A DNA stretch of 39,335 nt, taken from Spirochaetes bacterium ADurb.Bin218 (GTDB lineage Bacteria > Spirochaetota > UBA4802 > UBA5550). Under the pieces are notes generated by a model. The model saw only the letters and a program-made list of their open reading frames with translations, was not told the DNA's origin and made no database searches. The DNA lies in the NCBI GenBank assembly GCA_002069965.1, contig MWCI01000028.1, forward strand, positions 1-39,335. Direction: 5' to 3'. This document shows, piece by piece, positions 1-39,335 of the stretch (position 1 is its first letter; every line of letters starts with the position of its first letter). The translations under genes were made by a program, and so were the position numbers.

Positions 1-510
1 ATTATCACCCTCAATTTGAGCATAAATATCACCAAAATTTTCATTTTGAAGAGCAATTGCAAACCTTTTGTTAATCCTACTCCGCTCTGATTCAAGTAAA
101 CCAGCATTGTTTTTAACAACAAAATTTATATTCTCATCATCAGCGCTAACAGAAAAAAGAATACTATATTCGCTACTTAAAATATCCTGCCTTATGAAGT
201 CAAAATCTCCAATAATATGCTCTTTAAAAAGACTTAATCCCTTTAGATATTCCTCTGAATTTGTTATATCAAGCCCATTCTTTATAAAAAAAACCCTTTT
301 GGCATTGGCCTTGAGGGCATTTACAAGCAATTCTCTGACAATTGTCAAAGCAGAATGTAATATGTAAAGTAGATCATATTTGGCAAGAACTCTTGCAATT
401 ATAGAATTAACAAGTATAAGTATATCATCTGAGATATACTTAAAACTGATCTTTACAGGTTCACCTGCATTTATCTTATCATATATTATTTTTTTCTGTT
501 CGTTGACCAT
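1..510 (-). CDS. Histidine-kinase-like ATPase (HATPase) protein, N-terminal part, cut by left edge
   Basis: An open frame of 170 codons runs from ATG at 510 to the left edge without a stop. Residues 63-73 read VRELLVNALKA, which resembles the N-box of GHKL/histidine-kinase ATPases (an E..xN..KA helix that binds Mg-ATP). There is no His-box or receiver in the visible part, and the later G-boxes would lie outside the window. The protein could be an anti-sigma-factor kinase, a MutL/Hsp90-type ATPase or a sensor kinase remnant; the fragment does not decide. The start has no clear ribosome-binding site, and a strong promoter ends only about 10 bases upstream, so the mRNA may be almost leaderless. 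It is transcribed divergently from the plus-strand operon beginning at 720. Confidence 0.6.
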   Translation of the reverse strand, partial: MVNEQKKIIYDKINAGEPVKISFKYISDDILILVNSIIARVLAKYDLLYILHSALTIVRELLVNALKANAKRVFFIKNGLDITNSEEYLKGLSLFKEHIIGDFDFIRQDILSSEYSILFSVSADDENINFVVKNNAGLLESERSRINKRFAIALQNENFGDIYAQIEGDN

Positions 511-519
511 ATAAAGTTA

Positions 520-548
520 AGAATAAATCCAATTCCACTGAATGTCAA
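520..548 (-). promoter_or_regulatory. Sigma-70-type promoter for the left-edge ATPase gene
   Basis: On the minus strand TTGACA (548-543) is followed after exactly 17 bases by TATTCT (525-520). Transcription would start near 513, only about three bases before the ATG at 510, so the message would be leaderless or nearly so. Confidence 0.5.
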
Positions 549-660
549 GATATTTGCAAAAATTTACCATAGATACAAGATTTTTAACTTTAACAACTAA
601 GGATATAATGAGCTTACACACTTAAGCCGAAAATCATTACATAAGAAATTATGATTATAT

Positions 661-689
661 TTGACAAAAAATAGTAAGTGCATTAAAAT
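661..689 (+). promoter_or_regulatory. Sigma-70-type promoter of the 720-6241 operon
   Basis: TTGACA (661-666), a spacer of exactly 17 bases, then TAAAAT (684-689). It lies 31 bases upstream of the ATG at 720; a GGAG at 704-707 serves as a somewhat distant ribosome-binding site. Confidence 0.65.
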
Positions 690-719
690 CTCTTACAAAA
701 ACTGGAGCAAAAAGCTAAG

Positions 720-1679
720 ATGCAAATAAAATTATGGGGTGTCAGAGGATCTCTTCCTTCTCCTCTAACAAATGAGGAATATAGCAGCAAATTGCAAAGG
801 ATCCTGAAACTTGCAGTTGATAAAAAAATAAAAACTCATGGGGAGATAGATTCTTTTTTAGACTCTCTTCCCAATGAGCTCCGATATACCTTTGGTGGAG
901 ACACAACATGTGTTACTGTGCAATCCTCCTCTGGCAAGCTATATATACTGGATTGCGGCACAGGCGTTAGGCGAGTTGGCAATATGCTTATGGAAGGGCC
1001 CTGTGCTCAAGGCAAGGGCGAGATCAATATTATGTTTACCCATAATCACTGGGATCACATACAGGGATTGCCCTTTTTTAGACCAATTTATGTGCCAGGA
1101 AATGTGCTCAACTTCTACTCCCCATATAAAAATCAAAAGGAGTGTCTGGAAAAACAGATGAGCACCCCATTTTTCCCAGCAACCTTTGAAGGAACTCCTT
1201 CCACAAAAAATTACTTTCTCATAGATCATGCTGTTCATGAGCCCATAATCCTTGAAGAAGACCTCAAAGTAAGCATATACCCTTTAAAACACCCCCAGGG
1301 CTGCTATGCCTATAAATTTGAACAAAATGGGAAAATATTCATCTTTGCCACAGATACTGAATTTACAGGTGAAATCATAGAGAGAATGGATAATAAAACC
1401 AATTTTTTCAAAAATGCGGATTTACTGATTCTGGACTCCCAATATACCTTAAATGAGGCTTTTCTTAAAGTTGACTGGGGACACACAAGCTATACCATGG
1501 CAGTAAACTGCGCTGCAAACTGGAATGTAAAAAAATTGGTAATGACTCATCACGAACCAGCATACTCTGACGATTTGCTCCAGGAAAACTATCTCCTGGC
1601 ACTGGAACATGCTCAAAACTTAGGAGGCGTAGATACAGAGATACTACTTGCTGTGGAGGGTATGGTCTTTGAACTATAG
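720..1679 (+). CDS. Metallo-beta-lactamase-fold hydrolase
   Basis: A 319-residue protein of the metallo-beta-lactamase superfamily, PhnP/RNase Z-like branch. It has the opening strand typical of the branch (KLWGVRGS), a DCGTG loop and the metal motif HNHWDH (H108, H110, D112, H113). Later metal-ligand candidates are the Asp of ATDTEF, the His of WGHTS and the His pair of MTHHEP. These make a two-zinc hydrolase very likely, but the substrate (cyclic nucleotide, phosphodiester or RNA) cannot be read from sequence. No signal peptide, so it is cytoplasmic. First gene of an operon whose other members are mostly exported; the next gene overlaps its end by 11 bases. Confidence 0.85.
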   Translation: MQIKLWGVRGSLPSPLTNEEYSSKLQRILKLAVDKKIKTHGEIDSFLDSLPNELRYTFGGDTTCVTVQSSSGKLYILDCGTGVRRVGNMLMEGPCAQGKGEINIMFTHNHWDHIQGLPFFRPIYVPGNVLNFYSPYKNQKECLEKQMSTPFFPATFEGTPSTKNYFLIDHAVHEPIILEEDLKVSIYPLKHPQGCYAYKFEQNGKIFIFATDTEFTGEIIERMDNKTNFFKNADLLILDSQYTLNEAFLKVDWGHTSYTMAVNCAANWNVKKLVMTHHEPAYSDDLLQENYLLALEHAQNLGGVDTEILLAVEGMVFEL

Positions 1680-2457
1680 CAAGAGTCTTATCTGCACTAT
1701 ACTTGTTTTTTCACTGCTATCCCCTCTTTTCAGTCAAAGGACAAAATCCAGCCTTCATGCAGGAAGTCAAAGGCACGCGGAGAGAAGTCTTAAGGATTCT
1801 CTTTACTTTCTAAAATTTATAGACCCTTCTGTTTCAAACAAAGGAACAGAGGAAGAAAAGCAGCTATTTATAAATATTATTAAAAAGGATCTCATTTCAA
1901 GAACGCTCTATCTAAAGTTTGCCTTTACCCCATCACTCACGGAAATAAAAAAAACCCAGGATATGATGATAATACTTTTCCAGAAGGTACATGAACGCGA
2001 TTGCTCTGAGGCCTTCAAGATGCTCAATGACGTTGCACCTGAAGTTACAAACTCAAAGAATGCAGCAGCAAAAAGATACCTTAGCCTTGGATACAGGAAT
2101 GCTAAGAATTCACAAACAGTAAAAATAATGGCTGATAATCTAACAGAGACAAATTACTCCATACGCTTATATGAATATGTTAAAGCTATAAAACTGGCAA
2201 AATATGCAAAGAGATATGCAATTATATCAATAATTGAAAAAAGAAGAATTTTAGAGACAAAAGAAAAACCCAATTATAACAAATATGACATTACAGCCAA
2301 TCTTATTGACAAATATTTAACAGAAAATAAAGACTACTACAGAGAAATTCATAAAGATAATTTTTATATTACTGATGATTCTATACTGGAAAAAACTCTG
2401 TCAAATCCAGAACTGGAAAAGACAGAGGAATTTAAAAAATACCAAAAAGAAGAGTGA
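1669..2457 (+). CDS. Secreted helical protein of unknown function
   Basis: Not a family I can name. I start it at TTG 1669 because GGAGGG at 1655-1660 lies 8 bases upstream and the resulting N terminus is a clean signal peptide (MNYSKSLICTILVFSLLSPL, then FSQ). A longer frame from TTG 1648 has no such site. The mature part, about 240 residues, is charged and almost wholly alpha-helical, with a Lys/Tyr-rich stretch around residues 165-190 and a Glu/Lys-rich tail. Its start overlaps the end of the hydrolase gene and its stop is 3 bases before the transglycosylase gene, so it is translated with them. Location and neighbours suggest an envelope role; that is inference. Confidence 0.7.
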   Translation: MNYSKSLICTILVFSLLSPLFSQRTKSSLHAGSQRHAERSLKDSLYFLKFIDPSVSNKGTEEEKQLFINIIKKDLISRTLYLKFAFTPSLTEIKKTQDMMIILFQKVHERDCSEAFKMLNDVAPEVTNSKNAAAKRYLSLGYRNAKNSQTVKIMADNLTETNYSIRLYEYVKAIKLAKYAKRYAIISIIEKRRILETKEKPNYNKYDITANLIDKYLTENKDYYREIHKDNFYITDDSILEKTLSNPELEKTEEFKKYQKEE

Positions 2458-2460
2458 GCA

Positions 2461-4746
2461 ATGAAAAATATAAAATTTACTTCATTTATTTTCTTATTAA
2501 TTCTTTCACTCATAACATGCAACCAGAAGGCTCAATCCTTTACACTCAGTTATAACCCTTTTTACGCCTCTGATGATGAGATAATATCCAAAACAGAAAA
2601 AAACAGTGAGAACTTTTTTTATAACTATATACTGGCACGTTCTTTCCAGAATAAAAAAGAATTCAAAAATGCAATTCTTTACTATGCAAACAGCGCTTTT
2701 ATGTCAAAGTATAACTTTTCGCTAAAACTCTTCCCTCAACCTGTCTATGCCTTTCTGAATTCATACTCATCAAAAAGCCCATACTATGACGATGCTGTTT
2801 TTGCCATTGCATCCATTTTTTATCAATATAATGAATTTGAATATGTTGTTAAATTTCTATCTCTTATAAAAAAAGATAACTCAGCCCTATACAGAGACTC
2901 CATCCTTCTAAAAAGCAAGGCTTTCCAGAGACTCAAAAAATACGACCAATCTGTAAGAGTTGCTACAGAGCTGACTAATATTTATAATGATGAAACCTCT
3001 CTGGGGGAGATATATATTCGCCTTGGCTCTGTATATGAAGAAGCAAACTACAATGAACAGGCAATAAACTCATATCTATTTATTTTAAAAAATCTCCCAG
3101 AAAGCTGGCACAGCGAAATAGCAATAAAGAGAATACTATATATACTCTCAAAAAACGAGATCCCAATACATGATAGCAATTCCATAGCAGCTATATGTGA
3201 GGCTCTTATTAAATCCAAAAACTTTGCTGATGCTCAAAAATTTCTGGAAAAAGAATCCGACAATCAAAACAAAAAGCTTATTGAACTTAAAGTGAGAGTC
3301 CTTGCAAATATCAGCCTAAATAGCGCCCTTGCTTATCTCAAAAATTTACAAGATGATCCTGATTATGAAAAATACACCCTTGCACTTGCCAATGAACTAT
3401 GGAACAAAGATAAAGCAACAGCTATTGCAATCTATAAAAATTTAGCCAACTCAAATAATGAAGAAATTAACAAAAGAGTATTACAGCGCCTTGCCTTTTA
3501 CTACGAAGAGAGGAGCAACCCTGAAATGATCCACTATATGGATAAATATATAAGCCTCTTCCCTTCTGATAAAATCTCTGGAAGATTTTTATGGCTTGCA
3601 GGAAGATATTATTTAAAAATTAACGAAGTAAAAAAAGCTACTGAGTATTTTGCTCAATCTGTCAAAAAATATCCTGAAAACTTCTACTCTGCTGCATCAA
3701 GATACTGGCTTTTTAAAATCACAAAAGGCAATGAAGAGGAATACAAAGAAGTCCTTGCAGACCTTGCATTTTTTACTCCAGAGTCAGCATATACTATTAT
3801 AGCTTTAGATGATTACTCAAAAAAATTCCAAACTGACGAACTGAGGCATCTCTTTGAAGAATGTTCTCAAAAAAAGCAAATTAAAGAAATGATACTTTAT
3901 CACAGCCTGCTGTTCATGAAGGAGGGATATAACAAAGAATGGGAAAAGAGAATATCCCAGATAAATGATTCTACCGAGCAATACTCAAACTTTAATAACT
4001 TCTACAAAAAGAGTTCTTACAAAACTTTTGCCTCTGCGAGACTAAATGATATTGAAAAATACTTTGCAGCTGGAGATATAGATTCAATAAACAGAGAAAT
4101 TACCATTATTCAAAAGAGCAAAGAAGCAGAAATAGACCTATCCCTTGCCATGAGCAGATTATCTTCTAAATACAATTGCTATGAATACAGCGTTATTTAT
4201 AGCCTGAGACTCCTTGAGTTATTATCTATTAAAGAAAATATTTCTCTATTTGAGGCAGACTTTAGCAGAGCCCTTTATCCTTGCGCCTTTTTTGACTGCG
4301 TAAAAAAAGAAAGTCAAAAAAACAGACTATCCCCTGCAATAGTACTTGCAGTGATGAGGGCAGAATCCAATTTTAACCACAGGGCAATATCTCCTGTTGG
4401 AGCAGTGGGACTTATGCAGCTTATGCCAACAACAGCCAGAGGCATCGCAAAGCAAATTGGAATAACAGACAGTCTTAATCTACAGGATCCATGCACATCC
4501 ATAAAACTCGGCTCCTATTACATAAAATGGTTATACAACCTTACAAAGGACAGCACAGAGAAAATGGTTGCTGCTTATAATGCAGGCATTGGAAATGTTC
4601 TTAATTGGGAAAGCAGATTTCAGGATAAGTCAATGGATTATTACTCTGAATTTATTCCCTTCAATGAAACAAGAAGCTACATATTCTTTACAAAAAAATT
4701 CATGATACAATATAGCTCAATATATAATTTCGGGAAGGGAGATTGA
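2461..4746 (+). CDS. Lipoprotein soluble lytic murein transglycosylase (Slt type)
   Basis: A 761-residue envelope enzyme that cleaves the MurNAc-GlcNAc bond of peptidoglycan to give 1,6-anhydro products. The N terminus is a lipoprotein signal (LSLITC, Cys20), so it should be anchored in a membrane. Residues about 35-560 are helical TPR-like repeats, like the superhelical U/L region of Slt70. The catalytic SLT domain occupies about 610-750 with MRAESNF (catalytic Glu635), AVGLMQLMPTTA and the AYNAG motif. All three motifs are intact, so activity is expected. It is preceded by 3 bases and followed by a one-base overlap with the FecR gene, so it is the core of a translationally coupled envelope operon. 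Confidence 0.92.
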   Translation: MKNIKFTSFIFLLILSLITCNQKAQSFTLSYNPFYASDDEIISKTEKNSENFFYNYILARSFQNKKEFKNAILYYANSAFMSKYNFSLKLFPQPVYAFLNSYSSKSPYYDDAVFAIASIFYQYNEFEYVVKFLSLIKKDNSALYRDSILLKSKAFQRLKKYDQSVRVATELTNIYNDETSLGEIYIRLGSVYEEANYNEQAINSYLFILKNLPESWHSEIAIKRILYILSKNEIPIHDSNSIAAICEALIKSKNFADAQKFLEKESDNQNKKLIELKVRVLANISLNSALAYLKNLQDDPDYEKYTLALANELWNKDKATAIAIYKNLANSNNEEINKRVLQRLAFYYEERSNPEMIHYMDKYISLFPSDKISGRFLWLAGRYYLKINEVKKATEYFAQSVKKYPENFYSAASRYWLFKITKGNEEEYKEVLADLAFFTPESAYTIIALDDYSKKFQTDELRHLFEECSQKKQIKEMILYHSLLFMKEGYNKEWEKRISQINDSTEQYSNFNNFYKKSSYKTFASARLNDIEKYFAAGDIDSINREITIIQKSKEAEIDLSLAMSRLSSKYNCYEYSVIYSLRLLELLSIKENISLFEADFSRALYPCAFFDCVKKESQKNRLSPAIVLAVMRAESNFNHRAISPVGAVGLMQLMPTTARGIAKQIGITDSLNLQDPCTSIKLGSYYIKWLYNLTKDSTEKMVAAYNAGIGNVLNWESRFQDKSMDYYSEFIPFNETRSYIFFTKKFMIQYSSIYNFGKGD

Positions 4747-5420
4747 TGAAAGCTATATTTGCATTACTTACAGCTCTTTCCATTATAAACTCAGAGGTAT
4801 CTATTGGGAAAATCCTTCAGACAAAGGGCTATATAAAAAAAACGAATATCAACTGCCAGGAAAAAAGCTGTTCAAAAACTCAGACAATCTCCCCAGGGGA
4901 GAGAATAATTACATCCAAGGATTCCGCTGCTCAAATCCTTCTTAATGACGGAACAGCTATTGTCATTTTTGAAAAAAGCGACATCATAATATCACGGATC
5001 AAATTAAGAGAAAGAGATAACCCAACAGAGATCTATATTGAGAGAGGGAAGATAAAGGTAATACAGAACAATTCATTTACAGAAGCCTCCCTTATAATAA
5101 AAACACCTGTTGCAGTTATAAAATCAGTGAAATCTGAAATTAGCATAGCAACAGGAGCTTGCGAAAGTGCTGTTTTTGTATACACAGGAGAAGCAGGGGT
5201 TGCAAGCAATTTTCCATCAGTTGACAGGGCATACATAGTCAAGGCTGGGTATGAAACTTTTATAAAAAAAGAAAATCCCCCGTCAAGGCCAGTGGAAGTA
5301 AAAAAGCTACTGCAAGGCTCATGGATTGGCCGCACTGTTATATCTCAGGACAACTGCCGGGTTAAAATATATAACAGAGAAACATCCATTGTTGATTGGC
5401 CTTTTATTCACAATGATTAA
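4746..5420 (+). CDS. FecR-domain exported protein
   Basis: A 224-residue protein with an N-terminal hydrophobic export signal followed by a FecR-like beta domain (about residues 45-170). Recognisable pieces are the SPGERIITSKDSAAQILLNDGTAIVIFE segment near residues 50-77 and the KTPVAVIKSVKSEISIATG segment near 120-138. ATG 4746 is chosen because its A is also the last base of the preceding TGA, and GGGAAGGGAG lies just upstream; TTG 4743 is the only alternative. FecR domains normally sense or scaffold in the periplasm. No FecI sigma factor or TonB receptor is present here, so an iron-dicitrate role is unlikely. Four cysteines (two near residues 36-42) could form disulphides. Confidence 0.8.
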   Translation: MKAIFALLTALSIINSEVSIGKILQTKGYIKKTNINCQEKSCSKTQTISPGERIITSKDSAAQILLNDGTAIVIFEKSDIIISRIKLRERDNPTEIYIERGKIKVIQNNSFTEASLIIKTPVAVIKSVKSEISIATGACESAVFVYTGEAGVASNFPSVDRAYIVKAGYETFIKKENPPSRPVEVKKLLQGSWIGRTVISQDNCRVKIYNRETSIVDWPFIHND

Positions 5421-5431
5421 CTTGCAAGTAG

Positions 5432-6241
5432 ATGAAAAATAAAACTAAAAATAAAGTTAGGGCATTAATTTTAATCCTACTGAGCTGTGCTGCTATTTCT
5501 TGCGCAACAAAGCAAGAACCAAAAATCGAGGATGAGAGCCTCAAAAAGAAATTTTTAAAAATTCAAAAATATTATAGCTCAGAAAACTGGGAAAAAAGGC
5601 TTACTGCAGTTAAATCATCAAAGGAGTTCCTCAACACAAGTTTTGACTCAGAGGCGATGGCCATTTTGCTAATGGCGGTAAAGGACCCACACCCTAAGAT
5701 TAAAATTGATGCTCTAAGGGTATTAAGCACAACAACCCCCTTCTCTGCACTGGGAATATTGAGGGAAATAGCCCTTTCAGAAGATAATCTAAATGTTAAG
5801 GCAGCAGCTATTGAAACACTGGGTGAATATAAGATGGCATCGAATTCCGAGATCTTTCTTAAAAATATCAATCACAGAGACTGGCTTATAAGAGAAGCTG
5901 CATTCCGGGCTTTGCTAAAGATTGAGCCTATGGAGCTACAAAAAAATTATATAGGCCACATAATTAAAGGAATAAATGATAAAAACATTGCTGTTAAAAT
6001 AGCTATTCTTTTAAATATAAAGATCAAAGATCAATTGCTTTATGATAAAATTTCAGAGATAATACAAAATAGAAAAACAAAAACATCACTTCTTGAGGCA
6101 GCTCTTATAGCAATTGTTGGATATACCCTTGATGATGTAACCAAAGAGAGAATAGTGGAACTCCTTACCCACAGAAACAAAAAAATTAGAATTCTGTCTC
6201 TGAGGGTATTGAAAGAGCAAAATCAAAATGGGAAAGATTAA
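5432..6241 (+). CDS. HEAT-repeat lipoprotein
   Basis: A 269-residue protein with a lipoprotein signal (AAISC, Cys24) followed by about six HEAT-type alpha-alpha repeats between residues 50 and 265. Typical repeat signatures are DPHPKIKIDALRVL, LNVKAAAIETLGEY, DWLIREAAFRALLKI and NKKIRILSLRVL. HEAT repeats form a curved protein-binding surface, so this is probably a membrane-anchored scaffold. It sits last in the operon with the transglycosylase and FecR protein and may bring those envelope partners together (inference). No strong ribosome-binding site precedes ATG 5432. Its stop codon overlaps the stop of the convergent gene by 4 bases. Confidence 0.8.
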   Translation: MKNKTKNKVRALILILLSCAAISCATKQEPKIEDESLKKKFLKIQKYYSSENWEKRLTAVKSSKEFLNTSFDSEAMAILLMAVKDPHPKIKIDALRVLSTTTPFSALGILREIALSEDNLNVKAAAIETLGEYKMASNSEIFLKNINHRDWLIREAAFRALLKIEPMELQKNYIGHIIKGINDKNIAVKIAILLNIKIKDQLLYDKISEIIQNRKTKTSLLEAALIAIVGYTLDDVTKERIVELLTHRNKKIRILSLRVLKEQNQNGKD

Positions 6242-6990
6242 ACCTTTTTCTCTACAGAGATAAAGGCCTTGTTTTTGCTATCCTGTTGATCCTTTTTATA
6301 ATCTCCTCTGAAATCTTCTCTGAGGAGTTTATCAAGCATCTCATCCTTTAACTCTCTGTCCCTTTTCTTATCCTTATCAAGAGTCAGAGAATCAACATAG
6401 GCCTGATACATCATAAATAAATTCTGCTTTGCTGTTCTGTAATAATAAATAGCTGTTATCAATCTTATTGCAGAGCCCTGAGTTTTATCACTTGAGTATT
6501 TATAATCCTCATAAATTGTAGAGGCCTTTTTAAGGGCAGCCTTAGCCTGATCAAGATATTTGTCTATAACCGGATTTCTTCCCTGACCATTTATTTCATT
6601 TTCAAGATTTATCTGAACATTCCTCTTTATTGCCTTATTTAAAAAGGCGGAAGTATCCTTATGATATAATTCAGAAAGTTTTTTTGCCAGTCTAAAGATT
6701 TCCTTTTCATTTTCAGAAAATTTGCTTGCTGCATCATCAGTCCTGTCCTGAAAATAAAGAGCTGTTGCATCTGCATATTGCTCAACAAGTTTCTGGACCT
6801 CCTGTTCCCCTCCACCATAGTTCAATATTGCAGTACGCAGGAGCTTGATGTTTTTAAAATTCTCATAGCTAAGCCGTTTAACAACAGAAGCAGGACTATA
6901 TTGCTCATTATACTGCTTCTCTTGAGCAAAAGCATCAAAAATAACTAAATTTATTAAGAGCATAAAAACTGTCAGAAACTTCTTAACCAT
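6238..6990 (-). CDS. Secreted helical protein of unknown function
   Basis: A 250-residue protein with a good signal peptide (cleavage likely after AFA, before QEK). The mature part is helical, rich in Lys, Glu and Tyr, with Ala/Tyr-rich helices around residues 145-200 (for example AIRLITAIYYYRTAKQ), giving a tetratricopeptide-like look without a countable repeat. I do not recognise the family. The start at 6990 is supported by GGGGG four bases upstream. Composition and size recall the secreted helical protein at 1669-2457. Upstream, TTGACT (7079-7074) and TATTAT (7054-7049) could form a weak promoter with a long 19-base spacer. The gene end overlaps the HEAT lipoprotein gene by 4 bases tail to tail. 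Confidence 0.72.
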   Translation of the reverse strand: MVKKFLTVFMLLINLVIFDAFAQEKQYNEQYSPASVVKRLSYENFKNIKLLRTAILNYGGGEQEVQKLVEQYADATALYFQDRTDDAASKFSENEKEIFRLAKKLSELYHKDTSAFLNKAIKRNVQINLENEINGQGRNPVIDKYLDQAKAALKKASTIYEDYKYSSDKTQGSAIRLITAIYYYRTAKQNLFMMYQAYVDSLTLDKDKKRDRELKDEMLDKLLREDFRGDYKKDQQDSKNKAFISVEKKV

Positions 6991-7123
6991 ATTACCCCCG
7001 GAAAATTTAAGAAAAAAATTTAACTACAAGATTTTTAATTGAATGAATATAATAGATCCTAATAAATGGATAAAGTCAAGAAAAAATGAAATTATTCATA
7101 GAAAATAACAAGCAGAGGAATAT

Positions 7124-8251
7124 ATGCTCCCGCAAAGCGCAGTAATTAAAGGAACCTCCCCTCAAACAATTGGTCTGAAAGTAGCTGGACTTTTTGTAAT
7201 TGAAAGAAATATCAAACTCCTCTCAGGGGCAGGTGTTAAGAAAATTTCCCTTCTTTTGTCTGAGGATGAAAAAACTTTTTTCTATACAAAAATAGCACGT
7301 CACCTTGAAAATATAGATGCAGAAATAGCAATTCTTGAGGGTAAAATCCCCTCTGATGGTTCAATAGTTATTCCCTCAACCATCCTTTTACAGCAATATC
7401 AGCTACAGAACTTTAATCTATACTTCAAAAAAAATAAAAAAAACTATGAGCCAATATTCAATGATGAGATGTTTATTATAAATTCAAAGCATGACTGCCA
7501 GAAAGCAGAAAAAATCCTCTCTGATTATATAATTAAAAACACAGGTGGGTTTATAGCTCAAAAAATAAATAAGAGAATATCAATACCTATAAGCAGAAAA
7601 CTGGCAAATACAAGGATTCATCCCAACTACCTGACAATATTCAATATGCTCATAGGCCTGGCAAGCTCCCTTTTTATATTGCTATCGGTGAAAGAGGGAA
7701 ATTCTCAATTAAGTGCCTATTTATTTATGCTCATGGGAGGGTTTCTATTTCAGGCAGCCTCAGTTCTTGATGGAGTAGATGGAGAGGTGGCAAAATTTAC
7801 ACTTAAGGTTTCAAAAATTGGTGGGTGGCTTGATACAATAAGCGACAACACAACTCTTCTGCTTTTCCTGATTTCTACTTCTTATGTCTTCTATAGGTTT
7901 ATGGGAGGATTAGCTTCCATAATCACAATAGCTGTTTTATTCACAGGACTTGCACTTATGCTTGCAAATATTATAAGCTATCTTTCAAAATATAGCCAGT
8001 CTGGTTCACTTGTGGCCTATGACAAAGAATTTCTTCAAAAGCTACCTCAAAATGATAAGCTTGTTTCCTTTTCATTAAAAATGAAATATATAACAAAAAA
8101 AGAGCTTTTTTCCCTATTTTTCTTTCTCTTTGCTTTTACAGGCAAGATTTATTACATCATACCTCTGGCGGCAATAATCTTAGTGGCTGCAGGAATTATT
8201 CTGAGCATTATAAACATGAAGTATCTCAAAAAATTTGGGGAAATGCAATAA
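7124..8251 (+). CDS. CDP-alcohol phosphatidyltransferase with degenerate nucleotidyltransferase head
   Basis: A 375-residue membrane protein. Residues 160-375 form a CDP-alcohol phosphatidyltransferase domain with about six membrane helices and the family signature D216-VD219-G-EV-A223-K224-(x8)-G233-(x3)-D237-(x3)-D241. All four catalytic/metal Asp are present, but the usual Arg of the DGxxAR motif is Lys224. Residues 1-150 look like a shortened sugar-phosphate nucleotidyltransferase (KVAGLFVIERNIKLL at about 24-38) that lacks the Gly-rich LAAGxGxR loop. This domain order is that of the bifunctional inositol-phosphate cytidylyltransferase / di-myo-inositol-phosphate-phosphate synthase family. 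It probably joins a CDP-alcohol to an inositol-like or lipid acceptor; the head is likely not catalytic. AGAGGAA precedes ATG 7124. Confidence 0.8.
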   Translation: MLPQSAVIKGTSPQTIGLKVAGLFVIERNIKLLSGAGVKKISLLLSEDEKTFFYTKIARHLENIDAEIAILEGKIPSDGSIVIPSTILLQQYQLQNFNLYFKKNKKNYEPIFNDEMFIINSKHDCQKAEKILSDYIIKNTGGFIAQKINKRISIPISRKLANTRIHPNYLTIFNMLIGLASSLFILLSVKEGNSQLSAYLFMLMGGFLFQAASVLDGVDGEVAKFTLKVSKIGGWLDTISDNTTLLLFLISTSYVFYRFMGGLASIITIAVLFTGLALMLANIISYLSKYSQSGSLVAYDKEFLQKLPQNDKLVSFSLKMKYITKKELFSLFFFLFAFTGKIYYIIPLAAIILVAAGIILSIINMKYLKKFGEMQ

Positions 8252-8252
8252 A

Positions 8253-8888
8253 TCAGCTGTTTTTTTGCAGCTTTCTATGATCAACGTGGACAGCTTTGAC
8301 AAGCCTCTTTTTTATCTTAGGAGCTCCTTCAGGGTTATACTTTTCTTGAACCTCTTCAATAGGATGCGTAATCAGCATTCGCACAGCCTTTTCTGCTTTA
8401 TTCAATACATCTATTAAAAGCAAATTTTCCTCAAAGGTAAAATCCTGCAAAAGGTAATCCTCCATGGATAGATCCTCTGGACAGCCCCCAACTCCTACCC
8501 TAACCTTTGCAAATTTATCGGATTTAAGAGCAACAGCCATGGAATCAACGCCAGGGTGCCTAAGGTCAGAGAATACATAATCGACTCTCAACTCACCCAG
8601 TGGAAGAGAGGAATCTTCAACTATACAGATTATATCCTTTACATTTATGCGCAAAAAAGATGCAATATATAGAACTGACTCACCTATGAGGTTAACAAAA
8701 GTCTGCGGCTTGAGGAGAACCACATCCTGCTTTGCGATTTTCCCCCTGCCGATTATAGACTTTTTCTTTTTAATTCTCACATCAATATTTTCATTATTGG
8801 CAAGAATATCGATTACCTTAAAACCGATATTCTGCCTGTTATTTGCAAATCTTTCACCCGGATTACCAAAGCCGACTATTAATTTCAA
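8253..8888 (-). CDS. pth: Peptidyl-tRNA hydrolase family protein with catalytic His replaced
   Basis: A 211-residue Pth-family protein; the family releases peptides from peptidyl-tRNA dropped by ribosomes. GFGNPGERF and KPQTFVN identify the family, and Asn9, Asn66 and Asp92 match catalytic or binding residues of E. coli Pth (Asn10, Asn68, Asp93). The catalytic His20 position (TRHN motif) is Gln19 here (codon CAG in NRQN). The GGHNGL segment is replaced by LRHPGV, losing the Asn114 equivalent. About 25 basic residues are added at the C terminus. Start is TTG 8888 with AAGGAG nine bases upstream. It is last in the prs-rplY-pth run, its usual place. Activity is doubtful; it may still bind tRNA. 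Confidence 0.85.
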   Translation of the reverse strand: MKLIVGFGNPGERFANNRQNIGFKVIDILANNENIDVRIKKKKSIIGRGKIAKQDVVLLKPQTFVNLIGESVLYIASFLRINVKDIICIVEDSSLPLGELRVDYVFSDLRHPGVDSMAVALKSDKFAKVRVGVGGCPEDLSMEDYLLQDFTFEENLLLIDVLNKAEKAVRMLITHPIEEVQEKYNPEGAPKIKKRLVKAVHVDHRKLQKNS

Positions 8889-8995
8889 AAATTATGCTCC
8901 TTTAGTAATTTTTTAAGCACGATTTATTATTAGACAAAAGTCAGACTTCAAAGTTTCATAAAAAAACAAAAATATCATCCGGAATCCCACTTTTA

Positions 8996-9607
8996 TTATT
9001 CTTGAGACTCAGATCCAGACTCAGCAGTCTCTGTTTTCTCCTCAGCTGTTCTTGGTCTTTCAACAGCGGCGATTAAAGAATGACCACTGGTAAGTATTTC
9101 AATCTCCGGATTGAGCTTAAGATCGCTTACATGAATTGCATCTCCAAGTCCGAGATTTGTTATATCTACCTCAATTCTCTCTGGCAGGAGATTCGCTGCG
9201 CAGTGAATAAAAAGCTCTCTTTCACCATGCTCAAGAATTCCACCAAGCTTAACCCCCTTAGGCTCACCAACAAGCTCTATAGGAACATGAGTCTTAATCT
9301 TTTCACCCTTTGTAATCCTGTAAAAATCAAGATGCAAAACCCTACCTGAAACAGGATCCCTCTGGTAATCCTTTACATAGGCAGTCATTTCCTTCTCTGC
9401 AAGCCCATCTACCTTAAGAGTAAAAAGCACGCTCTCAGAAATGTGGCCCTTAAAAAGGGTCAAAAAATCCTTTTCTTTAACCTTTATAGCATCTGATTTC
9501 CCATGGGAATAAACAACAGCAGGAATATAACCCTGTACTCTCAGCCTGTAGCAGGAGTTTTTACCTCTCTCGGTCCTAACCTCTGCATTTAAAAGCCTAC
9601 CATCCAT
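8996..9607 (-). CDS. rplY: 50S ribosomal protein bL25, Ctc/TL5 long form
   Basis: A 203-residue protein: the 5S-rRNA-binding L25 domain (residues 1-90, with RLRVQGYIPAVVYSHG and LHLDFYRI) followed by the Ctc/TL5 beta-barrel domain (90-185, with IELVGEPKGVKLGGILEH and IEVDITNLGLGD) and a Glu/Ser-rich tail. The length is usual for the two-domain Ctc form. It lies 53 bases after prs and 107 before pth, the classical order. AAGGA lies just upstream of the ATG, with AGAGG a little further. No special features. Confidence 0.95.
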   Translation of the reverse strand: MDGRLLNAEVRTERGKNSCYRLRVQGYIPAVVYSHGKSDAIKVKEKDFLTLFKGHISESVLFTLKVDGLAEKEMTAYVKDYQRDPVSGRVLHLDFYRITKGEKIKTHVPIELVGEPKGVKLGGILEHGERELFIHCAANLLPERIEVDITNLGLGDAIHVSDLKLNPEIEILTSGHSLIAAVERPRTAEEKTETAESGSESQE

Positions 9608-9660
9608 TTTCCTTATACCTCTTATTATAAATTTAAAATAATTGCAAAAAATTTATGCCT

Positions 9661-10602
9661 CTAAATAAACAAAGAGCTTACAGATTCTCCATTATGAATC
9701 CTTCTTATAGCCTCACCAAACAATGGCGCTATTGATAATATCTGCATATTTCTCAACTTTTTATGATCTGGTAATGGGATTGAGTTTGTAAATATAATCT
9801 CTTTAAACTCAGCTCTGCGAAGATTATCAACAGCGTTATCAGAAAGCACAGCATGGGAAAACAAACAATAGACATCATTTGCCCCTCTTTCCTTAAGAGC
9901 AAAAGCTGCCTTTGTTATTGAGCCTGCTGTATCAACAATATCATCTATAAGTATACAATTTTTGCCTTTAACTTCTCCAATTACATTCATGATATCAACT
10001 ACATTTGCCTCTGGTCTTCTCTTATCAATAATAGCAAGGCTTGAATTGAGCTTTTTTGCTAAAAATCTTGCTCTATCAACACCACCTGCATCAGGGGACA
10101 CAACAACAACATTTTCCAGAGAAAGGCTTTTTAAATAGTCTATGGCTATTGGAGAAGCATATAGATTATCCACCGGGATATCAAAAAATCCCTGGATCTG
10201 ATCAGCATGGAGATCCATGGTCAAAACTCTATCAGCACCAGTTACCTGTATTATATTTGACACAACCTTTGCGGATATTGGAACCCTTGGCTCAACCTTT
10301 CTATCCTGGCGAGCATAACCAAAATATGGGATTACAGCTGTTATTCTTGAAGCAGAAGCCCTTACAGCTGCATCTATCATAAGAAGGAGTTCCATTATAT
10401 GGTCATTTGAGGGATTGCATGTGGATTGGATAATAAATACATCATGAGCACGCACATTATCCTTAAGCTTTACAGATATCTCCCCATCCTTAAATCTCTT
10501 AAGCTCAATGCCAGAGAGTTCAGTCCCAAGATATCCTGCTATTTCCTTAGCAAGCTCAATATTGGACGAACCTGAAAATAATTTCAGAGGGCTATTATTC
10601 AT
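9661..10602 (-). CDS. prs: Ribose-phosphate pyrophosphokinase
   Basis: A 313-residue PRPP synthetase that transfers pyrophosphate from ATP to ribose 5-phosphate, feeding purine, pyrimidine, His and Trp synthesis. It has FSGSSNIELA at the start, the flexible-loop region with YARQDRK, the metal-binding segment MDLHADQIQGFFDIPVDNL, and the PRPP loop LIDDIVDTAGS. I start it at ATG 10602 (MNNSPLKLF), where GGGGAT lies 7 bases upstream and the family N terminus begins, not at an in-frame ATG 45 bases further upstream. The start lies inside the last 8 bases of glmU, so the two are translationally coupled. Confidence 0.95.
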   Translation of the reverse strand: MNNSPLKLFSGSSNIELAKEIAGYLGTELSGIELKRFKDGEISVKLKDNVRAHDVFIIQSTCNPSNDHIMELLLMIDAAVRASASRITAVIPYFGYARQDRKVEPRVPISAKVVSNIIQVTGADRVLTMDLHADQIQGFFDIPVDNLYASPIAIDYLKSLSLENVVVVSPDAGGVDRARFLAKKLNSSLAIIDKRRPEANVVDIMNVIGEVKGKNCILIDDIVDTAGSITKAAFALKERGANDVYCLFSHAVLSDNAVDNLRRAEFKEIIFTNSIPLPDHKKLRNMQILSIAPLFGEAIRRIHNGESVSSLFI

Positions 10603-11344
10603 AAAATTTATCCCCGTTCTTCTTCGAAACATATTCTTCCAGTGCATTTAACTCTTCCCGTGTATTTACACCTCTACCTTCAATAGGATCTTCCAGAAGA
10701 AAAGTTTTTACCGAAAATCCCTTTTTTATTATAAACTTAAGAACATCTGGCAAATAGTATTCTCTCTGGGCATTATTTGTATCAATCCCCTTTAATCCAT
10801 CAAAAAGGAGTTTGCTATCAAAAATATATGTCCCACTATTTACCTCTTTTATACTCTTTTCATACGGAGCAGCATCTTTTTCTTCAACTATTCTGGAAAA
10901 AACCCCATTTTCATATACTATTCTACCATAGCCTGTGGGATTATCAAGAATCATAGTAGCCACAACAGCCCCACAACCAGGCTCAGAAATCTCCTGTGCA
11001 AGCCTTTTGAAAGTCTCTGGCCTTACCAGAGGCACATCCCCACAAGCAACAATTATATATCCATCAAAATCCTTAAAACAGGGCTCTGCCTGCATCACAG
11101 CATGACCTGTGCCAAGCTGTTCATGTTGCCAGGCATAAATAACACTCTCACCAAGGGTATTAATAACCTCATCACCTTTATATCCAACAACCACTACAAT
11201 GGGATCAACAGCAGCTTTTCTTAGGCTATCCACAACATGTCTGATTAAAGGCTTTCCGCAAAGTGGATGAAGGACTTTTGGGAGCTCTGACTGCATTCTA
11301 ACTCCCTTACCCCCGGCAAGAACAATAGAAGAAATTTTCTTAAT
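10595..11344 (-). CDS. glmU: GlmU-type UDP-N-acetylglucosamine pyrophosphorylase, single domain, ATT start
   Basis: A 249-residue uridylyltransferase that makes UDP-GlcNAc from GlcNAc-1-phosphate and UTP. The signature IVLAGGKGVRM, ELPKVLHPLCGKPL, QHEQLGTGHAV, CGDVPL, NPTGYGRI and EVNSGTY are present. The left-handed beta-helix acetyltransferase half of bifunctional GlmU is absent. The first ATG (11296) would remove the nucleotide-binding loop. Upstream in frame, between TGA 11350-11348 and that ATG, no ATG, GTG, TTG or CTG exists, but ATT at 11344-11342 follows GGAG (11355-11352) by 7 bases and gives MKKISSIVLAGGKG. I therefore call an ATT start. The gene lies 25 bases after tRNA-Gln and overlaps prs by 8 bases. 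Confidence 0.88.
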   Translation of the reverse strand: MKKISSIVLAGGKGVRMQSELPKVLHPLCGKPLIRHVVDSLRKAAVDPIVVVVGYKGDEVINTLGESVIYAWQHEQLGTGHAVMQAEPCFKDFDGYIIVACGDVPLVRPETFKRLAQEISEPGCGAVVATMILDNPTGYGRIVYENGVFSRIVEEKDAAPYEKSIKEVNSGTYIFDSKLLFDGLKGIDTNNAQREYYLPDVLKFIIKKGFSVKTFLLEDPIEGRGVNTREELNALEEYVSKKNGDKFYE

Positions 11345-11369
11345 TGTTCAACTCCTGAAAATTTATTAT

Positions 11370-11441
11370 CTGAGGCGCAAGGATTCGAACCTTGGAATGC
11401 CGGGACCAAAACCCGGTGCCTTACCACTTGGCTACGCCTCA
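11370..11441 (-). tRNA. tRNA-Gln (anticodon UUG)
   Basis: A 72-nt cloverleaf with a perfect 7-bp acceptor stem (TGAGGCG / CGCCTCA), D stem GCC/GGC, anticodon stem CCGGG/CCCGG enclosing loop TTTTGGT (anticodon TTG), a 5-base variable loop, and T stem CAAGG/CCTTG with TTCGAAT. Discriminator base G at 11370; CCA is not encoded. U1-A72 is typical of tRNA-Gln. It lies between ispE and glmU on the same strand and is probably cut from their transcript. Confidence 0.96.
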
Positions 11442-11452
11442 ATTGTGTGTGA

Positions 11453-11461
11453 TTCATACCA
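11453..11461 (-). promoter_or_regulatory. Possible extended -10 promoter for tRNA-Gln and glmU
   Basis: On the minus strand TGGTATGAA (TGn plus a TATAAT-like box) ends 12 bases before the tRNA 5' end. No good -35 box is at the right distance; a TTGACA at 11506-11501 is too far away for it. Weak call. Confidence 0.3.
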
Positions 11462-11542
11462 GAAAAAACTTAAGACACTTTTCATAAAACAACCGAAAAA
11501 TGTCAACAACTATTTCACTTAATTTCACTCCCGGTGGCAAAT

Positions 11543-12442
11543 TCAAGTGGCAATCATCTCAGCAAAAAAGCACCTATTACCTTCCCTCTTTAATTTTTCC
11601 ATAGACAACAGGGCATCTTCTCTGCGATAAAAAAGTCCATAGACAGTGGAACCAGAGCCAGACATTAAAGAAAAAAAAGCCCCATTGTCATAAAATTTCT
11701 CTTTCAAGGTTTTCAGCTCTGGATAAAGAGCAAATACAGGCCCCTCAAAATCATTTATAAAAATATCCTTCCAACTCTCCACTTTTTCTAAAGTCGATAT
11801 AAGCTCTTTCTCTTTTTGAGTTATCTCATCTTCAGGGATCTCATCAAAATTTCTATTGAGTTTTCTATAGGCCTCTGCTGTTGAAATATGTATGCCATTG
11901 TTTACCATCACAACAAAAAATCTATGGCTCACCTCTATCCTCTTTAAGATCTCCCCTCTCCCCTTTGCAATACACAGGCCACCTTTAAGGAAAAAGGGTA
12001 CATCTGATCCAGTAGCTGTGGCTGCCTCATGGAGACGATTATAATCACTTATGCCTATGGCCTTTGCTGCAAGATTGATAGCACAGGCTGCGTCACTGCT
12101 ACCTCCACCAAGCCCTGCTCCTGAGGGAATATTCTTTATGAGCGAAAATCTCATATCCAATGGCTCTGGATAATCCCGAAAGAGGTTTTTTACTCCTCTA
12201 ACAATGAGATTCTCCTCACAGGGAAGTCCTTGCAAATGATGGGAATACTCTCCAGAGTCAATATCTACAGAGATACCAAACTTTTCGCTGCCCCTTTTAA
12301 AGGATTTTAGTTTTAAAAGATCATATAGCTCAATTTCACACATTATAGTGAGTAAATTGTGAAAATTATCACTCCGTTTGTTAAGAACCTGTAAATGAAG
12401 ATTTACCTTTGCCCTGGCCTTAGCTGACAAAATATCTTCCAC
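11543..12442 (-). CDS. ispE: 4-diphosphocytidyl-2-C-methyl-D-erythritol kinase
   Basis: A 299-residue GHMP-family kinase of the MEP isoprenoid pathway; it phosphorylates the 2-hydroxyl of CDP-methylerythritol. Motifs are AKARAKVNLHLQVL near the start, PSGAGLGGGSSDAA (ATP loop) in the middle and MSGSGSTVYGLF near the C terminus. Start is GTG 12442, with AGGAG six bases upstream and the normal IspE N terminus. A frame extending to ATG 12526 would add a hydrophobic segment alien to the family. A promoter-like pair lies immediately upstream. First gene of the ispE - tRNA-Gln - glmU - prs - rplY - pth run. Confidence 0.94.
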   Translation of the reverse strand: MEDILSAKARAKVNLHLQVLNKRSDNFHNLLTIMCEIELYDLLKLKSFKRGSEKFGISVDIDSGEYSHHLQGLPCEENLIVRGVKNLFRDYPEPLDMRFSLIKNIPSGAGLGGGSSDAACAINLAAKAIGISDYNRLHEAATATGSDVPFFLKGGLCIAKGRGEILKRIEVSHRFFVVMVNNGIHISTAEAYRKLNRNFDEIPEDEITQKEKELISTLEKVESWKDIFINDFEGPVFALYPELKTLKEKFYDNGAFFSLMSGSGSTVYGLFYRREDALLSMEKLKREGNRCFFAEMIAT

Positions 12443-12455
12443 TTTATGCTCCTTA

Positions 12456-12484
12456 TTTGTATCACATAAAATAGCAAAAGTCAA
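12456..12484 (-). promoter_or_regulatory. Possible sigma-70-type promoter for ispE
   Basis: On the minus strand TTGACT (12484-12479), 17 bases, then TACAAA (12461-12456). The predicted start near 12449 would leave a leader of only a few bases and would cut into the AGGAG ribosome-binding site (12453-12449), so either the start point is a little upstream or this is not the promoter in use. Confidence 0.4.
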
Positions 12485-12516
12485 GAACAATTGCAAATTT
12501 AAGACAATATTTGCCA

Positions 12517-12542
12517 GAAATTGCAATCCTTAATGCAATTTC
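12517..12542. promoter_or_regulatory. Perfect 9-bp inverted repeat between divergent promoters (operator candidate)
   Basis: Arms GAAATTGCA (12517-12525) and TGCAATTTC (12534-12542) are exact reverse complements around an 8-base centre. No T-run follows on either side, so it is not a terminator. It lies between the leftward ispE promoter and the rightward promoter at 12565, a normal place for a dimeric regulator. A further ATTGCAAAT half-site-like sequence starts about 12490. Confidence 0.5.
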
Positions 12543-12564
12543 AGAAAGAGTATAAATTTAATGC

Positions 12565-12593
12565 TTGAAATAATGCCATTGTCTATTTAAATA
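12565..12593 (+). promoter_or_regulatory. Sigma-70-type promoter for the SpoIIE-like membrane protein
   Basis: TTGAAA (12565-12570), 17 bases, TAAATA (12588-12593), 47 bases upstream of the TTG start at 12641. Confidence 0.45.
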
Positions 12594-12640
12594 AAGCTTA
12601 ACAGGCCAATGGCTACTATCAAAAAACAGGGTTTAAAAAA

Positions 12641-14797
12641 TTGGAACAACTGAGAATTTTTTTACTTTCTATTGCAACCTTAGTCCCTATTTTTCTCATG
12701 CTTCTTCACCTTTTTAAAAGGCGAAGCTTCACTGTAAACAGATTTTTTATTATACTTTCTCTTCTGTTATCTCTGGAATTTTCCATAATTTTATTTATTC
12801 ATCTAAAACCAGAGATTGCCAGCAATATAATAATCATCAAGGTTTTGATGTTTTTACCTCTTTTTATTTTTACATTAAGTTCCATAATAGCCTTTTTATA
12901 TCCACTAAAAAATCTAAGTGAAATGTTTTTCCCCTGCTTTATGATTTTGATGGTGGCTTTAAGCGATTGGTTTTTTTTATATTTAGCTCCAGATACTGCT
13001 TTTATACTGGAAAATTTTTCTATACCCAAAAATCCTTATACAATAACACAACTAACTCTCTCCTTAATATCCATATTGTCCCCTACAGCTATTTTCATAA
13101 TACAATCCCAGAAAAGCAGCATGAATAGAATTATTAACAATATAATGCTTTACACCTATGGAATAATATTCTGCTATCTGCTCTTCATAATTATATATTT
13201 TCTTGGATATAGATTCCAGGACTCAGGGATTTTAACAAACCCATTTTTAATCTTCCCCATAGGATATATTTTTATAACCACAAGCTATCTCCTTATGGAT
13301 CTTAGAAATACAGATATGGAGAAATTTTATAAAGAAAGTATTATCATTATTATAAATTTCTTAATCTATACAATACCCTCTTATCTCTTTTTAAAATTCT
13401 TTCCATATTTAAAAGTTAACCCTTTGGTAAATGCAGGAATAAAAAGCTCAGTAGTTTTTATATGGCTTGTTATTTCCTACAGAACAATTACTCCTTTGAC
13501 TTCTTACATTAGAACTAAAAAGCAAAATAGATACATCAAAAATATAAATGACACACTTATTCCCATAAATGAATTGCGCAAAATTACAGATATGGATAAG
13601 TTCTGGGATTTTGTAACAAAGGATAATTTCCAGGGGCTTAAAAATATATTTGGAATTCAATCAGCTTATTTTATGCTCTACAGCAGAAAGAATAGAGGAT
13701 ATGAATTTACCTATGGCTATGGTGAAGGGATCAATCCTGAATTTCTGCCGGAGGACAATATAGTAGTTCAAAGGTTATCATCCTACATAAACATATTTGA
13801 AAAATCCTATCTGCTCACCGATGCACATCTTGCAGATGCAAGATCTGAAATTGAAAAATTTTTTACAGACAATAATCTCGAAGGTGCAATACTCTTACGT
13901 AACATAAATGATTCTGTTATGGGTTTTCTTTTTCTTGGGACCATTGCAGGGGCTCGTGGATATAACCTTGATATTATAAATTCACTGGAGATCTTCAGAA
14001 TTAAACTGCAAAGTTTACTCACAACAGGCCTTATACTTGATGAGATAACCTCTGATCAGATTATTGAACATGACCGACTTGTTATTGAAAGCATCAAAAG
14101 TAAAATCATACCGCAGGAAATGCCTTCCATTGACGGAATAAGGATTAGCTCATTTTTCATCAATAATTCCTCAAATGGGGGGGAGTATATTGACGGAGTA
14201 AAAATTTCAAAAGACAGAGCTGTTTTATTTATGGCTGACACTTTATACAATGGTATTGACTCCGCCCTAAATGCCTTGCAGCTTTACTCAATAATTCACT
14301 CACGAACAATTACATTTAACTCAGCAGAAAAAATAATGAACACAATAAATCAGGTTCTCTTCACTTCAAAAATCGGTAAAATCCCTACCTCTGCCATCTG
14401 CATAACCATATCACCAAAAGGAGATTTTACCCTTGCCAATGCATCCTTTACTTCTCCTTTAATTTTTGATGGAGAGTTAAATTCTTTCTCTGAGATACCA
14501 TCATCAGGAATTCCCTTAGGAGAAGATAATAGACATAAATACATCTTAACATCTGGCAGACTTAAAGATGACTCCATAATGATAGTCTATTCCAGAGGTC
14601 TTTATTTTGCAAAGAATCAACAGAATAAAACCTTTCCAATCCAGACAATTAAAGATACAGTAGTAAAACACAGAAAATTCTCGCCAGCAATCATCGCAAG
14701 GGAAATATACAATGAGATTACAAAATTCTTTGATAATACAACTTTAGAAAATGACATATCCCTAATGGTTATAAAAAAGGTTGAAATCGATGGATGA
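12641..14797 (+). CDS. Multi-pass membrane protein with GAF-like and degenerate SpoIIE/PP2C-like domain
   Basis: A 718-residue protein. Residues 1-290 hold about eight or nine membrane helices. Residues about 300-465 resemble a GAF sensor domain. Residues about 475-718 resemble a SpoIIE/RsbU-type PP2C phosphatase, which normally dephosphorylates an anti-sigma-factor antagonist. The fold landmarks are visible but catalytic residues are altered: the GGDxxD motif reads GGEYID, ADVxGHG reads ADTLYNG, TDG reads SRG, and the final DDxT reads ENDIS. It may be an inactive regulator or use other ligands. Start is TTG 12641, with AGGG nine bases upstream. It overlaps the DHH phosphoesterase gene by 8 bases. 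Confidence 0.75.
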   Translation: MEQLRIFLLSIATLVPIFLMLLHLFKRRSFTVNRFFIILSLLLSLEFSIILFIHLKPEIASNIIIIKVLMFLPLFIFTLSSIIAFLYPLKNLSEMFFPCFMILMVALSDWFFLYLAPDTAFILENFSIPKNPYTITQLTLSLISILSPTAIFIIQSQKSSMNRIINNIMLYTYGIIFCYLLFIIIYFLGYRFQDSGILTNPFLIFPIGYIFITTSYLLMDLRNTDMEKFYKESIIIIINFLIYTIPSYLFLKFFPYLKVNPLVNAGIKSSVVFIWLVISYRTITPLTSYIRTKKQNRYIKNINDTLIPINELRKITDMDKFWDFVTKDNFQGLKNIFGIQSAYFMLYSRKNRGYEFTYGYGEGINPEFLPEDNIVVQRLSSYINIFEKSYLLTDAHLADARSEIEKFFTDNNLEGAILLRNINDSVMGFLFLGTIAGARGYNLDIINSLEIFRIKLQSLLTTGLILDEITSDQIIEHDRLVIESIKSKIIPQEMPSIDGIRISSFFINNSSNGGEYIDGVKISKDRAVLFMADTLYNGIDSALNALQLYSIIHSRTITFNSAEKIMNTINQVLFTSKIGKIPTSAICITISPKGDFTLANASFTSPLIFDGELNSFSEIPSSGIPLGEDNRHKYILTSGRLKDDSIMIVYSRGLYFAKNQQNKTFPIQTIKDTVVKHRKFSPAIIAREIYNEITKFFDNTTLENDISLMVIKKVEIDG

Positions 14798-15872
14798 GTC
14801 CACAGAAAAATTTTTATCCGCTGTCAAAAAATATAAAAAAATACTAATCGCTATTGTAGGCTCTCCAGATCCTGACGCAATTGCCTCCTCCTTTGCAATA
14901 ATGGAAATATTAAAAATCCAGAAAATCGATTCTGCTATTGTTTCACAAAGAGAGGTCTCTCTCTCACAAAACAGAGCATTCATGAAACTCCTTAAGATAC
15001 CAATAAAGGTGGATAGTCAATTTCACTGTGATGGATTTGATGCCTATATTGTAACAGACTTCCAGCTAAATCTTATAAAAAATGTCTCGGAAAAAATACC
15101 ATGTGCAGCTCATATCGATCATCATGAGCCAGAGAAAAATCGCATACCTGCTGATTTTACTCTTATCCGAACAGATTGCGGTTCAACAAGCGCCCTTGTA
15201 ACAACATTTGTAAAGGACTTAAAAGATGAACTAAATACAAAAGATTTACAACTTATATCCACTGCCTTGATGTTTGGAATTCAAACAGATACTGATTCAT
15301 GTGTACATGCCTCAGAGACAGATCTCGAAGCCATAAACTTTCTATCGCAATTTGCCAACAGTAAAATCATAAACAAGTTGAATGGCATACATTTTTCAGA
15401 AACAACAATGTCCTATTATAACAGGGCTTTAAAAAACCAAACACTTTATAAAGACTGGTGCTTTTACGGAATTGGTTTTATAGATATTCTCCATAGGGAT
15501 TCCATTGCTGTAATTGCAGATCTTCTCCTAAGAAAAAATTCCCACAGGCTTGTAGCTGTTTATTCTATAATATATGATGAGGACATGAAAGAGGTCTATC
15601 TTGATGTCTCTTTAAGAACAAAGAGCAAAACTCTTGATCTCAATTCTATGATCAAAAAAATTACCCCCTCAGGGGGAGGACGAACTTTTAAAGGAGCATA
15701 TCAAGTAAATCTGAATTATTTCCGATTCACAGACAAGAATCATCTATGGAGCCTTGTAGAAGAGGCAACGATTGATTGGCTCAAGAGATCCCGTGATTCT
15801 TCATATCTACATGAATTCTCTGGCATTGCAAAGAGCTTTCTCAATAGAATCATGGATTTCCTAAAAAAGTAA
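14790..15872 (+). CDS. DHH/DHHA1 family phosphoesterase (NrnA-like)
   Basis: A 360-residue member of the bifunctional oligoribonuclease/pAp-phosphatase family. The N-terminal DHH domain has the PDPDAIASS metal motif, a further VTD segment, and IDHHEP (D110, H111, H112). The C-terminal DHHA1 substrate-binding part carries SGGGRTFKGAYQ near residue 290-300, equivalent to the GGGHxxAAG loop but with Arg for the usual His. The likely substrate class is short oligonucleotides, cyclic dinucleotides or pAp; which one is open. Start is ATG 14790 with AAAGG nine bases upstream, inside the end of the upstream gene. The last 12 bases overlap the convergent SprA-like gene. Confidence 0.85.
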   Translation: MDESTEKFLSAVKKYKKILIAIVGSPDPDAIASSFAIMEILKIQKIDSAIVSQREVSLSQNRAFMKLLKIPIKVDSQFHCDGFDAYIVTDFQLNLIKNVSEKIPCAAHIDHHEPEKNRIPADFTLIRTDCGSTSALVTTFVKDLKDELNTKDLQLISTALMFGIQTDTDSCVHASETDLEAINFLSQFANSKIINKLNGIHFSETTMSYYNRALKNQTLYKDWCFYGIGFIDILHRDSIAVIADLLLRKNSHRLVAVYSIIYDEDMKEVYLDVSLRTKSKTLDLNSMIKKITPSGGGRTFKGAYQVNLNYFRFTDKNHLWSLVEEATIDWLKRSRDSSYLHEFSGIAKSFLNRIMDFLKK

Positions 15873-18800
15873 TGTAAACTTCCATGAAAGATCATAAGAT
15901 GCAACCTGAGATCTTATGCTTTCATCGCTTCTGTTTCTATAATTCTCCAAAGCCATATTTCCTGTTAATGTCCCTTTGACATTTTTGTGTATATTTAAAG
16001 TAAGGCCTGTTTTTATCTGATAAAGATCATAGGGCTCTGGTGAGATTGTTGCTGTATAGTTATATCTATTTATCTGCATAATATATTCAATAAAAAACAA
16101 AGGCACTCCAGATAAGGTATATACTGAGGCAAAATAATCATAAAGCCATTGAATCTCTCTTTCGTATGATATATTTAGCTTATAACCAAAATCCTCCTCC
16201 TTAAAATCTCTGTTTCCTTCAATGTTCTGCAGGTATAAATAATCTTTATCTGACTCAGATAGCTCTGAATCTATAAATTCTCTGTCTTTGAATAATCTAT
16301 AATCAAGGCCGCCACTTATCTTAAAGACACTTTTTTCCATTCTAAAAATAAAGGCAAGTAAAGGTGAAAAAGCATGCTCCTGTGTATTTGCTGTTATCAC
16401 CATAGTATCAGTGTAGGAGACAGAAGGCTCAAAGGTTATGGAATTAAAAAATGGTGGCTCTGACAAATTACTGTCTGTTACTTTGAAAAGAGTTATCTCG
16501 CAATCAGTTTTTATTCCTGTTGTTATTACCTGGTTTGGAATACCATATATATTATTCCTCCCACAATCCTGAGAAATATACAAAGATAGATTACACTTAA
16601 AATCATCAAAGACAAATTCATTATCCAGGGAGATCTTCTCATTAAATAAAAGTGAATTGTTATAATCAAGAGAAGAAATCCTTTCCTTAAGAGGTAAATC
16701 TGAATTGAGTTTTCCATAAACATAATCCCTTCCCCTTGCAAAATTGCCTCTGCCAGTGAAAAAATAATAGGGAGGATATTCAAATAAGTTATAGGCTCCC
16801 CCTGCTATATGGGAATACAATCTGGAAAGGCCATATTGCTCATTGAAAAGACCTGTTCCCTCTCCTTCATAGGGCACTGAGTTTTCATTTACACTTATGC
16901 TCCTTGAAAAATCCAGAACAAGGCTTCTCCATACCTCCAGAGACTTAAATTTTCTCATCACAAAAGGTATTTTAATCTTTGTGGAAAAAACGCTATATCC
17001 ATCCTTTGTCCTTGAAAAGCCAGAACCTGAAAAAGAATCCTCCGCATCGCTGAAATCATTTTCCCTGTAGTATGTTGATATTTCATACTCAGGCATAACA
17101 AAAAAATCCCCATTATAACCAAACTTTAGATCAAAATCATTTCCTCTCTCAAGAAGCCTGACATTATTATCCAGAATAAATGGGAAATGAAATCCTCCAT
17201 CAAAATTCTTTGATATCCCCAGATCCTTATCTGCATTTTCCCAGCTTACAACCTCATTTGTATAAGAAACAACTGAGGGTTTAATATAAAATCCATTGAG
17301 GAGATAAGCGAAATTACCAGAAAATCTTGAATCCTGATTTTTTATAGACTCCTTAAGATTAAAATCCCCTGAAAGCAAAGAGCTGTCTACCTCAGAGGAA
17401 TCCCTTTTTAAATTCTTTTCTGTAAAGGCAAGTGCTAAGGAAAAATCAAGCAGCAACTTACCATAAAAAAAATTCTCAAAATCCTGCTTCCATGTAACCA
17501 TAGAGTCATGGACACAAAGGAGTTCATTTTCTCTGTAGTCATAATCAGATATTTTGAGATTTTTTGTATTTTTGTTGTGGCTAAATTTATAATTAAGTCC
17601 TACTGAAGGGATACCACTCTCTGTTGACATAAATGAGCTTGTAACCTGTAACTGCTTATTTATGTTATCCCCTCTTTTATCAATGGAGATCTCCTCATCC
17701 AGACTATCTGAGCGACTTTTGCTGTATATATAATCAATGGCCAGATCGAGATTGGGCAAAACCTTACTTTTGCCATGAATCTCCTGGACATCCTCTTTTA
17801 TCTGCCCATTATTCTTGTTCAAAGAGTTGAAATTATCAGAATTGCCCCTTGCTATATATTTAAGATCAATATCAGACATTATTGGTCTGTTTGCAGAAGT
17901 CATAGCAAGAGCTTTCAATATCTTAAGATTTACCTCATACCATCTGGCATCTCCTTCTAATGTAACAGGATCAGAAACATAGATATCATCAAGCCATATC
18001 TTCCCTGAGGTTCCTGATCCTGATACTCCAAAGCGCATATATTTAATACGCCTCATGTCTGGATTTCCCTCTGTTCTGTAAGGAGCAATGTTACCTGCAT
18101 CTGAAGAAAGGCTAAGTCTGATCTCCTCCCATGAGTTTTCCATTAGAGGTCTAAACCTGTATTCAATATAATCTCTCTCTGTTGATCCGAGTATACAAAA
18201 CAAAGTAGCGGATGGAGCAATTACACGGGCATTGATCCAGATACTCATTGTCTTATAATATCTCAGATCCATTGCCTTATTAAAATTTCTGCCAAGAGAT
18301 AGATTTGTATTGCCTGCTGGAATGGAAAAGTTTATCTCCATGGCACTTTCACTTCTGCTATCTATATCATCAGTGCTATTGCTTCCATATAAAGATTCAT
18401 ATACGTTTCTTTTTTGATATAAAAATGAATTGATTCTGTAATCGCTGTCTGTAATTGTATTTAGCAATGCTATACTTAAGATGCTATCATCATCAATGGC
18501 TATATTATCAAGCATAGCCTCTTTCCATTTTAAGCTGACTATTTTAAAGGATGAAATATAAAGCCTGCCTTTTGTTCCAGATGAGGCAATTCCATAAAGC
18601 CTCAGGGATCTTGTCTGCTTTAAAATATTCTTTTCAGTGGTGCTTAAGGAATTTATATTGACCTTTATCTTTCTCCATGTAGATCCACTATGAATAATTG
18701 ACCCTAAGTTAACTTTAAATGAATTTTCAGATGTATCAAGGATTCCATTTTTGTTTAAATCCTCACTATTCAAAACTCCATCGCCCTTTGTAAAGCTACT

Positions 18801-21458
18801 CAACCCAGGACCACTGCCAACAAGGGTTTTATTATTCCCATCAAAACTATAGCCTCTATCTTCAGAGTATCCAGAAGAGGGATTAGCATCTATATATCCA
18901 TTATTATTGCTATCCTCTTTATCAAGTATTCCATCTCCATCAGAATCCTCATTAAGGCTTCCAAGGTCTAAAAATAAATCTATAGAATCAGTAGATGTTT
19001 GACCCTCAAGCCTAACCCACATTTCAATATATTGAATTCCAGAGAGATCAATAGCCTCTCTGTGTAAATCCTGGGTCACAACAGAAAAGCAATTCCCTGT
19101 GGCAAAATCATAGTCAAAGACCAATGATATCTGCGAGTCAAGGGATTTAACGCTGTCAGGTATATGACCTGTGGCAATATTGAAAGGTCCTGGTTTTGAG
19201 GAATATCCTATTTTATAAGCATTAAAACTCTCACCCTTTAGAGACTCAGGATTGGATAGATCTCTATAATAATAGTAATAGATTAAAGCTCTGTTGCTTT
19301 GAGAGAATCCTTCTGGCATTGAGCCTAATATCCACTTTTTATCAGAAAGATCTATATCAACAATATCATCACTGGATTCCATGTTATCTATAAGAGCTTT
19401 TCCGAAGGTATTTATATTTTTATAGCTCCTCGCATATTCCCCATAAAATGAAAGCTCAAGAGGAATTTTTCTCACTCTCTTCCCATAAAGATTTTCAATA
19501 ATATCTGATAGTCTCTCAGGTGATAATTTAAGCAAAAGATCTCCCTCGTATAGATTTGTCTGAGTGCTTGCCTCTCCAATATCAGGTATTACATCAGATT
19601 TGGTGTCCTTCTCCACCAAAAGTGAAGTACCTATCTTTATATCCCTTGTAAGGCTATAATCAAGCCTTAAACCAGCAGCAAAGCTATCTGATGAGGCACC
19701 CAATGGCAGATACTGATATCGGACCTCAATTTCTGTTTGAGATGAAATCATAGGGTTGTTTGAATTGGTGAAAAAAATATATCCAGCGGTATAATCAACT
19801 GAATAGAGAGATTTGCTGAGTTCTTTTTTATCAACTTTTATGGTCACGCTATTTTCTATTATATTTCCATGTTTAAGCTGAATGGTTCTTGCCTCTGTGG
19901 AAAACTCAGCATTGATGCTATACCTGGAATATATGTATACATCATTTAAAAATTTTTCGCTGTAGATTAAATCTGCTCTATTTCCAAGAAGAGCTCTAAA
20001 GGGCTCACGGAGATTAAATTTTACAATTCCGTTTTCTCTATCGACACTGTAAGGTGAAAGTTTTTCTACATCTGCCCTTGTAAGATCTGAGTTCTCTCCT
20101 CTAAAAAACAGAGACATGTTCCCTGCTGCAATATTTCGACAACCGAGAGAATAGAATGAACGAATTTCATATATATCAAGGTTAACTCTGCCATCATTGT
20201 TATAGTCCTTTTCTCCTATATCAAAGGCCAAATTTTTTGACACTGTATCTTCATTGAGGGAATATCCATACTTTATAAAAACTATGTTCTTGCCAGAAAA
20301 TTCACCTCCAGGATGCTTTGGATCCCCAGGAGGTATTGCACAGGGATCAAGCGTGCCACCCTGCCTTTGATATACCACAAATATCCTTGCACTTTCATCT
20401 ATAGATTTTAGAAAGGTTATAACCCCTGTGGAATAGTTAACAGAATAATCAACTCCATTTACAAGCCTTGTGTAATAACCACCGTCTATGGGAAACTTAA
20501 TAGCATTGAGATTATTATAAGGATTTTGATCATCAAGGTAAACAGCAAAACCCTCTGGAGAGATATTCACAGGATTTAAAGAATAATTTGCAGGAGAAGG
20601 TGGAGTTGAGGTTATTGCATTGAGCAAATAAACAGAAGCTCCAGAGGGCATAGAAGAAACACCATCATACCTTATAAAGGGCTCAAGCTGATAATAGGTT
20701 CTCCTGACAAACTGATAATCTGATACCTTGCCTGTATTTCTTGAAAAATTACCCTTAAAATATTCTATTGAAGACTCACCTCTTAAAACAGAGCCAAAGG
20801 CCTTTAAAGAAAAATTATTTTTAGCTACGGTAAAATCAACTCCAAGCCCCTTGGACATGCTATTGTCATAAACAGCATAACGGGAATGATTAAAATTAAT
20901 ATCAATCTCCCCGGCATTTACACTGCGAATAACCTCATCATCCTCAATGGCAGTATAATTCATCATATAGTGATTTTGATCCTTACTCCTGGTGCTATCG
21001 TGATCTATATACATTTTAATTCTCTTACCAATATAGCCATCAGCATAGAGCCTAACCACTTGTTCTGGATAAAAGCCCTCAGTTATAACTCTTGATCTTG
21101 GTTTATCCTCATCAAAGAGTTTATATTTGCTGTTTGTAAAAAAGCTATTTCCATAGGTAAAAGAGAAAGAAGCCTCACCATCTATAAAGACATCAACATC
21201 CTCTGATGAATAGAGAGGTTCCTTGTTGCTATTTAAATAGTTGCCATAGAGATTCCGCTCTATATATTCAGATTGATTAGAATCGTAAATGTTAGCTTCC
21301 CCCTCCTTGGGGGTCTCTGTTTTTTTTGCAGGGTTTTCTTTTTCAAGGTAATAGAGGAGCTTCTCTTTAAAGCCTTTCTCATCAGCAAAGAGTGCAAAAA
21401 TTCCTGAGATTATTAAAAAACTCGCAAGAATATATACAAAGGATTTTCCAGGAAGCAT
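15861..21458 (-). CDS. Giant SprA-like outer-membrane beta-barrel protein
   Basis: A 1865-residue exported protein: signal sequence (about 1-25), a Glu/Lys-rich linker, then almost continuous beta strands to a terminal Phe. Two regions recall SprA/Sov, the type IX secretion translocon. One is near residues 130-190 (IGKRIKMYIDHDSTRS, then AIEDDEVIRSVNAGEIDI). The other is near 1080-1190 (MSIWINARV, then KIWLDDIYVSD and ARWYEVNLKI). Calcium-loop motifs (DSDGDGILDKED near 836, GDGVLNSEDLNKNG near 890, DYNNDGRVNLD near 418) interrupt the barrel. The alternating aromatic strands from about 1200 onward look like transmembrane barrel strands. No clear ribosome-binding site precedes ATG 21458. It is downstream of an M23 peptidase gene on the same strand. 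Confidence 0.72.
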   Translation of the reverse strand: MLPGKSFVYILASFLIISGIFALFADEKGFKEKLLYYLEKENPAKKTETPKEGEANIYDSNQSEYIERNLYGNYLNSNKEPLYSSEDVDVFIDGEASFSFTYGNSFFTNSKYKLFDEDKPRSRVITEGFYPEQVVRLYADGYIGKRIKMYIDHDSTRSKDQNHYMMNYTAIEDDEVIRSVNAGEIDINFNHSRYAVYDNSMSKGLGVDFTVAKNNFSLKAFGSVLRGESSIEYFKGNFSRNTGKVSDYQFVRRTYYQLEPFIRYDGVSSMPSGASVYLLNAITSTPPSPANYSLNPVNISPEGFAVYLDDQNPYNNLNAIKFPIDGGYYTRLVNGVDYSVNYSTGVITFLKSIDESARIFVVYQRQGGTLDPCAIPPGDPKHPGGEFSGKNIVFIKYGYSLNEDTVSKNLAFDIGEKDYNNDGRVNLDIYEIRSFYSLGCRNIAAGNMSLFFRGENSDLTRADVEKLSPYSVDRENGIVKFNLREPFRALLGNRADLIYSEKFLNDVYIYSRYSINAEFSTEARTIQLKHGNIIENSVTIKVDKKELSKSLYSVDYTAGYIFFTNSNNPMISSQTEIEVRYQYLPLGASSDSFAAGLRLDYSLTRDIKIGTSLLVEKDTKSDVIPDIGEASTQTNLYEGDLLLKLSPERLSDIIENLYGKRVRKIPLELSFYGEYARSYKNINTFGKALIDNMESSDDIVDIDLSDKKWILGSMPEGFSQSNRALIYYYYYRDLSNPESLKGESFNAYKIGYSSKPGPFNIATGHIPDSVKSLDSQISLVFDYDFATGNCFSVVTQDLHREAIDLSGIQYIEMWVRLEGQTSTDSIDLFLDLGSLNEDSDGDGILDKEDSNNNGYIDANPSSGYSEDRGYSFDGNNKTLVGSGPGLSSFTKGDGVLNSEDLNKNGILDTSENSFKVNLGSIIHSGSTWRKIKVNINSLSTTEKNILKQTRSLRLYGIASSGTKGRLYISSFKIVSLKWKEAMLDNIAIDDDSILSIALLNTITDSDYRINSFLYQKRNVYESLYGSNSTDDIDSRSESAMEINFSIPAGNTNLSLGRNFNKAMDLRYYKTMSIWINARVIAPSATLFCILGSTERDYIEYRFRPLMENSWEEIRLSLSSDAGNIAPYRTEGNPDMRRIKYMRFGVSGSGTSGKIWLDDIYVSDPVTLEGDARWYEVNLKILKALAMTSANRPIMSDIDLKYIARGNSDNFNSLNKNNGQIKEDVQEIHGKSKVLPNLDLAIDYIYSKSRSDSLDEEISIDKRGDNINKQLQVTSSFMSTESGIPSVGLNYKFSHNKNTKNLKISDYDYRENELLCVHDSMVTWKQDFENFFYGKLLLDFSLALAFTEKNLKRDSSEVDSSLLSGDFNLKESIKNQDSRFSGNFAYLLNGFYIKPSVVSYTNEVVSWENADKDLGISKNFDGGFHFPFILDNNVRLLERGNDFDLKFGYNGDFFVMPEYEISTYYRENDFSDAEDSFSGSGFSRTKDGYSVFSTKIKIPFVMRKFKSLEVWRSLVLDFSRSISVNENSVPYEGEGTGLFNEQYGLSRLYSHIAGGAYNLFEYPPYYFFTGRGNFARGRDYVYGKLNSDLPLKERISSLDYNNSLLFNEKISLDNEFVFDDFKCNLSLYISQDCGRNNIYGIPNQVITTGIKTDCEITLFKVTDSNLSEPPFFNSITFEPSVSYTDTMVITANTQEHAFSPLLAFIFRMEKSVFKISGGLDYRLFKDREFIDSELSESDKDYLYLQNIEGNRDFKEEDFGYKLNISYEREIQWLYDYFASVYTLSGVPLFFIEYIMQINRYNYTATISPEPYDLYQIKTGLTLNIHKNVKGTLTGNMALENYRNRSDESIRSQVASYDLSWKFTLLF

Positions 21459-21526
21459 TCATCATCTTTTTATATTTTTTTAAGGCATCAAAAAATGCCA
21501 GAGAATCCTGAGTTAAAATTTTTACA

Positions 21527-22522
21527 CTACCACATCCTGCTCATATAGGGGTATGGATTTATTGGAATATCACCAAGGCGTATCTCATAATGGCAATGAT
21601 TTCCAGTTGCATTACCAGTCATGCCAACATATCCAATTCTATCTCCTTTGTTCACCTTCGTCCCCTTTCCAACTGCCACTGCTCTCATGTGGCCGTAGAT
21701 CGTTTCGTATCCAAATTTATGCTGAATTCTCACAGCAATCCCGTATCCTCCGCTAAACCCTGCAGAGACCACAACACCTGGAGCTGTAGCTCGTATGGGA
21801 GTTCCTGCTGCAGCAGCTATATCTATACCTGTGTGAAAATCCCTTCCATGACCAAAGGGGGATCTGCGCCATCCAAAAAGTGAAGAGATATGCCCTGGGT
21901 TTGGGATAATTGATGGCATATCATTGATAACCTTGCTTCTTACATCAACAAAATTCTTGATAGTCTTGATTGTGCTTGTGGAGCTTAAAATATCCTTTTG
22001 AATTTCCTTCATTGCAAAAATTTCCGATGGGACAATTCTCTTATTCTTCAACAACTCATCCATGGTCTCTTTATCGTAATCTCTATAAGACCATATATCA
22101 ACCTTTTCATCAGTGCCAACTGCAAGTTGGTATAGCTCCTCAATTTCAGGTTTAAGATCATCCATTATGTCAATAATCTCATCTGTTAGCTTCTCGTATC
22201 TTACTAAATCAGCTCTAATGTCATTATAGGACATCAAAAGCCTTTTTTCCTCGTTTTTAATCTGACGATTTTTTATTACTGCATAGGATGAGGTAACAAG
22301 TACCACCACAAACAAACTTATAAAAAAAAGTATTATAAAATTGGAAATCTGGAAATTAAAAATCTTCTTTTCATCATGAGGGATTAACATAACAGTCATC
22401 TTCTCATGACCTTTTTCAAGGATATTTTTCCAGATCTTATTCTTCTTCTCCTTCAGGAGAAAATAATTCTCGTAATATTTTTTTGAAACCTTGCTATGGT
22501 AATTCCTTATTTTAAATCTCAT
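21527..22522 (-). CDS. Membrane-anchored M23 (LytM/NlpD-type) peptidase
   Basis: A 331-residue protein: cytoplasmic basic N terminus (about 60 residues), one membrane helix (about 60-85, FIILFFISLFVVVLVTSSYA), a coiled-coil periplasmic stalk (90-200) and a C-terminal peptidase M23 domain. Zinc ligands are present: HTGID (first His and Asp) and the HCH pair in NATGNHCHYEI, so an active peptidoglycan endopeptidase is likely. AGGG lies a few bases before ATG 22522. It is 89 bases downstream of radA and 68 bases upstream of the SprA-like gene on the same strand. It may open peptidoglycan to let large envelope proteins assemble (inference). Confidence 0.9.
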   Translation of the reverse strand: MRFKIRNYHSKVSKKYYENYFLLKEKKNKIWKNILEKGHEKMTVMLIPHDEKKIFNFQISNFIILFFISLFVVVLVTSSYAVIKNRQIKNEEKRLLMSYNDIRADLVRYEKLTDEIIDIMDDLKPEIEELYQLAVGTDEKVDIWSYRDYDKETMDELLKNKRIVPSEIFAMKEIQKDILSSTSTIKTIKNFVDVRSKVINDMPSIIPNPGHISSLFGWRRSPFGHGRDFHTGIDIAAAAGTPIRATAPGVVVSAGFSGGYGIAVRIQHKFGYETIYGHMRAVAVGKGTKVNKGDRIGYVGMTGNATGNHCHYEIRLGDIPINPYPYMSRMW

Positions 22523-22611
22523 GTCCCTACTCTTTAAGCTCTCTTTGTTATTATCGTCAAATTATTAACATTTTTAGTCATATATCTAATTTGATCAAGA
22601 ACTTTTCTTTT

Positions 22612-23943
22612 CTAAAACACCATTTCAATCACATTAAAAATAGTTGTTGCTCCAATAATTTCAATATTTTTTTCGCCTCCTTTGATAAAAGCAGCATCAT
22701 GCTCAGAGAGAAAGACTCTCTTAAAACCAGAAATACGGAATTCCTGAATTCTCTTCTCCACCTGAGAAACAGGCCTCAACTCTCCAGAGAGAGAAACCTC
22801 AGCAATAAAACCTGTTCCATCAGGAATAACCTTCTCTTTTAAGCTTGAGGCGATAGCCATTGCCACAGCTAAATCCCCTGCTGTGTCATTTATATTAAAA
22901 CCACCAGAGACATTTAAAAAAACATCAAAATTAGATAGCTTGAGTCCTCCGTGCTTTTCTAAAACTGCACATATAATAATAAGCCTGTTAATATCAAAAC
23001 CATCGGAAAGTCTTCGCGGATTTGAAAAATTAGAAAAAGTAACAAGGGCCTGAACCTCAAATAGTATTGGACGAGTTCCCTCAAAGGCAGCAGAGATTGC
23101 ATTTCCAGGTGCAGGAGAGCGAAAGGAATTTAAAAAAATTCTATTTTTATCCTTCACCTCCTCAAGTCCCTTTGAGGTCATTTTGAATAATCCAAGCTCA
23201 TTGACAGAGCCATATCTATTTTTAAATGCCCGCAAAACCCTGTATTCTCTGGAAAAATCTCCTTCAAAATAAAGCACAGTATCTACAATATGCTCCAGAA
23301 GCTTTGGCCCTGCAATAGCGCCATCCTTTGTTATATGTCCTATGAGCAAAACAGGTATATTGCTCTTTTTTGCAAAATCAGTCAGCCTTGCAGCAGACTC
23401 TCTTACCTGGCTTACAGAACCCATAATTCCTGGCAATTCTGCATTGCAAATAGTTTGTATTGAATCAACTATAAGCGCCCCAGGTTTTATCTTTTCAGCA
23501 AGGGAAATAATCTCTCCCACCTCATTATCAATCGATATTGTAACCTTTGATAGATTGATACTAATTCTCTCTGCTCTGTCTCTTATTTGAGATGGGGACT
23601 CCTCACCTGATATATAAAGAGCTCCAAGGGTTGCAGATATGCCAAGGGCAAGAGTAGATTTTCCTATGCCTGGCTCTCCCCCAAGGAGTATAACAGAACC
23701 AGGCACAACTCCTCCTCCACAAACAAGATCAAATTCTTTGTTGCCTGTTAAAATCCTACCAGAGCTTTCCCTTACAACCTGATCAAGGCTACAGGCACCA
23801 AAATTTTTTCTCTTCTTTGGGTGTTCTTCCTCTTTCCTTTCAATTATTGTATTCCACTGGCCACAACTGCTGCATCTGCCATTCCACTTGGAGTATTCAG
23901 CTCCACAGGAAAGACATACATATAGATCATTTTTTTTTGCCAT
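22612..23943 (-). CDS. radA: DNA repair protein RadA
   Basis: A 443-residue RecA-related branch-migration ATPase/helicase. Features in order are an N-terminal zinc finger (CLSCGAEYSKWNGRCSSCG), Walker A GEPGIGKST, Walker B-like ALIVDSIQT, the RadA-specific KNRYGS motif, and a C-terminal Lon-like domain (LNVSGGFNINDTAGDLAVA). I use ATG 23943 (MAKKN). A GTG two codons upstream (23949) overlaps the mlaD stop as GTGA and could be the real start. Complete and of normal length. Confidence 0.95.
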   Translation of the reverse strand: MAKKNDLYVCLSCGAEYSKWNGRCSSCGQWNTIIERKEEEHPKKRKNFGACSLDQVVRESSGRILTGNKEFDLVCGGGVVPGSVILLGGEPGIGKSTLALGISATLGALYISGEESPSQIRDRAERISINLSKVTISIDNEVGEIISLAEKIKPGALIVDSIQTICNAELPGIMGSVSQVRESAARLTDFAKKSNIPVLLIGHITKDGAIAGPKLLEHIVDTVLYFEGDFSREYRVLRAFKNRYGSVNELGLFKMTSKGLEEVKDKNRIFLNSFRSPAPGNAISAAFEGTRPILFEVQALVTFSNFSNPRRLSDGFDINRLIIICAVLEKHGGLKLSNFDVFLNVSGGFNINDTAGDLAVAMAIASSLKEKVIPDGTGFIAEVSLSGELRPVSQVEKRIQEFRISGFKRVFLSEHDAAFIKGGEKNIEIIGATTIFNVIEMVF

Positions 23944-23945
23944 AA

Positions 23946-24818
23946 TCACTTCTGCTTAAAAAATAGTTTTGATGGATCCTGCTTTAATTGCCCAAAGAGT
24001 TCCTTTGCATACTGAGAGGCGTCCTTTATGTTATAGTATATTTCTTCATCAGTCATAAGCTTTCCAAGGCTACCTCTACCATCTTCGAGACGTTGAATTA
24101 TTTTGTTGAGATTGCTGGATATCTCAGACATGTTTCTAATGGTTATATTTATCTCTTCCTTATTTTTCTCCGAAAGGTTTGCTACATTGGATGTAAATCT
24201 ATTGAGCTCATCCATAAAAATCTTCATCTGCTGAGAAAATAAAATTATAGAAGCCTTTGCAGCAAGAATTGATTGCCTTACATCACCTCTGTTTTCTGAA
24301 GCTATTTTATTTAGATTCTCCACCAGAGCCTCTGAATTCTGAAAAATCTTAGCAAGAAGCTCACCTCCATTTTGTCCATTCATAAATGTCTGGAATATGA
24401 GCATCATCTGATCAAAGCTTGGGGGATCTACCCCATAAACCTTATCCCCATCATTTAAAAAATCATCAACATTTGTAGAGGGGGGCACAAAAACATTTAT
24501 ATACTTAGAACCAATTATACCCTTTGTAAATATGGCAAAGCTGGTATTTTTTATAAGCCTGTATTTATTATCAATCCATACAACAACCTCAGTCTTTTCT
24601 CCAGACTGCCTTATCTCAACCACACGACCTATCTCTATCCCACCTGCAATATTAACAGGAGCTCCCACCTTTAGATCATTAAGAAAACCAAAATATATGG
24701 AAAGCTTGTATCCAGAGCTTGCGACATTTAACCTTGCAAGAAGAGCTACTATCCCTATAAATATTGTAAAAGTAATAATAACCATAAGCCCAACTTTTGC
24801 TTCATTGCTCAGCTTCAC
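23946..24818 (-). CDS. MlaD/MCE-domain lipid-transport protein
   Basis: A 290-residue protein with one N-terminal membrane helix (residues 9-28) and a single MCE domain (about 38-115, with FLNDLKVGAPVNIAGGIEIG and GSKYINVFVPPS), then a helical tail. MCE proteins form hexameric rings that pass phospholipids between membranes, working with an MlaE permease and an MlaF ATPase. Neither partner is in this window, so they must be elsewhere. Start is GTG 24818 with AAGGAGG five bases upstream. The gene overlaps radA or abuts it. It heads a leftward unit that runs to the SprA-like gene. Confidence 0.88.
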   Translation of the reverse strand: MKLSNEAKVGLMVIITFTIFIGIVALLARLNVASSGYKLSIYFGFLNDLKVGAPVNIAGGIEIGRVVEIRQSGEKTEVVVWIDNKYRLIKNTSFAIFTKGIIGSKYINVFVPPSTNVDDFLNDGDKVYGVDPPSFDQMMLIFQTFMNGQNGGELLAKIFQNSEALVENLNKIASENRGDVRQSILAAKASIILFSQQMKIFMDELNRFTSNVANLSEKNKEEINITIRNMSEISSNLNKIIQRLEDGRGSLGKLMTDEEIYYNIKDASQYAKELFGQLKQDPSKLFFKQK

Positions 24819-24903
24819 CTAAACCTCCTTAGAAGGATTTTATGATATTAACGAATTCTACTCAGGCCATCAATTTATTTTAATCTACCATATACCTATG
24901 AAA

Positions 24904-24931
24904 AATGTATCCTCATTAAATTAACTGTCAA
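24904..24931 (-). promoter_or_regulatory. Sigma-70-type promoter for mlaD-radA unit
   Basis: On the minus strand TTGACA (24931-24926), 16 bases, then TACATT (24909-24904), about 86 bases upstream of the GTG start of the MCE gene. It is back to back with the cutA promoter. Confidence 0.5.
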
Positions 24932-24966
24932 TCACAAATAGCCAAATATAAAGTGCAGAAAAATAT

Positions 24967-24995
24967 TTGACAGTGCCTTTTATTATATATATTCA
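24967..24995 (+). promoter_or_regulatory. Sigma-70-type promoter for cutA
   Basis: TTGACA (24967-24972) followed by an AT-rich stretch with -10 candidates TATATT (15-base spacer) and TATTCA (24990-24995, 17-base spacer). Start of cutA is at 25031. Confidence 0.5.
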
Positions 24996-25030
24996 TGATT
25001 TAGTTTAAAGATCAAAAGGTGGAGAGTTTT

Positions 25031-25345
25031 ATGTCTCTTTGTATTATCTATATAACAGCACCATCCCTTGAAGAAGCAGAAATAATTGGCAGGCATCTTG
25101 TATCCAAAAGGCTTGCAGCCTGTGTCAATATAATCAATAACATGGAGTCCATTTATCACTGGGAAGGGAAAGTGGAAACAGCCTCTGAGGTAATAGTCAT
25201 AGCAAAAACCAAAGAAGCGCTTATTGATGAAATAACCGAAAGTGTTAAATCAATTCATTCCTATAAATGCCCGGCAATTATGGCGCTGCCTATAATTGGA
25301 GGAAGTGACACTTTTCTTGATTATATAAGATCTGAGACAAAATAG
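25031..25345 (+). CDS. cutA: Divalent-cation tolerance protein CutA
   Basis: A 104-residue CutA1 protein, the usual length. CutA forms a very stable trimer with a ferredoxin-like fold; its linkage to copper tolerance is historic and the true role is uncertain. Family landmarks are the IYITAPSLEEAEIIGRHLV start, LAACVNI (conserved Cys), SIYHWEGKVE and the CPAIMALPI segment. ATG 25031 is preceded by AGGTGGAG at 25017-25024; an in-frame GTG at 25019 overlaps that site and is rejected. It appears monocistronic. Confidence 0.93.
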   Translation: MSLCIIYITAPSLEEAEIIGRHLVSKRLAACVNIINNMESIYHWEGKVETASEVIVIAKTKEALIDEITESVKSIHSYKCPAIMALPIIGGSDTFLDYIRSETK

Positions 25346-25387
25346 ATTTTATATATTTATTGACAAAGCATCGGCTATTATTTTTGT

Positions 25388-25396
25388 TGATATAAT
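25388..25396 (+). promoter_or_regulatory. Extended -10 promoter of the 32-residue basic protein gene
   Basis: TGATATAAT is an ideal extended -10 element. A TTGACA at 25360-25365 is 25 bases upstream of the TATAAT, too far for a normal -35. The expected leader is about 60 bases and ends with GGAGG at 25451-25455. Confidence 0.5.
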
Positions 25397-25462
25397 GCTT
25401 TTATCAATTTTTCTTTAAGTTATTTGCTTTTCAGGTATAATTTATAATCCGGAGGATTTTAC

Positions 25463-25561
25463 GTGAGCAAACCTTACAAACCAGTTTTAAAAAGGCGCAG
25501 AGCCAAAAGAAGACTCAAAAGAAAGAAAAAAGAGCTTAAAGCTAAACTTGCAAATAAATAG
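25463..25561 (+). CDS. 32-residue highly basic protein
   Basis: GTG 25463 to TAG 25561, preceded by GGAGG (25451-25455) at a 7-base spacing. About half of the residues are Lys or Arg. The central part (KRRRAKRRLKRKKKELKAKL) should form one basic helix, as in small ribosomal or RNA-binding proteins. The size and charge recall bTHX, bL34 or the AURKAIP1/COX24-like bS22 proteins, but I cannot match it to one of these. The strong ribosome-binding site, extended -10 promoter and terminator at its stop codon all argue that it is real and well expressed. It is easily missed by gene finders with a length cut-off. Confidence 0.75.
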   Translation: MSKPYKPVLKRRRAKRRLKRKKKELKAKLANK

Positions 25562-25581
25562 GGAACAGATGTTCCCTATTT
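25556..25581. terminator. Bidirectional intrinsic terminator containing both stop codons
   Basis: An 11-bp perfect stem (25556-25566 pairing with 25571-25581) with a 4-base AGAT loop, flanked by a T-run on the right and an A-rich stretch on the left. The TAG of the plus-strand small gene (25559-25561) and the TAG of the minus-strand gene (25578-25576) both lie inside the stem at mirrored positions. Confidence 0.75.
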
Positions 25582-28008
25582 TTCTTTCACCTGAATTGTC
25601 ATGGAACTATTTCCTTTAAGTAAGAGAGCATCTCTGCCTGAAAAGTCTTTGTCACCAAAGAATAGAAAGTAACCAGCCCCTTGAGAATCGGGGATATAAA
25701 GCCCAACATCTTCAAATCTATCTTTAGACTCAGGTGATTTAACAAAGCAGATAAAAGATATTATATCCCTTTTCTTTAAAAATTTTAAAGCCATTATAGC
25801 AAGCTCCTCAGATGTGGCAGATCTTAATCTTATTATTTCAGAAATGGGCTGTGGTTCAAAATTAAAATTACCATTAATCAAAAAATAGCTATCCAAAAAA
25901 TTTTTAAGGACAGGAACTATATCCTTAAGCTCCCTGGACTCTGAATTAACAGGCAGATCAATCTCATCACCTAAAAGGGATACTAAATTATCATACCAAC
26001 CAGCGAATCTATCTTGCAAATTAAAAAGACCCGCAGATAGAAAAAGTGTAGAGCTACTGTCTATTGATCTTTTATTTTCCTGAATAAAGAGAATACCATC
26101 TCTTTCTTTAAATTTCAACTTCTCACCATCTAATACAACCTCAGGGGATATAATATCTGTAGTTATTTCTAAAGAAATTTCTGATAGATTTTCCTCTGGC
26201 ATTTTAATTGGAAAATTTTCTATTATATAAAAAGGAAATCTATCAGGTGGAAAAAATCCGCTATAGCTTATGACTACAAAATCCCCGGATGCAGAACCCA
26301 TAATTGAAAGAGAAGCCTCTTGCCCTGGTAACATATCCAGTTGATAGCCAACATTATGGACAGTGTTATCTTTAACAATAATGACATACAAAATATGGAG
26401 TTTTGATAAATTGAGTAGCTTTGCAGAGCCTTTAAACTCAGATACAGGAATATAATCCTCACAATGAATAAAATAATTCCCTTCGGGAAAGATTTTTATA
26501 GAGATATTTCTCTTTACCCCTCCCCTCTTAAAATTAAACTCAGAGGTTTCATACTTTGGAGTATAATACAAATAGCCCTTGCCACTGTGCTCATATATCT
26601 CACGGCTTTCCCATATTTTCCTATCCCACTTCTTACTCAGGGACTTTTCCCAATAGAGCACAGGATCAAGACCCTTCTCCATATCAAGCCTGCCAAGCTC
26701 ATAAAAATAAAAAGGACAATTGCTCAGAGATGCCTTATTCAAAAGGTAATTTCTGTATTCCTCTCTATCAAGAATCTTTGAGCGAAATTTTAAGGCTTTC
26801 TTTGTAAACGAAGGAATCTCCTCAAAGAGATTGCTTAGAGTCAACACCCTCTGATTATCTTTATCGATCAATAAAAGTGAGCAATATAAATCAAAGATAT
26901 CGCTATTAAAATAATTTACCGGGAGATTCTTTGCCGCTTCTTTAAATTTATACAAATCCCTCTTTGAATAAAAATCACAGAGCCACTTAAGATAATAGGA
27001 AGAATCAGGAAAATTCTCTCTGTATTTATTTAGATAAAGCAAAAATTCAGCCTCATTGCCTGATTCCTCAAGCATAGGCAAAAGATAATAATAACCATCC
27101 GCCTTATCGCCATTGGCAGAAGAAAAATTTAAGGCAATGCTTAGCTTCTCTTCAAAAGAAGAAGCCCCTCTGAGTAAATCTTCAATACCTGAGCTTTCTT
27201 TCTGTAAATTGCCAGTTTCCTCTGTTAAACAAACAAGGCTATCAAGGGGAAAACTCTCTATAAATCTCTTCTCACAATAAAGAGGCAATATTTCATTATT
27301 CTGCAAATCAGTAAGTATAACCTTAACAAAGGGATCCTTATAATATTCTGTTAAATTCATTTTTATAATGACAGTATAATTCCCACCACTTTTAAACTCC
27401 ATAGCTTCAAAGGGGAGAGCGCAATCCTTTAAAACAATTGAATTATTAACAAAGAGCCTATATCTGGAATTAGATTGGATAAATAGCCTGAAAGCCTTAT
27501 CTACAGAAAAAGAAAAAGCTAAATAATATACTCCTTCTTTATCTGGATAGAGAGGATAAAGTTTGCCAGAATCATTGCATAGATCCTCTGAGGAAAAGTT
27601 ATTGAAATCCTTTGATCTCTCCACAGGAAAGTGATACTCCAGATCCCATTGACCGTATCTCTTCCATGGACCAGAAACCTTCCATTGAGTTATCCCTTTA
27701 TAAAAAGGCTTTGCCATCTTAAGCTCATCAGAAATAATCTGAACAAAAGGAATAATCGCTCCTTCAGCTTTAGATTTTTGCAAAGACAGTAAATATTCAT
27801 CAAAAAATTTAATCGTCCGATCAAGTCCATAATCTCTGGATAATTCATATATAGAAATAATATCTCTATAAGAAGCAGGAGACTTTGAAGCTATTAAACT
27901 CTCTTTTAGGCTTTCATACTTAGAATTATCAAAAGTGGCACCAGAGGCTGAGAAGGAACAAAGAAATAAACAAAAAAACATTAAACATCTATAAATCACA
28001 GGCCTCAT
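25576..28008 (-). CDS. Large secreted multi-domain protein with helical repeats and possible degenerate transglutaminase-like tail
   Basis: An 810-residue protein with a signal peptide (cleavage probably after ASG). Residues about 105-235 form a beta domain resembling PA14 or galactose-binding modules (WKVSGPWKRYGQWDLEYHFP, later RYRLFVNNSIVLKD). Residues about 270-480 are TPR-like helices. Residues about 490-690 are beta-rich. The segment near 740-790 (IIRLRSATSEELAIMALKFL) has the spacing of the transglutaminase-like DCxDxA helix found after DUF3857 modules, but the catalytic Cys is absent and no His-Asp pair is visible. I do not assign a function; a surface or periplasmic binding protein is most likely. 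GAGG precedes the ATG. Confidence 0.65.
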   Translation of the reverse strand: MRPVIYRCLMFFCLFLCSFSASGATFDNSKYESLKESLIASKSPASYRDIISIYELSRDYGLDRTIKFFDEYLLSLQKSKAEGAIIPFVQIISDELKMAKPFYKGITQWKVSGPWKRYGQWDLEYHFPVERSKDFNNFSSEDLCNDSGKLYPLYPDKEGVYYLAFSFSVDKAFRLFIQSNSRYRLFVNNSIVLKDCALPFEAMEFKSGGNYTVIIKMNLTEYYKDPFVKVILTDLQNNEILPLYCEKRFIESFPLDSLVCLTEETGNLQKESSGIEDLLRGASSFEEKLSIALNFSSANGDKADGYYYLLPMLEESGNEAEFLLYLNKYRENFPDSSYYLKWLCDFYSKRDLYKFKEAAKNLPVNYFNSDIFDLYCSLLLIDKDNQRVLTLSNLFEEIPSFTKKALKFRSKILDREEYRNYLLNKASLSNCPFYFYELGRLDMEKGLDPVLYWEKSLSKKWDRKIWESREIYEHSGKGYLYYTPKYETSEFNFKRGGVKRNISIKIFPEGNYFIHCEDYIPVSEFKGSAKLLNLSKLHILYVIIVKDNTVHNVGYQLDMLPGQEASLSIMGSASGDFVVISYSGFFPPDRFPFYIIENFPIKMPEENLSEISLEITTDIISPEVVLDGEKLKFKERDGILFIQENKRSIDSSSTLFLSAGLFNLQDRFAGWYDNLVSLLGDEIDLPVNSESRELKDIVPVLKNFLDSYFLINGNFNFEPQPISEIIRLRSATSEELAIMALKFLKKRDIISFICFVKSPESKDRFEDVGLYIPDSQGAGYFLFFGDKDFSGRDALLLKGNSSMTIQVKEK

Positions 28009-28123
28009 AAAACCTCAAAAAATCTTATAAAAAAATTTTAAAGATAGCTGCAGCAGAACTCGGATTTTTTCTTCAAAAAGAACATAAAGTTTTTAAAAGT
28101 TCAACTATTAAAATATTTTTTTG

Positions 28124-28152
28124 TTGTAATTATTTTTTTCTTAATATATAAT
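28124..28152 (+). promoter_or_regulatory. Sigma-70-type promoter for the second FecR protein
   Basis: TTGTAA (28124-28129), 17 bases, TATAAT (28147-28152). The predicted start is near 28159, about 20 bases before ATG 28179, leaving room for the GGAGG site at 28169-28173. Confidence 0.55.
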
Positions 28153-28178
28153 TATCTTAAACTCCCATGGAGGCTTCT

Positions 28179-29222
28179 ATGAAAGCAAGATTTATAGCCA
28201 TTTCTTTAATATGTACATTATTTATATTTATCCCTCTGCAGTCTATGGCTGCTGGCCTTAGCATTAAATTCTTTGTTGGAGATGTTAAACTCATAAGGAA
28301 TAAAACTGCTATAGCTGTTAAGGTAGGGGATTTAGTCTCCAGTGGAGACATAATCAAAACAGGTAAAAATTCCATGGCAGAATTGCAAGTTGATGTAAAC
28401 AGCACCATAACCATAATGGCTAACTCCAAAGTTCTCATAGGCAGTTCAAATTTAAAGGATAGCGATTTTGTATCTGTCATTGCTGGTGAGGTTAAGGGAA
28501 AGTTTGGCAAGCTTTCAAGAAGCGAATATAAAATGGGAAGTCCAACCACTATATGTGCAATCAGAGGCACTGAGTTTAATATTGCAGTAAGCGATATTGG
28601 AGATAGCTACGTAGAGCTTTCTGAGGGGAATCTCTCTGTTCGCAATCCCTATAAAAACATTGAACTAAAGGAAGGTAATTCCCTTGAGGCAGATGTGGCA
28701 AATGAACCAATATCCTCATCAACAAAAATAAATAGCAATCAATGGAAAGATGTGAGAAACAGCAATTTTGATGGCGATTATGAATCCCCTGCACAGAGAT
28801 ATGAAAGCTACATGGACAAATTTCAGGAAAAGGCAAAAAACGACTCTCAAGAAATATCCCTCTTGAAAGATGAAGTAAAAAAATCAAAGACAAAAGAGGA
28901 TCTTGAACAAACAGGGCAGAAACTTTATTCCAAGGACTCAGAGCTTGAAGATAGCCTCCTTATGAATGAGCTGTCCCTTAGCAATATGGAAAATATTGTT
29001 GAAGAAAACAAATCTGCATCCTTAAAATTTAAAGGTGCAGTAAAAAAAGGAAAGGCAGTTCTTGACCAGCAGATTAAAAATAAAAAGGCAATTGATAAGG
29101 TGAAAGAGGATTACAAAGCCGCCTATGACAGAATAATGAAAAAATTTGGTGAGGATAAAAGCAACATCTTAAAAAACCTTGAGGATTACAAGAAAAAGCA
29201 ACAGGAAGAAAAAGAGCAATAA
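28179..29222 (+). CDS. FecR-domain exported protein with charged helical tail
   Basis: A 347-residue protein. The signal peptide ends near SMAA. A FecR domain spans about residues 30-145 (VGDLVSSGDIIKTGKNSMAELQ and TTICAIRGTEFNIAVSD are diagnostic). A long Lys/Glu-rich helical, partly coiled-coil region fills residues 190-347. ATG 28179 is chosen over ATG 28167 because GGAGG (28169-28173) lies 5 bases before it. There is no FecI-type sigma factor or TonB receptor nearby, so it is a stand-alone periplasmic or surface FecR protein, a type common in spirochaetes. A GNAT gene follows after 23 bases. Confidence 0.82.
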   Translation: MKARFIAISLICTLFIFIPLQSMAAGLSIKFFVGDVKLIRNKTAIAVKVGDLVSSGDIIKTGKNSMAELQVDVNSTITIMANSKVLIGSSNLKDSDFVSVIAGEVKGKFGKLSRSEYKMGSPTTICAIRGTEFNIAVSDIGDSYVELSEGNLSVRNPYKNIELKEGNSLEADVANEPISSSTKINSNQWKDVRNSNFDGDYESPAQRYESYMDKFQEKAKNDSQEISLLKDEVKKSKTKEDLEQTGQKLYSKDSELEDSLLMNELSLSNMENIVEENKSASLKFKGAVKKGKAVLDQQIKNKKAIDKVKEDYKAAYDRIMKKFGEDKSNILKNLEDYKKKQQEEKEQ

Positions 29223-29245
29223 CACTTACTCTTTGTGCAAAAGAT

Positions 29246-29725
29246 ATGCTAAGGATATATCCTCTTTCAGAGAAAAAGACTTTGGCACCTATATGTGCCT
29301 ACTGGTCCTATTCTACATGGTATACCTTCCGCTCAGTGCCTTTCTCTGCAGTATTGAACGAATATAATCGCAGAGCTAATTTACGCTACTATCCTTACAG
29401 TTACATTGCACTGTGGGATGATTTTCCTGTTGGAATGGTATCTCTCAAAGAGAGTGAACTCCAGAGAAGAGAAGCAAACTCTCCATGGCTTTCTGCTTTA
29501 TATGTTGCCCCTGAATTCCGCAAAAGAGGGATAGGTACAAATCTCATCAAAACTGTAATTGATGACTGTTCAAATAAAAAAGCCAGTAAAATATTTCTCT
29601 TTTTAGACAGTAGAAATCTCAATGACCTTGAGCAGTATTATACCAAAAGAGGATGGAGCTTCTATGACAGTGACATAGACTCCGATGGCAATAGAACAAA
29701 AATACTAATCTATAAACTCAAATAA
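29246..29725 (+). CDS. GNAT-family N-acetyltransferase
   Basis: A 159-residue acetyl-CoA-dependent transferase. Motif A with the acetyl-CoA pyrophosphate loop is clear (LYVAPEFRKRGIGTNLI, about residues 89-105), followed by the LFLDSRN and EQYYTKRGWSFYD elements. The substrate cannot be told. The ribosome-binding site before ATG 29246 is poor, so translation may depend on the FecR gene that ends 23 bases upstream. The N-terminal 40 residues are aromatic-rich. Confidence 0.85.
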   Translation: MLRIYPLSEKKTLAPICAYWSYSTWYTFRSVPFSAVLNEYNRRANLRYYPYSYIALWDDFPVGMVSLKESELQRREANSPWLSALYVAPEFRKRGIGTNLIKTVIDDCSNKKASKIFLFLDSRNLNDLEQYYTKRGWSFYDSDIDSDGNRTKILIYKLK

Positions 29726-29753
29726 AAAACTAAAGAGCAAAACACATCATACT

Positions 29754-30458
29754 TTAGCAATGGTGATGATGGTGATGACCATCTCCATGATCATGACCTA
29801 TACCTTTTTTATGGTGAATACCATGCTCAATGAAATGAACAATCTCTCCGGTATTTATAGCCTTAGTAGCAGAGGCTTCTATAATATGGGCTCTATTGTT
29901 CAGGGCTTTTACCTGCTGGTAGAAAATCTCTTTATTAAAATTTGTGGATTCAATGAGATCTATTTTATTCAATACAATTACATCTGCCTTACTAAACATT
30001 ACAGGATATTTGTGAGGCTTATCGTGTCCCTCTGTAATAGAGACGATCATCATAACGTCATCTTCACCAAGAAAAAAATCTGCAGGACAGACCATGTTAC
30101 CTACATTTTCGATTATGAGGCAATCAATATCATGAAGATCAAAATTTACAAGAGCTCTCTCAAGCATTGCAGCCTCAAGATGGCAGATGCTGTGAGTATT
30201 TATCTGATGAACCTTTATATTAAACCTGGAGAGCCTGTCTGCATCTGCAGTTCCCTGCATGTCTCCTTCAATTACTGCAACCTTATATTTTTTTGTAAGC
30301 TCTGGCAAAATTGCCTCAAGTATACTTGTCTTTCCAGAACCTGGAGCGCTCATTATATTAAGAACATAAACTCCATGATCATCCATGTTCTTTTTTATAT
30401 TTTCTGCAAGCTTATCATTTTGATGAAGCAGATCCTTTTCAAGCTCTACATAGTGCAT
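29754..30458 (-). CDS. hypB: Hydrogenase nickel-insertion GTPase HypB with C-terminal His tail
   Basis: A 234-residue SIMIBI-class GTPase that delivers Ni to [NiFe]-hydrogenase. It has P-loop SAPGSGKTS, the switch EGDMQGTADADR, the metal-site Cys-His in NTHSICHLEAA, LIIENVGNMVCPADF and the NKIDL base-specificity motif. The usual N-terminal CxxCGC and His-rich region are missing. Instead the C terminus ends in GHDHGDGHHHHHHC, ten His among the last twenty residues, which should store nickel. GGAG overlaps the hypA stop codon and lies 6 bases before ATG, so translation is coupled to hypA. Confidence 0.95.
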   Translation of the reverse strand: MHYVELEKDLLHQNDKLAENIKKNMDDHGVYVLNIMSAPGSGKTSILEAILPELTKKYKVAVIEGDMQGTADADRLSRFNIKVHQINTHSICHLEAAMLERALVNFDLHDIDCLIIENVGNMVCPADFFLGEDDVMMIVSITEGHDKPHKYPVMFSKADVIVLNKIDLIESTNFNKEIFYQQVKALNNRAHIIEASATKAINTGEIVHFIEHGIHHKKGIGHDHGDGHHHHHHC

Positions 30459-30467
30459 AACAAACTC

Positions 30468-30812
30468 CTATTTTTCTATATCTATTGATTCAACATACAT
30501 TCTGTCGCCGGCAACTACTTTCACGTTACCTGATCCACAGTTTGCACATCTAAAAAAATAATCATCCACCTTTGTTTTGCTGTTACAATCAGCACATAAA
30601 ACAACAGTGTCCTCAAGCCTTATGTTTATTGCAGCATTTTCAAATACGCTCCCTTTTTTTGCAACATCCATTGCAAACTCAAGGGCATCTGGAACCACAG
30701 AGCTAAAAGCTCCTACAACAATATTTACTTCCCGAACACAGGAAGAGCCATTGGCCTTAGCTGCCTCCTCCACTATCTCCCGGACATTCATGGCAAGACT
30801 TAACTCATGCAT
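30468..30812 (-). CDS. hypA: Hydrogenase nickel-incorporation protein HypA
   Basis: A 114-residue Ni chaperone that works with HypB. It begins MHELS, where His2 is the nickel ligand, and carries the zinc site as two CxxC pairs (CADC and CANC, about residues 74-93). ATG 30812 is the family start and has GGAG six bases upstream; a longer frame to 30857 lies within hypF. The gene overlaps the end of hypF by 8 bases and is 9 bases from hypB. Confidence 0.95.
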   Translation of the reverse strand: MHELSLAMNVREIVEEAAKANGSSCVREVNIVVGAFSSVVPDALEFAMDVAKKGSVFENAAINIRLEDTVVLCADCNSKTKVDDYFFRCANCGSGNVKVVAGDRMYVESIDIEK

Positions 30813-33030
30813 TATATACTCCAAAAATTGCCTGCCCCACAGATATACCTGCATCATTTGTGGGGATCTTTTTGTTATAAAAAACTTTCACCCCTTTTGA
30901 CGCAAGTCTTTTTTCACATTGATCAAGCATTATTCTGTTTTGAAAAACCCCTCCACTTAATAAAACTGAGTCAATTCCGCTTTCTGTGGAAATTTTTTTT
31001 GCAATGGCAGAGAAAGATTCAGCAAGGGTATTATGAAAAACCTTTGCTATATAGCTTAAATCTCTATATTTAGAATTCATGTTATATATTTCTGTAGCAA
31101 TAAAACCTGCATCAATTATAGATCTGCCATCAATTATCCTCTCTGGCAACAAAATAACATCTTCACTGTCACAGCCAAGAGCCAGATTTTCAAGATAGAT
31201 AGCAGCCTCTGCCTCATAAGATACATTCCGTGAAAATCCAAGAATAACAGCAATGGCATCAAAAAGTCTTCCAGCACTGGAACAAAGAGGTGAAAACTGT
31301 CTGTTATCCTTTATGGCAATAATATTGCTCAGGGCAAAGGGCTCAATCCCTTTGCATGTCATAAAAAAAGCCTCCTGTGGCAATAGCCCTGCAAGAATCC
31401 TCCAGGGCTCTCGTATAGCTCTTTCGCCACCAGGCAGAGGGAAAAGAGAGATATGACCCATCCTTGAAAAGGAATGGAGATTCCCCTTTAAAATCTCTCC
31501 TCCCCAGATTGTTCCATCAAGGCCAAAACCTGTTCCATCAAGGATTATGCCAATGGCCTCCTCTTTTAGGGAATTCTCAAAATAGCAGGAAAGAAAATGA
31601 GCATAGTGATGCTGAACCTGAAGCATTCTTGCACCACTTTTATTACAATACTCAAAGGCATACTTAGTGGATTCATAATCAGGGTGAAGATCTGCCACAA
31701 CCACCTCTGGTGTAACATTATAAAACTCTGACATCTCTGTTATTGTATCGCAAAAGTGATTATATGTTTCTGGAGTTTCCAGATCACCTATATGATTGCT
31801 TGTTACAAGATTATCCTCAGAAACAACAGATATATTGCTCTTAAGTTCAGCACCCAGAGCAAGAATAGAAAACTTAGACTTCTCTGGCAAAATAATAGGA
31901 AAGGGCATTTTGCCCCTTCCCATACGGATATTTATCTCCTGCCCCCTGTAAACCCAGGATATGCTATCATCTGCTCTTCTCAGTATCTTTCTATTGTGCA
32001 CAATAAAAAAATCTACAATTGATGCAAGCTCCACCAAAGCCTTATTATCATCTATGATTAGAGGATCCCCTGATACATTGGCACTGGTCATAACAAGAGG
32101 AATGTTAACCCTATCCAGAACAAGCTGATGAAGTGGAGTATAGGCAATCATCAAACCAATATATCCATTGTCAGGAGCAACATTTTGGGCAATGGCAGAG
32201 TTCTTCTTCAATGGCACAACAACTATTGGTGAAACCTTTGATCTTAACAAAGCCTCTTCCTCAGGGCTTATATCTGCATATTGTCGAGCCATATCTACAG
32301 AGGCAAACATAACAGCAAAGGGCTTTGCTGGTCGTCTCTTCCTCTTTCGCAAAATCTCAACAGCATTATAATCTATTGCAGAGCATGCAATATGATAGCC
32401 CCCAAGTCCCTTAATTGCAACAATCCTGCCTTCTTTTAAATATTCCACCCCCTGGTCAAGTCCTGAAACAATAGGACCGCAAATAGGACAGGAAAAGCCC
32501 TCTATGCGATACCTCCTATTTGCAGGATCATTATATTCGCTATGACATTGTGGACAAAAAGGGAAATCTGACATCGTGGTCTTTTCCCTATCATAGGGCA
32601 TGTCCTTCATGTAAGTATATCTTGGACCGCAATTGCCACAGGTAATAAATGGATAGGCATATCTTCTATTTTCTGGATCGTAAAACTCTGCTCTGCATTG
32701 ATCGCACATTGCAATATCTGGAGGAACGCTAAAGCGAGTGGGGCCATTGTCAAGGCTTTCAATTATATCGAAGGAAGACTCTTCCCAACGGGGCTCTATA
32801 GTTTCTGAGTGCAAAAAATAGATAAAAGCATTGGGAGGTATTATATTATAAAAATCCTCTATAAAATCAAAGACCAGAGACTCATCCCCCTGAATCTCAA
32901 TTACCACACTATCCCGTGCATTGGCAATTGTTCCAGAAAGTCCTCTTTTTTTTGCTTCCTTTGCTATGGCAGGTCTAAAACCAACTCCCTGAACTATACC
33001 TCGGACAGTAAGCCGTTTTCTATATTGCAT
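30805..33030 (-). CDS. hypF: Carbamoyltransferase HypF
   Basis: A 741-residue protein that makes the CN ligands of [NiFe]-hydrogenase from carbamoyl phosphate, working with HypE. Domains in order: acylphosphatase (VRGIVQGVGFRP, residues 9-20), two zinc-finger-like CxxC-x18-CxxC repeats (about 110-185), YrdC-like domain (200-380, KGLGGYHIAC, KRRPAKPFAVM and MTSANVSG) and the Kae1-like carbamoyltransferase domain (395-741, VQHHYAH, GIILDGTGFG and LLSGGVFQNRIM). All are intact. It follows the response regulator gene by a single base. HypC, HypD, HypE and the hydrogenase are not in this window. Confidence 0.96.
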   Translation of the reverse strand: MQYRKRLTVRGIVQGVGFRPAIAKEAKKRGLSGTIANARDSVVIEIQGDESLVFDFIEDFYNIIPPNAFIYFLHSETIEPRWEESSFDIIESLDNGPTRFSVPPDIAMCDQCRAEFYDPENRRYAYPFITCGNCGPRYTYMKDMPYDREKTTMSDFPFCPQCHSEYNDPANRRYRIEGFSCPICGPIVSGLDQGVEYLKEGRIVAIKGLGGYHIACSAIDYNAVEILRKRKRRPAKPFAVMFASVDMARQYADISPEEEALLRSKVSPIVVVPLKKNSAIAQNVAPDNGYIGLMIAYTPLHQLVLDRVNIPLVMTSANVSGDPLIIDDNKALVELASIVDFFIVHNRKILRRADDSISWVYRGQEINIRMGRGKMPFPIILPEKSKFSILALGAELKSNISVVSEDNLVTSNHIGDLETPETYNHFCDTITEMSEFYNVTPEVVVADLHPDYESTKYAFEYCNKSGARMLQVQHHYAHFLSCYFENSLKEEAIGIILDGTGFGLDGTIWGGEILKGNLHSFSRMGHISLFPLPGGERAIREPWRILAGLLPQEAFFMTCKGIEPFALSNIIAIKDNRQFSPLCSSAGRLFDAIAVILGFSRNVSYEAEAAIYLENLALGCDSEDVILLPERIIDGRSIIDAGFIATEIYNMNSKYRDLSYIAKVFHNTLAESFSAIAKKISTESGIDSVLLSGGVFQNRIMLDQCEKRLASKGVKVFYNKKIPTNDAGISVGQAIFGVYNA

Positions 33031-33031
33031 A

Positions 33032-34384
33032 TTAAAATTTTAATCTAAACCCTTTATCTTTAAAAATTAAAATACAGGCCTCAACAATCTCTTCATCAAA
33101 AAGGGTTCCCTTATGCTTTCCAAGCTCTGCAAAGGCAACCTCAAGACCCAGCGCAGCTCTATAAGGCCTATGGGACGCCATAGCCTCTAACACGTCTGCA
33201 ACTGCTATAATCTTTGCCTCTATGAGAATTTCCTCACCCTTAAGTCCATTGGGATATCCTGTTCCATTTATCTTCTCATGATGCTGAAGGACAATATCTG
33301 CTACAGGCCATGGAAAATCAATATTTTTAAGTATATCATAACCAATCTGGGAATGAGTCTTAATCAAAGCAAACTCTATCTCACTTATTCTACCAGGCTT
33401 GTTTAAAATTTCAGCAGGTATTCCTATTTTACCGAGATCATGAATCTGCCCTGCAAGCTTAACACCCTCAACAACATCTCGTTTTAGTCCCATAAATTTT
33501 GCAATCTCTGTTGCTATGTCTGCAACATTCTTCTGGTGGCCAGCTGTATAGGGATCACGGGACTCAACAGTTTTTGTAATTACATCCACTGTCCCATGCA
33601 TTGCCCTTGAGAGAATTTCCATGCTCTCCTGAATTTTTTTGTCGTATTCCACCTGCTGAGTTATATCCCTGATAACAAGAACCGCCCCTTTTAATTTTCC
33701 ATTTTCCATCCAGAGAGGGGTTGAGGTAAAATCTACAGGTATACTCTTGCCATTGGTCTTGAGGTAATTATTGAATTCTATGTAATTCATTGACATTGGA
33801 AAGAATACATCGCTATCTTCTTTTGGATCTGAACCGATCTTTACTATCTCAGATATAGGCTTTCCAATAACAAAATCCCGTTCTTTGGCAAGCATCTTCA
33901 GGCCCGCTGCATTGATATAATTTATATAACCATCGCTGTCCACTACCACAACCATATCAACAATGGAGTTTAAAATTGTGGCCATCTTTTTTTCATCTTC
34001 TCTTATTCTCCTTTCCATCTCATGCCTGAGAAAAGCCATCTCAACTGCAGCACGGAGATCCCTTTTATCAAAGGGCTTGATTATATATCCATAGGCATTG
34101 CTCTTCTTTGCTCTTTCTATTGTAGAATAATCAACTGAAGAAGTTATATAAACAAAGGGGATTGTATATTTTGAGCTTATGCTGTTGGCAAATTCAATAC
34201 CATCAATGTTGCCCTCAAGATTAATATCCATGAGAATAAGATCAGGTTGCTTTTTTTCTATAACCTCAAGAGCCTCCTCAGGGCTGGAAGCAGCAGAAGC
34301 AAGATTATAGCCTATATCATATATATATTTTTGAATAAGTTTCGAGGTTATCCTGTCATCTTCAACAAGGAGTATATTTTTCAT
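33032..34384 (-). CDS. Response regulator with PAS and HD-GYP cyclic-di-GMP phosphodiesterase domains
   Basis: A 450-residue protein. The receiver domain (1-120) has the acidic pair in VEDD, phospho-acceptor Asp53 and Lys104. A PAS sensor domain spans about 130-245 and is joined by a coiled coil to an HD-GYP domain (about 265-450) with HD315-316, the HHE motif and GYP 376-378. HD-GYP domains hydrolyse cyclic-di-GMP. All key residues are present. No partner histidine kinase is adjacent. Because hypF starts one base after this gene, the regulator and hydrogenase maturation genes are probably on one transcript. Confidence 0.9.
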   Translation of the reverse strand: MKNILLVEDDRITSKLIQKYIYDIGYNLASAASSPEEALEVIEKKQPDLILMDINLEGNIDGIEFANSISSKYTIPFVYITSSVDYSTIERAKKSNAYGYIIKPFDKRDLRAAVEMAFLRHEMERRIREDEKKMATILNSIVDMVVVVDSDGYINYINAAGLKMLAKERDFVIGKPISEIVKIGSDPKEDSDVFFPMSMNYIEFNNYLKTNGKSIPVDFTSTPLWMENGKLKGAVLVIRDITQQVEYDKKIQESMEILSRAMHGTVDVITKTVESRDPYTAGHQKNVADIATEIAKFMGLKRDVVEGVKLAGQIHDLGKIGIPAEILNKPGRISEIEFALIKTHSQIGYDILKNIDFPWPVADIVLQHHEKINGTGYPNGLKGEEILIEAKIIAVADVLEAMASHRPYRAALGLEVAFAELGKHKGTLFDEEIVEACILIFKDKGFRLKF

Positions 34385-34417
34385 AAAAAAAAATCTCGCT
34401 ATAAATTATATATTAAT

Positions 34418-34445
34418 ATTATAATTTAAAAAATATTTTTTGCAA
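34418..34445 (-). promoter_or_regulatory. Possible promoter for the HD-GYP/hyp unit
   Basis: On the minus strand TTGCAA (34445-34440), 16 bases, then TATAAT (34423-34418), with about 33 bases to the ATG at 34384. The region is extremely AT-rich, so chance matches are easy. Confidence 0.4.
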
Positions 34446-34474
34446 CTTTTTATATATACTAAATGTTAGTTCTT

Positions 34475-34502
34475 TTGACAATATAAAAAATTGAACTATA
34501 TC
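34475..34502 (+). promoter_or_regulatory. Possible promoter for the dehydratase-activator gene
   Basis: TTGACA (34475-34480), 16 bases, TATATC (34497-34502). The leader of about 100 bases contains three TGCAA repeats (34564, 34574, 34581) and ends with AAGGAGG before ATG 34610. A second TTGACA at 34544-34549 lacks a fitting -10. Confidence 0.4.
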
Positions 34503-34609
34503 CAAAAATTTTTTCTTGAATTAGCAAAAGAAATTAATCACTATTGACAGATAAACTACAAAATGCAATCTGCTGCAAACTGCAATAGCAGTCTCTTTAA
34601 GGAGGAAAA

Positions 34610-37600
34610 ATGCACACTTTAGGTCTAAATATAGGCTCATCAACAATAAAGGCAGTTTTGATGGATGAAGAGAAAATCCTCTGGCATAAAACATCAGATC
34701 ACGAAGGGGATTTTATTTCCACTGTAAAAAATCTAATACTTAACTCCCATATACCTTCAGATACAAAAATGCTTGTAACAGGCACAGAGGGAAGGTATCT
34801 TATAAACTCAAACAACGTAATTGAATCTGTCTGTGTTGAAGAAGCTATTCGCGAACTGGAAATCAAGGCTGACGCTGTTGTATCCCTTGGTGGAGAAAAC
34901 TTCATAGTATACCTGATAGACGAAAACGGCAGGATAATCACAAGCTTTTCTGGGAACAAATGCGCCTCTGGGACTGGAGAATTCTTTAAGCAACAACTCG
35001 GAAGAATGGACATGACCCTCCATGACATACACAAGATCCCAGATACAGCAAAACCTCAACCTCTATCAACAAGATGCTCCGTATTTATGAAAAGCGACTG
35101 CACACACAAGCTGAACAAAGGAGAGGCAACAAAGGCAGACATAGTGCTTTCCCTGAGCGATGTAATGGCAACAAAGGTGGCAGACTTCCTTAAAAAGGCT
35201 CGAATAGAAAAAGGAAATGTTGTGCTTTGTGGAGGAGTTACCCGCAACAGTCACATGATAGAATTGCTTAAAAAAAAGCTGCCAGGAATAAATATAATCA
35301 TACCTCAAGAGGCCATCTTCTTTGAGGCCTTTGGTGCTGCTCTTATGGCAAGAAGAACCGGAAGCGATGTTCCCCGCATGGATATGTTCTTCAAAAAGTA
35401 TGAGGCAGGCTTTGGCCGCTATCCATCTCTTTCCGCAGCCCTTGGCAGGGTAAAATACATAGAGGCAAAAAGAGGAAAAATCAAGCCAGGAAGAGAATAC
35501 ATACTGGGCATAGACGGAGGCTCCACAACAACAAAGGTAGCTCTAATTGATATGGAAACCGACGAGATAGTGGCAGACTACTATGGCAGAACTCATGGAG
35601 ATCCAGTGCGTGCACTTAAAAAATGCCTTGAGGAAGTACAAAAACAAATAACAGAACAAATTGGCGATGAAAAAATAAATATATCAATTGCAGCAACAAC
35701 TGGCTCATCCAGAGAAATACTTGGCGTTTTTATGGAAACGACAGCAGTTTATAATGAAATAATTGCCCATGCAACAGGAACAACTTACTTCAAGCAGGAC
35801 ATAGATACTATCTTTGAAATAGGCGGTCAGGACGCAAAATACGTTTATCTAAAAAATAAGGTGCCAATTGATTATGCCATGAACGAGGCCTGCTCTGCAG
35901 GAACAGGCTCCTTCCTTGAAGAGTCTGCAGCAGGGGATCTCAACATAACTGATGTGCGGCTCATTGGAGACATAGCCTTAAAGGCAGAATCTCCCCTTAA
36001 ATTTGGAGAGCACTGCTCCGCCTTTATAAACTCTGACATACGCAAGGCAATTCAATATGGATCATCAAGGGAGGATATAACAGCAGGCATAATAACCTCT
36101 ATTGTATCAAACTACTTAAACCGAGTTGTGGGCAACAGAGCCATAGGGCACAACATAGTATTACAGGGAGGGGTTGCAAAAAATAAAGCAGTTCCTCTGG
36201 CCTTTGCCATGCTTCTTGACAAGGACATAACAGTTCCACCAAATCCCGAGCTCCTTGGTGCCTTTGGTGTAGGCATTCTTGCAAAACAAAAATTAGCTGA
36301 TGGCTTACTGGAGAAGAGTTCCTTTGATATTGAAAAGATACTCCAGACAGATATAATCTACGAAAAAGAATTTAAATGTAATGCCTGCGACAATTACTGT
36401 CCCATAAGAATACTCAACGTAAATGGCCATAGATACATGTTTGGCGGAAGATGCAATAAATATGCAAACTCCCGTAAAAAGAAAACCATTGATGAAGGAG
36501 CAATATTCAATTATATTGACGCAAGGGAAAACCTGCTTTTTGGAGAGATGACACCTCCTGCAGATAAATTCAAAAAGAAAAAAAATTATACAGTTGGTAT
36601 CCCTCGGGCTTTTTCTGTATACACTCTGTGGCCCTTTTATTCATGGTTTTTCCATACATTGGGAATTGAAGTGAAGCTATCAGAGGAGGTTTTGCAGGAG
36701 GGAGTTGCAAAGGTGGAAAGCGCCTATTGCTTTCCTGCAGAGATTGCCCATGGAGCAGTCCAGAGCATTATAGAGGCAAAGACTGATTTTATATTTGTTC
36801 CTCACTTCAGAGATATGCCAAGCTATGAGGAAGAGGTCCATGCAAACTTCTGTCCAATAACACAGAGCCTTCCATACTATATAAAAAAGGCCTTTACTGA
36901 GATCCCTGAGGATCAAATACTCTCACCTGTCATATCATTCAAATATGGCAAGGAAAAGGCCCTTGAGGGGTTTATGGAACTAAAACAGCAGCTTCAAGTG
37001 TCAGAAGAAGAGATTGAAAAGGCCTTCAAAGTAGCATATCAAAAACAACAGGAGTTTTTTGATAGATACCATCAATTAGGCAAAGAGGCTCTTCAAAGAG
37101 CAAGGCAGTCAAAGGAGCCTGTTATTGCCATACTTGGCAGGCCATACAATTCCTTTACCAAAGATGCAAATATGGGAATACCAAAAAAATTCACAAGCCG
37201 TGGATACTCAGTTATTCCCTTTGACATGCTACCCTTTGAAGGAGCAGATATATTTGACAATATGTATTGGTATTATGGTCAGCAGGATATGAAGGCAGCA
37301 TCTTTACTTAAAGATGAGCCAAATGTATTTGTAACCTACATATCAAACTTCTCCTGTGCACCAGACTCCTTTATGCTACACTATCTCAAATGGACTTTTG
37401 GCTCAAAGCCCTTCTTGATTCTTGAACTGGATTCACACTCAGCAGATGCAGGGATAGATACAAGGGTTGAGGCCTTTCTTGACATAATAGAGGGCTACAG
37501 GTTAAAATTTACACAAAAAGATGAAGAAAGATATGACAATGGACTTAGATTTATAAATAATGGGAAAGATCCAATTCACATATACGATACAGTGAATAAT

Positions 37601-38920
37601 AAAAGAATAGAGATCTTTAACAATCCAAAGGCAAAGTTATTGCTTTCCAACATGGGGAGGCTATCAACAGAACTACTTGCAGCGTCATTGCGTGGCATAG
37701 GAATAAACGCAGAGGCAATGCCACTGCCAGATATTTATACACTGCAGATAGCCAGAAGCTATATGAGTGGGAAGGAATGCCTCCCTTCTCAGCTTGTCCT
37801 TGGAAGTGCCCTTAAATATCTACAGTCAGAAAAATACAAAAAGGATGAGATATACCTGCTCTTTGTGCCAACAACAACAGGACCCTGTAGAACAGGCCAG
37901 TATTTTGTATTTTACGAAAATCTGTTTAAGGATCTACGCCTTGAGAATGTAGTTGTAATTACTCTGGATTCAGAGAATTCCTACAATGAACTTGGGCCAA
38001 AGTTTTCAAAATATGCCTGGTGGGGACTTGTCATTGCAGACTATATGAAAGACATAGAGACCTCACTGCGAACCTGTGCAGTAGATCCTGCAACAGCCAT
38101 TGCAAAATACGATGAGCTATGGCAGGAGCTTGTATCCATTGCAGAAAAGGACATAACAAAATCACTGCCAGCACTGAGAGAAATAGCTAAAGAGATTGCA
38201 AAGATCCCTCTAAAGCAAAGCCTTGAAGGAACACCAAAGGTCCTTGTTGTTGGAGAGATCTATGTTAGAAGAGATGACTTCTCTGTAGATGAGCTTGTGC
38301 GGCTATTAAGCAGAAGAGGTATAATTGCAAAGGTATCTGGAGTTTCTGAGTGGATTTACTACACAGACTTTGTGAGAAACAACGAGATCATGAAGAGGTT
38401 CAAACTCCTGCCATGGTATAAAAAGCCCTTCTCTAAGGAATTGAGGGAAAAAATACTATGGTCCATAGAGTCCTGGTGGAAGCATAGAGTTGACTCCATG
38501 ATAAAGAAGTCTTTGTCAGAGTCAGGACTCATACCGCATACACCACACGATATAAATGAGATCATGGGCAATGCTCACCAGCACTTTGTTTCAAGTGAGC
38601 TTGACTCAGAAATATCCATATCAAGTGGAGTAGCATCAACAGCAATGATGCATGACTATTCAGGTATAATAAACATATCTCCCTTCGCATGCCTTATAGG
38701 AAGGGTAATAGAAGGCCTTATTACCCCATGGAGCAGAGCAAGGAACTACCCTGTAATGTCCATTGAAATTGATGGAGCAGTTTTGCCACCAAACATCGTA
38801 AGCAAGCTTGAAATCTTTATGCTCAATGTTTTAAGATTCAGGCAAGAGATGGATAGTGCAGAGCTTGTTGATGAGCCAGGATTTATAGATACATCATTGA
38901 GCAGAAAAATAGTAAAATAA
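34610..38920 (+). CDS. Giant acyl-CoA dehydratase activase (BcrAD/BadFG ATPase, duplicated, with DUF2229 and dehydratase-like C-terminal part)
   Basis: A 1436-residue protein of the 2-hydroxyglutaryl-CoA dehydratase activator superfamily, in which ATP hydrolysis drives an electron to very low potential. It has two ASKHA ATPase domains. The first (1-250) has GLNIGSSTIKA, Cys118 in CASGTGEF and Cys156. The second (295-560) has GIDGGSTTTKVALID, GGQDAKY, Cys428 in CSAGTGSF and Cys469. In each, the Cys pair that bridges a [4Fe-4S] cluster in dimers is kept. A Cys-rich linker (C590, C593, C597 and C618 region) leads into DUF2229 (about 630-850) and a long C-terminal part resembling dehydratase D components. 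A perfect AAGGAGG precedes ATG. The substrate is unknown; such giant forms are widespread in anaerobes. Confidence 0.9.
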   Translation: MHTLGLNIGSSTIKAVLMDEEKILWHKTSDHEGDFISTVKNLILNSHIPSDTKMLVTGTEGRYLINSNNVIESVCVEEAIRELEIKADAVVSLGGENFIVYLIDENGRIITSFSGNKCASGTGEFFKQQLGRMDMTLHDIHKIPDTAKPQPLSTRCSVFMKSDCTHKLNKGEATKADIVLSLSDVMATKVADFLKKARIEKGNVVLCGGVTRNSHMIELLKKKLPGINIIIPQEAIFFEAFGAALMARRTGSDVPRMDMFFKKYEAGFGRYPSLSAALGRVKYIEAKRGKIKPGREYILGIDGGSTTTKVALIDMETDEIVADYYGRTHGDPVRALKKCLEEVQKQITEQIGDEKINISIAATTGSSREILGVFMETTAVYNEIIAHATGTTYFKQDIDTIFEIGGQDAKYVYLKNKVPIDYAMNEACSAGTGSFLEESAAGDLNITDVRLIGDIALKAESPLKFGEHCSAFINSDIRKAIQYGSSREDITAGIITSIVSNYLNRVVGNRAIGHNIVLQGGVAKNKAVPLAFAMLLDKDITVPPNPELLGAFGVGILAKQKLADGLLEKSSFDIEKILQTDIIYEKEFKCNACDNYCPIRILNVNGHRYMFGGRCNKYANSRKKKTIDEGAIFNYIDARENLLFGEMTPPADKFKKKKNYTVGIPRAFSVYTLWPFYSWFFHTLGIEVKLSEEVLQEGVAKVESAYCFPAEIAHGAVQSIIEAKTDFIFVPHFRDMPSYEEEVHANFCPITQSLPYYIKKAFTEIPEDQILSPVISFKYGKEKALEGFMELKQQLQVSEEEIEKAFKVAYQKQQEFFDRYHQLGKEALQRARQSKEPVIAILGRPYNSFTKDANMGIPKKFTSRGYSVIPFDMLPFEGADIFDNMYWYYGQQDMKAASLLKDEPNVFVTYISNFSCAPDSFMLHYLKWTFGSKPFLILELDSHSADAGIDTRVEAFLDIIEGYRLKFTQKDEERYDNGLRFINNGKDPIHIYDTVNNKRIEIFNNPKAKLLLSNMGRLSTELLAASLRGIGINAEAMPLPDIYTLQIARSYMSGKECLPSQLVLGSALKYLQSEKYKKDEIYLLFVPTTTGPCRTGQYFVFYENLFKDLRLENVVVITLDSENSYNELGPKFSKYAWWGLVIADYMKDIETSLRTCAVDPATAIAKYDELWQELVSIAEKDITKSLPALREIAKEIAKIPLKQSLEGTPKVLVVGEIYVRRDDFSVDELVRLLSRRGIIAKVSGVSEWIYYTDFVRNNEIMKRFKLLPWYKKPFSKELREKILWSIESWWKHRVDSMIKKSLSESGLIPHTPHDINEIMGNAHQHFVSSELDSEISISSGVASTAMMHDYSGIINISPFACLIGRVIEGLITPWSRARNYPVMSIEIDGAVLPPNIVSKLEIFMLNVLRFRQEMDSAELVDEPGFIDTSLSRKIVK

Positions 38921-38921
38921 A

Positions 38922-38950
38922 TTGACTTAAAAAAGCTTTAATTGTAAAAT
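38922..38950 (+). promoter_or_regulatory. Sigma-70-type promoter for the right-edge lipoprotein
   Basis: TTGACT (38922-38927), exactly 17 bases, TAAAAT (38945-38950), beginning two bases after the stop of the activator gene. It is 36 bases upstream of ATG 38987. Confidence 0.65.
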
Positions 38951-38986
38951 AGAAGAAACTCAGTAAAATTTCAGGAGGAAAAGAAA

Positions 38987-39335
38987 ATGAAAAAAATTAT
39001 ACTATTGATGTCTATTATTTTTTCTTTAAATATCATAGCCTGCAGCAATGATGACGGGTCAAAAGCAGATTTAAAATGGAAAAATGAAGCTGGTAGCACA
39101 GTTAAAGACATAAAATGGAAGAATGGCAGTAAAATTGACCAGATATGGGATGGAGTATATGATGATAGTAAGGAAACTACCCTTAAAGGAATAAACGAAC
39201 TAACTGGCCAGGGTGAATGTTTAGATGCTGGAGGCGATACTGCTGACATATCAATAAACACTTCTACTTCTCAAGGGATAGATCCTTCTTCTTCATCTTC
39301 TACAGCGCGAATACAAGAAAATGCTGCAGCTACTC
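38987..39335 (+). CDS. Lipoprotein of unknown function, cut by right edge
   Basis: 116 codons are visible. ATG 38987 has AGGAGG (38973-38978) eight bases upstream. The signal peptide ends in a lipobox (NIIAC, Cys19). A short internal repeat follows: DLKWKN (residues 27-32) and DIKWKN (41-46), then KIDQIWDG. The remainder is Asp/Thr/Ser-rich with a run of five Ser near residue 103, the look of a surface-exposed lipoprotein. The repeat suggests beta strands. I do not recognise a family. It has its own promoter and is not coupled to the activator. Confidence 0.75.
   Translation, partial: MKKIILLMSIIFSLNIIACSNDDGSKADLKWKNEAGSTVKDIKWKNGSKIDQIWDGVYDDSKETTLKGINELTGQGECLDAGGDTADISINTSTSQGIDPSSSSSTARIQENAAAT

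Follow-up and report, generated by a model that had tools for sequence, protein, structure and literature searches.

A giant SprA homologue in a spirochaete and a possible type-IX-like secretion pathway in Spirochaetota

Type IX secretion has been described in a review as specific to Bacteroidota (PMC7463736) and TXSScan detected such systems in Bacteroidetes alone (PMC4793230); the literature searched, the coverage of which was incomplete, contained no report of type IX secretion in a spirochaete. The window analysed here, i.e. the whole stretch of 39,335 nucleotides, encodes a giant protein in which the initial annotation, made from the sequence alone, recognised a resemblance to SprA/Sov, the outer-membrane translocon of type IX secretion, leaving it undecided whether this was a translocon of distant kinship or represented a new class of large barrels for export or lipid transport. 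The locus raises the question whether a SprA-type translocon is present in a spirochaete and what it could be used for. The proposed frame was confirmed as an intact ORF of 1865 aa on the minus strand (15861-21458), whose product starts with a stretch resembling a signal peptide and has Phe as its last residue, and the following two features were assigned to it.

15861..21458 (including the stop codon), minus strand: SprA-like giant outer-membrane protein, assigned from full-length homologues, a TIGR04189 match and an hhalign alignment to Bacteroidota SprA
21384..21458, minus strand: probable Sec signal peptide, approximately residues 1-25, MLPGKSFVYILASFLIISGIFALFA, read from the sequence without a predictor

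The gene was matched in 49 out of 59 relatives, mostly as a single, full-length and unbroken frame, and is therefore considered a real conserved gene. Identities within the order of the window range from 34 to 49%; the protein is conserved at full length across this spirochaete order and divergent forms occur across Spirochaetota. Two near-complete relatives (G014 and G029) gave no SprA-like match, due to either an assembly gap or a real loss, and one of them (G029) retains a strong PorV despite this.

When analysing the surroundings of the gene, the impression that they do not look like Bacteroidota was borne out. The host is a spirochaete, since the window also holds a match to a Borrelia-type flagellar transglycosylase and since the titles of related public contigs name Spirochaetes, Spirochaetota, Leptospiraceae or Turneriella, with a few exceptions. 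MWDJ01000049.1 (L131, titled Bacteroidetes bacterium ADurb.Bin145) is a Spirochaetota contig with 53% identity to the window protein and the same MlaD-RadA-M23 synteny, and since canonical Bacteroidota SprA and GldM are found on other contigs of the same MAG, this MAG is considered mixed. Two further records carrying the SprA-like family, L150 (titled Caldithrix) and L152 (titled Hydrogenedentota), may likewise be misnamed or mixed. The neighbours of the gene are an M23 peptidase, RadA and MlaD on the same strand and DHH and SpoIIE on the opposite strand, an arrangement kept in part of the order only, and the M23-RadA-MlaD adjacency is at most a possible functional link. No PorV, PorU or Gld genes were seen in the window, of which not every ORF was scanned, in agreement with the earlier remark that PorV, GldK-N and PorU are missing there. 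Across the order, too, the genes adjoining that for the SprA-like protein include no secretion genes, which counts against a type-IX-like reading. Beside MlaD (25576-28008, minus strand) lies a gene for an 810-aa protein without Pfam or NCBIfam matches that was only seen in the closest of the compared loci.

The NCBIfam model of SprA, TIGR04189, matches the window protein in place with an E value of 4.2e-18 (63.5 bits; curated equivalog cut-off 200 bits). Among 296 Spirochaetota genomes the model gave matches in 75, none of them above the equivalog cut-off, and the matches are collinear, covering model positions ~100-260, 520-800, 896-967 and 1280-1456. A Pfam search assigned the window protein to no family, and the check proposed in the initial annotation, SprA_N (PF14349), failed to give a match, though without a positive control. 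Since the TIGR04189 score is below the cut-off and SprA_N is not matched, the protein is here called a SprA homologue and not an orthologous SprA or equivalog. The profile-profile comparison, also proposed earlier, gave a far clearer result. Using hhalign, sequences from the order only were aligned with 14 Bacteroidota SprA at a probability of 100 and an E value of 3.1e-51 over ~1,090 columns, with an aligned identity between window protein and SprA of 16–17%. Both segments first said to recall SprA, near residues 130-190 and 1080-1190, fall inside this stretch (~79-1171 or beyond).

17946..21224, minus strand: SprA-aligned region, residues 79-1171 (local hhalign, 1020 columns without realignment; the 1090-column alignment reaches slightly further)
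19284..19928, minus strand: strongest TIGR04189 block, model positions 581-796 (E 4.2e-18, 63.5 bits)
18927-19088, minus strand: second TIGR04189 block, model positions 900-955, from the same search

The reverse search, in which a profile of the window's order together with three Leptospiraceae-type sequences was used and the search size was set to 5000, matched Bacteroidota SprA with E values down to 1.5e-47. The 14 Bacteroidota sequences were taken from the phylum of a genome that had been reached via a mis-binned contig, and are genuine SprA, matching PDB entries 6h3i and 6h3j with an E value of 0. PDB searches with single sequences gave nothing useful, nor did three profile searches based on alignments of spirochaete proteins, and a first scan of genome contigs using the single window protein gave no match; the null results of the PDB and profile searches reflect divergence and HMMER filtering, as Bacteroidota SprA finds 6h3i at once. 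The homology between the window protein and SprA is beyond doubt.

Matches named "phage tail tube" or "distal tail" in NCBIfam (residues 524-584) were discarded as a short beta motif common to other proteins, and the homology is not rested on this block because the SprA model picks up other Bacteroidota proteins through the same motif. In 11 Bacteroidota genomes (G307, G309, G311, G313, G314, G317, G319, G320, G324, G325 and G328) model positions 601-689 match one separate protein per genome of 1061-1274 aa, possibly PorU; if so, a beta motif is common to SprA and a second protein of type IX secretion.

The initial annotation described the calcium-loop motifs of the protein as inserted. The motifs are present and conserved in the family, E837, D838, D842 and D900 being invariant, but they align with ISEDIL.DG and TEDLNxNN.LD of SprA in the same order and are therefore shared features, not insertions.

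18723..18950, minus strand: acidic EDSDGDG...GDGVLNSEDLNKNGILD loops at residues 837-912; family-wide conservation, SprA counterparts present

To follow up the suggested structure prediction for a barrel of 30-plus strands, AlphaFold2 was used on two overlapping parts (residues 1000-1865 and 85-1200), the protein being too long to fold at once. The model of residues 1000-1865 (mean pLDDT 88.6, pTM 0.72) has ~25 strands of at least 12 residues and its best PDB matches are four SprA translocons (E 9.9e-15 to 1e-11), followed by BtuB at 1.3e-4. The model of residues 85-1200 (pLDDT 82.4, pTM 0.49) shows further strands in the N-terminal half and again has SprA entries as best matches (8gl6, 8gl8, 6h3i and 6h3j; E 2.3e-38 to 2.2e-25), the next being at 1.3e-5.

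15864..18011, minus strand: C-terminal barrel half, residues 1150-1865, with ~25 strands of at least 12 residues and ending in Phe (AlphaFold2 model, PDB matches, F1865)

The terminal F1865 is invariant in the family. As the sequence alignment stops near residue 1171-1250, the fold result for the C-terminal half is largely independent of it. When superimposed globally on SprA, the half models gave moderate TM values (0.27-0.50), as expected of fragments, and because of this and the modelling in halves the number of strands, a closed 36-strand barrel and the side opening are unproven. SprA is accordingly the best match for both halves, with a large number of long strands in the C-terminal one, but a closed barrel of more than 30 strands in one piece was not obtained.

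These results also bear on whether the protein could be an unrelated large barrel (TonB-dependent, LptD-like or for lipid transport) with a chance resemblance to SprA. MlaD is a near neighbour in part of the order and TonB-dependent receptors appear as weak fold matches of the C-terminal half, but no neighbouring MlaD was seen beyond the order, SprA is at least seven orders of magnitude ahead of all other folds in both halves, and chance would have to account for a profile match of 3.1e-51 over 1,090 collinear columns. On homology this explanation is refuted, and hardly any likelihood is left to it. The lipid-transport option of the initial annotation has no positive support beyond the neighbouring MlaD, whereas its other option, a distant translocon, is supported by the SprA homology and by PorV and CTD partners encoded in the same genome outside the window.

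These partners were revealed when the genome was searched for PorV, GldM and proteins with type IX C-terminal domains (CTDs), largely as had been proposed: a PorV-family protein was found above the cut-off, a CTD protein was borderline and no GldM was recognised. On contig C39 (L105:9833-11032) of the window's genome a PorV/PorQ-family protein, called UPF0164 by Pfam, matches NF033709 (PorV_fam) at 119-120 bits (E 3e-34; curated cut-off 90 bits). On contig C16 a weaker PorV-like gene (L107:1287-2309; E 2.2e-11) is preceded directly upstream by a gene for a secreted protein of 119 aa (L107:2311-2670) and followed by folP, a trio also present in three relatives. Among NCBIfam models the 119-aa protein best matches those of PorZ (5.1e-9) and PorU (6e-6), in both cases at the C-terminal end, followed by Por_Secre_tail; it scores 24.7 bits for the NCBIfam type IX sorting domain (cut-off 23), and in Pfam 26.7 bits for Por_Secre_tail (cut-off 27) and 26.2 bits for FlgD_ig, both just under the cut-off. 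The putative assignment as a CTD is borderline on its own, but gains weight because a PorV-like gene adjoins. Aligned CTDs share PxPF, IYxxxGxxV and GxY elements and the small CTD proteins end with a KK pair. A solved complex shows a contact between PorV and a lysine of the type A CTD (PMC10994853); that the KK pair corresponds to this lysine is not shown here.

Only one CTD-like protein was detected in the window's genome, and for most of its relatives in the order the number is likewise about one. One relative (G012) has an 814-aa protein with a CTD-like domain at its C-terminus; matches in two others (G025, 1752 aa, and G026, 522 aa) were not C-terminal and were discarded. The cargo in the window's genome is uncertain, since there is a single near-threshold CTD protein to which an FlgD Ig domain fits almost equally. 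As the visible CTD repertoire of the order is this small, the main rival is a narrower role around the CTD-only protein: a genuine but repurposed SprA homologue, still binding one CTD-only protein and PorV-like barrels for envelope assembly or surface anchoring and not for general secretion. This would agree with the one CTD protein per genome, set against dozens elsewhere, and with the resemblance of the 119-aa protein to the CTDs of PorU and PorZ, which anchor to PorV/PorQ and are not ordinary cargo (PMC7463736). PorA of P. gingivalis, likewise a CTD protein, stays stably on PorV-Sov (PMC8754138). However, the barrel is conserved at full length, a full PorV_fam homologue is present, the 814-aa protein does carry a terminal CTD-like domain, and CTD detection is insensitive, so that cargo with divergent tails could be missed. 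Such a repurposing is considered unlikely but cannot be set aside.

In the sampled Spirochaetota a SprA-like gene was found, using two profiles, in 136 of 296 genomes, and PorV-family genes (E<=1e-10) in 120 of these 136 compared to 12 of the 160 without. Counted by family the co-occurrence is 35/2/2/11 (Fisher p 1.5e-7), the counts having been made by hand and not corrected for relatedness between families. Six genomes of other families are rich in type IX sorting-domain matches (G056 43, G068 51, G173 27, G047 20, G076 18 and G161 13), and in ten of the Spirochaetota genomes searched ~15 CTD genes lie on the same strand directly upstream of a PorV-family gene (e.g. G056:C108, G068:C312, G047:C85 and G106:C28), to which the pair in the window's genome is to be added. 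When the coordinates of the PorV and CTD searches were combined no reversed pair was noticed among them. The putative cargo in such CTD-rich genomes includes a putative glucoamylase and a GH16 enzyme, each with a PorV-family gene immediately behind it, and also an FG-GAP protein.

Some further observations concern individual genomes. G056 and G068 have at least seven PorV-family genes each in genomes of ~3 Mb (first-look candidates 61 and 82). In family f24 (e.g. G200, G275 and G142) the SprA-like proteins, missed by the first profile (A3), are mostly ~1700-2100 aa, and each f24 genome with a long SprA-like protein has a PorV-family protein of ~430-490 aa. Within f24 the genus g44 (G063, G074, G145, G175 and G181) has a short SprA-like frame, ~1140 aa where it is single and 368 + 817 aa in G181, and two g44 genomes have one in-frame TGA inside the SprA-like match; the short frames suggest that in this one genus the translocon is truncated or decaying.

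The motor component GldM (TIGR03517) was not found in 20 genomes of the window's own group, in a search without control, nor in the window's genome and 15 further Spirochaetota including CTD-rich ones, in a search where the Bacteroidota control gave 6.4e-113. The best weak GldM-like match (G055) was rejected as the coiled coil of a chemotaxis receptor. Because GldM was searched for and not found, the pathway is not regarded as a canonical type IX system, and it is inferred that the energy source of the spirochaete pathway is not a recognisable GldM. A quick tree groups all 14 Bacteroidota SprA in a single clade on a long branch (support 1.0) and leaves the spirochaete sequences outside it, which speaks against a recent transfer from the sampled Bacteroidota. 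That a complete canonical type IX system was recently acquired from Bacteroidota, as could be imagined from a barrel, a PorV family and CTD classes that are those of the Bacteroidota system, is mostly refuted by the lack of a GldM match in the genomes searched, by this tree and by the presence of SprA-like genes across much of Spirochaetota, and is very improbable.

The reading preferred here, with a probability of roughly 0.75, is that the window protein is a SprA/Sov homologue serving as the outer-membrane translocon of a type-IX-like secretion pathway, the transport itself being inferred. A stripped-down or differently powered version of type IX secretion is probably widespread in spirochaetes. 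More tentatively, Spirochaetota may have an ancient type-9-like pathway that does not need the GldLM rotary motor and that supplies many cargo proteins with a PorV shuttle of their own, encoded by the gene directly downstream, a proposal that is possible but for the present doubtful.

In F. johnsoniae the CTD of the cargo, inside SprA, binds loops of PorV that enter via the side opening, and an energy input pulls the PorV-cargo pair out of SprA (PMC10994853). By analogy, the spirochaete protein would most likely act like F. johnsoniae SprA with PorV-family partners. Cargo would be brought to the periplasm by Sec, as in Bacteroidota, and enter the wide SprA-like barrel; a PorV/FadL-type barrel positioned at the barrel's side opening would bind the C-terminal Ig-like domain of the cargo, the CTD, and the cargo would then leave sideways together with this shuttle. 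Protein transport by the window protein, the lateral-gate mechanism, its pairing with the PorV and CTD proteins described here and the source of energy are all inferred.

If a SprA homologue together with PorV and CTD partners is indeed distributed across Spirochaetota, among them (by record title) relatives of Leptospira and Turneriella, this would point to a translocon that predates Bacteroidota. Spirochaetes would then also have a candidate pathway for bringing proteins to the surface or secreting them, the unexplained UPF0164 proteins would gain a suggested function, and it could be tested whether the translocon runs without the GldLM motor.

Compared with the known systems, the window protein is collinear with SprA of F. 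johnsoniae (6h3i, 6h3j, 8gl6 and 8gl8) and Sov of Porphyromonas gingivalis from residue 79 to at least 1171, both halves match, and acidic TEDLN-type loops, a signal peptide and a predicted very large outer-membrane barrel are shared. It differs in its length (~1865 aa against ~2400), in the aligned identity of only 16–17%, in falling outside the Bacteroidota clade and below the TIGR04189 equivalog cut-off, and in its Spirochaetota host, in which no GldM was recognised. The 119-aa protein, encoded beside a PorV-like gene, is similar to the domain at the C-terminus of PorU and PorZ, and in this respect to the CTD proteins of the attachment complex (PorU/PorZ/PorA), but it consists of a signal peptide and the putative CTD only, with no protease, propeller or other domain. 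The PorV/PorQ family (NF033709) overlaps with Pfam UPF0164 of spirochaetes, the protein on contig C39 being above the cut-off, and the spirochaete members carry, unlike PorV/PorQ, an additional TPR-like helical stretch at the C-terminus. A single PorV serves every type A tail in F. johnsoniae, where a dedicated shuttle, encoded downstream and belonging to the PorP/SprF family, is confined to type B tails (PMC12618676), whereas several Spirochaetota encode a PorV-family gene directly downstream of the CTD gene; a PorV gene paired with a gene for type A-like cargo would be a different arrangement from that of F. johnsoniae.
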